From: Candidatus Bathyarchaeota archaeon
GTDB taxonomy: Archaea > Thermoproteota > Bathyarchaeia > Bathyarchaeales > Bathycorpusculaceae
Assembly: GCA_026014595.1 (NCBI GenBank)
Contig: JAOZHY010000009.1
Coordinates: 124,001-188,000 of the forward strand
Length of the DNA stretch: 64,000 nt
Reading direction: 5' to 3'
The notes under the pieces were generated by a model. The model was not told the origin of the DNA, searched no databases, and was given only the letters and a program-made list of their open reading frames with translations. Each line of letters starts with the position of its first letter. Position 1 is the stretch's first letter. The position numbers and the translations under genes are program-made. Of the stretch, positions 1-64,000 are shown one piece after another.

Positions 1-14
1 TTGAAGGTGCCTAC

Positions 15-206
15 ATGTTGATGGCAATAATTCTCTACTATCTTCAGCGTAGAGAACACAGGCTTGATGAAATTGTGGAGAAATTAGAGGGCATAGAAAG
101 TGAAACTGAAATTAAAACCTTGGTAACGCGGATGGAACAAAGGGGTCAACTGTTAAATAGTGGCGACTTCTACAGGATTGCCCCAAAAATAGGGGGGTTC
201 CAGTAA
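15..206 (+). CDS. hypothetical small protein, possible winged-helix-like
   Basis: ORF 63 aa; helical, HTH-like pattern; no firm family. Confidence 0.4.
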   Translation: MLMAIILYYLQRREHRLDEIVEKLEGIESETEIKTLVTRMEQRGQLLNSGDFYRIAPKIGGFQ

Positions 207-270
207 AACCTTAATCTATATATGGATGTTGTTCTGAAATGCTTGGTTAGAAGTAAGTATTGGTGAGTGT

Positions 271-663
271 ATGAGCAGACCAGTTGATGTTGGAAGCTTG
301 CGCGTTGGCGGTTACATGATTATAGACAACGAACCGTGCCGCATAGTGGACATAGCTAAATCGAAACCTGGAAAACACGGGTCCGCCAAAGCCAGAATCG
401 TGGCTATCGGCGTGTTTGACGGTCAAAAGCGCCAGTTCGTCAAGCCCGTGGACAGTAGCGCTGAAATCCCCATTATCGACAAGCGGCCTGGTCAAGTGTT
501 TGCTGTGAACCCCAACGGTGTGCAGATTATGGATTTGGAGACGTATGAGTATGTGGATGCGCCTTTTCCGGATGAGGAGGACTTGAAGGCTAAGCTTACT
601 CCGGGCGCTGAGATCGAGTACTGGAAGATAATGGGCAGAATAAAAATCGTAAGAGCCAAGTAA
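271..663 (+). CDS. eif5A: translation initiation factor 5A (aIF5A)
   Basis: SKPGKHGSAKARIV hypusine-loop motif; full length 130 aa. Confidence 0.97.
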   Translation: MSRPVDVGSLRVGGYMIIDNEPCRIVDIAKSKPGKHGSAKARIVAIGVFDGQKRQFVKPVDSSAEIPIIDKRPGQVFAVNPNGVQIMDLETYEYVDAPFPDEEDLKAKLTPGAEIEYWKIMGRIKIVRAK

Positions 664-840
664 TCCCCATTTTCTGTTTTCTTTCCGTCAAGGTTTATTT
701 TCCTGTTTGCCACAGCTTATTCTGAAGCCGATGATGCATGAAGAGCCGTCTGAATTGTGAAGAGCTTATAGGGGCTGAGGCTTCACTGCCGCTCATGCCT
801 TATTTGCTCTGGTGGCAGACCCGCCCTGTGGAGCCTGTTT

Positions 841-896
841 GACCTACCCCTCTATAGTTTCTGCATAGAACCACTATTAGGCTCCAAATAGGCTCG
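841..896 (+). repeat. dispersed intergenic repeat copy A
   Basis: GACCTACCCCTCTATAGTTTCTGCA...CTATTAGGCTCCAAATAGGCT; related copies near 13147 and 56930-56994 (reverse). Confidence 0.65.
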
Positions 897-1050
897 CGTC
901 TGCTTTATCTTCATGATTTTTTACTCTTCCCTTATTTTAGGTTCATTTTTTTTAAGCAAGCCTTCCGTTAATCTTTGATGATGAGTCACCGTTTTTTGCT
1001 GCAACATATATAAATGCGCCAACCGTGCTTTTTAGGATTGGAGACCACTC

Positions 1051-2385
1051 ATGGCTTTAGACCGCTTGGGTTCGTCGCTAACTGATGCCATCAAGAAAAT
1101 CTTCCGCGCTGGAGTAGTTGACGAAGCAGCAGTGAAGGAACTGGTGCGCGATATACAGCGTGCGCTGCTTCAGGCGGATGTGAACGTTCAGCTTGTGCTC
1201 GCCATATCCAAGCGAATCGAAGAGCGCGCTCTCCAAGAGAAGGTTCCTCCTGGCATCTCGAGGCGCGAGCACGTCATCAAAGTTGTCTACGAAGAACTAA
1301 CCCGCTTTATCGGCGAGAAACCTGTCCCGGTCAAGTTGGAACCAGGCAAGAAAAAAATAATAATGCTGGTCGGCATTCAAGGCTCGGGAAAAACCACCCA
1401 AGCCGCTAAACTCACCCGCTACTTCCAGAAGAGAGGGCTGAAACCAGCGATGATTTGCGCGGACACTTACCGCCCTGGCGCGTACGCGCAGCTTGAGCAA
1501 CTGGCGAAGCGCATTAACGTTCCGGTGTACGGTGACCCTAAGGCTAAGGACCCTGTTAAAGTGGTGACAGAAGGACTGAAGCAGTTCGCCGACAAAGATT
1601 TGATAATCGTCGATACAGCAGGGCGCCACAAGGAGGAACAAGAGTTAATCAAGGAAATGAAGAACCTCGAGAAGCGTATCAATCCTGACGAGGTCATGAT
1701 GGTGATTGACGGCACAATCGGGCAGCAAGCACTGGTTCAGGCAAAAACCTTCCATGAAGCCACGCCCATAGGCTCCATCATCGTCACGAAGCTTGACGGT
1801 TCAGCCAGAGGAGGCGGCGCTTTATCAGCGGTTGCAGCAACAGGCGCGCCGATAAAATTCATCGGTACAGGGGAGAAAATCGAAGACATCGAGCCCTTTA
1901 TTCCGTCGCGCTTTGTCGGGCGCCTTTTGGGCATGGGAGATTTGGAAACCCTTCTTGAGAAGGTACATGAAGCCGAAATCAAGGTTCCCCAGAAAAAAGC
2001 CAAGGAGATCCTCAGCGGCAAATTCACCCTGACAGACATGTACGACCAGTTCGAAGCCGTGAGGGGCATGGGTCCCTTCCGAAAAATCTTCAAGATGCTG
2101 CCTGGCATGTCCTATGACGTGCCTGAAGATATGCTCGGCCAAGCTGAGGGACGCTTGGAAAAGTGGCGTGTAATAATTCAGTCTATGCGTCCTGCTGAGA
2201 GAGACAATCCTAAAATATTGAATTCCTCGCGGATAAGGCGGGTGGCGCGGGGTTCTGGGACAAGCGAGAAAGACGTGAAGGAGCTTCTGAAACAGTACGC
2301 GATGATGCGCAGGATGCTGAAGACGTTCAAGCGGAAGAAGAGGCTGCCTTTCATGGGCAAAGGGTTTCCAACGGATTTCAAGTAG
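1051..2385 (+). CDS. srp54: signal recognition particle 54 kDa protein
   Basis: GIQGSGKTT P-loop, DTAGRH, TKLDGSARGGG, M-domain. Confidence 0.98.
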   Translation: MALDRLGSSLTDAIKKIFRAGVVDEAAVKELVRDIQRALLQADVNVQLVLAISKRIEERALQEKVPPGISRREHVIKVVYEELTRFIGEKPVPVKLEPGKKKIIMLVGIQGSGKTTQAAKLTRYFQKRGLKPAMICADTYRPGAYAQLEQLAKRINVPVYGDPKAKDPVKVVTEGLKQFADKDLIIVDTAGRHKEEQELIKEMKNLEKRINPDEVMMVIDGTIGQQALVQAKTFHEATPIGSIIVTKLDGSARGGGALSAVAATGAPIKFIGTGEKIEDIEPFIPSRFVGRLLGMGDLETLLEKVHEAEIKVPQKKAKEILSGKFTLTDMYDQFEAVRGMGPFRKIFKMLPGMSYDVPEDMLGQAEGRLEKWRVIIQSMRPAERDNPKILNSSRIRRVARGSGTSEKDVKELLKQYAMMRRMLKTFKRKKRLPFMGKGFPTDFK

Positions 2386-2394
2386 GCTCGTGCC

Positions 2395-3732
2395 ATGGAC
2401 GTTCTGGAAAAAGCATTGCTCATGTTGGAGAAGTATCCTCTCTGCGACCACTGTCTCGGCAGGCAGTTCGCACTTCTCGGCTACAACATAGAAAACGACG
2501 CCAGAGGCAAAGCGCTGAAACTCGGCTTGACGCTGCAAGCCAGCGCGCTCTATTCTTCAAAACAAGAGGAAGGCACCAGAAGACTGAAAGTGCTGGCAAC
2601 CAACGGGTTCAGCCCTGAAGCCCAAACAACACTTAAGCACCTGAAAAAGCGGGTTTCCAAGAAAAGCCAGCCGCAAGCATGCTTCTTGTGTGAAGACAAG
2701 TTTCAACTGGTTGAGGGGCTGGTTCAGAAAGCGTTAGCTACGCTTGCTCCATTCGAGTATACCACTTTTCTGGTGGGCGTCGAAGTGCCCGTCACCGTGG
2801 AAGAACGGGAAGACGAGTTCAAAGCCGAGTTCGAAGTAAGCTACGGAGAAAGCATACGACACGAGTTCGGGCGTGTACTGGGCAAGGCTCTTGCAGAGCG
2901 GAACGGCAAGGAAGTAGAGTACAAGAAACCCGACATTGTTGTAGTCATAAACCCCTTCACAGAGCATGTCCGCCTTCAGGTTAACCCGCTCTTTGTGGCT
3001 GGTCGCTACAGGAAACTGGTCAGAGACATCCCACAGTCGAAATGGTATTGCTCCAGCTGCCGCGGAAGAGGATGCGAAAAATGCGGGTGGACAGGCAAGA
3101 TGTATCCTGAATCGGTTGAGGAACTGGTTTCAAAACCTTTGTTGGCGGCGGCAGAAGGCGCGAAATCTTCCTTTCACGCGTCTGGACGCGAAGACATTGA
3201 TGCACGCATGCTGGGTAGCGGGCGCCCTTTTGTGCTTGAGATTTCAAAGCCTAAGAAGCGGTTTTTGGACCTGAAACAGCTCGAAGACGAAGTTAACGCG
3301 GGCGCCGCGGGCAAGGTGGAGATATCACATTTACGGTTTGCAAACAAGGAGCTTGTGCGACGGTTGAAGAAGGGGGAATCTGCGCAGAAGGAGTACCGCG
3401 TGCTCGTTGAATTTGAGAATCCCGTGTCTGAGGATGATTTACACCTGTTGGAAGAGAAGCTGACTGGCACTTCAGTGAAGCAGCAGACGCCCTTGCGGGT
3501 TCTGCATCGAAGGGCAGATTTGACGCGGGAAAAGTACATATATAAGGTTAAAGTTAAGAAGGTGTCGCCTAACAGGGCTGAGCTGGAAGTTCGTTGCCAG
3601 GGCGGCCTTTACGTTAAGGAGTTAGTGTCTGGAGATGAAGGAAGAACAACACCGAGCGTTTCGGCTCTGCTTGGAAACAGAGCGAAGCCCCTTAAGCTGG
3701 ATGTTCTGAACGTTATTGTAGATGATGAATAA
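2395..3732 (+). CDS. pus10: tRNA pseudouridine(54/55) synthase Pus10
   Basis: N-terminal CxxC pairs (CDHCLGRQF, CFLCED), GREDIDARMLGSGRPF catalytic motif. Confidence 0.93.
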   Translation: MDVLEKALLMLEKYPLCDHCLGRQFALLGYNIENDARGKALKLGLTLQASALYSSKQEEGTRRLKVLATNGFSPEAQTTLKHLKKRVSKKSQPQACFLCEDKFQLVEGLVQKALATLAPFEYTTFLVGVEVPVTVEEREDEFKAEFEVSYGESIRHEFGRVLGKALAERNGKEVEYKKPDIVVVINPFTEHVRLQVNPLFVAGRYRKLVRDIPQSKWYCSSCRGRGCEKCGWTGKMYPESVEELVSKPLLAAAEGAKSSFHASGREDIDARMLGSGRPFVLEISKPKKRFLDLKQLEDEVNAGAAGKVEISHLRFANKELVRRLKKGESAQKEYRVLVEFENPVSEDDLHLLEEKLTGTSVKQQTPLRVLHRRADLTREKYIYKVKVKKVSPNRAELEVRCQGGLYVKELVSGDEGRTTPSVSALLGNRAKPLKLDVLNVIVDDE

Positions 3733-3743
3733 GAAGGTGAATT

Positions 3744-4043
3744 GTGATGAAAGGGTCAAAAGGCTATTATGCGGGTGCACGAGGTCTCCTGACGAAACCT
3801 GTACGAGAGAAGGGTAAGCCTAAGCTCAGCAAGCTGCTGAACGAATATGCGCCTGGTTCCCAGGTAATAATCAAGATGGATGCAAGCGTGCAGAAGAGTT
3901 TGCCTCACAAGCGCTTTCACGGCAAAATCGGAACTGTGGTAAGCCGGCGAGGACGCGGGTACGTGGTGAACGTGCCCCAAGGAGACGCCGTTAAGCAGAT
4001 AATCGTCCGGTCAGAGCATTTAGAGCCGTATAAGGGGAGTTGA
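3744..4043 (+). CDS. rpl21e: 50S ribosomal protein L21e
   Basis: family-typical KGSKGYYAGARGLLTKP... HKRFHGKIGTV. Confidence 0.95.
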   Translation: MMKGSKGYYAGARGLLTKPVREKGKPKLSKLLNEYAPGSQVIIKMDASVQKSLPHKRFHGKIGTVVSRRGRGYVVNVPQGDAVKQIIVRSEHLEPYKGS

Positions 4044-4387
4044 AAATTATGGAAAAAAGAGAGGCAAGCGAACGTAAGCTCACTCTGCCGCAAGTAAAAA
4101 AAGTGCTGGAGAGCATCGGCGAGGAGAACCTGGATCAGATGCAGCGACGCACTCTGGATTACGTTAACAAGTTTTCCAAAGTCAGTGTGGAAGCGGCGGA
4201 AGGCCTTCTGGAAAAGCTTGTGAAAGAGTTTGGTTTAGACGAGGATGAGGCTGTTCAAGTCCTTAACTGCATGCCTGAAACCGTGGATGAGTTGCGCGTT
4301 TTCTTGGCGGGTGGACGCAAGATAATCGAGACAGCTAAACTTGAAGCTATTGTTGCCCTTTTGAATGAAAGCAGAACTCCGCAGTAG
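4040..4387 (+). CDS. rpoF: DNA-directed RNA polymerase subunit F (Rpb4)
   Basis: 115 aa; Rpb4-like; overlaps L21e stop, conserved archaeal gene order. Confidence 0.85.
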   Translation: MKIMEKREASERKLTLPQVKKVLESIGEENLDQMQRRTLDYVNKFSKVSVEAAEGLLEKLVKEFGLDEDEAVQVLNCMPETVDELRVFLAGGRKIIETAKLEAIVALLNESRTPQ

Positions 4388-4440
4388 CAGAAGTCGGATA
4401 AGTGTTTTAAGCAGAAAAGCCAATAGAGTAAAGGAGTTCA

Positions 4441-5016
4441 GTGACTGCCATGGAAAAGCGCTACGAGGAGTACGCCTACGTGTTAGACTTCTTGCAGCAC
4501 GGGCGCCCAGGTCTCCACCCGTCTGGAAGAGCTGGTTACCGAGCGGGCGCTCTGATTCAATGCGTCGGCGAAGAGTTCTTCACGTTGCTCGAGGCTTTAG
4601 TTAAGGAAGGCTTGATTCTTAAACCTAATGACCGTGTGTACGTGGGAAAGGATTCTCGCGAAGAAGTCACGTACATCATAGGTCGCATAGGCTTTGACGA
4701 GTTAACCGCTGCCGCGAAAGCTGAGCTTCCAACCGTCATAAGCCGCATCGTTTTGAATCGGGAGAAGTGGTTCGTGAACTTTTTCAACACGGCTCGGGCG
4801 ATTACTCCGCGGATGCACGCGCTGGAGCTGGTGCCTGGGATTGGCAAGAAGTACATGTGGCAGGTGATTAATCAGCGTGAACGGAAACCGTTTGAGAGTT
4901 TTGATGATTTGCAGAAGCGGACTGAACTGCCGAACCCTGTGAAGCTGATTACGAAGCGTGTGCTGGAGGAGCTTGAGGGTGAAAGCAAGTACCGTTTGTT
5001 CACGCGGGCGCAGTAA
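4441..5016 (+). CDS. DUF655 family nucleic-acid binding protein
   Basis: YEEYAYVLDFLQHGRPG, HhH-like ELVPGIGKKYMW; conserved next to rpoF/ksgA. Confidence 0.85.
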   Translation: MTAMEKRYEEYAYVLDFLQHGRPGLHPSGRAGYRAGALIQCVGEEFFTLLEALVKEGLILKPNDRVYVGKDSREEVTYIIGRIGFDELTAAAKAELPTVISRIVLNREKWFVNFFNTARAITPRMHALELVPGIGKKYMWQVINQRERKPFESFDDLQKRTELPNPVKLITKRVLEELEGESKYRLFTRAQ

Positions 5017-5026
5017 GGCATAAACC

Positions 5027-5845
5027 ATGAGCCTAGAAGAAACGAAGCTTCTACTTCGAACCCATCGAATTGCTCCGAACAGGCTTTTGGGTCAAAACTT
5101 CATGGTGGAGCCTGCCCTTTACCCGAAACTGAGCGATTACGCTTCGCTGAGCAAGACAGACGTGGTGTTGGATGCAGGCGCGGGCTTCGGCTTCTTAACC
5201 CGCTTCCTCTCGGAGAAATGTCAGCGCGTGGTGGCAGTTGAAAAGGACGCGCAGGTTGCCGACGTGCTTCGTGAACGGCTCCGCGGCGTGGACAACGTCA
5301 CTGTAATAGAGGGTGACTTGTTGAAAACGGATTTGCCCGAGTTTAACAAGGCAGTGGCGGTTCCGCCCTACTACCTGTCTTCCCGTTTGGTCCTGTGGCT
5401 TTTGGAGCGGAAAATTGACTGCGCCGTGCTCGTGCTTCAGCAAGAATTTGCCGAGCGCCTTGTTGCCGCGGTGGGTAGCGAAGCTTACGGCTGGCTGACC
5501 GTTGTAGCTTGGCACCGTGTAGAGGTGGAGCTTTTGGACGCCGTGGCGAAAGAGCTGTTTTATCCTCAGCCTGAGGTGGACTCAGTTATCGTGCGGTTGA
5601 TGTCTTGGAAGCAGGCGCCGTTCGAAGTGAAAGATGAAGCGTTCTTCAAGCAGATGGCACGGTGGCTCTTCACACAGCGCAACAAGAAGGTGAGCAACGC
5701 CTTGGAGCCATTCCTCAGGAGCACTCGTAAACTATCCAAGCAAGAAGCGGCGCGTTTGGCTGAGGCAGTTCCGTTTCGGGAAAGGCGAGCCCGAGACCTG
5801 TTGCCTAGGGACTTTGGAGAGTTAGCGAATGTCCTCGCGGAGTAA
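5027..5845 (+). CDS. ksgA: rRNA adenine dimethyltransferase
   Basis: LGQNFMVEP, DAGAGFGFLT, substrate motif variant VPPYYLSS. Confidence 0.93.
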   Translation: MSLEETKLLLRTHRIAPNRLLGQNFMVEPALYPKLSDYASLSKTDVVLDAGAGFGFLTRFLSEKCQRVVAVEKDAQVADVLRERLRGVDNVTVIEGDLLKTDLPEFNKAVAVPPYYLSSRLVLWLLERKIDCAVLVLQQEFAERLVAAVGSEAYGWLTVVAWHRVEVELLDAVAKELFYPQPEVDSVIVRLMSWKQAPFEVKDEAFFKQMARWLFTQRNKKVSNALEPFLRSTRKLSKQEAARLAEAVPFRERRARDLLPRDFGELANVLAE

Positions 5846-6443
5846 GCGCGTTTTCTTCGGTGATTACGTGTTTTTGGGTGATGAAAATGTATACGAGCCT
5901 GCGGAAGACTCGTTCCTCTTCGCTGAAAACCTCGCTGTGGACGAAGGCGACTGGGTGCTGGACATGGGCACGGGCTGCGGCATACTTGGGATACTTGCGG
6001 CGGCGAGGGCACGCGTGGTTGTGGCTGTGGACGTGAATCCTTATGCGGTCCGCTGCGCCAGGGACAACGCAGAGGTCAACAATGTACGTGGTAACATAGA
6101 TTTCGTCAGAAGCGACTTGTTCACTGGCTTTAGCGAGGCAGCCAAGTTTGACGTGGTGCTCTTCAACGCGCCTTACCTGCCAACCGAACCCAACGAAGGT
6201 GCCTCGTGGCTTGAGCGCTCGTGGGCAGGTGGCCCCGCAGGCAGACAAATCATCGACCGCTTTATTGATGAGGTGCCCGTGCACCTGAAACGGAGAGGGC
6301 GCATTCTCTTGATGCAGTCAACTCTGGCAGGTGTTGACGAAACCGTGCACCGCCTCGCTGAACATGGTTTGGAGACGAGTGTTGTAGCGGAGCAAGGGTT
6401 GCCTTTTTTCGAAAGAGTAGTTCTTTTGGAAGCTATGTTTTGA
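5829..6443 (+). CDS. HemK/PrmC-like class I methyltransferase
   Basis: EPAEDSFL, DMGTGCGILG, NAPYLP (NPPY-like) motif; overlaps ksgA. Confidence 0.88.
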   Translation: MSSRSKRVFFGDYVFLGDENVYEPAEDSFLFAENLAVDEGDWVLDMGTGCGILGILAAARARVVVAVDVNPYAVRCARDNAEVNNVRGNIDFVRSDLFTGFSEAAKFDVVLFNAPYLPTEPNEGASWLERSWAGGPAGRQIIDRFIDEVPVHLKRRGRILLMQSTLAGVDETVHRLAEHGLETSVVAEQGLPFFERVVLLEAMF

Positions 6444-6504
6444 CTGGTTTAGCAATACTTATTCTGTGTGCGCAAGCTATTTTTAACTTGTTTTTGATAG
6501 TGCT

Positions 6505-7149
6505 TTGCGGTGTTTATGTTTGGAATCTGAACCTGCTAATACTACCGCTTCTGCTCCAAATAATTCTGCAAAACCTCGCAGCCACATAAAACTTATAGCG
6601 GTCGTTGCCGTGGCTGCCATTCTATTAGTCGTTGGAGGTCTTCTCGTTTCATCCATACTCACGAAACCGCAAGGTCAAGACGCGTGGCTGTTCAAGGGCG
6701 CATACGCCAAGTATGAAGGCTCAACCTCGATGACGGTTATGGGTTTTGACGTTTCAGTAAGTTTTACGGTGCGACAAGAAGTGGTCGACTTCAACAATAC
6801 ACATGCGCAGGTTACCACCTCCTTCCGAATGAGTTCATCAGTCGGCGAATCTGTTGAAGATGAAAACACCACATGGGTTCCGCTTTCACAAGCAAGCTTC
6901 ATTAACGCTTTCGATGCGGGCAACTTTACAGAGAGCTACGAGGCTACTGTGAATATACCTGGCATCGGGACAAGAACCTGCACAGTCTACGAGTTTGAAA
7001 TTTCAGACGAGGGCTTAACCATGACCGTGTACGTCGATAAGGCTATTGGCTGGCCGCTGAAGATGACGGTAAGCATGACGGGCGAGAACCTGATGAACCT
7101 GCAGTTGGACATTAATCTAACAGAAACAAACATACCTGGACTAAAGTAA
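6505..7149 (+). CDS. hypothetical membrane-anchored extracytoplasmic protein
   Basis: TTG start; N-terminal TM IAVVAVAAILLVVGGLLV; secreted beta-rich remainder. Confidence 0.6.
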   Translation: MRCLCLESEPANTTASAPNNSAKPRSHIKLIAVVAVAAILLVVGGLLVSSILTKPQGQDAWLFKGAYAKYEGSTSMTVMGFDVSVSFTVRQEVVDFNNTHAQVTTSFRMSSSVGESVEDENTTWVPLSQASFINAFDAGNFTESYEATVNIPGIGTRTCTVYEFEISDEGLTMTVYVDKAIGWPLKMTVSMTGENLMNLQLDINLTETNIPGLK

Positions 7150-7360
7150 ACGGTTTTCACGCAGGCTAGAGATGAGCGAACACATTTCGAGGTTCATAGG
7201 AATCCTGCGCTGAAACCTATAGGGGGGTAGATTCCTATTTGCGCTTTCCGCTGTCAAAAGCATGTTGGAGACTATAAATAAAGGCTATAGACTGTTCCAC
7301 GCAATAGTTTCTACCTTGTGGAAATTACATTAGCGCCTTGAATAAGAAAATGAAGGCTTG

Positions 7361-8560
7361 CTATGCTTTTTTGGCTGACTGCAACGCCTTCCTTAGAATT
7401 TCCGCCTTATCGGTTTTTTCCCACGTGAAGTCTGGGTCTTCCCTTCCAAAGTGCCCGAACACAGCTGTCTTCCGATATATTGGCCGCAGAAGCTTCAGGT
7501 GCTCGATGATGGCTTTGGGTCTCATGTCAAAATTTTTCTTCACCAGCTCCAGAATCTCGTCGTCAGGCAGTTTTCCCGTGCCGCAAGTATCGACGAACAC
7601 TGAAATCGGTTGTGCTACGCCTATTGCGTAAGCTATTTGCACTTCGCATTCTTCCGCCAGACCTGCGGCAACAATGTTCTTGGCGATGTATCTTGCCATG
7701 TAGCTGCCTGACCTGTCAACTTTTGATGGGTCTTTTCCTGAGAAGCATCCGCCGCCGTGGCTTCCGAAGCCTCCGTAAGTGTCAACGATGATTTTTCGCC
7801 CTGTCAGTCCAGAGTCAGCTAAGGTTCCTCCAATAACGAACCTGCCAGTGCCATTGATAATGTACTTTGTCTCAGAATCCAGCTTGTCTGCAGGCACCAC
7901 GTACTTTATCACTTGGTTGATTATATCTTGCCGCAGCTGCTCCATGTCAACATCCTCAGCGTGTTGGGCAGCAACCACGACGGTAGTTACCTTTTCAGGC
8001 TTCCCATCACAATACTCCACTGTGACTTGAGATTTGCAGTCGGGTCTCAGATACGGCAGGATTCCGCTTTTCCTGCAATCCGCCAGCCGCTTGACAATTT
8101 TGTGCGCCAGCATAATGGGCAAGGGCATCAACTCCTTGGTTTCGGTTGTGGCGTAGCCGAACATCATGCCTTGGTCTCCGGCACCTTGCTCGTGAGTTTC
8201 AGTTTCATTCACGCCCATCGCGATATCCGGCGACTGCTCCTCCAAAGAAACCAGAATGCCGCAGGTCTCCCAGTCCAGCCCATCCTTGGCGTTGTCAAAC
8301 CCTATTTCCTTCAACGTGTTTCTGACAATCTTGGGAATCTGCACGTAACACTTGGTTGTGATTTGGCCAGTGACGATGACGTTTCCCTGCATGACCAACG
8401 TTTCGCAGTCAACCCTTGCTTTCGGGTCGTTGCACAAAATAGCGTCTAAGACACTGTCTGAAATTTGGTCTGCAACCTTGTCTGGATGGCCCTCTCCGAC
8501 GGATTCAGAGGTGAACAGGTATCTTCCTTTTTTTCTCATGGAAACCCCTTTGTTTAACAT
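7361..8560 (-). CDS. metK: S-adenosylmethionine synthetase, bacterial/eukaryotic type
   Basis: [48 protein letters not shown]. Confidence 0.95.
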
Positions 8561-8728
8561 GTGATAGGAAAGTTAATAACTTCATGCTTTTCTTAAAAGG
8601 CTTTCTCAAATAATACACAATACCAGATAGCGGTCAAGGTTCACTGAAAGCTGTCACTGCAACTCATCCTCTAAGCAGCCTCAGGAAATAAAACGCTTAA
8701 AAAGGTTCAAAGCAATCCTAAAAGTTAG

Positions 8729-9001
8729 GTGAGATTCAGCATGTCGGATTCAAGCGAGAAACTACCCATTTCAGACTATTATAAAGTAATTGACTACGTC
8801 ACGATTTTCAAAAGCGCAAAATGGTGGGAAGCAATCGTGGTTTACGAATCATCTGGAAGACGTTCGATAGGATTTTATCTCTGGGAAAAAAGGAACGACA
8901 CTTGGAAGAGGAAAAACAAGTTTAGTGTCAGAAACCTTGATGAATGGAACAAGCTGAAAAACGCTGTAGACCAGTTTACGCCAAAACTATCTTCCAAATA
9001 G
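8729..9001 (+). CDS. hypothetical protein
   Basis: 90 aa ORF, start 26 nt after an AGGTGAG-like site. Confidence 0.5.
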   Translation: MRFSMSDSSEKLPISDYYKVIDYVTIFKSAKWWEAIVVYESSGRRSIGFYLWEKRNDTWKRKNKFSVRNLDEWNKLKNAVDQFTPKLSSK

Positions 9002-9110
9002 CCTTCCAGTCCGCAAAAAGATGTCGAAAACGTGATAGTTTTTCTTTAGACTGTTCTTTTGCGCATAAATTATAATAACCAGCCGATTTAAATAGAAACG
9101 TGGAAGCGTT

Positions 9111-9749
9111 ATGTCCTCCACACTTAAGAGGTTCATCGAGAGCCTAGTTCATGGAAAAGCACCAGGACCCGCCCCCTCATTCTCCATGTTTCATATAATC
9201 CTAGCGCTGGAGCTTATGGCTGAAAAACCCATCGGACGCAACAAACTGGCTGAAAAGCTGGGCGTCGGAGACGGCGCAATCCGCACCATTATTGGCAGAT
9301 TAAAAGACGCAGGACTAATCTCCATTTCAAAAGAAGGCTGCACTCTCACCCCGAAAGGCTTGAAAATATGGAAAGAGTTTGAACAAATCTTTCCAAAGAG
9401 ACTTACGGTCGAAAAAACTGAACTAACAACTTCGAAATACAACTTCGGCTTCTTAGTCAAGAACAGCGGCGAAAAAGTCAAATCTGGCATCGAGCAACGT
9501 GACGCAGCGATAATGGGCGGCGCAAAAAGAGCCATCGTCATAGTGGCAAAGGGCGGTCACCTAATCATTGATTCGATAAGCAACGACATAGTGAAAGAGT
9601 TTCCGAAAGCCTCAAACCAAATTCTCAGAGACTTTAAACCTGAAGACAACGACGTAATAATAATTGCAGGCGCTGACGACCCATTAAGAGCCAAGCGTGG
9701 CGCGTTTGCCGCAAGCTGGATTCTCATCGATGGCGACAAGAAGAAGTAA
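9111..9749 (+). CDS. DUF4443-like winged-helix protein
   Basis: N-terminal wHTH GRNKLAEKLGVGDGAIRTIIGRLKDAGLIS plus conserved C-terminal domain. Confidence 0.7.
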   Translation: MSSTLKRFIESLVHGKAPGPAPSFSMFHIILALELMAEKPIGRNKLAEKLGVGDGAIRTIIGRLKDAGLISISKEGCTLTPKGLKIWKEFEQIFPKRLTVEKTELTTSKYNFGFLVKNSGEKVKSGIEQRDAAIMGGAKRAIVIVAKGGHLIIDSISNDIVKEFPKASNQILRDFKPEDNDVIIIAGADDPLRAKRGAFAASWILIDGDKKK

Positions 9750-9758
9750 AGTCAGAGT

Positions 9759-10538
9759 TTAGTAAGTGTATTTTTCTCCTCCAGTTAGAATGCGCTCCAA
9801 AGTGACGTTGACGTTCGTTAACCCCTCGTTTGTTTTAGCCGAGACAGGCATCAGCAAGAATTTCAAGCCAAGATGGGTGATGGCCTGCATCATGTTTCTG
9901 CTGAAAAGGCGTTTCGTGTCTTCCAACTCCTGCTCGATTGAATTCTCCAAGGCTTTCACGTTGGCAGACCAGTCAACAATTTTATCAGCTGCTTTTCTTG
10001 GAATCAGGTCGCATTTTGAAAGCAGGTGGATTTGCGGCTGGAAAAACCTGTTATAAACGGCTGCAGAAAGAAACATGTTAGAAACATAGTTAAGCGGATT
10101 AACCGAGAAAACAGCGTCAAACAGGTAAACGATGGCTTTAGGCTCCCTTGTGAGTTCGCTAACTATGTAGGGTCCGCTGGCTCTGAACGCGAAAAGCTCC
10201 ATCTGACCTGGAGTGTCCACGAGAACGATGTCAGCGTCAACAGCCTCAATGTCCTTTGTGATGTTTTCCACCTCATCCGCTATGAGGTCAGCAGCCATTA
10301 TCAAAGCACCGTTAGGTCCTAACCCATATTTCTCCATTAAATTGCCCACGTCCACGTAGTTTCTGACGTCAACGTCTGGCGAATAGGGAAGTTTCAAGGC
10401 TCCTGGGTCCAAGTTTACAGTTGCTACGTCTTGTTTTGACATTTTGAGCCATTCGCTGAAGGCTGCGGTGAAAAGTGATTTGCCTGAACCAGCTGTTCCT
10501 ATGATGAACGCGATTGGCATGTTTGACACTCCTTCCAA
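9759..10538 (-). CDS. GPN-loop GTPase (XAB1 family)
   Basis: GTAGSGKSLF P-loop, GPN tripeptide in LGPNGAL, DTPGQ. Confidence 0.95.
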   Translation of the reverse strand: MEGVSNMPIAFIIGTAGSGKSLFTAAFSEWLKMSKQDVATVNLDPGALKLPYSPDVDVRNYVDVGNLMEKYGLGPNGALIMAADLIADEVENITKDIEAVDADIVLVDTPGQMELFAFRASGPYIVSELTREPKAIVYLFDAVFSVNPLNYVSNMFLSAAVYNRFFQPQIHLLSKCDLIPRKAADKIVDWSANVKALENSIEQELEDTKRLFSRNMMQAITHLGLKFLLMPVSAKTNEGLTNVNVTLERILTGGEKYTY

Positions 10539-10598
10539 TGCGGTCTTTGTTAGTTTGGCTGTAATAACCTTTCTGTTAAGGAGTTGCGCTGCTTCGCG

Positions 10599-11735
10599 TT
10601 AAAACGCTGACAGTTCAGGCTCTTCAAAATGGTGCGAATGCTTCGATATCACGACTGCGATTACGCCTATTATGGCCGCGATGACAGCAACTATAACCAA
10701 TGCGCCTATGAAGAGCGGTATCACGGTTGCGCTCCTTGTTGGGCTTATGGCACCGGTGTGTTGGCTGTCACCGGCCCAACTTGCCTGTAACGCGCACATT
10801 CCTGCGGTGTCAGCAGTCCAAATATACTCGAAGGTTCCGTCTTCTCGGGTTACGGTTGTCCCAATGACTATCCACGGTGAATTGTTAATCTTAGCATAGA
10901 ACGTGACGTTTTTGTTTGCTGCTTCGGGAACGATTTGTCCGCGGAAGGTTATGGCACCGTTTTGAAGGGTGATTATTGGTGAAACCTCAAGCGACATGGT
11001 GCTGGGTTCTAAAGCGCTGAAGCTGGCGGAAACCTGTCCTGGAGCCACTTTTTCAGCGTTTTCAAGCGTAATTATCTGTGAAGATGCATGTTTACAGTCG
11101 TCTGGGCATTCCCCAACTCTCCATCCTTCCTTCCAGTTTCCGCCAGTGCATTCCGCGATATAATACTTGGCGCCGTCGTGTGTCACGTAATAAACTGCGC
11201 TTCTAGCGTCTTTTGGAGCGCTGGCGAGGTGGACCCCTATGTTCATGTGGGATTGGCTTTCATAATACAGCAGCACGACATCGATTCCTCCAGCTTTGAG
11301 TATGGACGCTGCGATAAAGGAGAAGAGGTCGCAGTCACCCTTGTTCTCCACCATGGTTTCCACTGGATACATCGCTGGATTAGTCACTTCGTAGGTTAGT
11401 TGATGGACGAGCATGAGGACGCCGTTAGTGAAGTCTTCTTCATTCTTGTAGATTTGCCACATGCAGTCAGCTATGGGCTTCACTGCGTATGGTGTAACGA
11501 AATCGGGGAAATCTCTGCTTGTGCGCGGGTCATTCCTTTTTTCTGCGTAGTATTGGAGAAGGGTTTGGGGGACTACAACGTTGAGTTCGTAGGTTACGTT
11601 GCCTTCTGGTTTGTTTAGAAGCTGATAGGTGAGCGATGTGTTTTGTGCTTGGCAGACCTGGACTGTGGAAAAGATTACGAGCAGAGTTAGTATGACGAGT
11701 GTTGTCTTTGTGAACTGCCGGTTCATTTTTCTCAA
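10599..11735 (-). CDS. secreted transglutaminase-like protein with Ig-like domain and C-terminal TM anchor
   Basis: signal peptide; ENKGDCDLFSFIAASIL; C-terminal IGALVIVAVIAAIIGVIAVVI. Confidence 0.75.
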   Translation of the reverse strand: MRKMNRQFTKTTLVILTLLVIFSTVQVCQAQNTSLTYQLLNKPEGNVTYELNVVVPQTLLQYYAEKRNDPRTSRDFPDFVTPYAVKPIADCMWQIYKNEEDFTNGVLMLVHQLTYEVTNPAMYPVETMVENKGDCDLFSFIAASILKAGGIDVVLLYYESQSHMNIGVHLASAPKDARSAVYYVTHDGAKYYIAECTGGNWKEGWRVGECPDDCKHASSQIITLENAEKVAPGQVSASFSALEPSTMSLEVSPIITLQNGAITFRGQIVPEAANKNVTFYAKINNSPWIVIGTTVTREDGTFEYIWTADTAGMCALQASWAGDSQHTGAISPTRSATVIPLFIGALVIVAVIAAIIGVIAVVISKHSHHFEEPELSAF

Positions 11736-11795
11736 ACATTTTAACCGGAAGCCTGTTTATTGGTCTTGTGAACAGGCAATTATTAGTGAGAATAA

Positions 11796-12629
11796 TTAAG
11801 TTCGGTTCTCGTTTGTGAAGACTTTGCCGCCAGCTTTTTCTATCAAACTTGAAAGCTGGGTTATGGCTTTTTGGAGTTTTTCTTCAGGTTTTTCAGCGTC
11901 GGTTACCATGGTGGACAGGTGGATTTCAATATGGGGCTTGTTCTCTTCGCCTTTTGGGTGCGATTTCACGTAAACTCCTGCGTTGTCCTGCATAACTTTG
12001 TCGATGAGCGGCGCCAAACCTGACTCCATGATGTTGTCGGCGTATATGCTTCTCTCGTGGAAGACCTTGTTGCCTGAGGCTTGCTTAAGCATCGGCGCCA
12101 CGCTTTCTTCAAAGATGGCTTCCATCTCTTTGGGTACTCCCGGCAACACTATCAAAGTCGTTCCATCTATGCGGGCTTGGACTGCTGGTGCGGTTCCAAC
12201 GGGGTTGCGGATGGGCTGTGTTTTTTCAGGAAGGGTTGCCATCTTGATTCGTGGCTGCGTCAGCTCTACTGTTTGTTTATGGAGTTCTGTAGCATATGCT
12301 TCGTATTTTTCCTTCACCATGCTTAACGCTTCTGGGTTGACTTCGAGTTTACGGTTTAATGCTTTGGCGACTCCTTCCAATGTTTTGTCATCGAAGGTTG
12401 GTCCCAGTCCACCTGTGGTGATGATGAACTGGGGTTTTCGCTTCAGCGCCTCTTGGGTTGCAGCTGCGATTTCTGCTACATCGTCGGATACCACAGTGAC
12501 ACGTTTTACAACGACTCCTAGAAGCGTGGCTTGTTTGGATAGCCACTGCGCGTTTGTGTTCAGCGTCTTGCCGATTAATAATTCGTTGCCGACGCAGATT
12601 ATCTCCATGTCCGCAGTCATAGTCATCAC
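11796..12629 (-). CDS. CinA/MoaB-type molybdopterin-binding domain protein
   Basis: GNELLIGKTLNTNAQWLS, TTGGLGPTFDDKT. Confidence 0.9.
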   Translation of the reverse strand: MMTMTADMEIICVGNELLIGKTLNTNAQWLSKQATLLGVVVKRVTVVSDDVAEIAAATQEALKRKPQFIITTGGLGPTFDDKTLEGVAKALNRKLEVNPEALSMVKEKYEAYATELHKQTVELTQPRIKMATLPEKTQPIRNPVGTAPAVQARIDGTTLIVLPGVPKEMEAIFEESVAPMLKQASGNKVFHERSIYADNIMESGLAPLIDKVMQDNAGVYVKSHPKGEENKPHIEIHLSTMVTDAEKPEEKLQKAITQLSSLIEKAGGKVFTNENRT

Positions 12630-12710
12630 ATTTCCGTGCCGGATTATCAGGAGAGTGAACTGTTTTATACTGTTTACTAACCAACCGTCAATAAAGGCTC
12701 GGTTGAGCGG

Positions 12711-12917
12711 CTACTTTTTCTTGCTGAGCCACCATTTCAGGTATTCTTTACGCTGCTTGTCTTTCTCTTCTTCGGCTGTCTCCGTGCTGGGTCTCAGTTT
12801 ATCGCGGAGCTCCCAGAGTTCCTGCTGGGTTACGGATAAGCCGCAGCTTTTGCAGACGTAGTGTTTGGTGGCTATGGCGTAGTGCATTTCTCCGCCGCAT
12901 TCTGGACAATAGGGCAT
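12711..12917 (-). CDS. small zinc-ribbon protein
   Basis: CPECGG..CKSCG. Confidence 0.75.
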   Translation of the reverse strand: MPYCPECGGEMHYAIATKHYVCKSCGLSVTQQELWELRDKLRPSTETAEEEKDKQRKEYLKWWLSKKK

Positions 12918-13146
12918 TACTCGTCACTTGGCAGAATAAGCATGGCTCGAGGGATATTAGTCTTCGCATACTGTTGCTGGCTTCCTGACGTTTGGGCTTT
13001 GAAAATGTTTTTGAGGCTGTTGCGCTCGGAGCAGTCTCTAACATCCTTATTTAAAGGAGCCATGTACAGCGCTGACAACTCTGCTAGTAGTCCCTTCCCC
13101 TCTCCTGTTTTTCAACATGGTTTTGGTTGTGGAAAGCGCGAATAGC

Positions 13147-13201
13147 GACCCCTCCCCTCTATAGTTTCTGCAACGAATTGCTAATAACCTCAAACAAGTT
13201 G
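13147..13201 (+). repeat. dispersed intergenic repeat copy B
   Basis: GACCCCTCCCCTCTATAGTTTCTGCAA...; similar to copies A and C. Confidence 0.5.
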
Positions 13202-13239
13202 CGGCTTGCCGTGGTGTGCTTGTCAAATGGAGGTGGTGG

Positions 13240-13356
13240 CGGGCCCGCTGGGATTTGAACCCAGGACCTCCGGCTCCGCAGGCCAGTGTCATAATCCGTC
13301 AGCATGGACAAAACCCAGTGATGCTGGATTTACCCATTGTACTAGACTACGGGCCC
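13240..13356 (-). tRNA. tRNA-Arg(GCG) with ~43-nt insertion/intron in the D-loop region
   Basis: minus strand: acceptor GGGCCCG/CGGGCCC, anticodon arm CTGGC-CTGCGGA-GCCGG, T-arm CTGGG-TTCAAAT-CCCAG; extra sequence between GTCTAGT and GGATTATGAC. Confidence 0.85.
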
Positions 13357-13623
13357 CTGCAACGAGATTACAACTTTCACCAGATTAAAAGGTTTGCTGG
13401 CTGTTTCGGATTTTCAGTTTTGGCGAAAAGAAGGAAAAAAAAGAAATGCAGCTGTTGCGGCCTTTCTGCTTGTGGCTTCATAGCCTTTTCTGAGCGTTAA
13501 CACTACTACAGGTGATGCTTATAGGCAGATTCCCTGCTAAGGGTCAGAGAGTAATTCCCAGTCGTCGTATCCTCGGTTGCAGTCAGACATGGCTATTTCT
13601 TCTAGTTTTTGGAGTTGATGCCT

Positions 13624-15255
13624 CTATGTGTTAGCTGCAGAACCTGGCTGTCCTTTAGCTAGAGCCCTTCTAAGGGCGGCAACCACGTTCTGTTTGCCCA
13701 TCGCCAGCATGTACGGGCCCAATCGCGGTCCCTGCGGCGCGCCTATGAGGATTTCGTAGAGGGTTTTGAAGAAGGCGCGAGGTTGCAACCCGTTGTTTTT
13801 TGCAGCGTTGAAGATGGCGTTCTGGATCCTGTCGGGGTCAGTTTCAGCTTCTAAAACGGTAACCAAGGATGCGACAGCGTTTCTCTCCTCGTCCGAGAGG
13901 CTCACTTGAGTTTCTTTGATTTCTTCAAAGTCTCTGACCCAGTTGAACGCGTACTCAATCCGCTTCGCCAAGTCAGCATCGATAGCCTGGTTTTTCTGCA
14001 AGTAGCCGTAGCTCTGGAGCTTCTCAGCGATAAACTCGTTCGTATGGTCTTTCGGCGCCATTTTAGCCAGAAAAGCCAGCAAGTTATATGGAACGTGAAC
14101 GCTTGGTTTGGTAGGTGGCTTCATGACCCAGCAGTACCTGTACAAGCCGCAGAGTTTCACGCGTTCTCGTTCGTCCTTTACCTGCTTCTTGCCGAAGTAC
14201 ACATCCTCCAGCGAGTCCAGTTCGTTCATGTAAACAGGAATATCCGACACATCCAGCGTCCGCGTGCCCACGAACCGCTTCAGCATCAGCAGAAGCAACG
14301 ACTGCGGCGATCCGTACTGGAACCACACTTGCGGCGTGAAAACGTTGCCCGATGACTTTGAGATTTTGCGTCCGCCCTTGTCCAAGAACATCTCGTATCT
14401 CGCGTGAGACGGTGGCTCGTAGCGCAGGATTTCACGGCATATGCGGTCGTTTATGCGCACCGAGTCGGCGATGTCTTTGCCGTAAGCTTCAAACCGTATG
14501 TCCAGCGCCTTCCACCGCGCTGCGAACTCGCCCTTCCAGCTGAGTTTGCCGCCGCCGATGATGCTGGCTTCGCCCTTGTGCCCGCACCCCTCGATTCGTT
14601 TGCCCCGGATTTCCAAGCCTTCGCATGAATATGTGACTTTATCGGTTTCTGGGAAAAACTCCAGCGCCTTGGTGGTGTAGATTCGCCCGCAGTTCTCGCA
14701 TACAGGAAAAAACGGCAGAACCTCAGTGTAACGCTCTTGTCCCACCTCTTCCTTGACGATTTCGCCAACCCGCTGCGCGTTCAACAGTATGGTGCGGATT
14801 TCATCTATCAGCAAGCCTTTCTCGTAAACTTCCTTCGCCGACATGTAACGGTACTCGATGCCGCACTTGTCCAAGGCGTCCAGCAGGAGCGAGCTCATGT
14901 GCTTGCCATAACTGTCATGGCAGCCGAACGGGTCTGGGATATTGGACACTGGAAATCCCAAGTACTTCTCCAGGGATTTCGGCAGTCCAGCAGGAACCTT
15001 CCGTAACCCGTCCTTGTCGTCGCAGAAAGCCACAAGCTCCGAGTTGAAGCCCATCTCCTTCAGTGCAAGGGTCACCGCGTAGGAACGCGCGGCGTCGCCG
15101 AGGCTTCCGATGTGGGGGAAACCGGAGGCGCCAAGACCCATCTCAGTCCTGACTTTGTCGAGGCTTCTGCCCAGTTTCCGCTCTCGCTTGACCACTTTCT
15201 GCGCCATCATGTCGTACCATGTGCCGTGACCGACGACAGTTTCGCCCATTAGCAT
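13624..15255 (-). CDS. lysS: lysyl-tRNA synthetase, class I
   Basis: GASGFPHIGSLGD (HIGH-like), KISKSSGN. Confidence 0.95.
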   Translation of the reverse strand: MLMGETVVGHGTWYDMMAQKVVKRERKLGRSLDKVRTEMGLGASGFPHIGSLGDAARSYAVTLALKEMGFNSELVAFCDDKDGLRKVPAGLPKSLEKYLGFPVSNIPDPFGCHDSYGKHMSSLLLDALDKCGIEYRYMSAKEVYEKGLLIDEIRTILLNAQRVGEIVKEEVGQERYTEVLPFFPVCENCGRIYTTKALEFFPETDKVTYSCEGLEIRGKRIEGCGHKGEASIIGGGKLSWKGEFAARWKALDIRFEAYGKDIADSVRINDRICREILRYEPPSHARYEMFLDKGGRKISKSSGNVFTPQVWFQYGSPQSLLLLMLKRFVGTRTLDVSDIPVYMNELDSLEDVYFGKKQVKDERERVKLCGLYRYCWVMKPPTKPSVHVPYNLLAFLAKMAPKDHTNEFIAEKLQSYGYLQKNQAIDADLAKRIEYAFNWVRDFEEIKETQVSLSDEERNAVASLVTVLEAETDPDRIQNAIFNAAKNNGLQPRAFFKTLYEILIGAPQGPRLGPYMLAMGKQNVVAALRRALAKGQPGSAANT

Positions 15256-15315
15256 TTAGCCTCTGCAACAATGACTGCAAGAGGGAATAAAAAAACGTTT
15301 AGAAAGAAACGACCG

Positions 15316-15657
15316 TTATTTTCGCCTTACCGCTGCGGCTATCGCGATGGCGGCGACCACGAGCAGTATCAGCGCCAACGCGTACAGTGCCAGATTAACC
15401 GAGAACAGGTACCAACCGCCGCCCACCGCTATCAACAGCAAGCCCAAGCCCATGGTGCTAAAAGCGCCGCGCTCGTACTTCTGAGGGGTCAAAGCCCGTA
15501 TGCCCGCCAAAACCAGCATCCAGCAGCCAGAAAGCACAAGAATCACTGGGACAACTAAACCCAAGGTTATGAGGTTAGCGGCAAAAAGAAGTATCGCCAC
15601 TACGACAATAATTAAAAAGGCGCCGATGGAAAGCAGTTCTCGACTGCTTTGAGCCAT
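15316..15657 (-). CDS. small multi-TM membrane protein
   Basis: several hydrophobic helices. Confidence 0.6.
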   Translation of the reverse strand: MAQSSRELLSIGAFLIIVVVAILLFAANLITLGLVVPVILVLSGCWMLVLAGIRALTPQKYERGAFSTMGLGLLLIAVGGGWYLFSVNLALYALALILLVVAAIAIAAAVRRK

Positions 15658-15669
15658 AAGCCCGCCTCC

Positions 15670-16647
15670 TTAAGAGGAAAGTTGCGCGCCGCACTCAGGA
15701 CAGAACTTTGACCCAGCAGGAATCGACTTACCGCACTTCGGACAGTTAATCGCGCCAGCCGACGGAGGCGTAAGCTGCGTTCCGCATTCGGGACAGAACT
15801 TCGACGTAGCTGGAACCTTCGCGCCGCACTTGGGGCAGATTACCAGCGCCGCTGCTGGCGCCTGCGTTGGGCCGGTGGGCGTCATTATTTGCGGTATGAG
15901 CACCATGCCAGTGCCTAAAGCCGCACCACCTCCGGTGGATTTGCCGAGGGATTCAGCAGCGCTTTTCACGGTTTCCATGCGCAGAACCTCTTCGGGCGCG
16001 GTTCTTCCGGTTTTCAGCCAGAATAGTCGCTCGCGGTATTCAGGTGTGGTGTCGATGCCTTCGAAGCGCAGGTCAGTCAGCTCGATGCCCAATCGCTTGA
16101 AGTAGTCAGCTACCGAGTTCTTCACTATCACTGAAGTTTCGTCGAGTCTGGTGAAGACGGTGACTAGGTCGTAGTGTGAAAGCTCGTCGATGAGTTTTTC
16201 GTTCAGGAAGCCCCGCAGGAAATTGTTTACGTCCGCGCTCGTGTAGATTTTTTGTCCGCCGATGACCTGGTTCACGAACAGCGAGGCGTCCTCGATTTTG
16301 AACCAGAAGCCGCCGAATACCTGAAGCGGCGCAAGCTCTGTTGTCTGCGCGCGGGCGCCATATTTTCCCTGGAAAACCTTTGTGGAAATGAAGATAACGG
16401 TCGCCTTGAACGGTGTCTGACCGAAGCCAGCGAGGCGCCTAAGGATTCCAGTCAGCAACGGCAAGTTAAGCGTTGTAAGCGTGTGTCTTCCGGGACCGAA
16501 GACGTCGTAGGCTTTGCCGTCTCTGAAGAACACCGCCATCTCATACTCATGCACTATGAGCTGGGCGCCCCAGGTGATGTCCTCGTTGGGGTATCGCCAA
16601 ACTATTTCGTCGGCGCCAACGTTCGTCCATTCTATAACTTGCGGCAT
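15670..16647 (-). CDS. SPFH/virion-core-like (YdjI-type) protein with two C-terminal zinc ribbons
   Basis: MPQVIEWTNVGADEIVWRYPNEDITWGAQLIVHEYEMAVFFRDGKAYDVFGPGRHTL; C-terminal CPKCG..CPECG twice. Confidence 0.88.
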   Translation of the reverse strand: MPQVIEWTNVGADEIVWRYPNEDITWGAQLIVHEYEMAVFFRDGKAYDVFGPGRHTLTTLNLPLLTGILRRLAGFGQTPFKATVIFISTKVFQGKYGARAQTTELAPLQVFGGFWFKIEDASLFVNQVIGGQKIYTSADVNNFLRGFLNEKLIDELSHYDLVTVFTRLDETSVIVKNSVADYFKRLGIELTDLRFEGIDTTPEYRERLFWLKTGRTAPEEVLRMETVKSAAESLGKSTGGGAALGTGMVLIPQIMTPTGPTQAPAAALVICPKCGAKVPATSKFCPECGTQLTPPSAGAINCPKCGKSIPAGSKFCPECGAQLSS

Positions 16648-16648
16648 T

Positions 16649-17191
16649 TTAGGTCACTCCTAATATTACTTCTCCTCTCTTATCAAAGGTTTCCTCGAAC
16701 GCTTCCAACTTGTCCGTTATGCTCTGTATCCGTTCTTTCGCGTTCTTGGTTTCGCCGCTTGCGATTTCGGATTTGAAAGCCTCCACCGCAGCGTCAAAGC
16801 CGTTGATTTCATCGACGAGTTTGTTGTCGAAGTCAATCATTCTGTCCAGCGCTTCTTCTTTGACCTTGACCACGTCAAAAAAGCCGGAATAGCCGTAAGA
16901 TGCGTGGTTAACCTTTTCAGCCACGCGGTCCATCTTTGCCATTAAGCGGTCCATGTCCGTTAAAACGTCAAAGTACCGTCGGTCAGTCAGCTTCTGGAAG
17001 ACCGTTTTCAGGTCGCTCTTCGATTCTAAAAGCCTTCGGTACAGGTGATTTCGGATAAGCTTGTCCGACTCGCGGCGCAGCTCCTTCTCCTTGTAACCTC
17101 GGAACCCAGGGATTGCCGCGACTATGCGCTCACCAAGGCGCATCTGACTTTTTGCTTCCGCATAAACGTCTTTTTTCTCGCCCATTTTCAA
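16649..17191 (-). CDS. coiled-coil protein, possibly PspA-like
   Basis: 180 aa, long helical heptad-like content; adjacent to SPFH gene. Confidence 0.55.
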   Translation of the reverse strand: MKMGEKKDVYAEAKSQMRLGERIVAAIPGFRGYKEKELRRESDKLIRNHLYRRLLESKSDLKTVFQKLTDRRYFDVLTDMDRLMAKMDRVAEKVNHASYGYSGFFDVVKVKEEALDRMIDFDNKLVDEINGFDAAVEAFKSEIASGETKNAKERIQSITDKLEAFEETFDKRGEVILGVT

Positions 17192-17248
17192 GATCCCTCT
17201 TCATGCGGTTATAATTAAGGGGCGCTTTTAAAGTTTCTTTAAACTGGA

Positions 17249-17992
17249 CTAGAACTTGGCTGGGGGTATATCGCCTTTCAAGGCGGTACCAGTGGCACCG
17301 TCGATAATAAGCTGATAAGCTTTGCCCTTGTACTCGTACTTGATGAACCATATTGGCGCGTGCAAATAGACCATCTGCTTCACGGTGTAGGTGGTTTGCA
17401 TCTCGACGAGTCTGTCCACATCCTTCTTAAGCAGAAAGCGGTGATGCGCGTCAATCTGCTGCTTGGCAAGTTCCATGGCTTCGTCCCTGTCGATTTCGCT
17501 GTTCAGAACCTTTGCAAAGCCTTCAATTCGGCGGAAGTCGTAGGGAATCTTGCCTTCCAGCGGCACATCGTACTCTCGAGTTGGGAATCCTGCTGCTTCC
17601 CGCGCCAGAACCAGCCAGTTGTACTCCTTCTCAATTTTGCCTTCCTTCACGATGGGCGGCGCTATGCGTTCAAATATCCCCTTGTAGCTGCTTGAGGCTT
17701 CAACGGACACAACCCAGAAGGGCAAGTAAACCAGATTCTTCTCGATAATCTTCGATTTTTTGGCAAGGTCTGGCGGTTTCAGAAAACCTGAACGCATCCA
17801 GTCGCGGATAGACTCTTCAATCTGCTTTTCATCAAACTTGTTCAGCAACAGCGAATGCTCAAAATTGAAGGCTTTCCCTGTTTCGATGACGGTGGTGAAC
17901 CCGCAGTACTTGCAGGTGGCTACTATCTCACCTGGCTGAAATTCGACGGGTGCGCCGCAGTGGGAGCATCGGATTTCCTGAGCCACGACCAT
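17249..17992 (-). CDS. zinc-ribbon protein of unknown function
   Basis: CSHCGAPVEF..CKYCGF N-terminal ribbon. Confidence 0.7.
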   Translation of the reverse strand: MVVAQEIRCSHCGAPVEFQPGEIVATCKYCGFTTVIETGKAFNFEHSLLLNKFDEKQIEESIRDWMRSGFLKPPDLAKKSKIIEKNLVYLPFWVVSVEASSSYKGIFERIAPPIVKEGKIEKEYNWLVLAREAAGFPTREYDVPLEGKIPYDFRRIEGFAKVLNSEIDRDEAMELAKQQIDAHHRFLLKKDVDRLVEMQTTYTVKQMVYLHAPIWFIKYEYKGKAYQLIIDGATGTALKGDIPPAKF

Positions 17993-17996
17993 GCGT

Positions 17997-19379
17997 TTAT
18001 GCCTTCAGTTTTTCCCTCTTAACTATCTCCCGTGCTACTATGACGCCTGAAGCCGAGGCCTGGACTAAGCCTCGGGTGACGCCTGCGCCGTCGCCGATGG
18101 TGAACAGGTTTTGGATTTTGGTTTCCAAAACGTTGTTCAGCTGCAGGTGGGAGGAGTAGAATTTCACTTCGATGCCGTAGAGCAACGTGTCTCTGGAATG
18201 GATTCCAGGCGCAATCACGTCCAGGGCTTGAAGCATCTCTCTTATGTCAGACAGGTAGCGGTAAGGCAACACGAAACTGAGGTCACCTGGCGTGGCGTTC
18301 TTCAACGTGGGCTCGACCACGCTGCGGGCGAGACGTTCAGGCGTGGAGCGCCTTCCAGAAACCAAGTCGCCTAAGCGCTGCACCATGACGCCGCCGCTCA
18401 GGAGGTTTGAGAGTCGAGCAACGTATTTTCCGTAAGCGATGGGTTCCTTGAAGGGTTCGGTGAACGAGGTGCTGACGAGGATGGCGAAGTTGGTGTTCTC
18501 GGTTTTCCGCTCCGCGTAACTCTGCCCATTCACGGTTAGGACGCCATCGTAAGATTCGGTGGTGACCTCGCCGTATGGTGAAACGCAGAAGGTTCGCACT
18601 TGGTCATCAAAAAGCTTCGAATAATAGACAAGCTTCGGCTCGTAAAGCGCCGTGGTTAGCTCTTCCATGACTGAGGCTAAAACTTCAACTCTCACGCCCA
18701 CGTCAACGGGGTTGTTCACGGTTCTTAAGCCGCGGACTTGTGCTTCGGTTTGAAGCCACTCAGCCCCGCTTCTGCCTGGCGCGACTATCACATATTTGCC
18801 GTAGATTTTTTCTCCTTTTACGGTCTCAACGCCCTTGACCGTGTGATTCTCAATTATGAGTCCCTTAACGTCCGTTCTGGGCTGAAACGTGATTTTGCTG
18901 TTAAGCTCTTTCCGCATCCTGCGGAGAGTGTCAGCGCATTTCTCGGTGCCCATGTGGCGGACCTCTTGCCTGATAAGCTTCAGCCCAGCAAGTGAAGCCT
19001 TGCGCTCGATTTCATCCACTTTTTCGACGTCTCCGCCGTAGACCTGCTCGCTTGCACCGTACTTCAGGTAAACGTTGTCAACGTAGCTGACGAGTGCGCG
19101 GAGTTCTTTTTCTGAAACGTACTGGTTGAGCCAGCCGCCCACCTCCGTGGACAAGGTAAGTTTGCCGTCACTATAAGCGCCTGCCCCGCCCCAGCCTGAG
19201 AGAACCGAACACGGTTCGCAGTGGTGGCATTCGAAGCCGCGGCTTGAGGGGCACTTGCGCTGGTCTATGTCTGGGCCTCTGTCGAGAATGAGGATGTTGA
19301 GGTTGTTTTTTTCTGTTAGCTCCAGTGCTGAAAAAATTCCTGCTGGACCCGCACCGACTATGATTACGTCGTACTTCAA
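17997..19379 (-). CDS. FAD-dependent dehydrogenase/oxidoreductase
   Basis: DVIIVGAGPAGIFSALEL; GDGAGVTRGLVQASASG. Confidence 0.9.
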   Translation of the reverse strand: MKYDVIIVGAGPAGIFSALELTEKNNLNILILDRGPDIDQRKCPSSRGFECHHCEPCSVLSGWGGAGAYSDGKLTLSTEVGGWLNQYVSEKELRALVSYVDNVYLKYGASEQVYGGDVEKVDEIERKASLAGLKLIRQEVRHMGTEKCADTLRRMRKELNSKITFQPRTDVKGLIIENHTVKGVETVKGEKIYGKYVIVAPGRSGAEWLQTEAQVRGLRTVNNPVDVGVRVEVLASVMEELTTALYEPKLVYYSKLFDDQVRTFCVSPYGEVTTESYDGVLTVNGQSYAERKTENTNFAILVSTSFTEPFKEPIAYGKYVARLSNLLSGGVMVQRLGDLVSGRRSTPERLARSVVEPTLKNATPGDLSFVLPYRYLSDIREMLQALDVIAPGIHSRDTLLYGIEVKFYSSHLQLNNVLETKIQNLFTIGDGAGVTRGLVQASASGVIVAREIVKREKLKA

Positions 19380-19487
19380 GGGGCATTATCTCCCGGGAAC
19401 CCAGAGTTAGATGTAGCCACTAGGATATATTTTTAGCGAAAACCGTAAGTGAAGATGCATACCGTTTTAATAGAAAAGCGGACGACG

Positions 19488-19829
19488 TCACTCCCGAGCG
19501 TATGGTATGAGGCAGAGGAACCGGAGAAGCTTTTGTCCAGTGTTCTTGAACTGGTGCTGCTCGTTTGCTGGAACAAAAACGGCGTCACCAGCGCTGAACG
19601 CTGTGGCTTTTGCGCCGTCGAAAAGTTGTCCTTCGCCTTCGAGTATGAAGACTTCGTGTTCCCAAGGGTGCGTGTGGAGGGGGCTGTGTCCGCTGGGCTC
19701 CATTTCGAAGAGGCGCATGGCAAAGTTTCCTGCTCCGATTTCCTTGGTGATGAGCCAGCGTATCGTTGTTTTTGTGGCGCCGCCTTCGGCATCTTGGGCT
19801 TTCACGGTGTCGTAGTGGAATATCTTCAT
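19488..19829 (-). CDS. cupin domain protein
   Basis: GHSPLHTHPWEHEVFILEGEG; VPANEQHQFKN. Confidence 0.9.
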   Translation of the reverse strand: MKIFHYDTVKAQDAEGGATKTTIRWLITKEIGAGNFAMRLFEMEPSGHSPLHTHPWEHEVFILEGEGQLFDGAKATAFSAGDAVFVPANEQHQFKNTGQKLLRFLCLIPYARE

Positions 19830-19945
19830 GTTTTAGCCTCGGTAGTGTTATTCTGGTGCAGGGTTTTAAGGTGAACGGTGCCACGCGTCTTTTAAAGATA
19901 TATCTCAAAAACATTTAAATCCCCGCCGAACCAGAAATACCCGTA

Positions 19946-20410
19946 ATGCCAACCGAAAACATAGACGAACTCATCTCAGACTTCTCCCGCTTCTACATAC
20001 TCACCATACTCTACGAAGGACCCGCCCACGGCTACCAAATAATCAACCGCTTCAAAAAACGCGTCAAAAAAGAAGTCAGCCCAAGCCTCGTCTACCCCTT
20101 CCTCCAGCAACTGGAAGAAAGGGGCTTAGTGAAGCACACCGTCAAGCCCGTGGGCGAGAAACAACGCAAAATCTTCGAACTCACCGCCGAGGGCAGGGAA
20201 CTCTGCACGGAACTCTTCAAACGCTTCGCCGAACTCGTCTCCATCGCCATCGAACCCAGCCTCTACATCTGCGCCCACTGCGGCTGCAAAGTCTACGAAG
20301 GCGCTTACCGAGAGGCCATCGACGGCAAAGAACTCGCGTTCTGCTGCATGCACTGCGCCCGCTCCTACAAAGAAACGAAAAAACTCGCCAAGAAAACCGC
20401 AGAAACTTGA
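19946..20410 (+). CDS. PadR family transcriptional regulator with C-terminal Cys cluster
   Basis: LTILYEGPAHGYQIINRFKKR; C-terminal CAHCGC...CCMHC. Confidence 0.85.
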   Translation: MPTENIDELISDFSRFYILTILYEGPAHGYQIINRFKKRVKKEVSPSLVYPFLQQLEERGLVKHTVKPVGEKQRKIFELTAEGRELCTELFKRFAELVSIAIEPSLYICAHCGCKVYEGAYREAIDGKELAFCCMHCARSYKETKKLAKKTAET

Positions 20411-20609
20411 AATTAATCCATCAGTTTGTTTTAACGTCTTCCTGCAGTAGCTTGCTTTCACGAGTTAGCAAGTAAGGGCACGAACTCGTTTTCTTTTTGA
20501 TTTATATCGGAACATACGATAGATTCTTTTCCTGAAAAACTTAACTTAAGGCATGAAAAAGACAGTTTTTATTAAATCAGTTTAAATACCTAAACTTTTC
20601 TGTGGCTCA

Positions 20610-21896
20610 ATGAAAAAGGTGGGGCTGTCTATGGCACTAGATACAGTACTCAGGGCAATCATTACAATTTGCATTCTGGTTTTTTCAGCTAAGGTTCTGG
20701 GTGAAATTTTTAGTTGGCACAAGATTCCAGCAGTTCTTGGTGAATTGCTTGCAGGAATTATCCTTGGGCCATATGCTTTAGGCTCAGTTCTAGTCATAAA
20801 TGGTTCACCTCTAATGGAAATAAACGAAATAGTCCGCGCCTTTGGGGAAATAGGCGGCATACTAATTCTGTTTGTTGCAGGTTTAGAAATGACTTTCAGA
20901 GATTTCTGGAAAGTTGGCATAGGCAGCTTCGCAGTTGCAGTAGTAGGCGTAATAATTCCTTTTACAATGGGATATGCCATCTCGATGACATTTGGTTTAA
21001 ACATAATAACATGCTTAGTTGTAGGCGCCGCCCTTGTCGCAACAAGCACCTCAATCACCGCGCTTGTCCTGCAGGAGCTAAATAAAACGCAAAGTGTAGA
21101 GTCAAAAATGATGGTTAGCGCCGCCGTGGTTGACGATGTTTTAGGACTTGCAATTCTTGGTGTCGTCGTATCATTCATAACTAACAGTGCTTCCTTGAGC
21201 ATCTTCAACATCCTTTGGGTAGTCATAACAGCCTTAATCATCTGGCTAGCCATGGCAGCATTTGACGCATTTATTCTACCAAAAGTAATTGACCTTACCT
21301 CAAAAGGTTCAGAAGCCACAATGGAAGCCGCAGCCACTGCATCATGTTTCGGCGCCTCCGCGTTGGCAGCGGTGCTTGGATTATCACCTATTGTAGGCGC
21401 TTTTGCGGCGGGAATGGCAGTTGCTAACTCCAAAGCTATCGAGAAAATACGTGAATATGTCAAGAAAATAAGCATTATTTTCTCGCCAGTTTTCTTTGGT
21501 CTTGCAGGGGCGCAGCTTGATCTCCGAAGCTTCATCAACACTGACTGGTTCTTCTACGTCTTCTTAATCGTGATTGTTATAATAGCTGTTCTGAGCAAAA
21601 TAATTGGATGCGGTTTACCAGCAGCTTTCTTTTTAAAAGACCGTCTTAAGGGACTCAGAGTGGGTATAGGAATGATTTCTCGAGGTGAAGTAGGCTTGAT
21701 CGTTGCTGGAGTTGCCATTTCGGCGGGAGCCATTAGTCAAAGTATTTATGCTGCGATTTTAGGGATGATTATAGTGACTACCTTTTTAGCGCCTTTGCTG
21801 CTAAGAAAATCCTATGAAAACAAATCTGAAGAAGAAAATCAAGCGCAACCAAACCGAGATACAACCGCTGATTACATACCAACATATCCATTGTAA
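20610..21896 (+). CDS. Na+/H+ antiporter (KefB/CPA2 type)
   Basis: multi-TM; GELLAGIILGPYALG; SRGEVGLIVAGVA. Confidence 0.92.
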   Translation: MKKVGLSMALDTVLRAIITICILVFSAKVLGEIFSWHKIPAVLGELLAGIILGPYALGSVLVINGSPLMEINEIVRAFGEIGGILILFVAGLEMTFRDFWKVGIGSFAVAVVGVIIPFTMGYAISMTFGLNIITCLVVGAALVATSTSITALVLQELNKTQSVESKMMVSAAVVDDVLGLAILGVVVSFITNSASLSIFNILWVVITALIIWLAMAAFDAFILPKVIDLTSKGSEATMEAAATASCFGASALAAVLGLSPIVGAFAAGMAVANSKAIEKIREYVKKISIIFSPVFFGLAGAQLDLRSFINTDWFFYVFLIVIVIIAVLSKIIGCGLPAAFFLKDRLKGLRVGIGMISRGEVGLIVAGVAISAGAISQSIYAAILGMIIVTTFLAPLLLRKSYENKSEEENQAQPNRDTTADYIPTYPL

Positions 21897-21998
21897 AGCA
21901 AAAGAACTATCTGAATTAAAATCTGGCAGATAAGTTACCTTTCTTCAAAAGATCTTTTCTCGTGCAAGCTTGCAAACTGTCAAATTGGGATTTGAATG

Positions 21999-22083
21999 CA
22001 TTGCAGAAATAGATGGAGCCAGAGTGTTCAGGAAGCGAAAGTAGTCTTATATGCTCCCAGTTAATCTTTTATGGCTTCTATGA
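21999..22083 (+). repeat. left copy of 85-bp direct repeat (candidate att site / integrase 3' remnant)
   Basis: 84/85 by eye with 49758-49842; encodes IAEIDGARVFRKRK-stop plus the 3' end of a UPF0147-like gene on the minus strand. Confidence 0.9.
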
Positions 22084-22612
22084 AAACTACGTGGTGAAGT
22101 CTCCCGCACAACCCCCTTTTTCTAAGGCTCCTTGCTGGAAAGCTGTTTTGAAGAGGCGAATTTGATGGTTGAAAAAGCTGTTAAATTCCCCCCGTTATGG
22201 TAGAACATAAAAAGATTAAATCAGGTATACCGCAGCAAGGAATTGCAACGGTACTATGCAGAAACTATATTTTCATCGAATATTTTGCACAACGTAAATG
22301 CTCTTTTTTATCTTTATACTTGTAAACTGGGGTTGCTTGGATTTGAACCATAATCGCGTTATGATTTCATCCGAACTTCATTTTTTTACTCCAACGGATG
22401 GTAATTTCGCTTGGTTTCACAATTTTGGCGATTCAGCACTAAAACCGCAAGTAGCGATCATTCCGCTTTGTTTCTTTCTAAGCGCGCGGCTCGCCAAGAC
22501 TCTGGCTCATAAGCTAATCTGGTGGCCTACTTGTATGATCTGATGAATAGCTTTCCCCAAACCTCATTTTGTCCGAAGAGCACCTAACTTTTATTGAACT
22601 CATTGTTCACAT

Positions 22613-23908
22613 TTATTTGGGTTTATATCTCAAGATAGCGGCTATTCCTCCTAAAGCCGTGAGTTGCGCTTTTTCATCTGACTCCGTAGATATGACTTCA
22701 ACCCTCGCGTCTGTCTGCGAAGCTGCATCCTCCAAGACATCCACTATATCTTTTTCCTCTACCTCATACTCGTGGGAATTGCATCTCTCGCAAGGATTAG
22801 ACAGCATTTTCCGAATTGTTTGTGTTTTCTCCTTTTTGTCTACAATCTCTGTTTTCCGGAGTCCACATTTTTTGCACATTGCACCAATTTCAATTAGGTT
22901 TGTACTGTCTGTGATTATGACAAGCTCGACTTCCTCATTCCTAAGTGCGTTTAAAACTGGATATAGCCCATAGATAGCCAAGCCGTCTTGCTTGGCTAAT
23001 TCTGCCAGAAGTCGGTGAGCAACCATTTTCTCCTCGGGTGCACACATGTTGCTTATGGCTTCGGAAGATTTTTCAAGTATCTCCTTCACTCCTTCTTTAC
23101 CGACAGATTGCGTATCAACCGTGCTCAGAATGGCGTTCTGGAGCTCATAATGTAGGTAATTACCCTTCAAGAAATCGTTCTTCGTAGATCCTGGTCCTCC
23201 CACTATCATCGCGATTATTCTGTGATCCTCAAGAAACGCCTTTGTAGCATGCTCGGCGATCCTGTGGAAAAAGTATGTAAGCTCCATGTCACGTTCTCTT
23301 TCGTAACGTCTTTGACTCTGCCCACCCTTTCCTGATTTTCCAGGAATCCCAGAAGTGATATCTTTTATAAATTCAAGGCGTTCACCGTTAAGTAGACCAA
23401 AGCTAGCCTCTTTTGAGTCCATGGCGACAATTCCCACAACTCTTGGGTTTCGCAGCATCTCCCTCAAAGGCTCTAAATGGAAATGGTCATCAACCTCGTA
23501 GAGATAGGTGGCAACAGGTTCTGGTGGAACTATTTCTTCGACAGAAGCAACTTCGCCTTTCTGATCGTTTACGGCGAAAGTCCCTGCAAATAGGGCTAAG
23601 CCATTTTCCGAGATTTCCTTTTTCAGTTTCAGGTGTTGAAGTAAATTCTTAAAAGCATCTTGAAAACGATCCTGAACGCTTTCGTGGTTCATGGTAGCAT
23701 ATTTAGACTGATTTTTTAGGGTGGTGATTATTTGATCAGGTGATGAGTTTGGGGGTATGTAGAGAGATATGAACTCCTTTCCTACTCCTTCTTTGTCGGA
23801 GAGCCAAGCTATCATCTTCCTTAGTCTGTGTTGTTTCACGGAATTACTGGTTCCCGTTTGACAGGCGTAAATATATGTTGCTTTTTCAGAACCCAAATTT
23901 GGCACCAC
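22613..23908 (-). CDS. divergent archaeal peptide chain release factor aRF1 paralog
   Basis: GKGGQSQRRYERERD catalytic GGQ loop; full three-domain length 431 aa; NIKS region reads NHES. Confidence 0.88.
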   Translation of the reverse strand: MVPNLGSEKATYIYACQTGTSNSVKQHRLRKMIAWLSDKEGVGKEFISLYIPPNSSPDQIITTLKNQSKYATMNHESVQDRFQDAFKNLLQHLKLKKEISENGLALFAGTFAVNDQKGEVASVEEIVPPEPVATYLYEVDDHFHLEPLREMLRNPRVVGIVAMDSKEASFGLLNGERLEFIKDITSGIPGKSGKGGQSQRRYERERDMELTYFFHRIAEHATKAFLEDHRIIAMIVGGPGSTKNDFLKGNYLHYELQNAILSTVDTQSVGKEGVKEILEKSSEAISNMCAPEEKMVAHRLLAELAKQDGLAIYGLYPVLNALRNEEVELVIITDSTNLIEIGAMCKKCGLRKTEIVDKKEKTQTIRKMLSNPCERCNSHEYEVEEKDIVDVLEDAASQTDARVEVISTESDEKAQLTALGGIAAILRYKPK

Positions 23909-24153
23909 AGGGTAGGGTTATGTTAGAGACTGATTTATTAGTTTCGTCAGAAATTAAACGCGCGAAAGGCTATAAAAAAGAACAACCATCGATTAAGCGA
24001 GCTAAGAAAAGGCTAAACAAGAAATCAGGGAAATCTTCTCCAAGCTCTTATAGTACAGTACCATATTACTTTATCGAACAAACCGATATAGTAGATGAAC
24101 TTAATCGCGAAAAAATAATCAAGCGCGCGCATTTGATAGGTGTGTGATAGACT

Positions 24154-25206
24154 TTGAACAAAACAAAGATTGTCTGTACCCTTGGACCTGCAAGTTTCTC
24201 ATATGAAGTAATAAAGGATATGCATGAGGCAGGACTTAGCGGAGTCAGAATAAACACTGCATATGGGTCAATGGAACAATACAAGAGGACAATTGAGTGT
24301 GTTAGAGAAATCGGTGAAATCCCGATAATTCTAGACGTTAAAGGACCAGAGATCAGAATAAACGCCAACAGAATGGTTGTGAATAAAGGTGAATTCTTTG
24401 ATGTTGGTTTTGGAGATAAGGAGCCTAGTTTCAATTGGGACTTTTATGATAAGATGGCTGTTGGCGACTTGGTTATAATTGACAACGGTAAAGTGAGAAC
24501 GCAGGTCTTCGAGAAATTTGATAGACAACTGCGACTAAAGGTGATTTCTGAAGGAGAAATCGCAGATGGTAAAGGAGTCAATGTTCCAAACAAGCAGCTC
24601 TCAGTTCCAACGCTTTCGGAGAAGGACAAAGAAATAGTGCACTTTTCCGTAGAACACGACATCGATTACATAGCCCTGTCTTTCACTAGAAACGTTCAAG
24701 ACATAATCAACCTGAAAACTGAAGCTGAAGACTTCAAGGGAGCGATCATTGCTAAAATCGAGAATCCGGAAGGAATCAGCAATTTCAATGAAATTCTCGA
24801 ACACTCAGACGGCATAATGGTTGCCCGAGGAGACATGGGAGTAGAGCTTGAACCCGAAAAGGTTCCAGCGATTCAGAAATCAATAATCAAAGCCTGCAAT
24901 CAAAAAGGCAAGCCAGTGATAACTGCAACTGAAATGCTTGAGTCCATGATGAGTCACCCGTTGCCTACTAGGGCAGAAGTCAGCGACGTAGCTAACGCCA
25001 TACTAGATGGAACCGACGCAACTATGCTTTCAGGAGAAACAGCTGTTGGAAAATATCCTGTAGAATCTGTTGCGATGATGTCGCGAATAGCAGCGGAAGC
25101 AGAAAAAAGCAACGCAAAGCCATGTTGGAGAGGAAAGTTTCGCGAACATATCAGAGACTATAAGCAATGCTGTTCAGAGGATTTGCCGGTCAATGCCGAT
25201 AAGTAA
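24154..25206 (+). CDS. pyk: pyruvate kinase, catalytic part
   Basis: [47 protein letters not shown]. Confidence 0.93.
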
Positions 25207-25519
25207 GGTGGTAACTCTTACAAAATCAGGATACACGGCAAGGATGATCTCTAGATTCAGGATCCCTCAACCCATAATCGCTGTTACACCTGATGATAGA
25301 GTTAAGCGGCAACTGGAGCTTGTATTCGGAGTCTACTCTACTAAGGTTGATTATCGAGAACAAAAAGATCATATTCTCTATATAGCGAACTGTCTGCAAT
25401 CAATAAAATTACTTAACGATGAAGATACAGTGCTTTTCACTGCTGGGTTCAGGACAACGGAAAAGCATGCCAGCAATCTAATTGAAATTCATAAAATTGA
25501 GGAACTGCGGGCTTCATAG
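25193..25519 (+). CDS. pyruvate kinase C-terminal domain, separate frame
   Basis: [36 protein letters not shown]; overlaps preceding ORF by 14 nt. Confidence 0.85.
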
Positions 25520-25602
25520 GAATCCATGATTAGCGATTGAAAATAGCCAAATTGGATCAGGATAATTATAGTTGGTGCAATAAATTGACATTTTCTACGC
25601 TT

Positions 25603-27390
25603 TTAGAGGTAGGCGTCCGACGCGTATTTCTGCATCATTCTATGCGTATTGAAGTAATATGCAACTTTTCCTATCGAGTTCTTCATCATGTTTATCCAAG
25701 CGTCCCTTGTCTCATAGAAACTGGGCAGTATCAAATACTGCAATTTACCGTAGATATCGTTCAGTTCCCTCTTACGTCTATCTTCTTCGCTAACAATTGC
25801 ATCTGGAGATGGCCCGATTGCCCACCCAGTTAGACCCTCAACACAGCCTTCTATCCACCAGCCGTCTAATACGCTGAAGTTTATCACGCCATTATGCGCT
25901 GCTTTCATGCCGCTTGTACCCGATGCCTCATAAGGCGGCAAAGGCGTGTTCAACCACAAATCAACACCAGAAGTCAATTTTGCAGCAATTTCCATTGTAT
26001 AATTTTCAAGATAGGCGATTTTTACGTCGTTTTTCAAACGTTCAATATACTCGTAGATTTCTTCAATTAGTTTTTTACCCATTACATCCTTGGGATGCGC
26101 CTTTCCAGCGAAAACCAGTTGAATCTTCTGGTCCTTTTGTGCTTCCTTTAATCTTTCTAAATCCGAGAAAATTATGGTTGCTCTTTTGTACTCTGTTGCC
26201 CTTCTCGCGAATCCTATAGTTAGAGTGTTAGAATCCATCGTGACTCCGGCTTTTTCGTGGATAAAATCTAGCAGATTCTGTTTCGCTTTCTGGTGAGCTT
26301 CCCATATCTCTTCATCGGGAATTACGTCAACTCTTACAAGAAGTTCAGGTTCGTTTGCCCAACCGCGAATATATTTGTTAAAGAGTTCCCTGAAGCAGGG
26401 GCAAGTCCAATAGTGCGAGTGCACTCCGTTTGTAATTTCCTGTATATGATATCCTGGGAAGAGTTTTCGAGAGTACTCCATGTGTTCTTCAGTTACGCCA
26501 TTGGTGTACTTGCTTAGGTTCAATGCCAAGAGGGTCATGTTCAATCTGTCAGACCCGCCGTAGTCTTTCAAAACATTTAGAGGAACTTCATCTTCAAGAG
26601 TTTTTGAAAACAGGTCGTATAAGAATTTGTCAAAGGCTGCAGCCACAGGCGTGTGAGTGGTAAAAACACACAGATTTTTCACTTTGTCGGCGTCAAGGTT
26701 GTTTCTTCTTAAAAGTTCCAGGGTTAGAAGGCTTGAATGTCCTTCGTTCATGTGATATTTCTTAACGTTAATGTTTAACGCTTCAAGAATTCGCTGTCCA
26801 CCTATGCCTAGAACAATTTCTTGTTTAAGCCTATACGCTTCGTCTCCTCCGTAAAGAAAATCAGTTATCCCCCTGTCTTCTGGATCGTTGCCTTCAACAT
26901 CTGTGGTAAGGAATAGAACGGGAATGGTGCCTCCGGTCATGCTTTCTTGTTCGTAAACCCAAGCGCCAACTTTTACTATGCGTCCAGATATTTTTAAGGT
27001 TGTAGTTTGTGGGAGCAGTTTCATGAACTTCGAAGGTTCCCACTCTTCTGGATATTCTAGCTGTTTTCCATCGGATGTTATCTTCTGTCTTAGATAGCCC
27101 TTTTTGCTGAGAAGAGTTACGGCGATTAATGGGAGTCTTAGGTCTGCACCTGATCTGATTACGTCGCCGGCTAAAACGCCTAGGCCTCCGCTGTAGGTGG
27201 GAATGTTGCTGTCGACGCCGATTTCCATTGAAAAATAGGCGATTTTGGGTCCGTCAATGAAGCTGCGCATGCAGTATTCGCTGTCAAAATAGTATTGCTT
27301 TGCTAGGAAATCTGTCTTGAAATTGGCTTTTTCGGGATCAAGGGGCATTCCGCATACTGGGTCTTTTACAATCATATTCTCAAACTCCAA
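25603..27390 (-). CDS. alpha-glucan (glycogen) phosphorylase with N-terminal YHS metal-binding domain
   Basis: N-terminal VKDPVCGMPLDPEKANFKTDFLAKQYYFDSEYC then AYFSMEIGVDSNIPTYSGGLGVLAGD; PLP motif ASGTSGMKAAHNG. Confidence 0.92.
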   Translation of the reverse strand: MEFENMIVKDPVCGMPLDPEKANFKTDFLAKQYYFDSEYCMRSFIDGPKIAYFSMEIGVDSNIPTYSGGLGVLAGDVIRSGADLRLPLIAVTLLSKKGYLRQKITSDGKQLEYPEEWEPSKFMKLLPQTTTLKISGRIVKVGAWVYEQESMTGGTIPVLFLTTDVEGNDPEDRGITDFLYGGDEAYRLKQEIVLGIGGQRILEALNINVKKYHMNEGHSSLLTLELLRRNNLDADKVKNLCVFTTHTPVAAAFDKFLYDLFSKTLEDEVPLNVLKDYGGSDRLNMTLLALNLSKYTNGVTEEHMEYSRKLFPGYHIQEITNGVHSHYWTCPCFRELFNKYIRGWANEPELLVRVDVIPDEEIWEAHQKAKQNLLDFIHEKAGVTMDSNTLTIGFARRATEYKRATIIFSDLERLKEAQKDQKIQLVFAGKAHPKDVMGKKLIEEIYEYIERLKNDVKIAYLENYTMEIAAKLTSGVDLWLNTPLPPYEASGTSGMKAAHNGVINFSVLDGWWIEGCVEGLTGWAIGPSPDAIVSEEDRRKRELNDIYGKLQYLILPSFYETRDAWINMMKNSIGKVAYYFNTHRMMQKYASDAYL

Positions 27391-27474
27391 ATGTGAAAAT
27401 GACTTGGTTATGATATTTGTCAGTTCGCTTGCATTTTACTCATTTCAAAAGGGTGGATAAATGTCAATTTGATG

Positions 27475-27807
27475 CTAAAGCATCCAGCTTTGAGCAGCTG
27501 TTTGGTGGGGTGGTTCTTTTTCCTGGTGCTCTTTTTTCTTTCTCTCTTTAAATCTGTTAATTTTAACGGTTGATTTTTCAGCTGAAACCCAATGAGTGCT
27601 GTTTAGGTCTCGATGGTAAACAAACTTGTTGACTACATGCTCAAGGTCTTGTAGAGATAAGTTTTCAGACTCTACCGTTAATTTATCTGTTCCTTGGGAA
27701 ACGGAGACCTTTAGATGTGCCAGAAGGAAATTTGTTAGATTTTCTTTTTCATTATCTAAATCGCCCATGTCTACATGGAATTTTGTTGTTTTATGGTTAA
27801 AGAGCAA
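27475..27807 (-). CDS. small basic protein, candidate ribosomal protein eL22-like (island paralog)
   Basis: paralog of 56468-56791; LKVSV..LTVESENLS..KFVYHRDLNSTHWVSAEKSTVKINRFK. Confidence 0.6.
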   Translation of the reverse strand: MLFNHKTTKFHVDMGDLDNEKENLTNFLLAHLKVSVSQGTDKLTVESENLSLQDLEHVVNKFVYHRDLNSTHWVSAEKSTVKINRFKERKKKEHQEKEPPHQTAAQSWML

Positions 27808-27923
27808 AATGGGGCACTCCCAAACAACATTAGGCCAATTTTATATTTAAAAGTTAGCGCGCGTGAACGGATTGAGGAAAAAACTAAAACGTTCATTCGC
27901 GTTTTGACAATGTGAGGTATGTA

Positions 27924-28605
<682 letters not shown>

Positions 28606-29056
28606 ATATTAGCTTTCTTCAACATCAAGATGTTAGGGACTTACAAGTAAAAAGAAGGTGGCTATCATGCCGGAAAATCAAGCTACATAGCTTTTGGGGT
28701 TGGGAACGATAACTCCTTTTGAACCAAGTATCAGATTTAAGAAAGCCTACCTCAAGCTGCAAGTATCTTGTAGATGGGCCTGTCCAAATATGGGCAGCTA
28801 GTCGAGATTGGTTTCTTGAGGAATTGGGAAGAAACACTTCATTTCGCTTCTTGGACTGCTTCTCGTTACAGGTCAATTTGGTGAAGCCAAGTTATTGAAG
28901 TTGCAAAATACGAGAAGAATGGCTTGATTCCAAATAGATTCCTAAAAGACAAAATTGAATACAATACTGCGGATGACTCAAAGTGGTTTGTTCAAGCAGT
29001 AAAGTCGTATTTGATAACACAAGGTTCTGACAAGGTTGGAGATGCAGGAAAAAACT

Positions 29057-29689
29057 TTATTGAATCTGTGAGATTGCGCGTGCCGTCCCATCAATTATGA
29101 ATTGAATTGCTATAGCCAAGACAATAATTGCCATGATTGCCGTAACTACTTTAAGCCCTTCATCGCCCAAATACTTGAACAATCTTTGCGAATACCTCAT
29201 TCCTAAATAGGAGATCAAAACTCCAACAAATATAGCTACAAAAATGAATGATGTTTCTATCAGGTTCTGCGCCTTTGAAGTAAATAGTATTACCGCTGTT
29301 ATTGTTCCCGGACCAGCTGTTAGAGGAAAAGCTAAGGGAACAATTGCTATGTCTTCGCTTCCATCTCTACTAGGAGATTTGTTGTTTGGGTTTAGCATTC
29401 TGAGGGCTACCGCGACCAAAAGGATTCCGCCTGCAATCTGAAATGCCGCCATGGTTATATTGAAAACCTGAAACACCAGGTGTCCAGTAAGACCGAAAAA
29501 AGCTAATACCACAAAAGATAGTCTCATCGACTTTGCGAGGATTTTGCGTTTCTTCTCAGGAGACATGGTCTTTGTTAAGGTGGCATATACCGCTATCGTG
29601 CTGAACGGTTCCATGACCGCGACAATGGAGCTAATTGCCAAAATCGCAAAATCTGACAAAGCCATGGTCTTCACCAAAGTTTTTGGCAA
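29057..29689 (-). CDS. MarC family integral membrane protein
   Basis: IVPLAFPLTAGPGTITAVI; multi-TM. Confidence 0.9.
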   Translation of the reverse strand: MPKTLVKTMALSDFAILAISSIVAVMEPFSTIAVYATLTKTMSPEKKRKILAKSMRLSFVVLAFFGLTGHLVFQVFNITMAAFQIAGGILLVAVALRMLNPNNKSPSRDGSEDIAIVPLAFPLTAGPGTITAVILFTSKAQNLIETSFIFVAIFVGVLISYLGMRYSQRLFKYLGDEGLKVVTAIMAIIVLAIAIQFIIDGTARAISQIQ

Positions 29690-29763
29690 TATTTAGCGCG
29701 TAGAGCTTTTTAAACTGTTTGGAGTAATCCTTTAATTACAGAAAGATGTAAGCCAAGAAAACG

Positions 29764-29994
29764 TTATAAACATAAGCTCACGGCTTTCTGCTTGTTTATT
29801 CTCTGTAGGCGCGCAGCAAGGAAAATTGATTTTTCAGCGTCTTTTTTGGTGGCTCTCTTGACTTCATCTTCATTAAAGTATTTGTAATTCTCAGAACTTT
29901 GAGAAATTAAGTGCCCTTCCAAAACGTAGTGTGTTTTGCCACTGGGAGGATCAAATGTTGCCCTACTTTTTTCATAAGCCCTCCTCATGAGCAC
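29764..29994 (-). CDS. hypothetical small protein
   Basis: 76 aa ORF. Confidence 0.35.
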   Translation of the reverse strand: MLMRRAYEKSRATFDPPSGKTHYVLEGHLISQSSENYKYFNEDEVKRATKKDAEKSIFLAARLQRINKQKAVSLCL

Positions 29995-30114
29995 GGTTTT
30001 GATTCATGCTCTATGCATAATTAACAGAAAGCCCTCTCTAAAATTTTTTAGGGTATTCTTTCTCGTCAAAGTTACTATTTTCACAACACAATATTTTCAA
30101 CGGACAATTTCCCA

Positions 30115-30834
30115 TTAAATGTCCTGTAGGTAGTATTTTTTCAGAGGGTTTCTGAAATCAGTCGCCAGCTTAACATCAGGAGGAACAACTATTCCCTTCC
30201 AATCGGCCGTTTGTTCTTTTTCTAAACAACTTTTAAGCCGAATGTTGTGTATGTTTAGTGCATAAGAAACTGCATGATCTTGAGGATTTTCAATCCGTAA
30301 CATCTCCTCTAGACTCAGATGCTCAAAAACACGTCTTATTGGACGTAAAGAATTGCCGTGACAAGAAATAGCTACATTTCCAGGATTTCGCCTGAGCCAC
30401 TGTTCAAGTTGCACTATGAATGGTAATGTCCTGCTCTCAACCATTTTCAAGCTCTCTCCATCAGGAGGCGGATAATCGTAGCCTCGATGGATACGTGCAA
30501 ACCATTCCGGATTTTCCACGGAGAGCTTATGTTTGCTTTTTCCCTGCAATGTTCCGTAGCAACGCTCAATTAGTCTGTCATCAACAAATACAGGAACAGC
30601 GTTGTGTTTGCGAAGGACTATGCCAAGAGTTTCTCTGGCCCTTCTCAGATGTGAAGTAAAAGCGTAGTCGATCCTATGTCGACTGAGTTGCTCTGCAACT
30701 TCTTCTGCCTGTAAAACTCCTTTTGCTGTTAATTTAGGATCGCGCCACCCCGAAAAAAGACTTCTAGCGTTATCAGTTGTTTCTGCATGTCTAAACACAA
30801 ATAACTTGCAGATCATATCGATCATCCTCTTCAC
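30115..30834 (-). CDS. histidine phosphatase, 2,3-BPG-dependent phosphoglycerate mutase-like
   Basis: FVFRHAETTDNARSLFSGWRDPKLTAKG; RLIERCYGTLQGKSK; SCHGNSLRPI. Confidence 0.9.
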   Translation of the reverse strand: MKRMIDMICKLFVFRHAETTDNARSLFSGWRDPKLTAKGVLQAEEVAEQLSRHRIDYAFTSHLRRARETLGIVLRKHNAVPVFVDDRLIERCYGTLQGKSKHKLSVENPEWFARIHRGYDYPPPDGESLKMVESRTLPFIVQLEQWLRRNPGNVAISCHGNSLRPIRRVFEHLSLEEMLRIENPQDHAVSYALNIHNIRLKSCLEKEQTADWKGIVVPPDVKLATDFRNPLKKYYLQDI

Positions 30835-31004
30835 TCATTGAGTATTTTCCCGAACTGTTCTATGTTAACAAGTCCATTTTGCTGCTAAAGCATGTTTTTC
30901 ACTATCTTATAATGCTATGTTATTACAGGGGTCTCTTACAATTTGCCAACGTAGATAGTCGCTTGAAGGTTAATCTAAAACTAATTTGCACCTATTAGTT
31001 TTGG

Positions 31005-32200
31005 TCATGCTAAGCTGTGGAAAAAACCTTTTGTCACTTCTTTCGCTGATTGGATAAGGGGATGCTTTATCTGAAAACTCTGGTCAAGTTGCTGCAGTCT
31101 GGCAATTCGGAAGTAAATAGGAGGATGCGGATCCATACTTAGCCATTCTTGAACGCGAAAAGAAGGCACCCGTTCGTAAAGTAAGCGTTGAAAACCGATT
31201 TTTTCCAACGCGCCAGCCAGCACTTTCGGCTTACCTATAACCATAGCCGAGATCAAATCAGCTCGAGCTTCAAAGAACTTAGCAACAAAATATGTCAACG
31301 TCATCAAAGCCCAATAGTAAATTATCAGCAGAAAGAAAGAATTTGTTGGGAAAAACCCAAAAATTACGTAGAACCAGAAAAGATACTGAACCGCCGAAAG
31401 GCATACAACCAAAGCGGGTCACGACCCCTCAAATGCCCGAACTCATGACCTAATACGCTCACAATTTCCTCTTCGCCAAGTTGCAGAAGAGTCAAGTTAT
31501 CAAAACAATTCCCCCGACTTGGACTGGGACCAGAAGCTTGCCACGCTTTAACTACGTACCTTATCAACTTAACAAGATTTTTTCTTCTTTGATAATGAAA
31601 TGCGGCTATTGCAAACGTCAGCCAGAACGCGCCCAGCAGATATCCGCCTACGACATCACTGAACCAGTGAACGTTAAGGTATATCCTGTCGAAACCAACG
31701 AGAACACCCATTGCAACGCCAAGTCCGCCCGTTACCGCTCTCACTTTTGAAGAATTCCAACGTTGCCACGCCAAATAAGTCAAAATACCGAAGAAAACTA
31801 TGCTTGCTGTGGCGTGCCCGCTGGGGAAAGAGTAGCCCGTATCGGGAACTAACATGTTTGTGGGTCTCGGTGAGTGAACTAAAGTTTTGGTTACTTCAAC
31901 CAGTAATGCATCTCCAGCCATTGCACCTAACAGCAGCACACTGCCTCTTCGGTAGTGCAGAGCGAATAGGATCGCAGCCACCGCCAAGGAGACTACAAGC
32001 AGCGACTCCGTGTCGAAGATCACAGCAATCCCTTTAGCTATAACTGTGAAAGAACTAGTTTGAATAGTCACTGCCCAAGAATTCACACTCGCATTCACAG
32101 CCACAAAGCTGCTCCTGAACAGGGCAACAAGCAAGAAACCAGCTAGCAGCAGCAAAGAAACAAGCAAGATTGAACGTTGATGTCGTAGTTGATGCTTCAC
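31005..32200 (-). pseudogene. PAP2 phosphatase joined to a truncated, frameshifted M48 peptidase (two ORFs: 31364-32200 and 31005-31412)
   Basis: [30 protein letters not shown] then [13 protein letters not shown]; downstream frame has EARADLISAMVIGKPKVLAGALEKIGF. Confidence 0.75.
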
Positions 32201-32603
32201 AGTGAAACATTGCTTTCGGCACTAATTAACTTAGCACCCCTAACCTTACATGTTTTCTCTTTTTTCTTCAGGGTGGCGAATGTGCCTTCGCCCACACTGT
32301 GGCAAACGACAACGTGCTTCACTTTTGGGCAGAGGGCACTTTAGGAAATAAAGGGTTTCTGAGCTCCCTTGCCAAAACTTGTTAAAGCGTTAAGCGTTGA
32401 AGCATTGTCAGTTTGACTATGGATGGCGAGGGAAAAGATTTGCTCTCACATACCCGCAGACCTTTGCGGATTATAAAACGGCTAAAATGGCTTATTTTTA
32501 CAAAGAAAGTTAGATACTTGTACTAATTGCTTTAATAGCTCTGAAATTTAGAGTTTTGTACCATAACGCCTTAATTATGCCATGTTTTTACTCTTTATCA
32601 TAA

Positions 32604-33065
32604 ATGACGATGGAGGTGAAAAGCATGAAAGCGTGGAAAAAGGCGTTACCTATCCTTGCTATAGCTCTAGTCTTAATTCCTGGCGTATTCCTTGCAGTTC
32701 ATGCGCAGACGCCGACAGTTACGCCGACGACAGCAAACCCCAATAGTTCTTTGAACGAGCAATATCCTAATTATGCCGGTTCCATAAAGGCACCAGAAAA
32801 CGCAACAGATCAAAAGCTCACAACTCTAGCGACTATTAGCGCGGACCAGGCGAAAGCCGCAACTCTCAAAGACCCAACGGTTGCTGGAGGCACAGTTACA
32901 AGCGTTTCACTAGACAATGAAAACGGAAACTTGGTGTATTCAGTGGAAATCGCCAAAGGCTCAACCAGCTATGACGTGAAAGTCGATGCAGGAAATGGAG
33001 CCGTACTGTTCATCGACCAAGGCATCGAGAATGAAGTCGGCACCGTAGAAAATCTAGAAGACTAG
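32604..33065 (+). CDS. secreted PepSY-like domain protein
   Basis: signal peptide; ISADQAKAATLKDP..GNLVYSVEIAKGSTSYDVKVDAGNGAVL. Confidence 0.75.
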   Translation: MTMEVKSMKAWKKALPILAIALVLIPGVFLAVHAQTPTVTPTTANPNSSLNEQYPNYAGSIKAPENATDQKLTTLATISADQAKAATLKDPTVAGGTVTSVSLDNENGNLVYSVEIAKGSTSYDVKVDAGNGAVLFIDQGIENEVGTVENLED

Positions 33066-33133
33066 CAATGACAACTGAGTCCAAAGCATTAATTTCCCCC
33101 TTCTTTTTAGTACATTAAGGGAGCCGATAATGA

Positions 33134-33685
33134 TTGAAGGAACTCTTTGGGACGAGGAAGAAAATCTATGACTACATACAGGAACATCCTGGCTCCCATT
33201 TGCGTGAGATCGGGAGGAACCTAAACTTGGCGATAGGCGACATACAGTATCAATTGAACGTTTTAGAAAAGACAGGCTACGTTATTTCTAAGAGAAAGGG
33301 AATTTACAAACTTTTTTATCCAAGCAAAATATTCGGTGAAAGGCAAAAAGATATTATGGGGACCTTGTCGCAAGAAACTCCTAGGCGAATTTTGCTTCTG
33401 CTGCTACAGAAGCCTGGCGCTAGCCATGGAGAAGTTGCAAGGTTTGCGAAAGTGTCGGCTCCAACTGTGACATGGCACATGAAACGGTTGATTAATGAAG
33501 GATTAGTTGAGGCGCATCGTGAGGGACGAAGCATGAAGTATTATATCGGCTACTCTGCAAGCGATATTGAAAAGGTTATGAAGAGCTATCACCCAATGTT
33601 CTGGGAGAGGTGGGCGGATAGGTTTGCGGAAGTCTGGCTAGACTTATCAACCTACAAGAAGAAGGAGGAGCGCGAAGATGTTTGA
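33134..33685 (+). CDS. tandem winged-helix transcriptional regulator (ArsR-like)
   Basis: two wHTH units: HLREIGRNLNLAIGDIQYQLNVLEKTGYV and HGEVARFAKVSAPTVTWHMKRLINEGLV. Confidence 0.85.
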   Translation: MKELFGTRKKIYDYIQEHPGSHLREIGRNLNLAIGDIQYQLNVLEKTGYVISKRKGIYKLFYPSKIFGERQKDIMGTLSQETPRRILLLLLQKPGASHGEVARFAKVSAPTVTWHMKRLINEGLVEAHREGRSMKYYIGYSASDIEKVMKSYHPMFWERWADRFAEVWLDLSTYKKKEEREDV

Positions 33686-33977
33686 AGGACTTGACTTAGC
33701 AGAACTACTTAAATTAGGCTCGGGATTGTTTGCTCTTATTCTTCTATCCATATCGCTACTAGCATACTATAGAAGCAGGCAAAGAAGGTTACTATTTGTT
33801 TCAGGCGCATTTGGTCTCTACTTCATTAAGATAATCACTGAACATCTAGACCTTTTCCTTCCCAATCTGGAAACTTCGTTCTTAGACTTGCTTTTAGCAT
33901 TCATCGACTTCATCATACTCTTACTGTTTTTCCTTGCCATAGTAAAAAACGATAGAAAAGGAACGACGACCCAATGA
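33678..33977 (+). CDS. small membrane protein translationally coupled to regulator
   Basis: three hydrophobic helices; overlaps upstream stop by 8 nt. Confidence 0.65.
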   Translation: MFEGLDLAELLKLGSGLFALILLSISLLAYYRSRQRRLLFVSGAFGLYFIKIITEHLDLFLPNLETSFLDLLLAFIDFIILLLFFLAIVKNDRKGTTTQ

Positions 33978-34346
33978 GAAATGCTGATGATTCTTTTCCC
34001 CACATTTTCTGACCTATTTACTATGAATTGGTTAACAGTACTGAACCATATCGAGGTTAAACATTTTTGAGATTGAAAGTAACGCGCCAGAATTACACGG
34101 CTAAAAATATGCTGTATACATGTTCAGCGAAAAAGGCGCCACAGAAGATTTTTTGAAGGTGAAAAAGATAATGTACAACAGCCGAATTTTCTCCAAGTTC
34201 GTATTCGCCTTCGGCGCTGGATACGCTCTTATATGGGCGCTCTCTATCCTCATCCTAGTTCCATATTATTCTTCTGCAGGGTTCAGCTACTCTCCCTATA
34301 ATGCGATGCCGCTTCTAGCCTCTTATGTTCAAGTGGTCAAGGATTT

Positions 34347-34910
34347 GTGAATTCCATAATAATTGCTTCCAAGGGTTGGATGGCGACGTACGGCCCTCTG
34401 GGTTTACTTACAGCAATGGTAGTTTCGTCCATAATTTCACCAATTCCAAACGAAGTCTTCTTAGCTTTCGCGGGCATGACAATGAGCCCAATAAGTGTTG
34501 CAGTCTTCGGGGCGATAGGCTCAACTTTAGGCGGTATACTCTGTTTCTATATTTGCAAGATTGGGTGGGAGGCCGTTGGCAGAGAAGTTTGTGAAAAAAG
34601 CACTGTTGCCTCAATGGATGGATGGTTTCAGAAATGGGGTTCATGGGCAATAATACTCGGAAGGCTTGTTCCTTTCATTCCATTTGATGCTATTTCATAT
34701 CTCTCAGGTTTAACCAAAGGGGGTTAGAATTGAGAGGTTCACTTTTCTCACGTTTTTAGGCTCAGTGTCAAGATGTTTGTTCTATGCCTATGTAGGGGAA
34801 CTGATTGCTGAGTATAACCTTCCCATTTTGATTGCCCTTTTTGTGACCGCGCTAGCGGTCTTTTCGTTCTTCAAAATTAAAAAAGAGAAACACGTAGTAA
34901 ATCGTTTCAA
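34347..34910 (+). pseudogene. DedA/SNARE-associated family membrane protein, frameshifted
   Basis: 34347-34727 LVPFIPFDAISYLSGLTKGG continues in another frame as TFLTFLGSVSRCLFYAYVGELIAEYNL. Confidence 0.75.
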
Positions 34911-34999
34911 CTTTTCCGGGAAGCAATATATTATTAGACACGATGATTTCGGGAACTTTGTAACCGAATCTGTCCGCGGTTCTTTTCACAATGTCGTAA

Positions 35000-35640
35000 A
35001 TGTTAACCTTTCGTGCAATGAAATCCTCTCGTTTGCAATCAATCCCGAACTCGGAGAATATATCATGGGCTTTTTGGCAATCTATCTCCCGTTCTCGGTG
35101 ATGGTTGCTTCATAGATATCTTTCTTAAGCTTAACTAAGTTTTCTCGGGATATTTTTTTGACTGGGTCATTTTTTCCGGAGATAACGGATACTGCAGAAT
35201 ATGGATGAAAGGATCGTTTTCTGTAATGTGCCAATCCGCGGATCTGGCAATTATTTTGTTAGAATAGAAAACAAAGACAAATTGTATTGCAAGCAGAACT
35301 ATAGGAACCAGAGGACCTATGAGAAAGAAAAGAAATTAGACCGACAGTCATGAAAAGAGCGATAAAGAGGATCTGGGTTTCAAGAAAAATGCGGCGAAGC
35401 GATTTATTCTCTTTTCCAGAGACTGTTTCAGGCAGAACAGATTCGTCTTCTCTCCAGGCAAAGAACAAACTGTTTTTTCTGATCTGTGCCTCAAATATGT
35501 CTACTGCGACGTCAACATCCTCTTTTGCCTTTGAGATTTCTTTTTCAGTAACTGTATCAGCAAGAGGTTCGATATCCAAGTTAATTTGTTTAACTCCAGA
35601 CACTTGGATTCTTATTCGCTTGTTTCCAGATGAATCCCGA
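35000..35640 (-). pseudogene. decayed membrane M48-type peptidase-like gene
   Basis: 35259-35603 minus ORF continues after a frameshift as GPLVPIVLLAIQFVFVFYSNKIIARSADWHITENDPFIHILQYPLSPEKMTQ. Confidence 0.5.
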
Positions 35641-35958
35641 ATTGAATAGTTGATGGAAAGAGCATTCGGAGATGTTGACCTTGAGATGTCAGAGAAGCGT
35701 GATTTTTAAGGAAGCAGAAAACTTCGGTAAAATGAACTCGTATAAGTTGCCTATGTAACTCTGAGGAATCTCTGGAATAATACTGTAAGAACGAGTCTGC
35801 ACCGTCATTTTTCCCTACTTCATAATAATGCGTCTGAAATAAAGCTGTTCTCTTAGTCGCAAACCTTTAACCCATGGGTCTGGCTATGCAGAGAAAAAAT
35901 GCATGCGTTTTTAATAGAGAACTTCATATTTGAACAAATGGAAGCGTTGTGATGCGGT

Positions 35959-37302
35959 GTGAGCATCTTCAGAGCTTATGATATTAGAGGAATTTATGGC
36001 AAAGACTTGACAAAAGAAGTCATGTCCAGAATTGGTCAGGCCGTTGGAACCCTGTTTCCCGGCACATTCACTATAGGGAGAGACTTCAGAGAACACGGTG
36101 CCCAACTTGAAGAAGCGTTCGTTTCAGGATTAAAGAAAACTGGCGCGAACGCCACGCTAGTCGGGCCAAGTCCAGCGAGCCTTTGCGTCTTCGCGAATTG
36201 GAAAAGAGGGAACAACGTCACTGCTTATGTAACAGCGTCTCATCTGCCTGCAGAATGGAATGGCATAAAGTTTTTTGACAAAGAAGGTGTCGGTTTCTTT
36301 GAAGAAGATAACAAGAAATTGGGTGAACTGAGTTTCTCGGGGGATTTCAAAACTGGAAGCGGAGTTTCGCAAGAGCTCAAGGAAATGGACAAAGAGTATG
36401 CTGGTTTTATTGCGGAGAGAATATACCCTGAGAAAATACGAGTTGTAGTTGACTTTGGAAACGGAGCAGCATGTTTAGTCGTGCCAAAAATCCTCAAGAG
36501 AATCGGCGTAGAAGCATCTTTCCTGTTCGATTGGCCAGACCCAAAGTTCTCAAACAGAGATCCAGAGCCGAAACCTGAATCTCTAACTGCTCTCTGCGAG
36601 AGGGTTGTGAGAGAGAAGGCAGATCTTGGAGTAGCTTTCGATGGGGACGGAGATAGAGCAATATTCGTTGATGATAAAGGCAAAGTCATAATGACCGAGC
36701 AAAGTGCCATCCTCTTCATCAGAGATATAATGAAGACACAGAAAGGACCAGTTGTAGCCAACATCGAATGCTCTGACATAATAGAGGAAGAAGTCAAAAG
36801 ATATGGGCAAGAAGTTTTCAGAATACCTGTAGGCCATACGTTTTTGGTTCAGCAAACCAAAAAGCACAACGCCGTTTTCGGGGTTGAAAAATCAGGACAC
36901 ATATGCGTTCCAAAATTTTTCTGGTTTGACGATGCAATAATCAACAGCATTTACATAATTGAAATAGTATCCAAGATGGGAACCAAACTGTCGAGAGTAA
37001 TCTCAGAGTTGCCAACGAGGTTTTTTAAGAGATTTGAAATCGAGTGCTCTGATGACGTCAAGTTTCAGGTAATCAGCCAGATAACAGAGAGAGCCATGCA
37101 AGCATACGATCACGTAACTACAATGGACGGCGTAAAGATCACTTTTCCGGATTCATGGGCATTAATCAGGGCATCAAATACTTCACCTATGATTCGATTG
37201 TCGATAGAAGCAAAAGAGCAAAAACGCCTGGATGAGCTCGTAGACGAAATGACAAAACTGATAAAGCTCTTTAACCTAAATATTAAACCGCCTAAGCCTT
37301 AG
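35959..37302 (+). CDS. phosphomannomutase/phosphoglucomutase
   Basis: FRAYDIRGIYGKDL; TASHLPAEWNGIKF; FDGDGDRAIFVD. Confidence 0.94.
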   Translation: MSIFRAYDIRGIYGKDLTKEVMSRIGQAVGTLFPGTFTIGRDFREHGAQLEEAFVSGLKKTGANATLVGPSPASLCVFANWKRGNNVTAYVTASHLPAEWNGIKFFDKEGVGFFEEDNKKLGELSFSGDFKTGSGVSQELKEMDKEYAGFIAERIYPEKIRVVVDFGNGAACLVVPKILKRIGVEASFLFDWPDPKFSNRDPEPKPESLTALCERVVREKADLGVAFDGDGDRAIFVDDKGKVIMTEQSAILFIRDIMKTQKGPVVANIECSDIIEEEVKRYGQEVFRIPVGHTFLVQQTKKHNAVFGVEKSGHICVPKFFWFDDAIINSIYIIEIVSKMGTKLSRVISELPTRFFKRFEIECSDDVKFQVISQITERAMQAYDHVTTMDGVKITFPDSWALIRASNTSPMIRLSIEAKEQKRLDELVDEMTKLIKLFNLNIKPPKP

Positions 37303-37356
37303 GAATTACTGCCTAAACAAAATAAGGCGCTTGGCATTGTAAAAGTCCGCTGGGGT

Positions 37357-39807
37357 TTGATTATGAATGAGGTTGTTTTATCCACAGAACAAGCAAAGAA
37401 AGTTGCTGTTGATGAGCTACTGAGCAAGCTCTCGGCCACAAAAGACGGACTTTCCACAGCTCAGGCAAATGAGCGACTTCAACAGTACGGACCAAATGAG
37501 ATTCCTGAGAAAAAAGAGAATCCCGTCCTCAAGTTTCTGTCTTATTTTTGGGGTCCAATCCCGTGGATGATAGAAGCAGCCGTAGTAATGTCCGCAATCA
37601 TCCAACACTGGCCCGATTTCGCAATAATCTTGACGCTTCTGATGGTGAACGCGGTTGTGGGCTTCTGGCAGGAACATCAAGCTGGCAACGCTATTGAACA
37701 ACTCAAACAGAGGTTAGCTCTCAAAGCGCGAGTGCTACGTGACGGTAAATGGCAGGAAAAGCCAGCAGGTGAATTAGTTCCTGGCGACGTTGTGCGAGTG
37801 CGCCTAGGTGATATCGTACCTGCTGATGTAAAACTGATTGAAGGAGACTACTTGCTTGCTGATGAATCAGCGCTTACAGGAGAATCTCTGCCTGTCGAGA
37901 AGCATCAGTCGGATGTAGCATATGCAAGTTCAATCGTACGACAGGGTGAAATGAATGCTCTCGTCGTCAATACGGGAACAAAAACCTACTTTGGCAAAAC
38001 AACCAAACTGGTCGAGGAAGCAAAAACTAGGAGCCACTTCCAAAAAGCCATAGTCAAGATAGGCGACTACCTGATTCTTCTCGCAATTGCCCTAGTTGCT
38101 GTAATATTTCTAGTTTCGATTTTTCGAGGGCAAAGCGTACTTGATGTAATCCAGTTCTCGTTAGTTTTGACGGTTGCTGCGATTCCAGCTGCGCTTCCGG
38201 CGGTTCTCTCGGTCACTTTGGCAATTGGTGCGGTTGCTCTTGCCAAGAAAGAAGCCATCGTCAGCAAATTGGTTTCAATAGAGGAAATGGCTGGAATGGA
38301 TACTCTTTGCTCAGACAAAACGGGCACCATCACCAAGAACGAGCTTACTTTGGGAGGAACAAAAACTTATGGCAAATTCTCTGAAAGTGACGTTTTGTTG
38401 TTTGGTTCGCTTGCTTCTAGAGAGGAAGATCAGGATCCAATTGACAAAGCCATTTTGGTTAGAGCAAAGAGCACATCGGCAATTGCTGACTCGATTGGCA
38501 AGTTCAAAATAATTAGTTTTAGACCTTTTGATCCTGTTTCAAAGCGAACCGAAGCGGAAGTGCAAAAAGATGGCAACCGGTTCAAAGTAGCAAAGGGAGC
38601 CCCTCAGGCCATCCTTTCTCTTGTAGAGAACAAAGAGTCGATAAATGAAGAGTTGGCTGGAGATGTCGATACTTTTGCTAAAAAAGGTTACCGGGCTTTG
38701 GGCGTTGCTCAGACTGACAATAAAAACAAATGGAATTATGTTGGTTTATTTGGTCTTTACGATCCGCCGCGGGAAGATTCAGCTGATACAATAAAAACAG
38801 CTAAGTCCATGGGGGTCGACGTAAAAATGGTTACAGGCGACCATATTGCCATAGCAAAAGAAATTTCACAGCAGGTAAACCTTGGCATCAACATTGTTTT
38901 GCCTGATTCATTCCTTAAAGAGCCTGATAGGCATGCGCAACGCCTTGTTGAGGAGGCTGAAGGGTTTGCCGAGGTTTTACCGGAGCACAAGTACCATATC
39001 GTTGAGCTACTTCAAAACAGCGGACACATTGTTGGGATGACAGGAGACGGAGTAAACGATGCTCCCGCACTAAAGAAAGCGGATTCAGGAATTGCTGTTG
39101 CTGGCGCGACTGATGCAGCAAAATCAGCTGCAGATATAGTGCTAACAAAACCTGGTTTGTCCGTGATTATTGACGCAATTAAAGAGAGCCGTAAGATTTT
39201 CCAGAGGATGACTAACTACGGAACCTATCGAATAGCCGAGACTATACGTGTGCTTTTGTTTATTACAGCCTCGATTGTTATTTTTCAGTTTTATCCAGTC
39301 ACCGCTCTAATGATAGTTTTGCTAGCGCTTCTTAATGATCTGCCGATAATGACGATAGCATATGACAATGTGAAGTACTCTGATAAACCGGAGAGATGGA
39401 ACATGAGGACCCTGCTGGGAATCGCTACGTTTCTTGGGATAATAGGTGTTTTTTCATCTTTCGGTATTCTTTACATTGGCAATGTTGTGCTTAAGTTGGA
39501 TCCTCTTGTGCTTCAGTCTTTCATTTATCTGAAACTCTCTGTTGCTGGGCATTTGACAGTTTTTGTTGCCAGAACAAAAGGTCCATTTTGGTCTGTTAGG
39601 CCTGCAAAGCCGCTTGTTTTCGCAGTAATTATTACTCAACTAATTGCTACTATTATTACAGTGTATGGTATTTTGCTTCCTGCAATGGGGTGGGGTTTGG
39701 CTTTGCTGGTGTGGGGTTATGCTCTGTTATTCTTTGTTGTGGCTGACTTTGCGAAAGTTCAATTGTACAGGTTGCTAGACCATTCAGGCATAAAGTCTCG
39801 AAGATGA
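37357..39807 (+). CDS. P-type H+-ATPase (type III, proton-efflux)
   Basis: DKTGTITKNELTL; TGESLPVEK; GMTGDGVNDAPALKKAD. Confidence 0.95.
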   Translation: MIMNEVVLSTEQAKKVAVDELLSKLSATKDGLSTAQANERLQQYGPNEIPEKKENPVLKFLSYFWGPIPWMIEAAVVMSAIIQHWPDFAIILTLLMVNAVVGFWQEHQAGNAIEQLKQRLALKARVLRDGKWQEKPAGELVPGDVVRVRLGDIVPADVKLIEGDYLLADESALTGESLPVEKHQSDVAYASSIVRQGEMNALVVNTGTKTYFGKTTKLVEEAKTRSHFQKAIVKIGDYLILLAIALVAVIFLVSIFRGQSVLDVIQFSLVLTVAAIPAALPAVLSVTLAIGAVALAKKEAIVSKLVSIEEMAGMDTLCSDKTGTITKNELTLGGTKTYGKFSESDVLLFGSLASREEDQDPIDKAILVRAKSTSAIADSIGKFKIISFRPFDPVSKRTEAEVQKDGNRFKVAKGAPQAILSLVENKESINEELAGDVDTFAKKGYRALGVAQTDNKNKWNYVGLFGLYDPPREDSADTIKTAKSMGVDVKMVTGDHIAIAKEISQQVNLGINIVLPDSFLKEPDRHAQRLVEEAEGFAEVLPEHKYHIVELLQNSGHIVGMTGDGVNDAPALKKADSGIAVAGATDAAKSAADIVLTKPGLSVIIDAIKESRKIFQRMTNYGTYRIAETIRVLLFITASIVIFQFYPVTALMIVLLALLNDLPIMTIAYDNVKYSDKPERWNMRTLLGIATFLGIIGVFSSFGILYIGNVVLKLDPLVLQSFIYLKLSVAGHLTVFVARTKGPFWSVRPAKPLVFAVIITQLIATIITVYGILLPAMGWGLALLVWGYALLFFVVADFAKVQLYRLLDHSGIKSRR

Positions 39808-39933
39808 AAAACTTATGCTTGACTAATGCTTAAGCGGACGCTTCTATAGAGATTTAAATATTTTGCCCAATTGATAATATAATATTGAGAAAAAGAAAGA
39901 AGGCCAAAATGAGCAACAAAAATTGTTTCGCTC

Positions 39934-40233
39934 CTAGAGGGTTTTTGCCACTTCACTAAGGGGTTGGACTGGTCTCACTTCAACAGTCATCGGTCCGAAG
40001 AATTTTGTGATTACCGCCGAATTCTCCGCTTCCATAGTGAAGAAGCCTTTGTGGTCTGCACCTGTGTCTTTTGGGCAGCTCATGTAAGCTGCGTCGATTT
40101 TGATACCTACTTTCTTGACATTTGCTTCTGAAAACAGTTGCTTTATCATTGTTTTGCCTTCTGGCTTCAGCAGAGGACATTGAGCCGCTGGGTGAGAGTG
40201 GGTGGCTTCAAATAACAACAAGTTCACCTCCAA
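39934..40233 (-). CDS. hypothetical small protein
   Basis: 99 aa ORF between convergent ATPases; HSHPAAQCPLLKPEGK. Confidence 0.5.
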   Translation of the reverse strand: MEVNLLLFEATHSHPAAQCPLLKPEGKTMIKQLFSEANVKKVGIKIDAAYMSCPKDTGADHKGFFTMEAENSAVITKFFGPMTVEVRPVQPLSEVAKTL

Positions 40234-40355
40234 ATCCGCTATTTACAACAACTCCAACAGGACTTTCAGAAAAAGCGAAATAATATGCATTTTCCAAAAC
40301 TCCTACAGAACAATTTCCGCAACACAGAATTTAAGAGTTACTTCGAGAAATTGGC

Positions 40356-42797
40356 TTACCAAGTTATTTTTGCCCGAGTATTCAAAAGGAATTTTGCAGT
40401 GTCATTAATCACGAAAGAAAAAACAGCTGAAAGGCCCATTATCAAAAGTGTTTGAGTTATTGACACCGCTGGCAGATTTGGAATCCCAATGGTCACTATT
40501 GCAGTTCCAACAACTAGGCTTAGGATAATTGCGTACAGGAGAGTCTTGCTTGGCATTGAGTTCCAGAAATGTCCCCTCTCCCTCACGTTAAAGATAAGGA
40601 AAATAGCAGAGTAGAAAAGAATCTCGAATGTTAGTGTGAAAACCAACGGGTTGTCGACTGCCACATGGAAATACTTCAAGACTATGTAGAGCAGCGCAAA
40701 GGATTCAGCAATAACTAGAAGACCAAGTACGATTGCTGCTTTAACGGCGCCTTTTAGTTCCCAAGTGTCTGGCTTATTTGAGGGACTGAACTTGTCTGTG
40801 GAAAGCGCGATCTTCACAAAATCAGTCAAAAAGAAATAAGCGATTATGGCAAAAGCTGAAACTACGTAGTTTCCAGTTAAAATAAACGAGAGGACTGAAA
40901 AAGTGGCTACTTGGAATGTGCGGACAATTTTGCTGACGATCCAAGCTATTATTCGTTCGTAAATTACCCGACCGTTCTGAACAAGATCAACAATGTTCGT
41001 AAGGCCTTCATTGACGAGCACTACACTTGCTGCTCCTTTGGCGACGTCAGTGGCATTGCTCACAGCTATGCCTACTTCTGCTTGACGCAAAGCGGGTGCA
41101 TCATTAACTCCGTCTCCAGTCATGCCCACAACGTGTTTGCGCATTTGCAGGCTCTTAACGATGGCGTACTTGTCTTCAGGATAGACCTCTGCAAATACTT
41201 CACTTTTTTCAGCTTCTCCCTGAGCTTCCATTGCGTCTTCTTTGTTACATTCCTTCAGATCAGCCGCTCGAATCACGTTCTCTCCTAAATCGATGCCTTT
41301 GGAGATTTCCTTCGCTATGGGCAACGCATCGCCTGTCAGCATTTTTACGGATATGCCCAGTTCCTTCAGCTTATGTATTAGATTCTTTGAATCGGGTCGT
41401 GGGGCATCATAAAGCGCTGCCAAACCCACGAGTTGAAGTCTACCTTTTACTTCGCTTTTGGCAACGGCCAAGGTTCGATATCCTTTATCGGCGTATTCTT
41501 GCATTTGAGTCTCAAGAGTCGCGGTTGCTTCGCTGCCGTATCCGCATGATGCTGCAACAGTTTTGACTGCGCCTTTCATTACTTTGTACTCGTTATTACC
41601 GACTTGGACAACTGCTTCCGTTTTCCTTGTCTTGGGGTCAAATGGAACAAAACTCTTTTGAGAAAAATTAGCTGGGTTAAGTTTTTGCTCTTTGACAATA
41701 CTGATGAACGCCAAGTCGATAGGGTCTTGATTTGCTTCCTGTGAAGCAAAAAAGCCGGTTAAGATTACATCTTGTTCAGTGAATCCCTTTTGTGGGATAA
41801 CTTTTGCCAATGACAGTTTGTTCATGGTTATGGTTCCGGTTTTGTCGGCGCAAAGCACGTCCATTGTCGCTGCATCCTCTGCAGCGCTTAATCTCGTGAC
41901 TATGACACCTTTCTTTGCCAACTCCATTGAGCCCAAGGCCATTGTAACCGTGAACATAGCGGGCAGAGCCACAGGGATTGCCGACAATAGAACAACCAGA
42001 ATAATTGGCAAAACGTCAAGAATGCTAAATCCTCGTGCCAACGAGAAGGCAATTGCTATGATTATTAATGCCGAAACTACACTGAGAAGCCATTTCACGA
42101 CGTTTGAAGTAACAGCTTCGATATGCAGTTTTGGCTTGGCTATTTGAATAAGCTGAGTAGTTCTGCCAAAGTAGGTCTTGACACCTGTGGCAGTAACGAG
42201 GGCGTTAGATTCTCCATGTTTAACAATTGAACCAGAGTATACTATTTCCCCTGGTTTTCTCTCTACAGCCATTGACTCACCCGTTAATGCTGATTGATCA
42301 ACTTCAAGATTACCATCGACTAACTTCACGTCTGCTGGAACAAAGTCACCAGGTCTAATCCTCACAATGTCACTTGGCACAAGTTCTCTTGCGGGCAAGA
42401 CTGCCCATGAGCCATCTCTGAGAACGCGGGCGTTGACATGTAGTTTCTCCTTTAGGGATTCAACAGCGCCTGAAGCTCTCTGCTCCTCCACAAAACCCAA
42501 TACAGCGTTGAGAACTAGTAGTCCAAATACGATGTATACGTCCGAGTATCTTTGCAGAAACCATGATAGGACAATTATTATTTCAAGCATCCATGCGCTC
42601 AAACCCCAGAACTTCCTGGCAAATTGGAGTATTCGGCTGGGTTTCTTTTCTGGGACTTCGTTAAACCCGTACTGCTTCAGTTTCTCTTGAGCTATTGTTG
42701 AGCTGAGTCCTGTCTTGAGTAGGTCAGGGTTCAGGGTCTCCGCTGGTTCTTCATGGGGTGATTCATTAGATTGCTCTTTCTTATCGGAGAGATTCAT
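40356..42797 (-). CDS. P-type H+-ATPase (type III), second paralog
   Basis: DKTGTITMNKLSL; TGESMAVER; GMTGDGVNDAPALRQAE. Confidence 0.95.
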   Translation of the reverse strand: MNLSDKKEQSNESPHEEPAETLNPDLLKTGLSSTIAQEKLKQYGFNEVPEKKPSRILQFARKFWGLSAWMLEIIIVLSWFLQRYSDVYIVFGLLVLNAVLGFVEEQRASGAVESLKEKLHVNARVLRDGSWAVLPARELVPSDIVRIRPGDFVPADVKLVDGNLEVDQSALTGESMAVERKPGEIVYSGSIVKHGESNALVTATGVKTYFGRTTQLIQIAKPKLHIEAVTSNVVKWLLSVVSALIIIAIAFSLARGFSILDVLPIILVVLLSAIPVALPAMFTVTMALGSMELAKKGVIVTRLSAAEDAATMDVLCADKTGTITMNKLSLAKVIPQKGFTEQDVILTGFFASQEANQDPIDLAFISIVKEQKLNPANFSQKSFVPFDPKTRKTEAVVQVGNNEYKVMKGAVKTVAASCGYGSEATATLETQMQEYADKGYRTLAVAKSEVKGRLQLVGLAALYDAPRPDSKNLIHKLKELGISVKMLTGDALPIAKEISKGIDLGENVIRAADLKECNKEDAMEAQGEAEKSEVFAEVYPEDKYAIVKSLQMRKHVVGMTGDGVNDAPALRQAEVGIAVSNATDVAKGAASVVLVNEGLTNIVDLVQNGRVIYERIIAWIVSKIVRTFQVATFSVLSFILTGNYVVSAFAIIAYFFLTDFVKIALSTDKFSPSNKPDTWELKGAVKAAIVLGLLVIAESFALLYIVLKYFHVAVDNPLVFTLTFEILFYSAIFLIFNVRERGHFWNSMPSKTLLYAIILSLVVGTAIVTIGIPNLPAVSITQTLLIMGLSAVFSFVINDTAKFLLNTRAKITW

Positions 42798-42860
42798 CCG
42801 TTAATACTTCGTGCAAGCGTTTTTCTGGGAAAGTTGCTTTAGGCAATGTCGTTGAAGACA

Positions 42861-43157
42861 TCAAAGGTTCATATGTTCTCCGATTATATGATTGTAGTGT
42901 TCAGGGGGCATTAGTGAGCCAAAGGCTCTAGCTACGACCTCGCTTAATGCTGGGTGGATGTGCATTGCCGCCATAAGGGGCTGCACATTTTGTTCAGAAG
43001 TGTACATCAAGTTAACTATTTCCTGGATCAAGATTGATGCCTGCGGTCCAATGATGTGTGCGCCAAGGATTTTTCCAGTTGGATTTTCCTGCAGGAAAGC
43101 GCTAGCCAGCTCCATTCCGGAACCTGTTCCAACGATGATTAGATTGTAATTCTTCAA
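42861..43157 (-). pseudogene. internally deleted dihydrolipoamide dehydrogenase/mercuric-reductase-like flavoprotein
   Basis: FAD-motif start MKNYNLIIVGTGSG fused to C-terminal dimerisation part GKILGAHIIGPQAS..MHIHPALSEVVARAF. Confidence 0.85.
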
Positions 43158-43362
43158 AATTGCGCACCAAATGAAAATTACGGTGTCAAGTTTAAAGCTA
43201 TTTCTAAAAGGTAAATACTCCGTGACCTTGATTGGCTTACTCGAGTCTGCGAAGAGTCAATACGCTAAGACTAAAGATGTTAGAGGAGGCATCAAGTTTT
43301 ATTCTTCCTTCTGAATATACAGATGAAAGCACGCTAGAAAGCTTTCAGAGGAGTGTACAGGT

Positions 43363-43785
43363 TTGTCAGAGTTGATTTCAACTAAGTTGGAGTTACTTGA
43401 TGGTTACAGGTTCAAGGTTGGATTTGATGTGGAAGGTGTTCCAACCCTTGTTGTGGATGAGATGAAGCCGATTGGGGAAGGTTTGGGTCCGAATCCTACG
43501 CGATTGTTATCAACTGCTGTTGGTCATTGTCTCAGCTCCAGTCTTCTGTTTTGCCTTGGCAAAGCTAAGGTAAAAGTCAAAAAACTCACCACCACGGTAA
43601 AAGCCGATGTAGAAAGGAACAAAGAGGGTTACCTCAGAATTGCAGGCTTAGATGTTCAACTTCACCTTGAGGTAAATGAAGGTGATAAGGCGGGGGTTCT
43701 GCGTTGCTTGAGCATCTTTGAGAACTATTGCACAGTGACTCAAAGCGTGAGGAAAGGAATTGAGGTGAAAGTCAGCGTAAACTAA
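43363..43785 (+). CDS. OsmC family protein
   Basis: GPNPTRLLSTAVGHCLSSSLLFCL. Confidence 0.85.
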   Translation: MSELISTKLELLDGYRFKVGFDVEGVPTLVVDEMKPIGEGLGPNPTRLLSTAVGHCLSSSLLFCLGKAKVKVKKLTTTVKADVERNKEGYLRIAGLDVQLHLEVNEGDKAGVLRCLSIFENYCTVTQSVRKGIEVKVSVN

Positions 43786-43918
43786 ACCGTAAATCTGTAG
43801 AGGCTTTTTGTTTGTTGGTCAACTTTTGTTAGAATACTGAGAATCCCAGTAACTCGTTGAAATAATATTCGAGTTTTCTGCTATTTCGAGGATCAAGTTC
43901 GATTCTAGAAGCAATAAG

Positions 43919-44118
43919 AGAAGAAGGTTGCTGCAGAAGCGTTTCTTCTTCTACCACTTGCGACTCGCTTCCCAAGCCGGACTTGAGCGAAAGAAGAAAA
44001 AACTGCCTTTTTCAGGGGAAAATCGATTTTTTCTTCTTCTTGCCAACTAACCAAAGTGGACTCATTAAAAAGAAGAAGAACAAATTTTCCGTAGGGATTC
44101 AGCCGTTTTTCTTCTTTT
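43919..44118. repeat. three consecutive purine/pyrimidine inverted repeats
   Basis: 43919-43926/43945-43952; 43991-44002/44027-44038 (12/12); 44068-44081/44105-44118 (13/14). Confidence 0.85.
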
Positions 44119-44127
44119 ATGAGTTGA

Positions 44128-45000
44128 CTATTTCCAGGTCTGCGGGGCAGGTGGCTCATCAGAAAAGACCTGTATCCACTTAGCCGTTGTCTCCTCTGAC
44201 CATCTTAGCTGAGTTGCCTCGACAATTGGAACAATATCCGGGTAATGTTTGAGTATAATCTGCGCATGCTTCAACGTGTCCAGGTCGGCTGAATCTATGG
44301 CTTTTTTGCACCGCGCCATCAAGGAAAGATTATGGTTACCTTTCGCTTTATAGAGAAGCCAAGCTGCCAAGTTAAGAGCAGCCTCAGCGTTCTTTTTAAC
44401 GCGCTCTTGAGGCTCATTTTTCCAGCCCGCAAGAATTAAATCAGTCCGCAGCTGCTGAGCATTTAAAATACCCGTTTTCAAAGCAACCTCATTGAAGGTT
44501 GGTTCCCTAAGAAACCTGAACTCATGTCTCAACTCCTCAACCGCGTTCTTTATTTTGAAAAACTTCGTCTGAAGCTCAGCAATCCTTTTCTCCTTCTCAA
44601 CCTCAGACCGCGACTTAGAAAAGGCTAAGGGCGCTTTCTTGAGGGCATACTCTGTTGCTTCACTGCACCAGTAGAGCTTAAATGAAGGCGGCACCGGATA
44701 CTCGATCCACATCTGCTGCCTCAAAGGTTTCACAACAAGCTTCTCGCCATCGCCAGCAACTAACAGGTTCTTTACCAACTTGAACAGAATTTTCTTCTCA
44801 TCAAGATTGTTCCATTTTACTTGCAGCTTGCCCGTCGGCGATAACATAAAAAGTGTTGGGCTGTCTTTGAACCAGAACTGGATCAAGCCCTTCTGCGTCG
44901 TATCAGCAATCACAAGCGAATTCTTCACCAAGGCTTCGTATGTTGCATGCCAGTCTGCGTTTGTCTGGTAGACCACCTGTGAAGACACTTTTGACCACAA
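44128..45000 (-). CDS. hypothetical protein of integrated replicon
   Basis: 290 aa ORF with long helical C-terminal region. Confidence 0.7.
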   Translation of the reverse strand: MWSKVSSQVVYQTNADWHATYEALVKNSLVIADTTQKGLIQFWFKDSPTLFMLSPTGKLQVKWNNLDEKKILFKLVKNLLVAGDGEKLVVKPLRQQMWIEYPVPPSFKLYWCSEATEYALKKAPLAFSKSRSEVEKEKRIAELQTKFFKIKNAVEELRHEFRFLREPTFNEVALKTGILNAQQLRTDLILAGWKNEPQERVKKNAEAALNLAAWLLYKAKGNHNLSLMARCKKAIDSADLDTLKHAQIILKHYPDIVPIVEATQLRWSEETTAKWIQVFSDEPPAPQTWK

Positions 45001-45057
45001 AATACCCCGTATCTGTTCGCCATTAATTTAAGCGTATGACAAAGGAACGTGTAAAAC

Positions 45058-45228
45058 TTGAAACGCTACAAGTGTAGAATTGCTTTAAGGTTAGAAGCAC
45101 CTGAAAGAGAGCGCCTAGAGCGGCTGATTTTTGAACGTAAATTCAAAACTCTCAGCCAAGCCATCCGAGCAGCCATACAAGAATTTCTCAACAACCCCGA
45201 ACTAAACAGCAGAGCAGGCGGAGGCTAA
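45058..45228 (+). CDS. small ribbon-helix-helix-like DNA-binding protein
   Basis: TTG start (not in ORF track): LKRYKCRIALRLEAPERERLERLIFERKFKTLSQAIRAAIQEFLNNPELNSRAGGG. Confidence 0.65.
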   Translation: MKRYKCRIALRLEAPERERLERLIFERKFKTLSQAIRAAIQEFLNNPELNSRAGGG

Positions 45229-45280
45229 AAGCGATGACCCAACCACACGACAACGAAAGAGCCGAAGTGGAGAGTTAAAC

Positions 45281-45646
45281 ATGGACAAGCAAATCGAATT
45301 CCTCGTAAAGCTCCGCGACAGCTGCCAAATGATTGCGGACGCCGCCAACGAATACATCGACGCCATGACACCACCAGAAGCTAAAGAGAAAACGCAGGTA
45401 GCCGCCGTCCAAGAAGCCACATTCACTACACTAAAGTTTGAGCCGCAGCAGGGCGCCAAACTTGGCCAGTTCGAAGTTGCCTACAAGCAAAACAACCTCC
45501 CCGACAAGTGGGGCAGCGCCTATAATATTTTGCGAAACAACAACGCAACCATCAAAGACCGCTACCACGGCGAAACCTACCAGCACAGCTACTGGCTCTA
45601 CGGAGAAGACAAAATCTACCGCCAAAAACTCAAACCCAAAACCTGA
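45281..45646 (+). CDS. hypothetical protein of integrated replicon
   Basis: 121 aa ORF in consistent strand array. Confidence 0.6.
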   Translation: MDKQIEFLVKLRDSCQMIADAANEYIDAMTPPEAKEKTQVAAVQEATFTTLKFEPQQGAKLGQFEVAYKQNNLPDKWGSAYNILRNNNATIKDRYHGETYQHSYWLYGEDKIYRQKLKPKT

Positions 45647-45666
45647 AGCTACAGGAGAGTTCTGTT

Positions 45667-45990
45667 TTGTCGACTTACCGAGCATGGGCGCGATTGAACT
45701 TTGACGGCAAACGAGAGTGGGGCGACATCTTTCCAGACGGCAAAGTACCCATCCAAAGCATAGCCACACAACATGCAAAGCTTGAGGGTATAAAAGACAT
45801 CGAATCAGTCTTCACAGTAGACTGGAACACCCTAGCCGACTGGCAACAGCAAGCTGTACTTGAAAAGTTAAGTAAGCAAAGCGGCGCACCAAAAGAAACC
45901 GTTCAAAAAGAAATATTGCGGGTTGGTTTGCCTCTCCGCCGAAAACACATCCAAAGCTGCGGCACAAAACAAGCAGAATTTTTCCTCTAA
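45667..45990 (+). CDS. hypothetical protein of integrated replicon
   Basis: 107 aa ORF, 11 nt before PrimPol gene. Confidence 0.55.
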   Translation: MSTYRAWARLNFDGKREWGDIFPDGKVPIQSIATQHAKLEGIKDIESVFTVDWNTLADWQQQAVLEKLSKQSGAPKETVQKEILRVGLPLRRKHIQSCGTKQAEFFL

Positions 45991-46001
45991 ACGGTGATTT
46001 C

Positions 46002-48596
46002 ATGGCAGAACAGAAAACTTGCGCTGACTCGACCGCCCAACAGCATGCAGCCAAAAAGTTTCTAGAGACTGCCAAAGCGTACTTTGAAAGGGACATAGCA
46101 GTTGTAGCCGTCAAGCAGAAGAAACCTCTCACAGAATGGGCTCAATGGCAGACCCGCAAGCAAACGAAAGAAGAATTCGAAAACCAGCCCTGGCAAACTG
46201 CGGATGGCTTTGGCATCTTGTGCGGAACAAAACAGAAAAATGGTCTCTACTTGGCCGCGGTGGATTTTGACGTGAAAAACGTCGGTGAAGCGGCACAAGA
46301 CAAGGGCAGGCAGATTCTCAAGCAGTTGCTTGTGACGCAGATTGAGCGGACGCCCAGCGGAGGACAACACTGGATCTACCAAACCCACACCAAACCCAAG
46401 ACGATGAGCAGCTTTCACAGTGAATGCGGTTTAGAGCTGCTGGGCGAAGGCAAACTATGCATTATGGCGCCAAGCCAAGGATACACGCGATCAAATGACA
46501 ATGAACCCAGCATCGTAAGCGACCTTGAGACAGAGCTTTTCGAAGCCATGTACCACGCAGGCTTCAAACCCAAAAAAGAACAGAACCAAGCCGAATCATG
46601 GTTTGATCGCAAGGACCTGTCGGGAAAACGGTTCACAGGAAAAACGCCTCCATGCATAGAGGCCCTATACCGAGGCTCCAAAGAAGGCCAAAGAAACGAA
46701 CACGCCATACGCTTAGCCTCGTTTCTGGCTAACTTCCGAAAGTTACGGCCAGATAAAGTTCTAGAGCAGCTGCGCAAAATTAACAGGCTAAACGACCCGC
46801 CACTGGAAGACCAAGAACTTCAGGGTATAGTGAAGAGCGCAGTTAACGGCGGGTATGTCTATGGTTGCCAAGACACTTTTCTCAAAAGCAACTGCTGCAA
46901 GGACGATTGCCCAATCGCACCAGCTAACATCGCCAAAATGCTCAGCAAAGAAGAAACAGAACGCGCAGAGAACCTGCTAAAAGAAGGCAAACTTCTGGAT
47001 CACGCTCTATCTTTTGGCAAAAGACGCCTGCTAGGTGAAGACAGCGTGCTCCTATCCAATTTTGTCATGTTCTGCAGCGGAAGAACAAAGTATCCCATCT
47101 CAGGAGTAGTCAGCGGCTTTAGCGGCAGCGGAAAAAACGAAAGCATCCGCGCCATCAAACCCTTAATCCCAAAAGAATGGTACTTCGAATTCACCACATC
47201 CACGCCAGAAGCCATCAAGTACTTGCCCGAAGACTTCGACGGCACCCTGCTCATCTACGAAGCTATGGGCGTGAAAGGGGACAGCGGAAGCCTAAGCCTG
47301 CGAGCTATCGGTGAAGGCGAAAGCATCGAAACCATCTACCCCATGCGCAACGAAGTCACGGGCAAAATGGAGATGGGACGAGCAAAAACGAACGCGAAGA
47401 ACTTCATCACAACCAGCAGCGACATAGACATCAACCCCGACCTCTACAGACGCGTTCTGAAACACTCGATGAACCACTCCACCACACTTACTAAACGTGT
47501 TATGGCCAAGGAACTCCGAGACGCAAGCTACCCGGAAACGCTCAAAAACCTACTGGGCTTACAGAAAGAGCTACCTTTCAAAGAAGAGGATTATCAGAAC
47601 GCGCTCAGACTACTCAATTGGAAGCTGGAAGTAGTGGTCTTTGCTCCTGTCCAGCTATTAGGCATCTTGGATTTGGCTGTTAAACGCGAGCAGGAAGTGG
47701 CGCTCCGAACACACGTGAAGAAAATCATCAACTTCACCAAGACAATAGCGCTTCTCAACCAAAGACACCGTCTGCACGTGGAAATAGACAAAACAGAGTA
47801 CATAGTTGCTGAGCCAGCGGATTTTCTTAAGGCTCTGGAAATCCTGCAAGCATCCATTATGGAAACTGTTTCGCGGATTGAGAAGCGCCAACAGGAAGCC
47901 CTAGCGCTCTTCATCAATGCTGATGTGTCTTTGAACAAGAATGATGTTGCTTCTAAACTTAAGGTTTCCACGAAAACTGCCACCCGCCTGCTGAAAACGC
48001 TCGCTCAAGCAGGCTACCTCAAGGAAGAGGTGCAGGGCAAAACAAACCATTATTCGCTGCTGCAAAAGGAGCCTAATCATCTGGACCTTCTCGAAAATAT
48101 CCGATCAATTGGCTCTTTTCATGCGGAAAGCCTCAGAAACTGGCTGAACACCATCTGGACAACTGGACAAGCGAAAGGCATACCTGTGAGCTTTCAGATA
48201 GGAAACGCTAAGCCAATCTCAATTGAACAAGTCCTGCTGCATTATGAGACGCTTTTGCCACTCGATACCTCGAAGTGTCCAGATGTCCAGATGCCGTCTA
48301 CGGCAAATTTAGGCTTAGATTGCCAAAAGGAGCATGATTATCTGGACAAATCCGAAAGGTCCACTTCTCCAAGCATTAAAGAACAAGATAATCATAATTT
48401 GATTCTGCGGAATCTTGCTGCACTTAAAGGTGTTTACTGGAGCGACGGCTTTTACGATTGGCATCCATGCGCCATTTGCGGTCACACTAAACTCACAAGT
48501 TGGCAAGCAGAGACTTTCAAGAATGAGAAACTGTGGATTTGCGACGACTGCAAAAATGAATGGGAAAAGCAAACGCTAGAAACCCAAGGCGAATAA
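46002..48596 (+). CDS. PrimPol (AEP primase-polymerase) with PriCT-like, NTPase and C-terminal winged-helix regions
   Basis: AAVDFDVK (DxD), SGGQHWIY (SxH), LELLGEGK; PriCT-like region; GFSGSGKNES P-loop; wHTH VSLNKNDVASKLKVSTKTATRLLKTL. Confidence 0.85.
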   Translation: MAEQKTCADSTAQQHAAKKFLETAKAYFERDIAVVAVKQKKPLTEWAQWQTRKQTKEEFENQPWQTADGFGILCGTKQKNGLYLAAVDFDVKNVGEAAQDKGRQILKQLLVTQIERTPSGGQHWIYQTHTKPKTMSSFHSECGLELLGEGKLCIMAPSQGYTRSNDNEPSIVSDLETELFEAMYHAGFKPKKEQNQAESWFDRKDLSGKRFTGKTPPCIEALYRGSKEGQRNEHAIRLASFLANFRKLRPDKVLEQLRKINRLNDPPLEDQELQGIVKSAVNGGYVYGCQDTFLKSNCCKDDCPIAPANIAKMLSKEETERAENLLKEGKLLDHALSFGKRRLLGEDSVLLSNFVMFCSGRTKYPISGVVSGFSGSGKNESIRAIKPLIPKEWYFEFTTSTPEAIKYLPEDFDGTLLIYEAMGVKGDSGSLSLRAIGEGESIETIYPMRNEVTGKMEMGRAKTNAKNFITTSSDIDINPDLYRRVLKHSMNHSTTLTKRVMAKELRDASYPETLKNLLGLQKELPFKEEDYQNALRLLNWKLEVVVFAPVQLLGILDLAVKREQEVALRTHVKKIINFTKTIALLNQRHRLHVEIDKTEYIVAEPADFLKALEILQASIMETVSRIEKRQQEALALFINADVSLNKNDVASKLKVSTKTATRLLKTLAQAGYLKEEVQGKTNHYSLLQKEPNHLDLLENIRSIGSFHAESLRNWLNTIWTTGQAKGIPVSFQIGNAKPISIEQVLLHYETLLPLDTSKCPDVQMPSTANLGLDCQKEHDYLDKSERSTSPSIKEQDNHNLILRNLAALKGVYWSDGFYDWHPCAICGHTKLTSWQAETFKNEKLWICDDCKNEWEKQTLETQGE

Positions 48597-48598
48597 TT

Positions 48599-49803
48599 AT
48601 GCCTGAAGCCACCTTGCCCTGCCCGCAATGCGGTTCCAACCGCATATACCGGGACGGAATGCGATATTTAACAAATGGCGAAAGCATTCAAAGGTGGCTT
48701 TGCCGCGACTGCAATTACCGATTCAGCCAAACCCAAAAACAGAAAAAACCATCACAAAAATCTTCAGAATGGAATTTAATTACAACCTCCAACTTATCTC
48801 TAGAGCACCAAGAATGCAGTGAATCGCACACGCGAGGAGCACGGGTCCTCCAGACAGGAGGCTTAAACTTGGTCACAAGCGGAACCCGACAGGAAACAGC
48901 CTCGCGGGAGGGCACAACACAGCTAACAGACAAAACAGGAAAAATCGTTGAATTCCTCTGGAACCTACGCCAAAACGGAGTCCAAAGCAACACCCTCGCA
49001 AGCTATGGCGCAGTCCTCAGGAAACTAGCCAAAAACACCGACTTAACACCCGAAGCAGTCAAAGAATACCTGGCAAAAGACAAAGAATGGAACGAAGCCA
49101 CAAAAGCCATGACAGTCATCGTCTACGGCAGCTTCCTAAAATTCAACAACCTCTCATGGCACCGCCAAAATACAAGCCCGTAGACAAAGCGCCTTTCATA
49201 CCCACGGAAGCCGACATAGACCAGCTCATCTCAGGAAGCGGCAGAATACTCGCAACATTTCTCCAATTCCTAAAAGAAACAGGCGCAAGATGCGGAGAAG
49301 TAGCAAGACTGAAATGGAGCGACATAGACTTCGAACGAAAAATCGTACGCATAACCCCAGAAAAAGGAAGCAGAGCACGCGTATTGCCAATCAGCCGCAA
49401 ACTAATCGATATGCTAAACAACCACTCAAGACAATCGGAAAAGGTCTTCGCAACCCTCTACAGCCTTAAATCCAACTTCTACAAGACACGAAAAAGCATA
49501 GCATTCAAACTCCAAAACCCACGCCTAAAAGAAATCGGCTTACACACATTCCGCCACTGGAAAGCCACCATGGAATACCACAAAACAAAAGACATCCTAC
49601 ACGTCCAGCAACTCCTCGGCCACAGAGACCTCAGAAACACACTGATCTACATCAACCTGGAAAAAGCGCAGTTCCAGAACGCAGACGACGAATTCCACGT
49701 GAAAGTCGCTCACAACCTAGAGGAAGCCTGCAAACTGCTCGAAGTTGGCTTTGAATACATTGCAGAAATAGATGGAGCCAGAGTGTTAAGGAAGCGAAAG
49801 TAG
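48599..49803 (+). CDS. tyrosine recombinase/integrase, split by a frameshift (48599-49183 and 49087-49803)
   Basis: zinc ribbon CPQCGSNRIYRDG; core-binding domain; catalytic ARCGEVARLKWSDID, HTFRHWKATMEYH, QLLGHRDLRNTLIYI. Confidence 0.88.
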
Positions 49804-49842
49804 TCTTATATGCTCCCAGTTAATCTTTTATGGCTTCTATGA
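49758..49842 (+). repeat. right copy of 85-bp direct repeat (candidate att site)
   Basis: matches 21999-22083 with one mismatch (C22029/A49788). Confidence 0.9.
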
Positions 49843-50104
49843 GGCTCATGACGTTCCATAGTTTTACTCGCGTGTAAGGCGGCATGTTCGGGTCCTGCAG
49901 AATCTCGTCCAAAAGCGAAACCGCGTTTGAAGCCCTCACGGCAGGCGTGAACTCTGGACTCTGCAGCGCGTCCATGGCGTCCTTTGCCGCGCGTCGGATG
50001 TTCCTCGGAGTCGTGCTGTCTTCTGAAACTGCCCCGAGCACGGCCAACGCTTGCCTAATCTTTTCCTCGTATTCCTCTGCCTTTTTCTTCCGCACCATAA
50101 ACAT
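49820..50104 (-). CDS. UPF0147 family protein
   Basis: VLGAVSEDSTTPRNIRRAAKDAMDAL..ASNAVSLLDEILQDPNMPPYTRVKLWNV. Confidence 0.92.
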   Translation of the reverse strand: MFMVRKKKAEEYEEKIRQALAVLGAVSEDSTTPRNIRRAAKDAMDALQSPEFTPAVRASNAVSLLDEILQDPNMPPYTRVKLWNVMSLIEAIKD

Positions 50105-50174
50105 GAACCACCTAAATCATTCGCAGCAGTCAAATTATATAAGCTTTGGCACGTATTTACTTTGGGGTTCTCCA

Positions 50175-50531
50175 ATGGAAGGGAAAAAAGAAGACCAACC
50201 CATCAAACGCATGGCTGACCTGCTACGCCAAGGCGCCACCTTAACCGAACTGTCGTGTCCAGTCTGCGCGTCGCCGCTCTTCAGGCTGCAAGACGGCACG
50301 TTATGGTGCGCCAAAGACGAGAAAAAAGTCATCGTAGTAAAGGAAGGAGAAGAGCCTGAAGCTGGCAGCACAGCGTACGACAAGCTTGAAGCCACGCTCC
50401 TGTCCAAGGTGCAGCAGATACAGGACAAAATCCAGAGCACCGAAGACGTGGAGGAACTGCAGAAGCTAAGCGCCGCGCTCTCCGAGCTGCTCAGCAACCT
50501 TGAACGAGTAAAGAAAATGAAAAAACCCTAA
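50175..50531 (+). CDS. Sjogren's syndrome/scleroderma autoantigen 1-like zinc-ribbon protein
   Basis: LLRQGATLTELSCPVCASPLFRLQDGTLWCAKDEK. Confidence 0.85.
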   Translation: MEGKKEDQPIKRMADLLRQGATLTELSCPVCASPLFRLQDGTLWCAKDEKKVIVVKEGEEPEAGSTAYDKLEATLLSKVQQIQDKIQSTEDVEELQKLSAALSELLSNLERVKKMKKP

Positions 50532-50547
50532 GCGAGAAGCGCCCAGA

Positions 50548-51063
50548 ATGCTTGGAACCTACGAGAATTTCCCCGCGAGCACCCACCTCGTAGCAACTTT
50601 TGCGTCACAGCTTTCAAGCAGAAAACTCCAAGAGAAACTCATTCAGGTTCTCCGTGGAGTAAACCGCAAAACCTTCAGCTTCGACCAAGTTGCACAGCCA
50701 GCGTTGCACGACTGCACCGTAATCCTGGAAGCGGGGTTAGCTGAGGGCGAAAGCTTCAGCTTCATCGACGATGAAGAAACAGAGAAAGCCCTCGGCTTGT
50801 TGAGGAAGGCATCCTTCGAGAGGATGGACCTGTTCTGCGTCGTGCGCTATTACAAGGGTACAGCGGAAAAAAAGAAGCCCCTAAAATTCGATTATTACAT
50901 GCTCCGCGCAGTCTTCGGCGAGGGCTCGATGGAGCTTCAGGTTTTTCACGAACGTGGCCCGAGGTATATTTCGCCCGAAGACCTTGTCGTATTCCTAGTT
51001 AGGGAAGTAAACAACACTTCAGCGCGGAGGATTCTGAGAACGGTTGAGCCTTCTACGGATTAG
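50548..51063 (+). CDS. hypothetical protein
   Basis: 171 aa intact ORF. Confidence 0.65.
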   Translation: MLGTYENFPASTHLVATFASQLSSRKLQEKLIQVLRGVNRKTFSFDQVAQPALHDCTVILEAGLAEGESFSFIDDEETEKALGLLRKASFERMDLFCVVRYYKGTAEKKKPLKFDYYMLRAVFGEGSMELQVFHERGPRYISPEDLVVFLVREVNNTSARRILRTVEPSTD

Positions 51064-51652
51064 CGTTCAAAAACTTCAACACAGTCGCGTGCAGCGCTTC
51101 GGCAACTGCGTTTTTTGGTTTGTTGCCGTCGATTCTGATTAAGTCGCCTTTTTCCACGAACTGCAGGTAAATCTCTCGCACTTTCCGCTGTGTCTCCAGA
51201 TTCTCCATCACAGACCTGTGAGCCTTCAGCCGCCGCATAACGGTTTCTGGGTTGACATCTATGAAGAGGGCTAAGTCTGGGCGAAGAGCATGCTCATTTA
51301 TCTTTTGTATCCAGTCCACGCTGAGCCCGGCGGCGCCTTGGTAAGCCAGCGAGGAGTAGACGTATCGGTCGGAAATCACCAGTTTCCCTTGACGCAGGGC
51401 GGGGAGAACCTCGTTTTGCACATGCTCAACGCGGTCAGCTGCGAAGAGCAGCGCCTCGACGGTGCTTGGGAGGCGTTTTTCCCGGTAAAGGATGCTTTTT
51501 CTTATGAAGGTGCCGATGCTGCCGCGGCTGGGCTCCGCCGTGTAGACGGCGCCGTGACTTTTCTGCAGCTTTTCCACGAGCAGTTTGGTTTGGGTGGTTT
51601 TTCCGCAGCCGTCTAATCCTTCGATGCAGATGAAGACGCCTTTCCTGTTCAC
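51053..51652 (-). CDS. tmk: thymidylate kinase
   Basis: FICIEGLDGCGKTTQTKLL; DRYVYSSLAYQG. Confidence 0.95.
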   Translation of the reverse strand: MNRKGVFICIEGLDGCGKTTQTKLLVEKLQKSHGAVYTAEPSRGSIGTFIRKSILYREKRLPSTVEALLFAADRVEHVQNEVLPALRQGKLVISDRYVYSSLAYQGAAGLSVDWIQKINEHALRPDLALFIDVNPETVMRRLKAHRSVMENLETQRKVREIYLQFVEKGDLIRIDGNKPKNAVAEALHATVLKFLNANP

Positions 51653-51737
51653 TATTTCTCAACCTCGCGGTGCCGTAGCGTTAATCATTATAGGGAGGCA
51701 CATAAATATAACTTGGCGAAGCGTGGAGGCGTGTGGA

Positions 51738-53018
51738 ATGCCGAAGGCGTATTGGGGCGAGATAAAGGATCCAGTACACGGCTACGTGTACATCACCGAC
51801 GCAGAGAAAGCCATCATCGATTCATATCCTGTGCAGCGGCTGCGAAGGCTGCGGCAGCTGGCGGGATCAGAGTACGTTTATCCCGGCGCCAACCACACCA
51901 GATTCGAGCACTGCGTCGGCGTCATGTACTTGGCTGGAAAGGTTGTTGAGAACCCAAACATCTCGGGCGTGGTGAGCGATGAGGAGATGGATATGGCACG
52001 GGTTGCAGGGTTGCTGCATGACGTTGGGCACGGTCCGTTTTCGCACGTTTTTGAGCAGCTGCTGATACGCGATTTGGACAGGACGCATGAGGACCTCACT
52101 TCGTGGATTATCGAGAAAAGCGAGTTAAGCGACAAGGTGGCGAAGATGGGGTACGCGCCTGAGGAGATGGGGAAACTGGCGGTGGGCAAGCTTCACAAGC
52201 TAGGCAAGGCTTTTCTGGACCAGATAATCAGCAGCGCCGTGGATGTGGACAAGCAGGACTTCATCGTTAGGGACACGTTCCACACGGGCGCCGAGTACGG
52301 CTTCATCGACGTGTTCCGGCTAATCCACGCTTTGGACGTGCTGGGCGAGGACCTAGCCGTGGAGGTCGGTGCGCTGTCGGCGCTGGAAGCGTTTATGATT
52401 GCGCGGATTGAGTCGTTTAAGAGCATCTACTTCCACCGCGTGGGGCGGGCGGCGCAGATAATGCTTGCCATGGCGATGGAGAAGGCGAACGAGGAACTCG
52501 GGTTGACGGCGTTTAAGACGCCTGAGGAGTACATGGCGATGGATGATTACACGGTGTGGTCGGCTTTGAAGCGCTGCGAGAAGTCGAAGGGGATAATTGC
52601 GGATTTGGAGCGGCGGCGGCTGCTTAAGTGCGCGTACGAGCGGACTTTCTACCAGAAAGACACAGTAGTTTCGAACATTTTTGGGCGCGAGGCGTACAGG
52701 CGCCAGATGCAAGCTGAAATCGCCAAGGAAGCAGGCGTGGACGCTGAGACAGTGGTGATTGATGTGCCCACAGTGCCATCGGTACCGTATCACCACGCGG
52801 TGCTGATGGAGAGCATGGAGATTCCTGTATTCACTAGGACGTCGACGGGCGGCAAAGAGTTGCAGCGGCTCAGCGATATCTCGAAGATTTTTGAGACTTT
52901 GAAGGGTTTCATGAATATACTGCGGGTTTACACGAGGGAGGCTGACAGGGAACGCGTTGGGAAGGCAACCGTCACGATTCTGGGCAAGATTCCGTCGGCA
53001 GCTAAAATCTCTTTTTAA
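51738..53018 (+). CDS. HD-domain phosphohydrolase
   Basis: IKDPVHGYVYITD; TRFEHCVGVMYLA; GLLHDVGHGPFSHVFE. Confidence 0.93.
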   Translation: MPKAYWGEIKDPVHGYVYITDAEKAIIDSYPVQRLRRLRQLAGSEYVYPGANHTRFEHCVGVMYLAGKVVENPNISGVVSDEEMDMARVAGLLHDVGHGPFSHVFEQLLIRDLDRTHEDLTSWIIEKSELSDKVAKMGYAPEEMGKLAVGKLHKLGKAFLDQIISSAVDVDKQDFIVRDTFHTGAEYGFIDVFRLIHALDVLGEDLAVEVGALSALEAFMIARIESFKSIYFHRVGRAAQIMLAMAMEKANEELGLTAFKTPEEYMAMDDYTVWSALKRCEKSKGIIADLERRRLLKCAYERTFYQKDTVVSNIFGREAYRRQMQAEIAKEAGVDAETVVIDVPTVPSVPYHHAVLMESMEIPVFTRTSTGGKELQRLSDISKIFETLKGFMNILRVYTREADRERVGKATVTILGKIPSAAKISF

Positions 53019-53029
53019 CCGTGTTCTAA

Positions 53030-53593
53030 GTGATTGTTAAAATAGGCGAACGCAGATGGATAAAAGCGAGAAGTGCAGACTTGGAGGAGGACTACGTGGA
53101 AAAAGGCGCTAAAGCCGCCGCAGAAGACCAGAAAATCATCAAAGTAAAAGTTCACAGGAAGAAACAGGAACCATCGGCGGCGCTGTTCTCGCAAAAGGAC
53201 ATCAGACGCTTCGTCACCGAGTTCGTCGCATCATGGATAAGAGGAGACATAACCATCCGTTTCCCAACCGCGGCAGAACTTGCAAAAAAGACGCCGCTGG
53301 CGATAGCGTTTCCCACAGACCCGTCCGTGAACGCGGAACTGAAGATAAAAGAGCATTACGTCGACCTGCTGTCTATTTGTGCTGGCATCAAACCCGTCAC
53401 GCCTGAAGAACAGGAAAAAGCCGTCGCAGAGACTTTCAAGATGCTGCTTATGTTCCGTTCAGCGAACAGGATAGAAGGCAAAATCATCTCAAACGACCTG
53501 GAAAAGCGAGTTGAAGAACTGGAGAAAACTGTTAAAACACAGAGCACGCTTGTGGAGCAGATAACCGGTTTCCTGTTCAAGGAGAAGAAGTAG
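53030..53593 (+). CDS. hypothetical protein
   Basis: 187 aa ORF directly after the HD gene; C-terminal coiled coil. Confidence 0.65.
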   Translation: MIVKIGERRWIKARSADLEEDYVEKGAKAAAEDQKIIKVKVHRKKQEPSAALFSQKDIRRFVTEFVASWIRGDITIRFPTAAELAKKTPLAIAFPTDPSVNAELKIKEHYVDLLSICAGIKPVTPEEQEKAVAETFKMLLMFRSANRIEGKIISNDLEKRVEELEKTVKTQSTLVEQITGFLFKEKK

Positions 53594-53877
53594 AACGGCG
53601 TAAGAAAAGCGTAAGCGCTTCAACGAGGAGGCTTCTTTTCCGATGGAAGGTACCATGCGAGGATCTCTTCTATGGTTTTTTCCGAGTCCCGCTTCTTTTC
53701 AAAGCTTCCTTGACTGAAACAGAGTTTTCTTTCACACGCCTTCCAGCAAGTAATATTTTGCAAGACGAGAATATAGAGCAATGTTTTTGAACAGTGTGTT
53801 CACATTTTTGAACCATGCTGTTCAAAAGTGATGAATTAAATTCAAGCATGGCATTTGCTTTGTGACAGGTGAAATCT

Positions 53878-54435
53878 ATGGCAAATGAAACTCGAAGAAT
53901 AGGCTTGTTCGGGGTCACAGGTATTCTTATCGCTGTTGTTATAATAGCGGGTTTTGTCATTGCAAACAATGTTTTCCAAGTTTCAGGTAAGGGTACGCTG
54001 ACCATTCGGGTAATGGACAAACCAGTGGAGCTTAAGAACCTGAACGTAACTATAGATTGGGCTAGAATACAGGACCAAAATGGAAACTGGATTAATCTGA
54101 TGTTGAGGACTGAACCGTTCTATTTCGACTTGTTATCGTTGCAGAATGTCTCTGAAACTCTCTCTGAAACCGCGATTCCTGCAGGCAATTACACGATGAT
54201 ATCGATGCATGTGCTCACTGCTAACGCGACTTACTTGGACGATAGCACTGTTGACCTAAACGTGCCCAGCGCCGTTATCAAAGTTCTCTTGAAACCTCAG
54301 CTTAACTTGGAAGACGGCGGCCAAGTGACAGTTCTCATAGACCTACAACCTGACGACCTTAATTCGATAGCGATAAGCCACAGCCTGAACCTGCGTCCCG
54401 TGATTAAAGCAGTGGTGCCTTACTCCGACCAGTAG
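53878..54435 (+). CDS. DUF4382-like extracytoplasmic protein
   Basis: N-terminal TM; GTLTIRVMDKPVELKNLNVTIDWARIQ..NYTMISMHVLTANA. Confidence 0.7.
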   Translation: MANETRRIGLFGVTGILIAVVIIAGFVIANNVFQVSGKGTLTIRVMDKPVELKNLNVTIDWARIQDQNGNWINLMLRTEPFYFDLLSLQNVSETLSETAIPAGNYTMISMHVLTANATYLDDSTVDLNVPSAVIKVLLKPQLNLEDGGQVTVLIDLQPDDLNSIAISHSLNLRPVIKAVVPYSDQ

Positions 54436-54473
54436 TGAAATAGGCAGAAGCAACTTAAAAGAGGCTTAAAACG

Positions 54474-54818
54474 TTGACAACAGAACCGGCAACAGCCTTC
54501 GATGAACTCCTGCTTCGCACTATCGATGAAGCCCTAAATTCTTTGGGGGAATCAGTGAAACAAGCTATTTACTTCCACATCGAGAACACATTTGGCCTAA
54601 ACAGAATGCAAATCCCAGAAAATCTTCAACTATTTCAGGAAGCGCTTGAAAAAATCTTCGGAGCAGGCGCGCGTTTAATAGAAGTGCAAATCATAAAAAA
54701 ACTGCATGATGCCACTGGGAACTCGCTGGCGATGAAGAAAAGCGAATTCGAATTCATCAAATACATAGACGTAGCTAAGCAAAGCTATCTAGCAAACGCC
54801 TCCGCAGCGGACTGCTGA
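54474..54818 (+). CDS. hypothetical archaeal protein
   Basis: 114 aa ORF; alpha-helical. Confidence 0.6.
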   Translation: MTTEPATAFDELLLRTIDEALNSLGESVKQAIYFHIENTFGLNRMQIPENLQLFQEALEKIFGAGARLIEVQIIKKLHDATGNSLAMKKSEFEFIKYIDVAKQSYLANASAADC

Positions 54819-54854
54819 AAGCCAAACGCGTCCCCTTTCTTTTTTCTTTAATTT

Positions 54855-55286
54855 TCACGGTTTCTGTCTCCAAGCCTTAAATGTTTCAAACCACATTATT
54901 CCTGCAGCCAGCAAGCCCAAAAATAGGGCGAAGGTGCTGTAGAAGTCCACGCGGTTGAACTGGGTTAAAAAGAAGATCAGAAGCGTCGTGAACATGGTGG
55001 CATACAAGAAATGCCTTGGAAGCATGAACGCTCCGAAGCGCACGAACTGTTTCAAAACACCCACGTTTACAGCTTTAACTAGACGGTATTCGCCGTTCGT
55101 TTTCTCTGCCAAACCCAACTCAGTTAACTTGTCCAAGTGATACACGGCTAAGGCTGGACTGGAAAACCTTAGCGCCCGCTGGGTTTCCCGCACGCCAACT
55201 GCGCCTTTGTTTGAACGCAGCAGTAACCAGTATACACGCAGTGTGTTGCCTTTCAGGACGTTTTCAATGCTTTCTTCGCTCATCAT
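54855..55286 (-). CDS. winged-helix protein with two C-terminal TM helices
   Basis: VGVRETQRALRFSSPALAVYHLDKLTELGLAEK then two TM helices. Confidence 0.75.
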   Translation of the reverse strand: MMSEESIENVLKGNTLRVYWLLLRSNKGAVGVRETQRALRFSSPALAVYHLDKLTELGLAEKTNGEYRLVKAVNVGVLKQFVRFGAFMLPRHFLYATMFTTLLIFFLTQFNRVDFYSTFALFLGLLAAGIMWFETFKAWRQKP

Positions 55287-55475
55287 CGTTCAGTCGACTA
55301 TTGTAGCTTGCAGCCGCTATTTAACGTATGTTAAGTCTAAATCTGAACCACACAAATGCACAGGCTGAGATGCGCGTCTTCCAAAATGCAGGTGCGCAAG
55401 GGCTTAGGGATAGCGAGAGAAGGGTAAGGTTTATTCGATTGTAATAACATTTGCATGATGCTTCAGCTTGAATGT

Positions 55476-55553
55476 GCTCCGGTAGTATAGTCCGGTCAAG
55501 TATTCCGGCCTTTCGAGCCGAAGACCCGGGTCCGAATCCCGGCCGGAGCACCA
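55476..55553 (+). tRNA. tRNA-Glu(TTC) with encoded CCA
   Basis: GCTCCGG...CCGGAGC-A-CCA; loop CTTTCGA; T-arm CCGGG-TCCGAAT-CCCGG. Confidence 0.93.
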
Positions 55554-55623
55554 CATTTGTCTGCGGTAGGTGCTTAAACTTTTTCTATTACGAATTGATT
55601 ATTAGGGGTGTGAAGGCGGGCTT

Positions 55624-56436
55624 ATGTTAAGAACACAATCAAAGAAACCGAGACCCTTGACTGCCCTTATTTCTTTAAGCGGAAAAACCGCGTTAATCAC
55701 TGGCGCAGCGTCAGGCATAGGCAAGGCAATGGCTTACAGGTTCGCGGAGGCAGGTGCCGCGTTGGAACTTGTGGACATAGATGAAGAGCAACTGAAAATC
55801 ACCTATGACGAACTTTCGGAATTAGGCGTGAGAATAGGGACTCACAAGGTTGACCTCTGCAAAAAGTCGGAGATAGAGCAGTTGTGGAGCGAACTGGCGG
55901 GGAAGGAGCCAGATATTCTTGTGAACAACGCAGGCATATACCCGATGAAGGATTTTTTGGAGCTGGACGAAGCTTTCTTACGGAAAGTCATGGACCTTAA
56001 TTTGAACGCAGCCCTATGGATGTGCCAGAACATGATAAAAGCCAGAATGAAACGCGGCGGCGTGATAATCAACGTGGCTTCTGTAGAGGCAGTTATGCCA
56101 GTCAAAGAAGACTTGGTGCCTTATGGCTTAAGCAAGGTCGGAGTCATCATGCTCACAAGGTCGCTAGCTGCGGAATACGGAAGAAAAGGCTTCAGAATAA
56201 ACGCCCTAGTGCCCGGCGGCGTTCTAACGCCTGGAACCAAAAACGTGGCAAAAGAAGTCCTCAAACTCAACGTCAGCATCATCCAGACAGGCTTAGAATA
56301 CCGGCAGAGGCTGCCACTGGGAAGACTGGGCGAACCAGACGAAATAGCACGTATGGCTCTGGTGCTTGCAAGCGACCTGTCAAGCTACGTGCACGGAACG
56401 CTGGTTGCCGTTGACGGCGGATTCCTCTCCGCATAA
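55624..56436 (+). CDS. short-chain dehydrogenase/reductase
   Basis: ALITGAASGIGKAMAYRFAEAGA; NNAGIYP; YGLSKVGV. Confidence 0.95.
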   Translation: MLRTQSKKPRPLTALISLSGKTALITGAASGIGKAMAYRFAEAGAALELVDIDEEQLKITYDELSELGVRIGTHKVDLCKKSEIEQLWSELAGKEPDILVNNAGIYPMKDFLELDEAFLRKVMDLNLNAALWMCQNMIKARMKRGGVIINVASVEAVMPVKEDLVPYGLSKVGVIMLTRSLAAEYGRKGFRINALVPGGVLTPGTKNVAKEVLKLNVSIIQTGLEYRQRLPLGRLGEPDEIARMALVLASDLSSYVHGTLVAVDGGFLSA

Positions 56437-56467
56437 ACATAATAAGCCTGAAAAGCCGCGGACACGG

Positions 56468-56791
56468 TTAAAAGCCATGTGCAAACAGTGAGGGTGTCTC
56501 GCCTTTCTTGCGTTTTTTCGGCTTCTTGCTGCTTTTAAACCTGTGGATTTTGACTACACCGTTCTCCAAGGCGACCCAGTACGTGTTGTTCAGTTTTCGG
56601 TGGTAAACAAATTTCTGCACCGTCCGCTTCAGCTCTGGCGAGGACAAGTCCTCCGAAGTTACTACCAACTCTTTGCCGTTCTCGGCTACCTCCACCTTGA
56701 GGCTTGAACTTAAGAAGCTGGAAAGGCGGTCTCTTTCATCGTGCAGTTCGCCGAGGTCTACTTTTAGCTTGTTTTTGCGCCTAAACAGCAC
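56468..56791 (-). CDS. small basic protein, candidate ribosomal protein eL22-like
   Basis: FLSSSLKVEVAENGKELVVTSEDLSSPELKRTVQKFVYHRKLNNTYWVALENGVVKIHRFK plus basic tail; close to the ribosomal protein operon. Confidence 0.65.
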   Translation of the reverse strand: MLFRRKNKLKVDLGELHDERDRLSSFLSSSLKVEVAENGKELVVTSEDLSSPELKRTVQKFVYHRKLNNTYWVALENGVVKIHRFKSSKKPKKRKKGETPSLFAHGF

Positions 56792-56929
56792 GTGCTCAAC
56801 CTCGGTGAGTTTAAGGGGGATTCTAACTTTTAAAGTTACGCGATTTCAAGGAAAGCTGCCGCTGCACGCAAGATGGACCGAAGCCATCAGACGAGCAATC
56901 CAACCAGCCGGCTAAGACGCATTCAAACC

Positions 56930-56994
56930 AGCCTATTTGGAGCCTAATAGAGATTTGATTGCAGAAACCTATAGAGGGTAGGTCAAGAAACAAC
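56930..56994 (-). repeat. dispersed intergenic repeat copy C
   Basis: reverse complement CTTGACCTACCCTCTATAGGTTTCTGCAATCAAATCTCTATTAGGCTCCAAATAGGCTGG; 21-nt identical block with copy A. Confidence 0.7.
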
Positions 56995-57072
56995 AGAGGA
57001 GGGCTCGTATTGGTGCAGCAAACAACCAACCGATGTTGAAAACGCACCAGGAGAGATGAAAAGAAACTGGCC

Positions 57073-57477
57073 CTATTTTAAGGGTACGTACATCGATGAC
57101 CGTGAGGCGCCGATGCCTGGTGTTCCGTGGCGCACTGGCTTGTTTGATATGGCAAACTCGCCCAGAAGATGCCCAATCATCTCTGGCTTAATCTCCACTG
57201 TCACAAATTCTTTGCCGTTGTGAACCATAACCTTCACGCCAACCATCTCAGGCAGAATAACCATGTCTCGCACGTGAGTCTTCAACGTTACCTCTTTACC
57301 CTTCTTAACTGCTTCCTGCGCAGCACGTAGCTTTTCCAGAAAAATCCGCTGCTCAGGCGTCAAACCTCGCAGCAGGCTCCGCCGTTGCCTGGAAGGAAGC
57401 AGGTTGATGAACTCATCCATGGACATAGCTAGCAAACTGTCCAGCGTATGACCACGATACATGAACTCCTTCGGCAT
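57073..57477 (-). CDS. rps19: 30S ribosomal protein S19
   Basis: [45 protein letters not shown]. Confidence 0.97.
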
Positions 57478-57522
57478 TTCTATCCAACCAACCTTAATTC
57501 CTTAAGCGCTATAAACGTTGCG

Positions 57523-58266
57523 TCAACTTGTTCTCCGTTTCTTCTTCTGTCCAGCACCACGAGCCGCAATCAACCCCACCTTCTGACCTGGGGGCGCACC
57601 ATGAGAAGTTGTAGTTCCCTTGCGCGCGCTTCGCTTGCTGCTGCCATACGGATGCACAGCAGAAACCATCGCTCGACCACGAGTCCTCGGATACTTGTGC
57701 CCTTTTGCCTTCATCAAATGGTACTTTTCGCCAGCCTTCAAAAACGGCTTTTCCTGCCTGCCCGCGCCAGAAACCACGCCCACTGTCGCCAAGCAGTAAT
57801 CGTTAACGTATCTTATGCGTCCAGACGGTAACCTTATCATTGTTCCCTGAGGCGTATGCCCCACAACTGTGGCGTAAGTGCCTGAAGACTTTGCAAGTTT
57901 CCCACCGTCGCCTGGGCGAAGCTCAAGGTTGCAGACCAAGGTGCCTTCCGGAATCTTGCCCAGCGGAAGAATGTTCCCCACTTCTGGAGCGGCTTTTCCG
58001 CCCAAGCTGATTTGCTGCCCTTCGAAAACGCCTTCAGGAGTAACAGTGTAGAAAGTCACGCCGTTCTCAAACTTCACGAACGCCAGCGGTGAACCGCGAC
58101 CAGGGTCGTGCACCAATGCCTCTACGACGCCGTTTATGGCGGATTCAAAAGATTCCTTGGGCGTTATTGCTGGCGGATACTGCGCGGGCGCAACACGCTT
58201 GTGAGTTGAAGCACGAAATTGTGAACCGCCACGACCACGCCGTTGAACACGAATTCTCTTTCCCAT
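57523..58266 (-). CDS. rpl2: 50S ribosomal protein L2
   Basis: MGKRIRVQRRGRGG; MVSAVHPYGS. Confidence 0.97.
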   Translation of the reverse strand: MGKRIRVQRRGRGGSQFRASTHKRVAPAQYPPAITPKESFESAINGVVEALVHDPGRGSPLAFVKFENGVTFYTVTPEGVFEGQQISLGGKAAPEVGNILPLGKIPEGTLVCNLELRPGDGGKLAKSSGTYATVVGHTPQGTMIRLPSGRIRYVNDYCLATVGVVSGAGRQEKPFLKAGEKYHLMKAKGHKYPRTRGRAMVSAVHPYGSSKRSARKGTTTSHGAPPGQKVGLIAARGAGQKKKRRTS

Positions 58267-58280
58267 CTGTTTTCACCTTT

Positions 58281-58541
58281 TTAGAGTATGCCGAGTTTAA
58301 TAGCAACATCTGATGCCTTGTACTCAGGCGCAAGTTTGACGAAGGCTTTCTTTTCGCCTTGAGGAGTTATCAGCAGATTAACCTTTTCCACTTTCACTTC
58401 GTAAAGCTCTTCAACCGCTTTTTTCACGTCGCTTTTTCCAGCCTTGAGGTTGACGATGAAGATGAGCTTGTTGTCTTTTTCCACCATGAGACTGGCGGAT
58501 TCCGTCATCAACGGATAAGCTATAACATCGTTCGGATCCAT
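58281..58541 (-). CDS. rpl23: 50S ribosomal protein L23
   Basis: AYPLMTESASLMVEKDNKLIFIVNLKA. Confidence 0.95.
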   Translation of the reverse strand: MDPNDVIAYPLMTESASLMVEKDNKLIFIVNLKAGKSDVKKAVEELYEVKVEKVNLLITPQGEKKAFVKLAPEYKASDVAIKLGIL

Positions 58542-59329
58542 TACGCTTCTTCTCCATAAAGTTTAGCTAACCGCTCAACAGCCCCGCTTGTCCACAGGGT
58601 CAGTCTGCCCATGTGGGTGCCTGGCGCCAGCAGTTCCGTGTTAAGGTTGTTGACTGTGACTACGTCCAAGCCTGGAATGTTGCTTGCTGCTTCTGCTAAG
58701 CCCTTGTTCTCAGATATGACGATAAGTGGTCCCACAGCTTGCTTCATTTTTCTGCCCCTGTGCTTGCCTTTACCAGCGCGGATTTTTCTGCTGTCCCTTA
58801 CGCGATAAATGTCTAACATCACGCCTAGCTGCAAGAGGGCGTCCTCAACCTCTTTGGTTTTGGTCAGGCTTTCGATGTCGTCTGTAACTATCATGGGAAA
58901 CTGCGGTACATCATCGATTTGGTGTCCGCGCTCCGCAACCGCTTTCTTTGATGCTGTGGCTGCGATGGCTGAAAGCAGAGCCAAGCGTGCTTCCTTCTTT
59001 GGAATCCGTTTCACAATCTTCTTTTCTGACTTTGGCGGGTGAGCCTGTCTTCCACCCACGGTTCCAGGTGCAAATGCGGCTGTTCCGCGTCCACCTTTGA
59101 TTCGTGGTACGCGTGAGATTGCCATGCCTGTGCCGCGTGATTCTGCGCTTGTGCGTTTTCCTGCCATGGGGTCTCTGCCTTGCGGTTGGCGGCGCTTGGA
59201 CTGGATGGCGAGCACTGCACGTTTTATCACATCTGGTCTTAGAGGTGTTGAGAATACTGCGGGAAGCGTTGTCTTAACAGTTGCTTTCCCCTTGAGATTG
59301 TAGACTTTGGCGGTTTTTGGTTGCGGCAT
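58541..59329 (-). CDS. rpl4: 50S ribosomal protein L4
   Basis: VFSTPLRPDVIKRAV; GGRQAHPPKSEK. Confidence 0.97.
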   Translation of the reverse strand: MPQPKTAKVYNLKGKATVKTTLPAVFSTPLRPDVIKRAVLAIQSKRRQPQGRDPMAGKRTSAESRGTGMAISRVPRIKGGRGTAAFAPGTVGGRQAHPPKSEKKIVKRIPKKEARLALLSAIAATASKKAVAERGHQIDDVPQFPMIVTDDIESLTKTKEVEDALLQLGVMLDIYRVRDSRKIRAGKGKHRGRKMKQAVGPLIVISENKGLAEAASNIPGLDVVTVNNLNTELLAPGTHMGRLTLWTSGAVERLAKLYGEEA

Positions 59330-59344
59330 GATTTGTCTCCCGTG

Positions 59345-60358
59345 TTATTTTCCTTGAGGTGATTCGAGCGAGATGTATGTGACTTGCGGAGGTTGCTCAG
59401 GTATTTCAGTCGGGGGTCTGGCAGGCTGGCGCAGGCGTATGACGCGTTTTTCTGTGCCGGGAACGCTGCCTTCGATTAGAATATAGGGTCCTTTCACGGG
59501 TCCGTAACGGATGAAGTCGCCTTTGACGGTGATTTCTTTTCCGTCTTTGCCGATTTTGAGTATGCGTTTGTTGTATTCTATGCGTTGGTGGTAGCCCATT
59601 TGTCCTGCGCGTGGGATTGAGTACATGAGGTGATGGGGGTTCCATGGTCCGAGGGTGGCGATGCCGCGTTTGGTTTTTCTGCCTTTATGCTGCAGGATTG
59701 TTACTCCCCAGCGTTTGACGGGTCCTTGGAAGCCTTTGCCTGCGGTGACTGCGGCGATGTCGATGTATTGTCCTTCTTTGAAAACTTCTTCTGGCGTGAC
59801 GGTCTTGCCCAAGAGCTGCTTGGCGTATTCGAGTTGTTTGGGAATGGTTGCTCCGCCGATTTCGATTTCTGTTATGTCGGGTTTTTTCTTGGATAAGTTG
59901 GCTTGTTTGGGCTGGGTTGCGGCGATGACGCGAATATTGGTGATGCGGTCTATGTTTTTTTCAAGTTTCTGGAGCATAGCGTCGGTGTCGAAGCTTTCGG
60001 GCAGAACGAGTGTGCGGTCGAGTTCGGCTGGTGGGTCTTTCATCCACGCTTCAGTCAGGTGCTGCAACCCATATGGGGTTTTGGTGTAAGCGCGTATACC
60101 ACATATGAGGATTGGCGGCGTTTCGAGTATGGTGCAGGCTCGCATGACCTCTTTGCCGAAGTTTGGGCTGCGTTTTCTGTCCTCTATGGTAAAAACGTAG
60201 GTCATTCCTGCTTTAAACGCTGTGAAGCCTAAAAGCCGTGGTGTATCCGCGTTTAGTTTTGGCCAGTAGCGTATTCTTGCAACTGGTTTTTTGGCGCGGT
60301 GTCTAGGCAAATAGGCGAGTGAACCGTGTTTTGGGGCGTGAGTTTTTCGGTGTCCCAT
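59345..60358 (-). CDS. rpl3: 50S ribosomal protein L3
   Basis: GHRKTHAPKHGSLAYLPRHRAKK; GKGFQGPVKRWGV. Confidence 0.97.
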   Translation of the reverse strand: MGHRKTHAPKHGSLAYLPRHRAKKPVARIRYWPKLNADTPRLLGFTAFKAGMTYVFTIEDRKRSPNFGKEVMRACTILETPPILICGIRAYTKTPYGLQHLTEAWMKDPPAELDRTLVLPESFDTDAMLQKLEKNIDRITNIRVIAATQPKQANLSKKKPDITEIEIGGATIPKQLEYAKQLLGKTVTPEEVFKEGQYIDIAAVTAGKGFQGPVKRWGVTILQHKGRKTKRGIATLGPWNPHHLMYSIPRAGQMGYHQRIEYNKRILKIGKDGKEITVKGDFIRYGPVKGPYILIEGSVPGTEKRVIRLRQPARPPTEIPEQPPQVTYISLESPQGK

Positions 60359-60586
60359 TGTAATTCCGCTTCGCGAAGTTTAGCAATGAGAAAATATAGT
60401 TATAAACGTTGCCATAGCGCGGTTGATTAATTTGCTGTTATTCACGCATTAATTTTACATAAGATAGAGCTCTGGTGTGTGAATTTTTCTATAGCCCCCT
60501 TTATTTAAAGGGCTTAAACGTGATGGCTGTTTATGTTATAGGTTTATGAGGTAAGCAGCGATTATATGACATTGGGGTAACATGCT

Positions 60587-61021
60587 TTGGTGGAGCTTGA
60601 GGATGAGTTGAACGCGACGACTTTCCACACCTACGTTTATCTTGTCAAGGTTGGGAAGCCTGTTGGACCCCGAGAAGTGATGCGGGGCGCGGATTTGACC
60701 AGCCCGAGTGTGGCGTACAGGAACTTGCAGAAGTTGGTTGATTTGGGCTTGGTGGTCAAGGATGAGTACGGTAACTATGTTGTTAAAGAGAAGGTGGGCG
60801 TCAAAGGACAAGTTTGGCTGGGAAAAAGCCTCATTCCACGATTCCTCATTTTCGGTTTTGTCTTTTTAGGCGTTTTAATCGCTGAGGTGGCTATACTGGT
60901 TCCGCACTTGCTGGTTGGCGCTTCGGTTGAGGGCTCTTTCTGGCTGTTGTCGGCAATAACCATTGTTTCCGCGGTGATTTTCCTCGTTGAAGGCGTGCTA
61001 TTCAAGAAAAGAATGAAGTGA
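60587..61021 (+). CDS. winged-helix protein with two C-terminal TM helices
   Basis: VGPREVMRGADLTSPSVAYRNLQKLVDLGLVVK then two TM helices; same architecture as 54855-55286. Confidence 0.75.
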   Translation: MVELEDELNATTFHTYVYLVKVGKPVGPREVMRGADLTSPSVAYRNLQKLVDLGLVVKDEYGNYVVKEKVGVKGQVWLGKSLIPRFLIFGFVFLGVLIAEVAILVPHLLVGASVEGSFWLLSAITIVSAVIFLVEGVLFKKRMK

Positions 61022-61038
61022 CGACGCTGCCATTTCGC

Positions 61039-61467
61039 CTAGGCGCTGTAATCTCTTTCCAGAGGCTTTGCGCCGGGAGGTGCTTGTCCCTGCGGTATCT
61101 GCGGCAGAGGTATAGGCGGCGGAATGTTCAGCGTGCGTGAGATGAGGACGGATTCTATGAAGACGACGTTGGATATGGACTGCACAATTATGGTTGGCGG
61201 CGGCTTTTTGTCCTCATAATCTTTGATGATTCTATCGATTTCGTTCCTGTCGCCGGCGGCGTAAGCGCTTCCCTTTAGGCTTATCACTGCCAGAGAAGGG
61301 TTGTAGTTAATCGAGAGAACAAAGGGGACCTCCAGCGTGCCGTCGGGTTTTTTCTCCATGTTCACGATGTTGATGTTGGTGCTTATCTGGATGGGAGGAA
61401 TCGGCTTTCGGATGTCCAAGAACCTTTCCGCTGAAATGTTCGTTATCGCCACGTTAACTCTAATCAT
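61039..61467 (-). CDS. hypothetical protein
   Basis: 142 aa ORF upstream of the S27ae/S24e genes. Confidence 0.6.
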   Translation of the reverse strand: MIRVNVAITNISAERFLDIRKPIPPIQISTNINIVNMEKKPDGTLEVPFVLSINYNPSLAVISLKGSAYAAGDRNEIDRIIKDYEDKKPPPTIIVQSISNVVFIESVLISRTLNIPPPIPLPQIPQGQAPPGAKPLERDYSA

Positions 61468-61518
61468 TCTGCATCATCAGAAAGGTATCGAGACGCGGAA
61501 TTTAAAACTGTTCATTCG

Positions 61519-61785
61519 CTAGGTGCGTTTGTACCGTGTGAAGCCGCAGTGCCCGCAAGTGTATCTGTCGTGGTGGTCAGCCATGAAGTATCCTGGACCA
61601 CAGCGTTCGCAGGTCGGTCGCAACCGCACAGCCTTATCGCTTTCTATCTTGTACAAGGCGTGAACGCCTTTTTCTTCTCTTTTCTTCTTTTCTGCCTTGG
61701 GCTTTTCGGCTTTTTGAGGTTTCGGCGCCTCCTTTTTCACTTCTTGAGCAGGTGGCGCTTCTTCTTTCTTAGCTTTCTGGGACAT
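61519..61785 (-). CDS. rps27ae: 30S ribosomal protein S27ae with Lys/Glu/Pro-rich N-terminal extension
   Basis: CERCGPGYFMADHHDRYTCGHCGFTRY. Confidence 0.95.
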   Translation of the reverse strand: MSQKAKKEEAPPAQEVKKEAPKPQKAEKPKAEKKKREEKGVHALYKIESDKAVRLRPTCERCGPGYFMADHHDRYTCGHCGFTRYKRT

Positions 61786-61786
61786 T

Positions 61787-62101
61787 TTATTGCGTCGCCT
61801 CTGCTTCTTTTGGTTGCTCTGGCGGACTGTTGCGTTTTAGGATGTACTCGGGCTCGATTAATCTTGCTTGTTCAATGGTCTCGTAAACATTGGCAACTCC
61901 AACCGTGGTGTTCGTGCCCGTCAGGGTACGCATCTTTTTTACAAAAACTAGCTCATTGTTAATCTTGAGTTCAGCCGCTACAGCCTTTTTAACTTCAAGA
62001 CGCACAGGTGTCTTCGTTGGCGCATTCTGCTCTATTCGGAAGCTCACTTCTTTTCGTTTCAGAAGCGGATTTTCTTTCACCGATACTATTTTGACTTCCA
62101 T
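61787..62101 (-). CDS. rps24e: 30S ribosomal protein S24e
   Basis: ENPLLKRKEVSFRIEQ..TPTKTPVRLEVKK-like; TGTNTTVGVANVYE. Confidence 0.93.
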   Translation of the reverse strand: MEVKIVSVKENPLLKRKEVSFRIEQNAPTKTPVRLEVKKAVAAELKINNELVFVKKMRTLTGTNTTVGVANVYETIEQARLIEPEYILKRNSPPEQPKEAEATQ

Positions 62102-62147
62102 TGCTCATTCACTTGCTTAAGGGTGTTGAGTTCAAACGGGTTTCTTC

Positions 62148-62693
62148 CTATTTAGCTTTTCGAACAGGTTTCATGGCTTTCAGAAACTCGGCAGCCTCAG
62201 CCTTCTTCTCGGGAGTGACTTTGACCACTACTATACCCTTGTAGGGTTGCCCATAAACAACCAACGAATTTTCTGGCGCGTACAAAACCGAGACAAGTGT
62301 CAGCAAATCCTCTTCTCCATCCACGATTATGTGAACGTGCTTGTCGGTTTCCAGCGCCTCTCTTATTGCCGCGATTGCTTCTTCGGTTATGGTTCCCTGA
62401 GGATTGCTTACGTGAACCACCTTTTCCATGCTGAAATTTTCAGGCGGCAACTTCCGCCGCATACACCTGTTATCGATAATTGACAGCTGAGGATTAATCC
62501 CATGCTCATGGAGGTTGCGCGTAACTCGGTCTCCAACCGACACAATTCTTGGTTTCTCTTCCTCCAATATAGCTTTCATTTTCGCCATGGTCGCATCAAA
62601 CGAACCGCGAATCAAAACGCCAAAAGGCTGTTTGAATTTCACACGAAGCTCTGGCGTCACCTCATAGGCAACTGTCACTTTCTTAAACCTCAC
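62148..62693 (-). CDS. GTP-dependent dephospho-CoA kinase (DUF359)
   Basis: PFGVLIRGSFDATM; VSVGDRVTRNL; IIVDGEEDLLTL. Confidence 0.93.
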   Translation of the reverse strand: MRFKKVTVAYEVTPELRVKFKQPFGVLIRGSFDATMAKMKAILEEEKPRIVSVGDRVTRNLHEHGINPQLSIIDNRCMRRKLPPENFSMEKVVHVSNPQGTITEEAIAAIREALETDKHVHIIVDGEEDLLTLVSVLYAPENSLVVYGQPYKGIVVVKVTPEKKAEAAEFLKAMKPVRKAK

Positions 62694-62745
62694 ATGTTAT
62701 GTGATCGCCGTCCGGATGCAGACCACGTTCAAATGAGTGGACGGC

Positions 62746-62940
62746 CTATCTAACTTTCAACGCATAGCGCCCTTTGTCTTTTATGCTCATAGCCTTCGCA
62801 ATAGCCGAGTTTTCAGGGTCAAACACAATGACCATGCCGCTGAAATCTTCGCTTAGACTCGTGGACCTGCATTTCGGACATACGTTTTCCTTTGTAATGA
62901 AGTGGCAGTTCGTGCACGCCTTCTCGCTCATCCAACTCAC
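62746..62940 (-). CDS. spt4: transcription elongation factor Spt4 (RpoE2)
   Basis: KACTNCHFITKENVCPKCRSTSLSEDFSGMVIVFDPENS. Confidence 0.95.
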   Translation of the reverse strand: MSWMSEKACTNCHFITKENVCPKCRSTSLSEDFSGMVIVFDPENSAIAKAMSIKDKGRYALKVR

Positions 62941-63539
62941 TCCTGCGCCTTGGCTTTCTCTTCCTTGCCTTCAGCGGGCTTCTCCGAAGCCTCTTTAGGT
63001 TTAGCTTCAAGTTTTAGCCATTCCAGCTTGCCCAAAAAAGGCTGTCTCGCTGTCACGCCGATTTTCCCAGAACTCCCCGCCCTGCCCATGGAAACCGCTG
63101 TAATTCTAACACGCACTTGGTCGCCCGTGGTCAATTTTCTCTTGGTCTCTTTACCCAGCAGCACCCCCTGCTTCTCATCGTAGGAGATGTAGTCGTCCAT
63201 GAGCTGCGACACGTGAAGCAAAGCGTCTACTGGACCGATGCGCACGAACGCGCCAAAGTCCGCAATTTCCACCACGTCGCCTTCCACAACTTCCTGAATG
63301 ACAGGAGAGAACGTTAGCAGAGAAAAGTTCACCTTGTGATAGGTGGCGCCGTCGCCTGGAATTATCTTGCCAATGGGGCTTACTTCAACTTTGGTCACTG
63401 CTATCACGTAGCCTAATTCCTCATCCACAAGCCCCTCGTACTTCGTCTTAACTTGGTCGCGACCCACCTTTTCCAAGGGGTTCCCGAAGGTTTCAGGCGG
63501 AATACGAATGGTGTCCTGAAGAGTCACAAGCTTAAACAT
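62937..63539 (-). CDS. rpoE1: DNA-directed RNA polymerase subunit E' (Rpb7)
   Basis: MFKLVTLQDTIRIPPETFG; EGDVVEIADFGAFVRIGPVDALLHVSQ. Confidence 0.97.
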   Translation of the reverse strand: MFKLVTLQDTIRIPPETFGNPLEKVGRDQVKTKYEGLVDEELGYVIAVTKVEVSPIGKIIPGDGATYHKVNFSLLTFSPVIQEVVEGDVVEIADFGAFVRIGPVDALLHVSQLMDDYISYDEKQGVLLGKETKRKLTTGDQVRVRITAVSMGRAGSSGKIGVTARQPFLGKLEWLKLEAKPKEASEKPAEGKEEKAKAQE

Positions 63540-63543
63540 ATGA

Positions 63544-63954
63544 TTATATCAACCCGTCAATCTCTAGACGCGATTTTTGTCTCACATAAATCACTGGCAC
63601 ATTTATATCTCTTAGCCTCTTCCTAAGCAATCTATCATTGGTAAACACTAGAACACCCCATTTTCTGGCGGTTTCAACTATCACATCGTCAGCAAGCGCA
63701 GAAGCAGGCTCCTCAACAGCGACGTAACGGCATTTTTCAGCAAGCCCCAACGCGAAAGAAGCGTTCCTCCGCATTTTCGGCGACCCTTCTGCAGCAAGTA
63801 CCTCCAGTTCCCGTTTGACAGGCGAAAGCAAAATCAACTCAAACCTCCTGTTCAGCAACCGCTCCAAATCCCTGAAGATGTCGATTTTGAATTGAAGCGG
63901 AACAAAAAGTGCGTTTGAATCAAGAATCACCTTCAACGTTTTCGCATCCGCCAA
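63544..63954 (-). CDS. PIN-domain (Fcf1/VapC9-like) nuclease
   Basis: VILDSNALFVP; ALADDVIVETARKWGVLVFTNDRLLRKRL. Confidence 0.9.
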   Translation of the reverse strand: MADAKTLKVILDSNALFVPLQFKIDIFRDLERLLNRRFELILLSPVKRELEVLAAEGSPKMRRNASFALGLAEKCRYVAVEEPASALADDVIVETARKWGVLVFTNDRLLRKRLRDINVPVIYVRQKSRLEIDGLI

Positions 63955-64000
63955 CTTTCATGTACCTCACAGAGCGTCGAACACGACATCCACTCTCCAT

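Follow-up and report, generated by a model that had tools for sequence, protein, structure and literature searches.

The gene at 22613–23908 of the window (the whole 64,000-nucleotide stretch of Candidatus Bathyarchaeota DNA analyzed here) raises the question of what role may be left to an archaeal release factor that carries a peptide-release loop and lacks the motifs for reading stop codons. The gene is encoded on the minus strand, begins with GTG, ends with TAA, and specifies a protein of 431 amino acids; the original prediction placed it correctly and left the strand unstated. Translation confirms the aRF1-type protein described there, with YATMNHES, YEVDDHF, and a GGQ loop. The score against the aRF1/eRF1 model TIGR03676 (361.3 bits; cut-off, 234.7) and the full-length alignment with solved aRF1/eRF1 structures (PDB 4af1 aRF1, E = 1e-52) exclude a chance likeness. 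Pfam eRF1_1, eRF1_2, and eRF1_3 are all matched, and domain 3 is thus present. Alignment and reading of the sequence locate in this domain the zinc-ribbon cysteines CKKC...CERC (codons 345–376; 22781–22876, minus strand) and the motif GGIAAILRY (codons 420–428; 22625–22651, minus strand), which in aRF1/eRF1 serves partner GTPase binding, a role carried to the paralog by homology (PMC2613156). A structure predicted from seven sequences is poor (mean pLDDT, 48.5) and was kept out of the evidence. Phylogeny against aRF1/eRF1, proposed earlier as a check, places the protein and its relatives in one clade inside aRF1 (17 sequences; support 100/100 in maximum-likelihood trees). All 17 members match TIGR03676, and the alignment indicates that domain 3 with GGIAAILRY is retained across the clade and the zinc ribbon in most members.

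Beside NIKS and YxCxxxF, the third element of stop-codon decoding is GTS, which is GTE in archaeal aRF1. With positions mapped to human eRF1 numbering, alignment and translation show all three to be altered in the window protein. GKE stands at the GTS/GTE element (codons 43–45; 23774–23782, minus strand), with Lys at the Thr32 equivalent; YATMNHES, one residue shorter, stands at the TASNIKS position (codons 70–77; 23678–23701, minus strand); and YEVDDHF stands at YxCxxxF (codons 137–143; 23480–23500, minus strand), with Val at the Cys127 equivalent. These losses extend to the whole clade: Thr32 is replaced (mostly by Lys), Asn61 is deleted, and Cys127 is replaced (mostly by Val) in 17/17 members. 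The NIKS-equivalent loop has no sequence common to the clade and is longer in some members, and NHES is unique to the window protein among its relatives. Canonical aRF1s (41 sequences) share 32 invariant sites in domain N and 50 in domains M and C, if a single exception is tolerated; the paralogs have lost 15 and 9 of these, respectively (Fisher p = 0.007). Compared with canonical aRF1s, identity among the paralogs is 0.50 versus 0.67–0.71 in domain N, and domain M is equally conserved (0.66 versus 0.65). Purifying selection is evident from dN/dS values of about 0.1–0.2 (0.12–0.21 in unsaturated pairs), which are lowest in domain M. The catalytic-but-not-decoding signature recognized in the window protein is therefore real and common to all 17 members. 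Since every stop-reading element is lost and no conserved sequence replaces them, the comparison indicates loss of stop-codon reading across the clade rather than gain of a new stop specificity.

The peptidyl-hydrolase loop, GKSGKGGQSQRRYERERD (codons 190–207; 23288–23341, minus strand; translation and alignment), follows the clade-wide consensus GK[ST]xKGG[QSW]SQRRYERERD with rare exceptions. Both of its glycines are near invariant, as is the loop itself, at an overall identity of 48–71%. Paralog Gln197 corresponds to eRF1 Gln185, and paralog Gln199 to eRF1 position 187. Position 185 is Gln in 7/17 paralogs, Ser in 7/17, and Trp in 3/17; the GGS members form one clade (99/97) and the GGW members another (100/100), and GGQ changed to GGS once and to GGW once. 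Position 187, by comparison, is Gln in 17/17 paralogs, whereas the nearby canonical aRF1s have Ala there in 41 of 42 cases. The "intact GGQ" of the original prediction thus holds for the window protein and fails as a family feature, given that ten of the 17 members have GGS or GGW and the invariant Gln lies two residues on. All 17 have the form GG[QSW]SQ, that is, GGxSQ, the motif of aVLRF1 and acVLRF1, as defined in the literature rather than from aligned VLRF1 sequences (Burroughs and Aravind, PMC6514570). In families without the glutamine, the loops are poorly conserved and variable in length (PMC6514570). Gln187 is not diagnostic by itself, because the aRF1 of Sulfolobus acidocaldarius also reads GGQSQ.

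Two reduced forms of such proteins were observed in passing. The paralog copy in one genome (G107; L056:3724-4836, identical to L019:1501-2613) has in-frame deletions that remove most of the NIKS-equivalent loop and the zinc ribbon; it retains the catalytic loop despite these deletions and represents a natural minimal version. A viral contig of 61 kb (IMGVR_UViG_3300033153_004916) encodes a standalone aeRF1 central domain of 132 amino acids (KHGKGGQSQRRFERGREE; L091:4962-5360). Neither an N nor a C domain lies in frame with it, and it may be a minimal release-factor domain carried by a phage.

The paralog coexists with canonical aRF1 and Pelota. The window's genome (2.06 Mb in 51 contigs, 89% complete) contains a canonical aRF1 with TASNIKS, YRCDSRF, and GGQ (G000:C30), to which the paralog is 38% identical, and a separate Pelota (G000:C49). 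The protein is thus a second aRF1 beside the canonical one, as had been supposed, rather than the sole release factor typical of its lineage that would have refuted the original prediction. A weak Pelota-profile match at G000:C49:41732 was rejected, as it is another protein of 286 amino acids with no GG loop. A genome assembled as a single contig (G133) likewise contains a canonical-type aRF1, the paralog, and a weak third match of Pelota-like kind. The paralog is never the replacement of canonical aRF1, except in one assembly (G097) where the paralog was found and the canonical factor was not; a gap in that assembly is the probable cause, since no aRF1 match of any kind was obtained in 11 of the 122 genomes of the class that are of good quality. 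The paralog is aRF1 by descent, with the three domains, full-length homology, GG loop, zinc ribbon, and GGIAAILRY of canonical aRF1/eRF1, and differs from it in the loss of GTS/GTE, NIKS, and YxCxxxF in every member and in the GGS or GGW of 10/17.

The clade is patchily distributed among the genomes searched, with members in a single family of Bathyarchaeia and in a few Nitrososphaeria. A survey of 260 genomes of the class yielded 13 orthologs in 12 genomes, all from the window's own family and 53–71% identical to the window protein. Four further paralogs come from public records (two from Nitrososphaerales), and each of these four genomes has a second aRF1-type match. The scan of public contigs relied on exact peptide patterns, a method of low sensitivity, and the profile searches covered the window's own phylum. 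Three carriers were found in a sample of 401 genomes from the class to which Nitrososphaerales belongs; most carriers overall are metagenome assemblies. The sister of the paralog clade is a set of Nitrososphaeria aRF1s (100/95; 99/96 without long outgroups), whereas the host genome's native aRF1 groups with Bathyarchaeia in the maximum-likelihood trees. Duplication within Bathyarchaeia was rejected, as a constraint joining the paralogs with Bathyarchaeal aRF1 failed the AU test (p = 0.007). From the sister grouping and this rejection, the most likely course would be duplication on the Nitrososphaeria side followed by transfer into one family of Bathyarchaeia, with the caveat of long branches. 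The paralogs thus appear to be a horizontally moving clade that has kept the three-domain, tRNA-shaped body of aRF1 and lost stop-codon reading. No conserved operon partner was found; neighborhoods differ except between near-identical genomes. A search for virus- or phage-borne full-length relatives found none.

In the window's genome, the paralog lies at the left end, as the first gene, of an integrated element (about 28 kb; 22084–49842) that is specific to the lineage and carries metabolic and transport cargo. The window is collinear with contig C68 of a same-genus genome (G073) at 91–92% identity over 13666–20417 and 48620–55554, and the segment between 20417 and about 48620 is unshared except for its PrimPol–integrase end. 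This end encodes a bifunctional primase-polymerase (PrimPol, PF09250; 46002–48596, plus strand) and a tyrosine (phage-type) integrase (PF00589; 49087–49803, plus strand). Direct repeats of 119 bp (left, 21966–22083; right, 49724–49842; both on the plus strand) are candidate att sites: the right copy overlaps the integrase 3′ end and is 93% identical to the left, in which an integrase 3′ end is joined to the left end of the element. GC content is 43.5% in the element versus 50.5% and 50.0% in the flanks. The synteny break, the repeats, and the lower GC bear out the description of the gene as island-borne. The integrase 3′ end in the left repeat suggests that the segment from 20418 to about 22085 is a remnant of a former tandem copy.

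In G073, full or partial copies of the 119-bp repeat flank each of two 17.5-kb units, which are 99.99% identical; their PrimPol and integrase genes are related to those of the window's element, but their cargo differs and the paralog is absent. This tandem arrangement at the same site (G073:C68, about 8079–43131; L102-L104) is either a real tandem integration or an assembly effect. Two further observations concern genes inside the window's element. The pyruvate kinase beside the paralog (24154–25519) is encoded in two overlapping frames, one for the barrel domain and one for the C-terminal domain, owing to either a frameshift or an assembly error, and a glycogen/starch phosphorylase-type protein (25603–27390, minus strand) carries an N-terminal YHS domain, an unusual fusion.

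The paralog as a core gene of this element family was considered and rejected. Paralogs in other genomes have different neighbors with no homolog of the window's integrase or PrimPol nearby, and the PrimPol element family occurs in 15 of 92 genomes of the family, among which only the window's own has the paralog. The gene is accordingly cargo and not an element function. A second aRF1-type gene on mobile DNA also occurs in haloarchaeal plasmids (14 records). The proteins from the five records examined (L086-L090) are short (four of about 358 amino acids and one of 291) and group with haloarchaeal aRF1; they differ from the paralog in lacking the zinc ribbon and in having GTE, NIKS, YxC, and GGQ intact.

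Release by Vms1, a member of the VLRF1 family, is not tied to stop codons according to published work, and Pelota/Dom34, which is related to aeRF1, needs no stop codon to act; its N domain is different, and it lacks a GG loop. The paralog is unlike Pelota in having the GG loop and in its profile score (78.3 bits; cut-off, 177.65), and its genome has a separate Pelota. It shares the GGxSQ catalytic-loop motif with Vms1, aVLRF1, and acVLRF1 (PMC6514570). However, trees and scores place it inside aRF1, and it keeps domain 3, which aVLRF1 lacks (PMC6514570). It scores 34 bits against the VLRF1 profile NF041024 (cut-off, 125), and by profile nearness to VLRF1 (36 bits) it is no closer than canonical aRF1 (42 bits). 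Together with the GGQSQ of Sulfolobus aRF1, these scores indicate that the VLRF1 likeness would be at most convergence.

These features suggest that the paralog may be an aRF1-derived, codon-blind ribosome factor that acts as a peptidyl-tRNA hydrolase in ribosome rescue, a proposal for and against which the chances seem evenly balanced. The paralog would enter the ribosomal A site without need for a stop codon, probably delivered by aEF1A via the conserved domain 3. Its loop, GK[ST]xKGGxSQRRYERERD, would reach the peptidyl transferase center, and the nascent chain would be released from ribosomes beyond the reach of canonical aRF1. Catalysis would have passed from the glutamine of GGQ to the invariant one two positions further along the loop, as in the GGxSQ of aVLRF1 and acVLRF1, leaving the first Gln free to drift to Ser or Trp. 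A hydrolase with a working Gln187 is favored by the near invariance of the loop and by its GGxSQ form, unlike the glutamine-less families. Against it, a non-catalytic role explains equally simply why the GGQ glutamine is missing in 10/17 members, and Pelota already covers rescue in the same genome.

The main rival to the hydrolase is a silencing or hibernation factor like Balon, which would sit in the A site of ribosomes that are idle or under stress, whatever the codon there, and would protect the ribosomes or block translation without cutting peptidyl-tRNA. Balon, a member of the aeRF1 family, has neither NIKS nor GGQ and binds idle ribosomes at the A site (PMC10901736). The putative archaeal Balon proteins likewise have neither motif, and their genes are invariably found together with aeRF1 (PMC13324472). 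The paralogs share the family, the lost NIKS, and the canonical factor alongside; the GGS and GGW members partly fit the definition of Balon, and the Rv2629-family profile gives a weak match in 17/17. The likeness does not go far, however. The window paralog scores 33.1 bits against the Balon profile, far below the cut-off of 320, and solved Rv2629 aligns with E = 0.0014 over only 44 residues. Moreover, the paralog loop and both its glycines are near invariant, whereas the loops of inactive families are poorly conserved (PMC6514570), seven members keep GGQ, and no association with HPF or another hibernation gene was seen in paralog neighborhoods. The paralog also occurs in Bathyarchaeia and Nitrososphaeria, outside the lineages, such as Methanosarcinia and Thermoplasmatota, named for archaeal Balon (PMC13324472), which was compared by description only. 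A Balon-like role is thus unlikely, and still carries appreciable weight.

The position of the gene at the left end of the element and its patchy distribution would also fit an element-encoded modulator of host termination, which would compete with canonical aRF1 for aEF1A, ABCE1, or the A site and alter readthrough or translation during propagation or conflict. This is improbable, given the gene's status as cargo and the other carriers, which have no such integrase or PrimPol near the paralog, and given that searches with defense-system and phage-family profiles gave no match. The changed stop-reading motifs had suggested altered stop specificity, which might serve recoded genes in the element, and this is not supported: the NIKS-equivalent loop is unconserved among relatives, stop codons are used alike in the element and its flanks (chi-square p = 0.98, small sample), and genes of clade members end with all three stops. 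A profile search for PylS gave nothing above the cut-off, and with ordinary stop use a pyrrolysine or otherwise recoded stop was discarded. Such a factor is very improbable. A decaying duplicate without function would account for the lost decoding residues, the internal in-frame deletion in G107, and the patchiness, but nearly all members are full-length open frames, dN/dS is well below 1 in every domain, and the loop is near invariant. The selection data largely refute decay, which scarcely merits consideration.

If the codon-blind hydrolase is correct, a wider course of events can be sketched tentatively and is rather doubtful as a whole: after decoding was lost, catalysis would have shifted from GGQ to GGxSQ, termination would have given way to codon-blind release or quality control in parallel to VLRF1/Vms1, and the factor would have crossed from one archaeal class to another, in part by way of mobile elements.

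Annotation models name these paralogs "peptide chain release factor aRF-1", although all stop-reading elements are gone. The clade is a natural experiment that splits the two jobs of a release factor, as decoding is lost throughout and the peptide-release loop is kept, and it makes a clear prediction on chemistry: in members with GGS or GGW, the glutamine at work would be the one at position 187. If the proposed function is true, a codon-blind factor would join Pelota, HibA, and putative Balon in archaeal ribosome rescue or hibernation, and the location of the gene shows that integrative elements are able to carry a factor of this kind.
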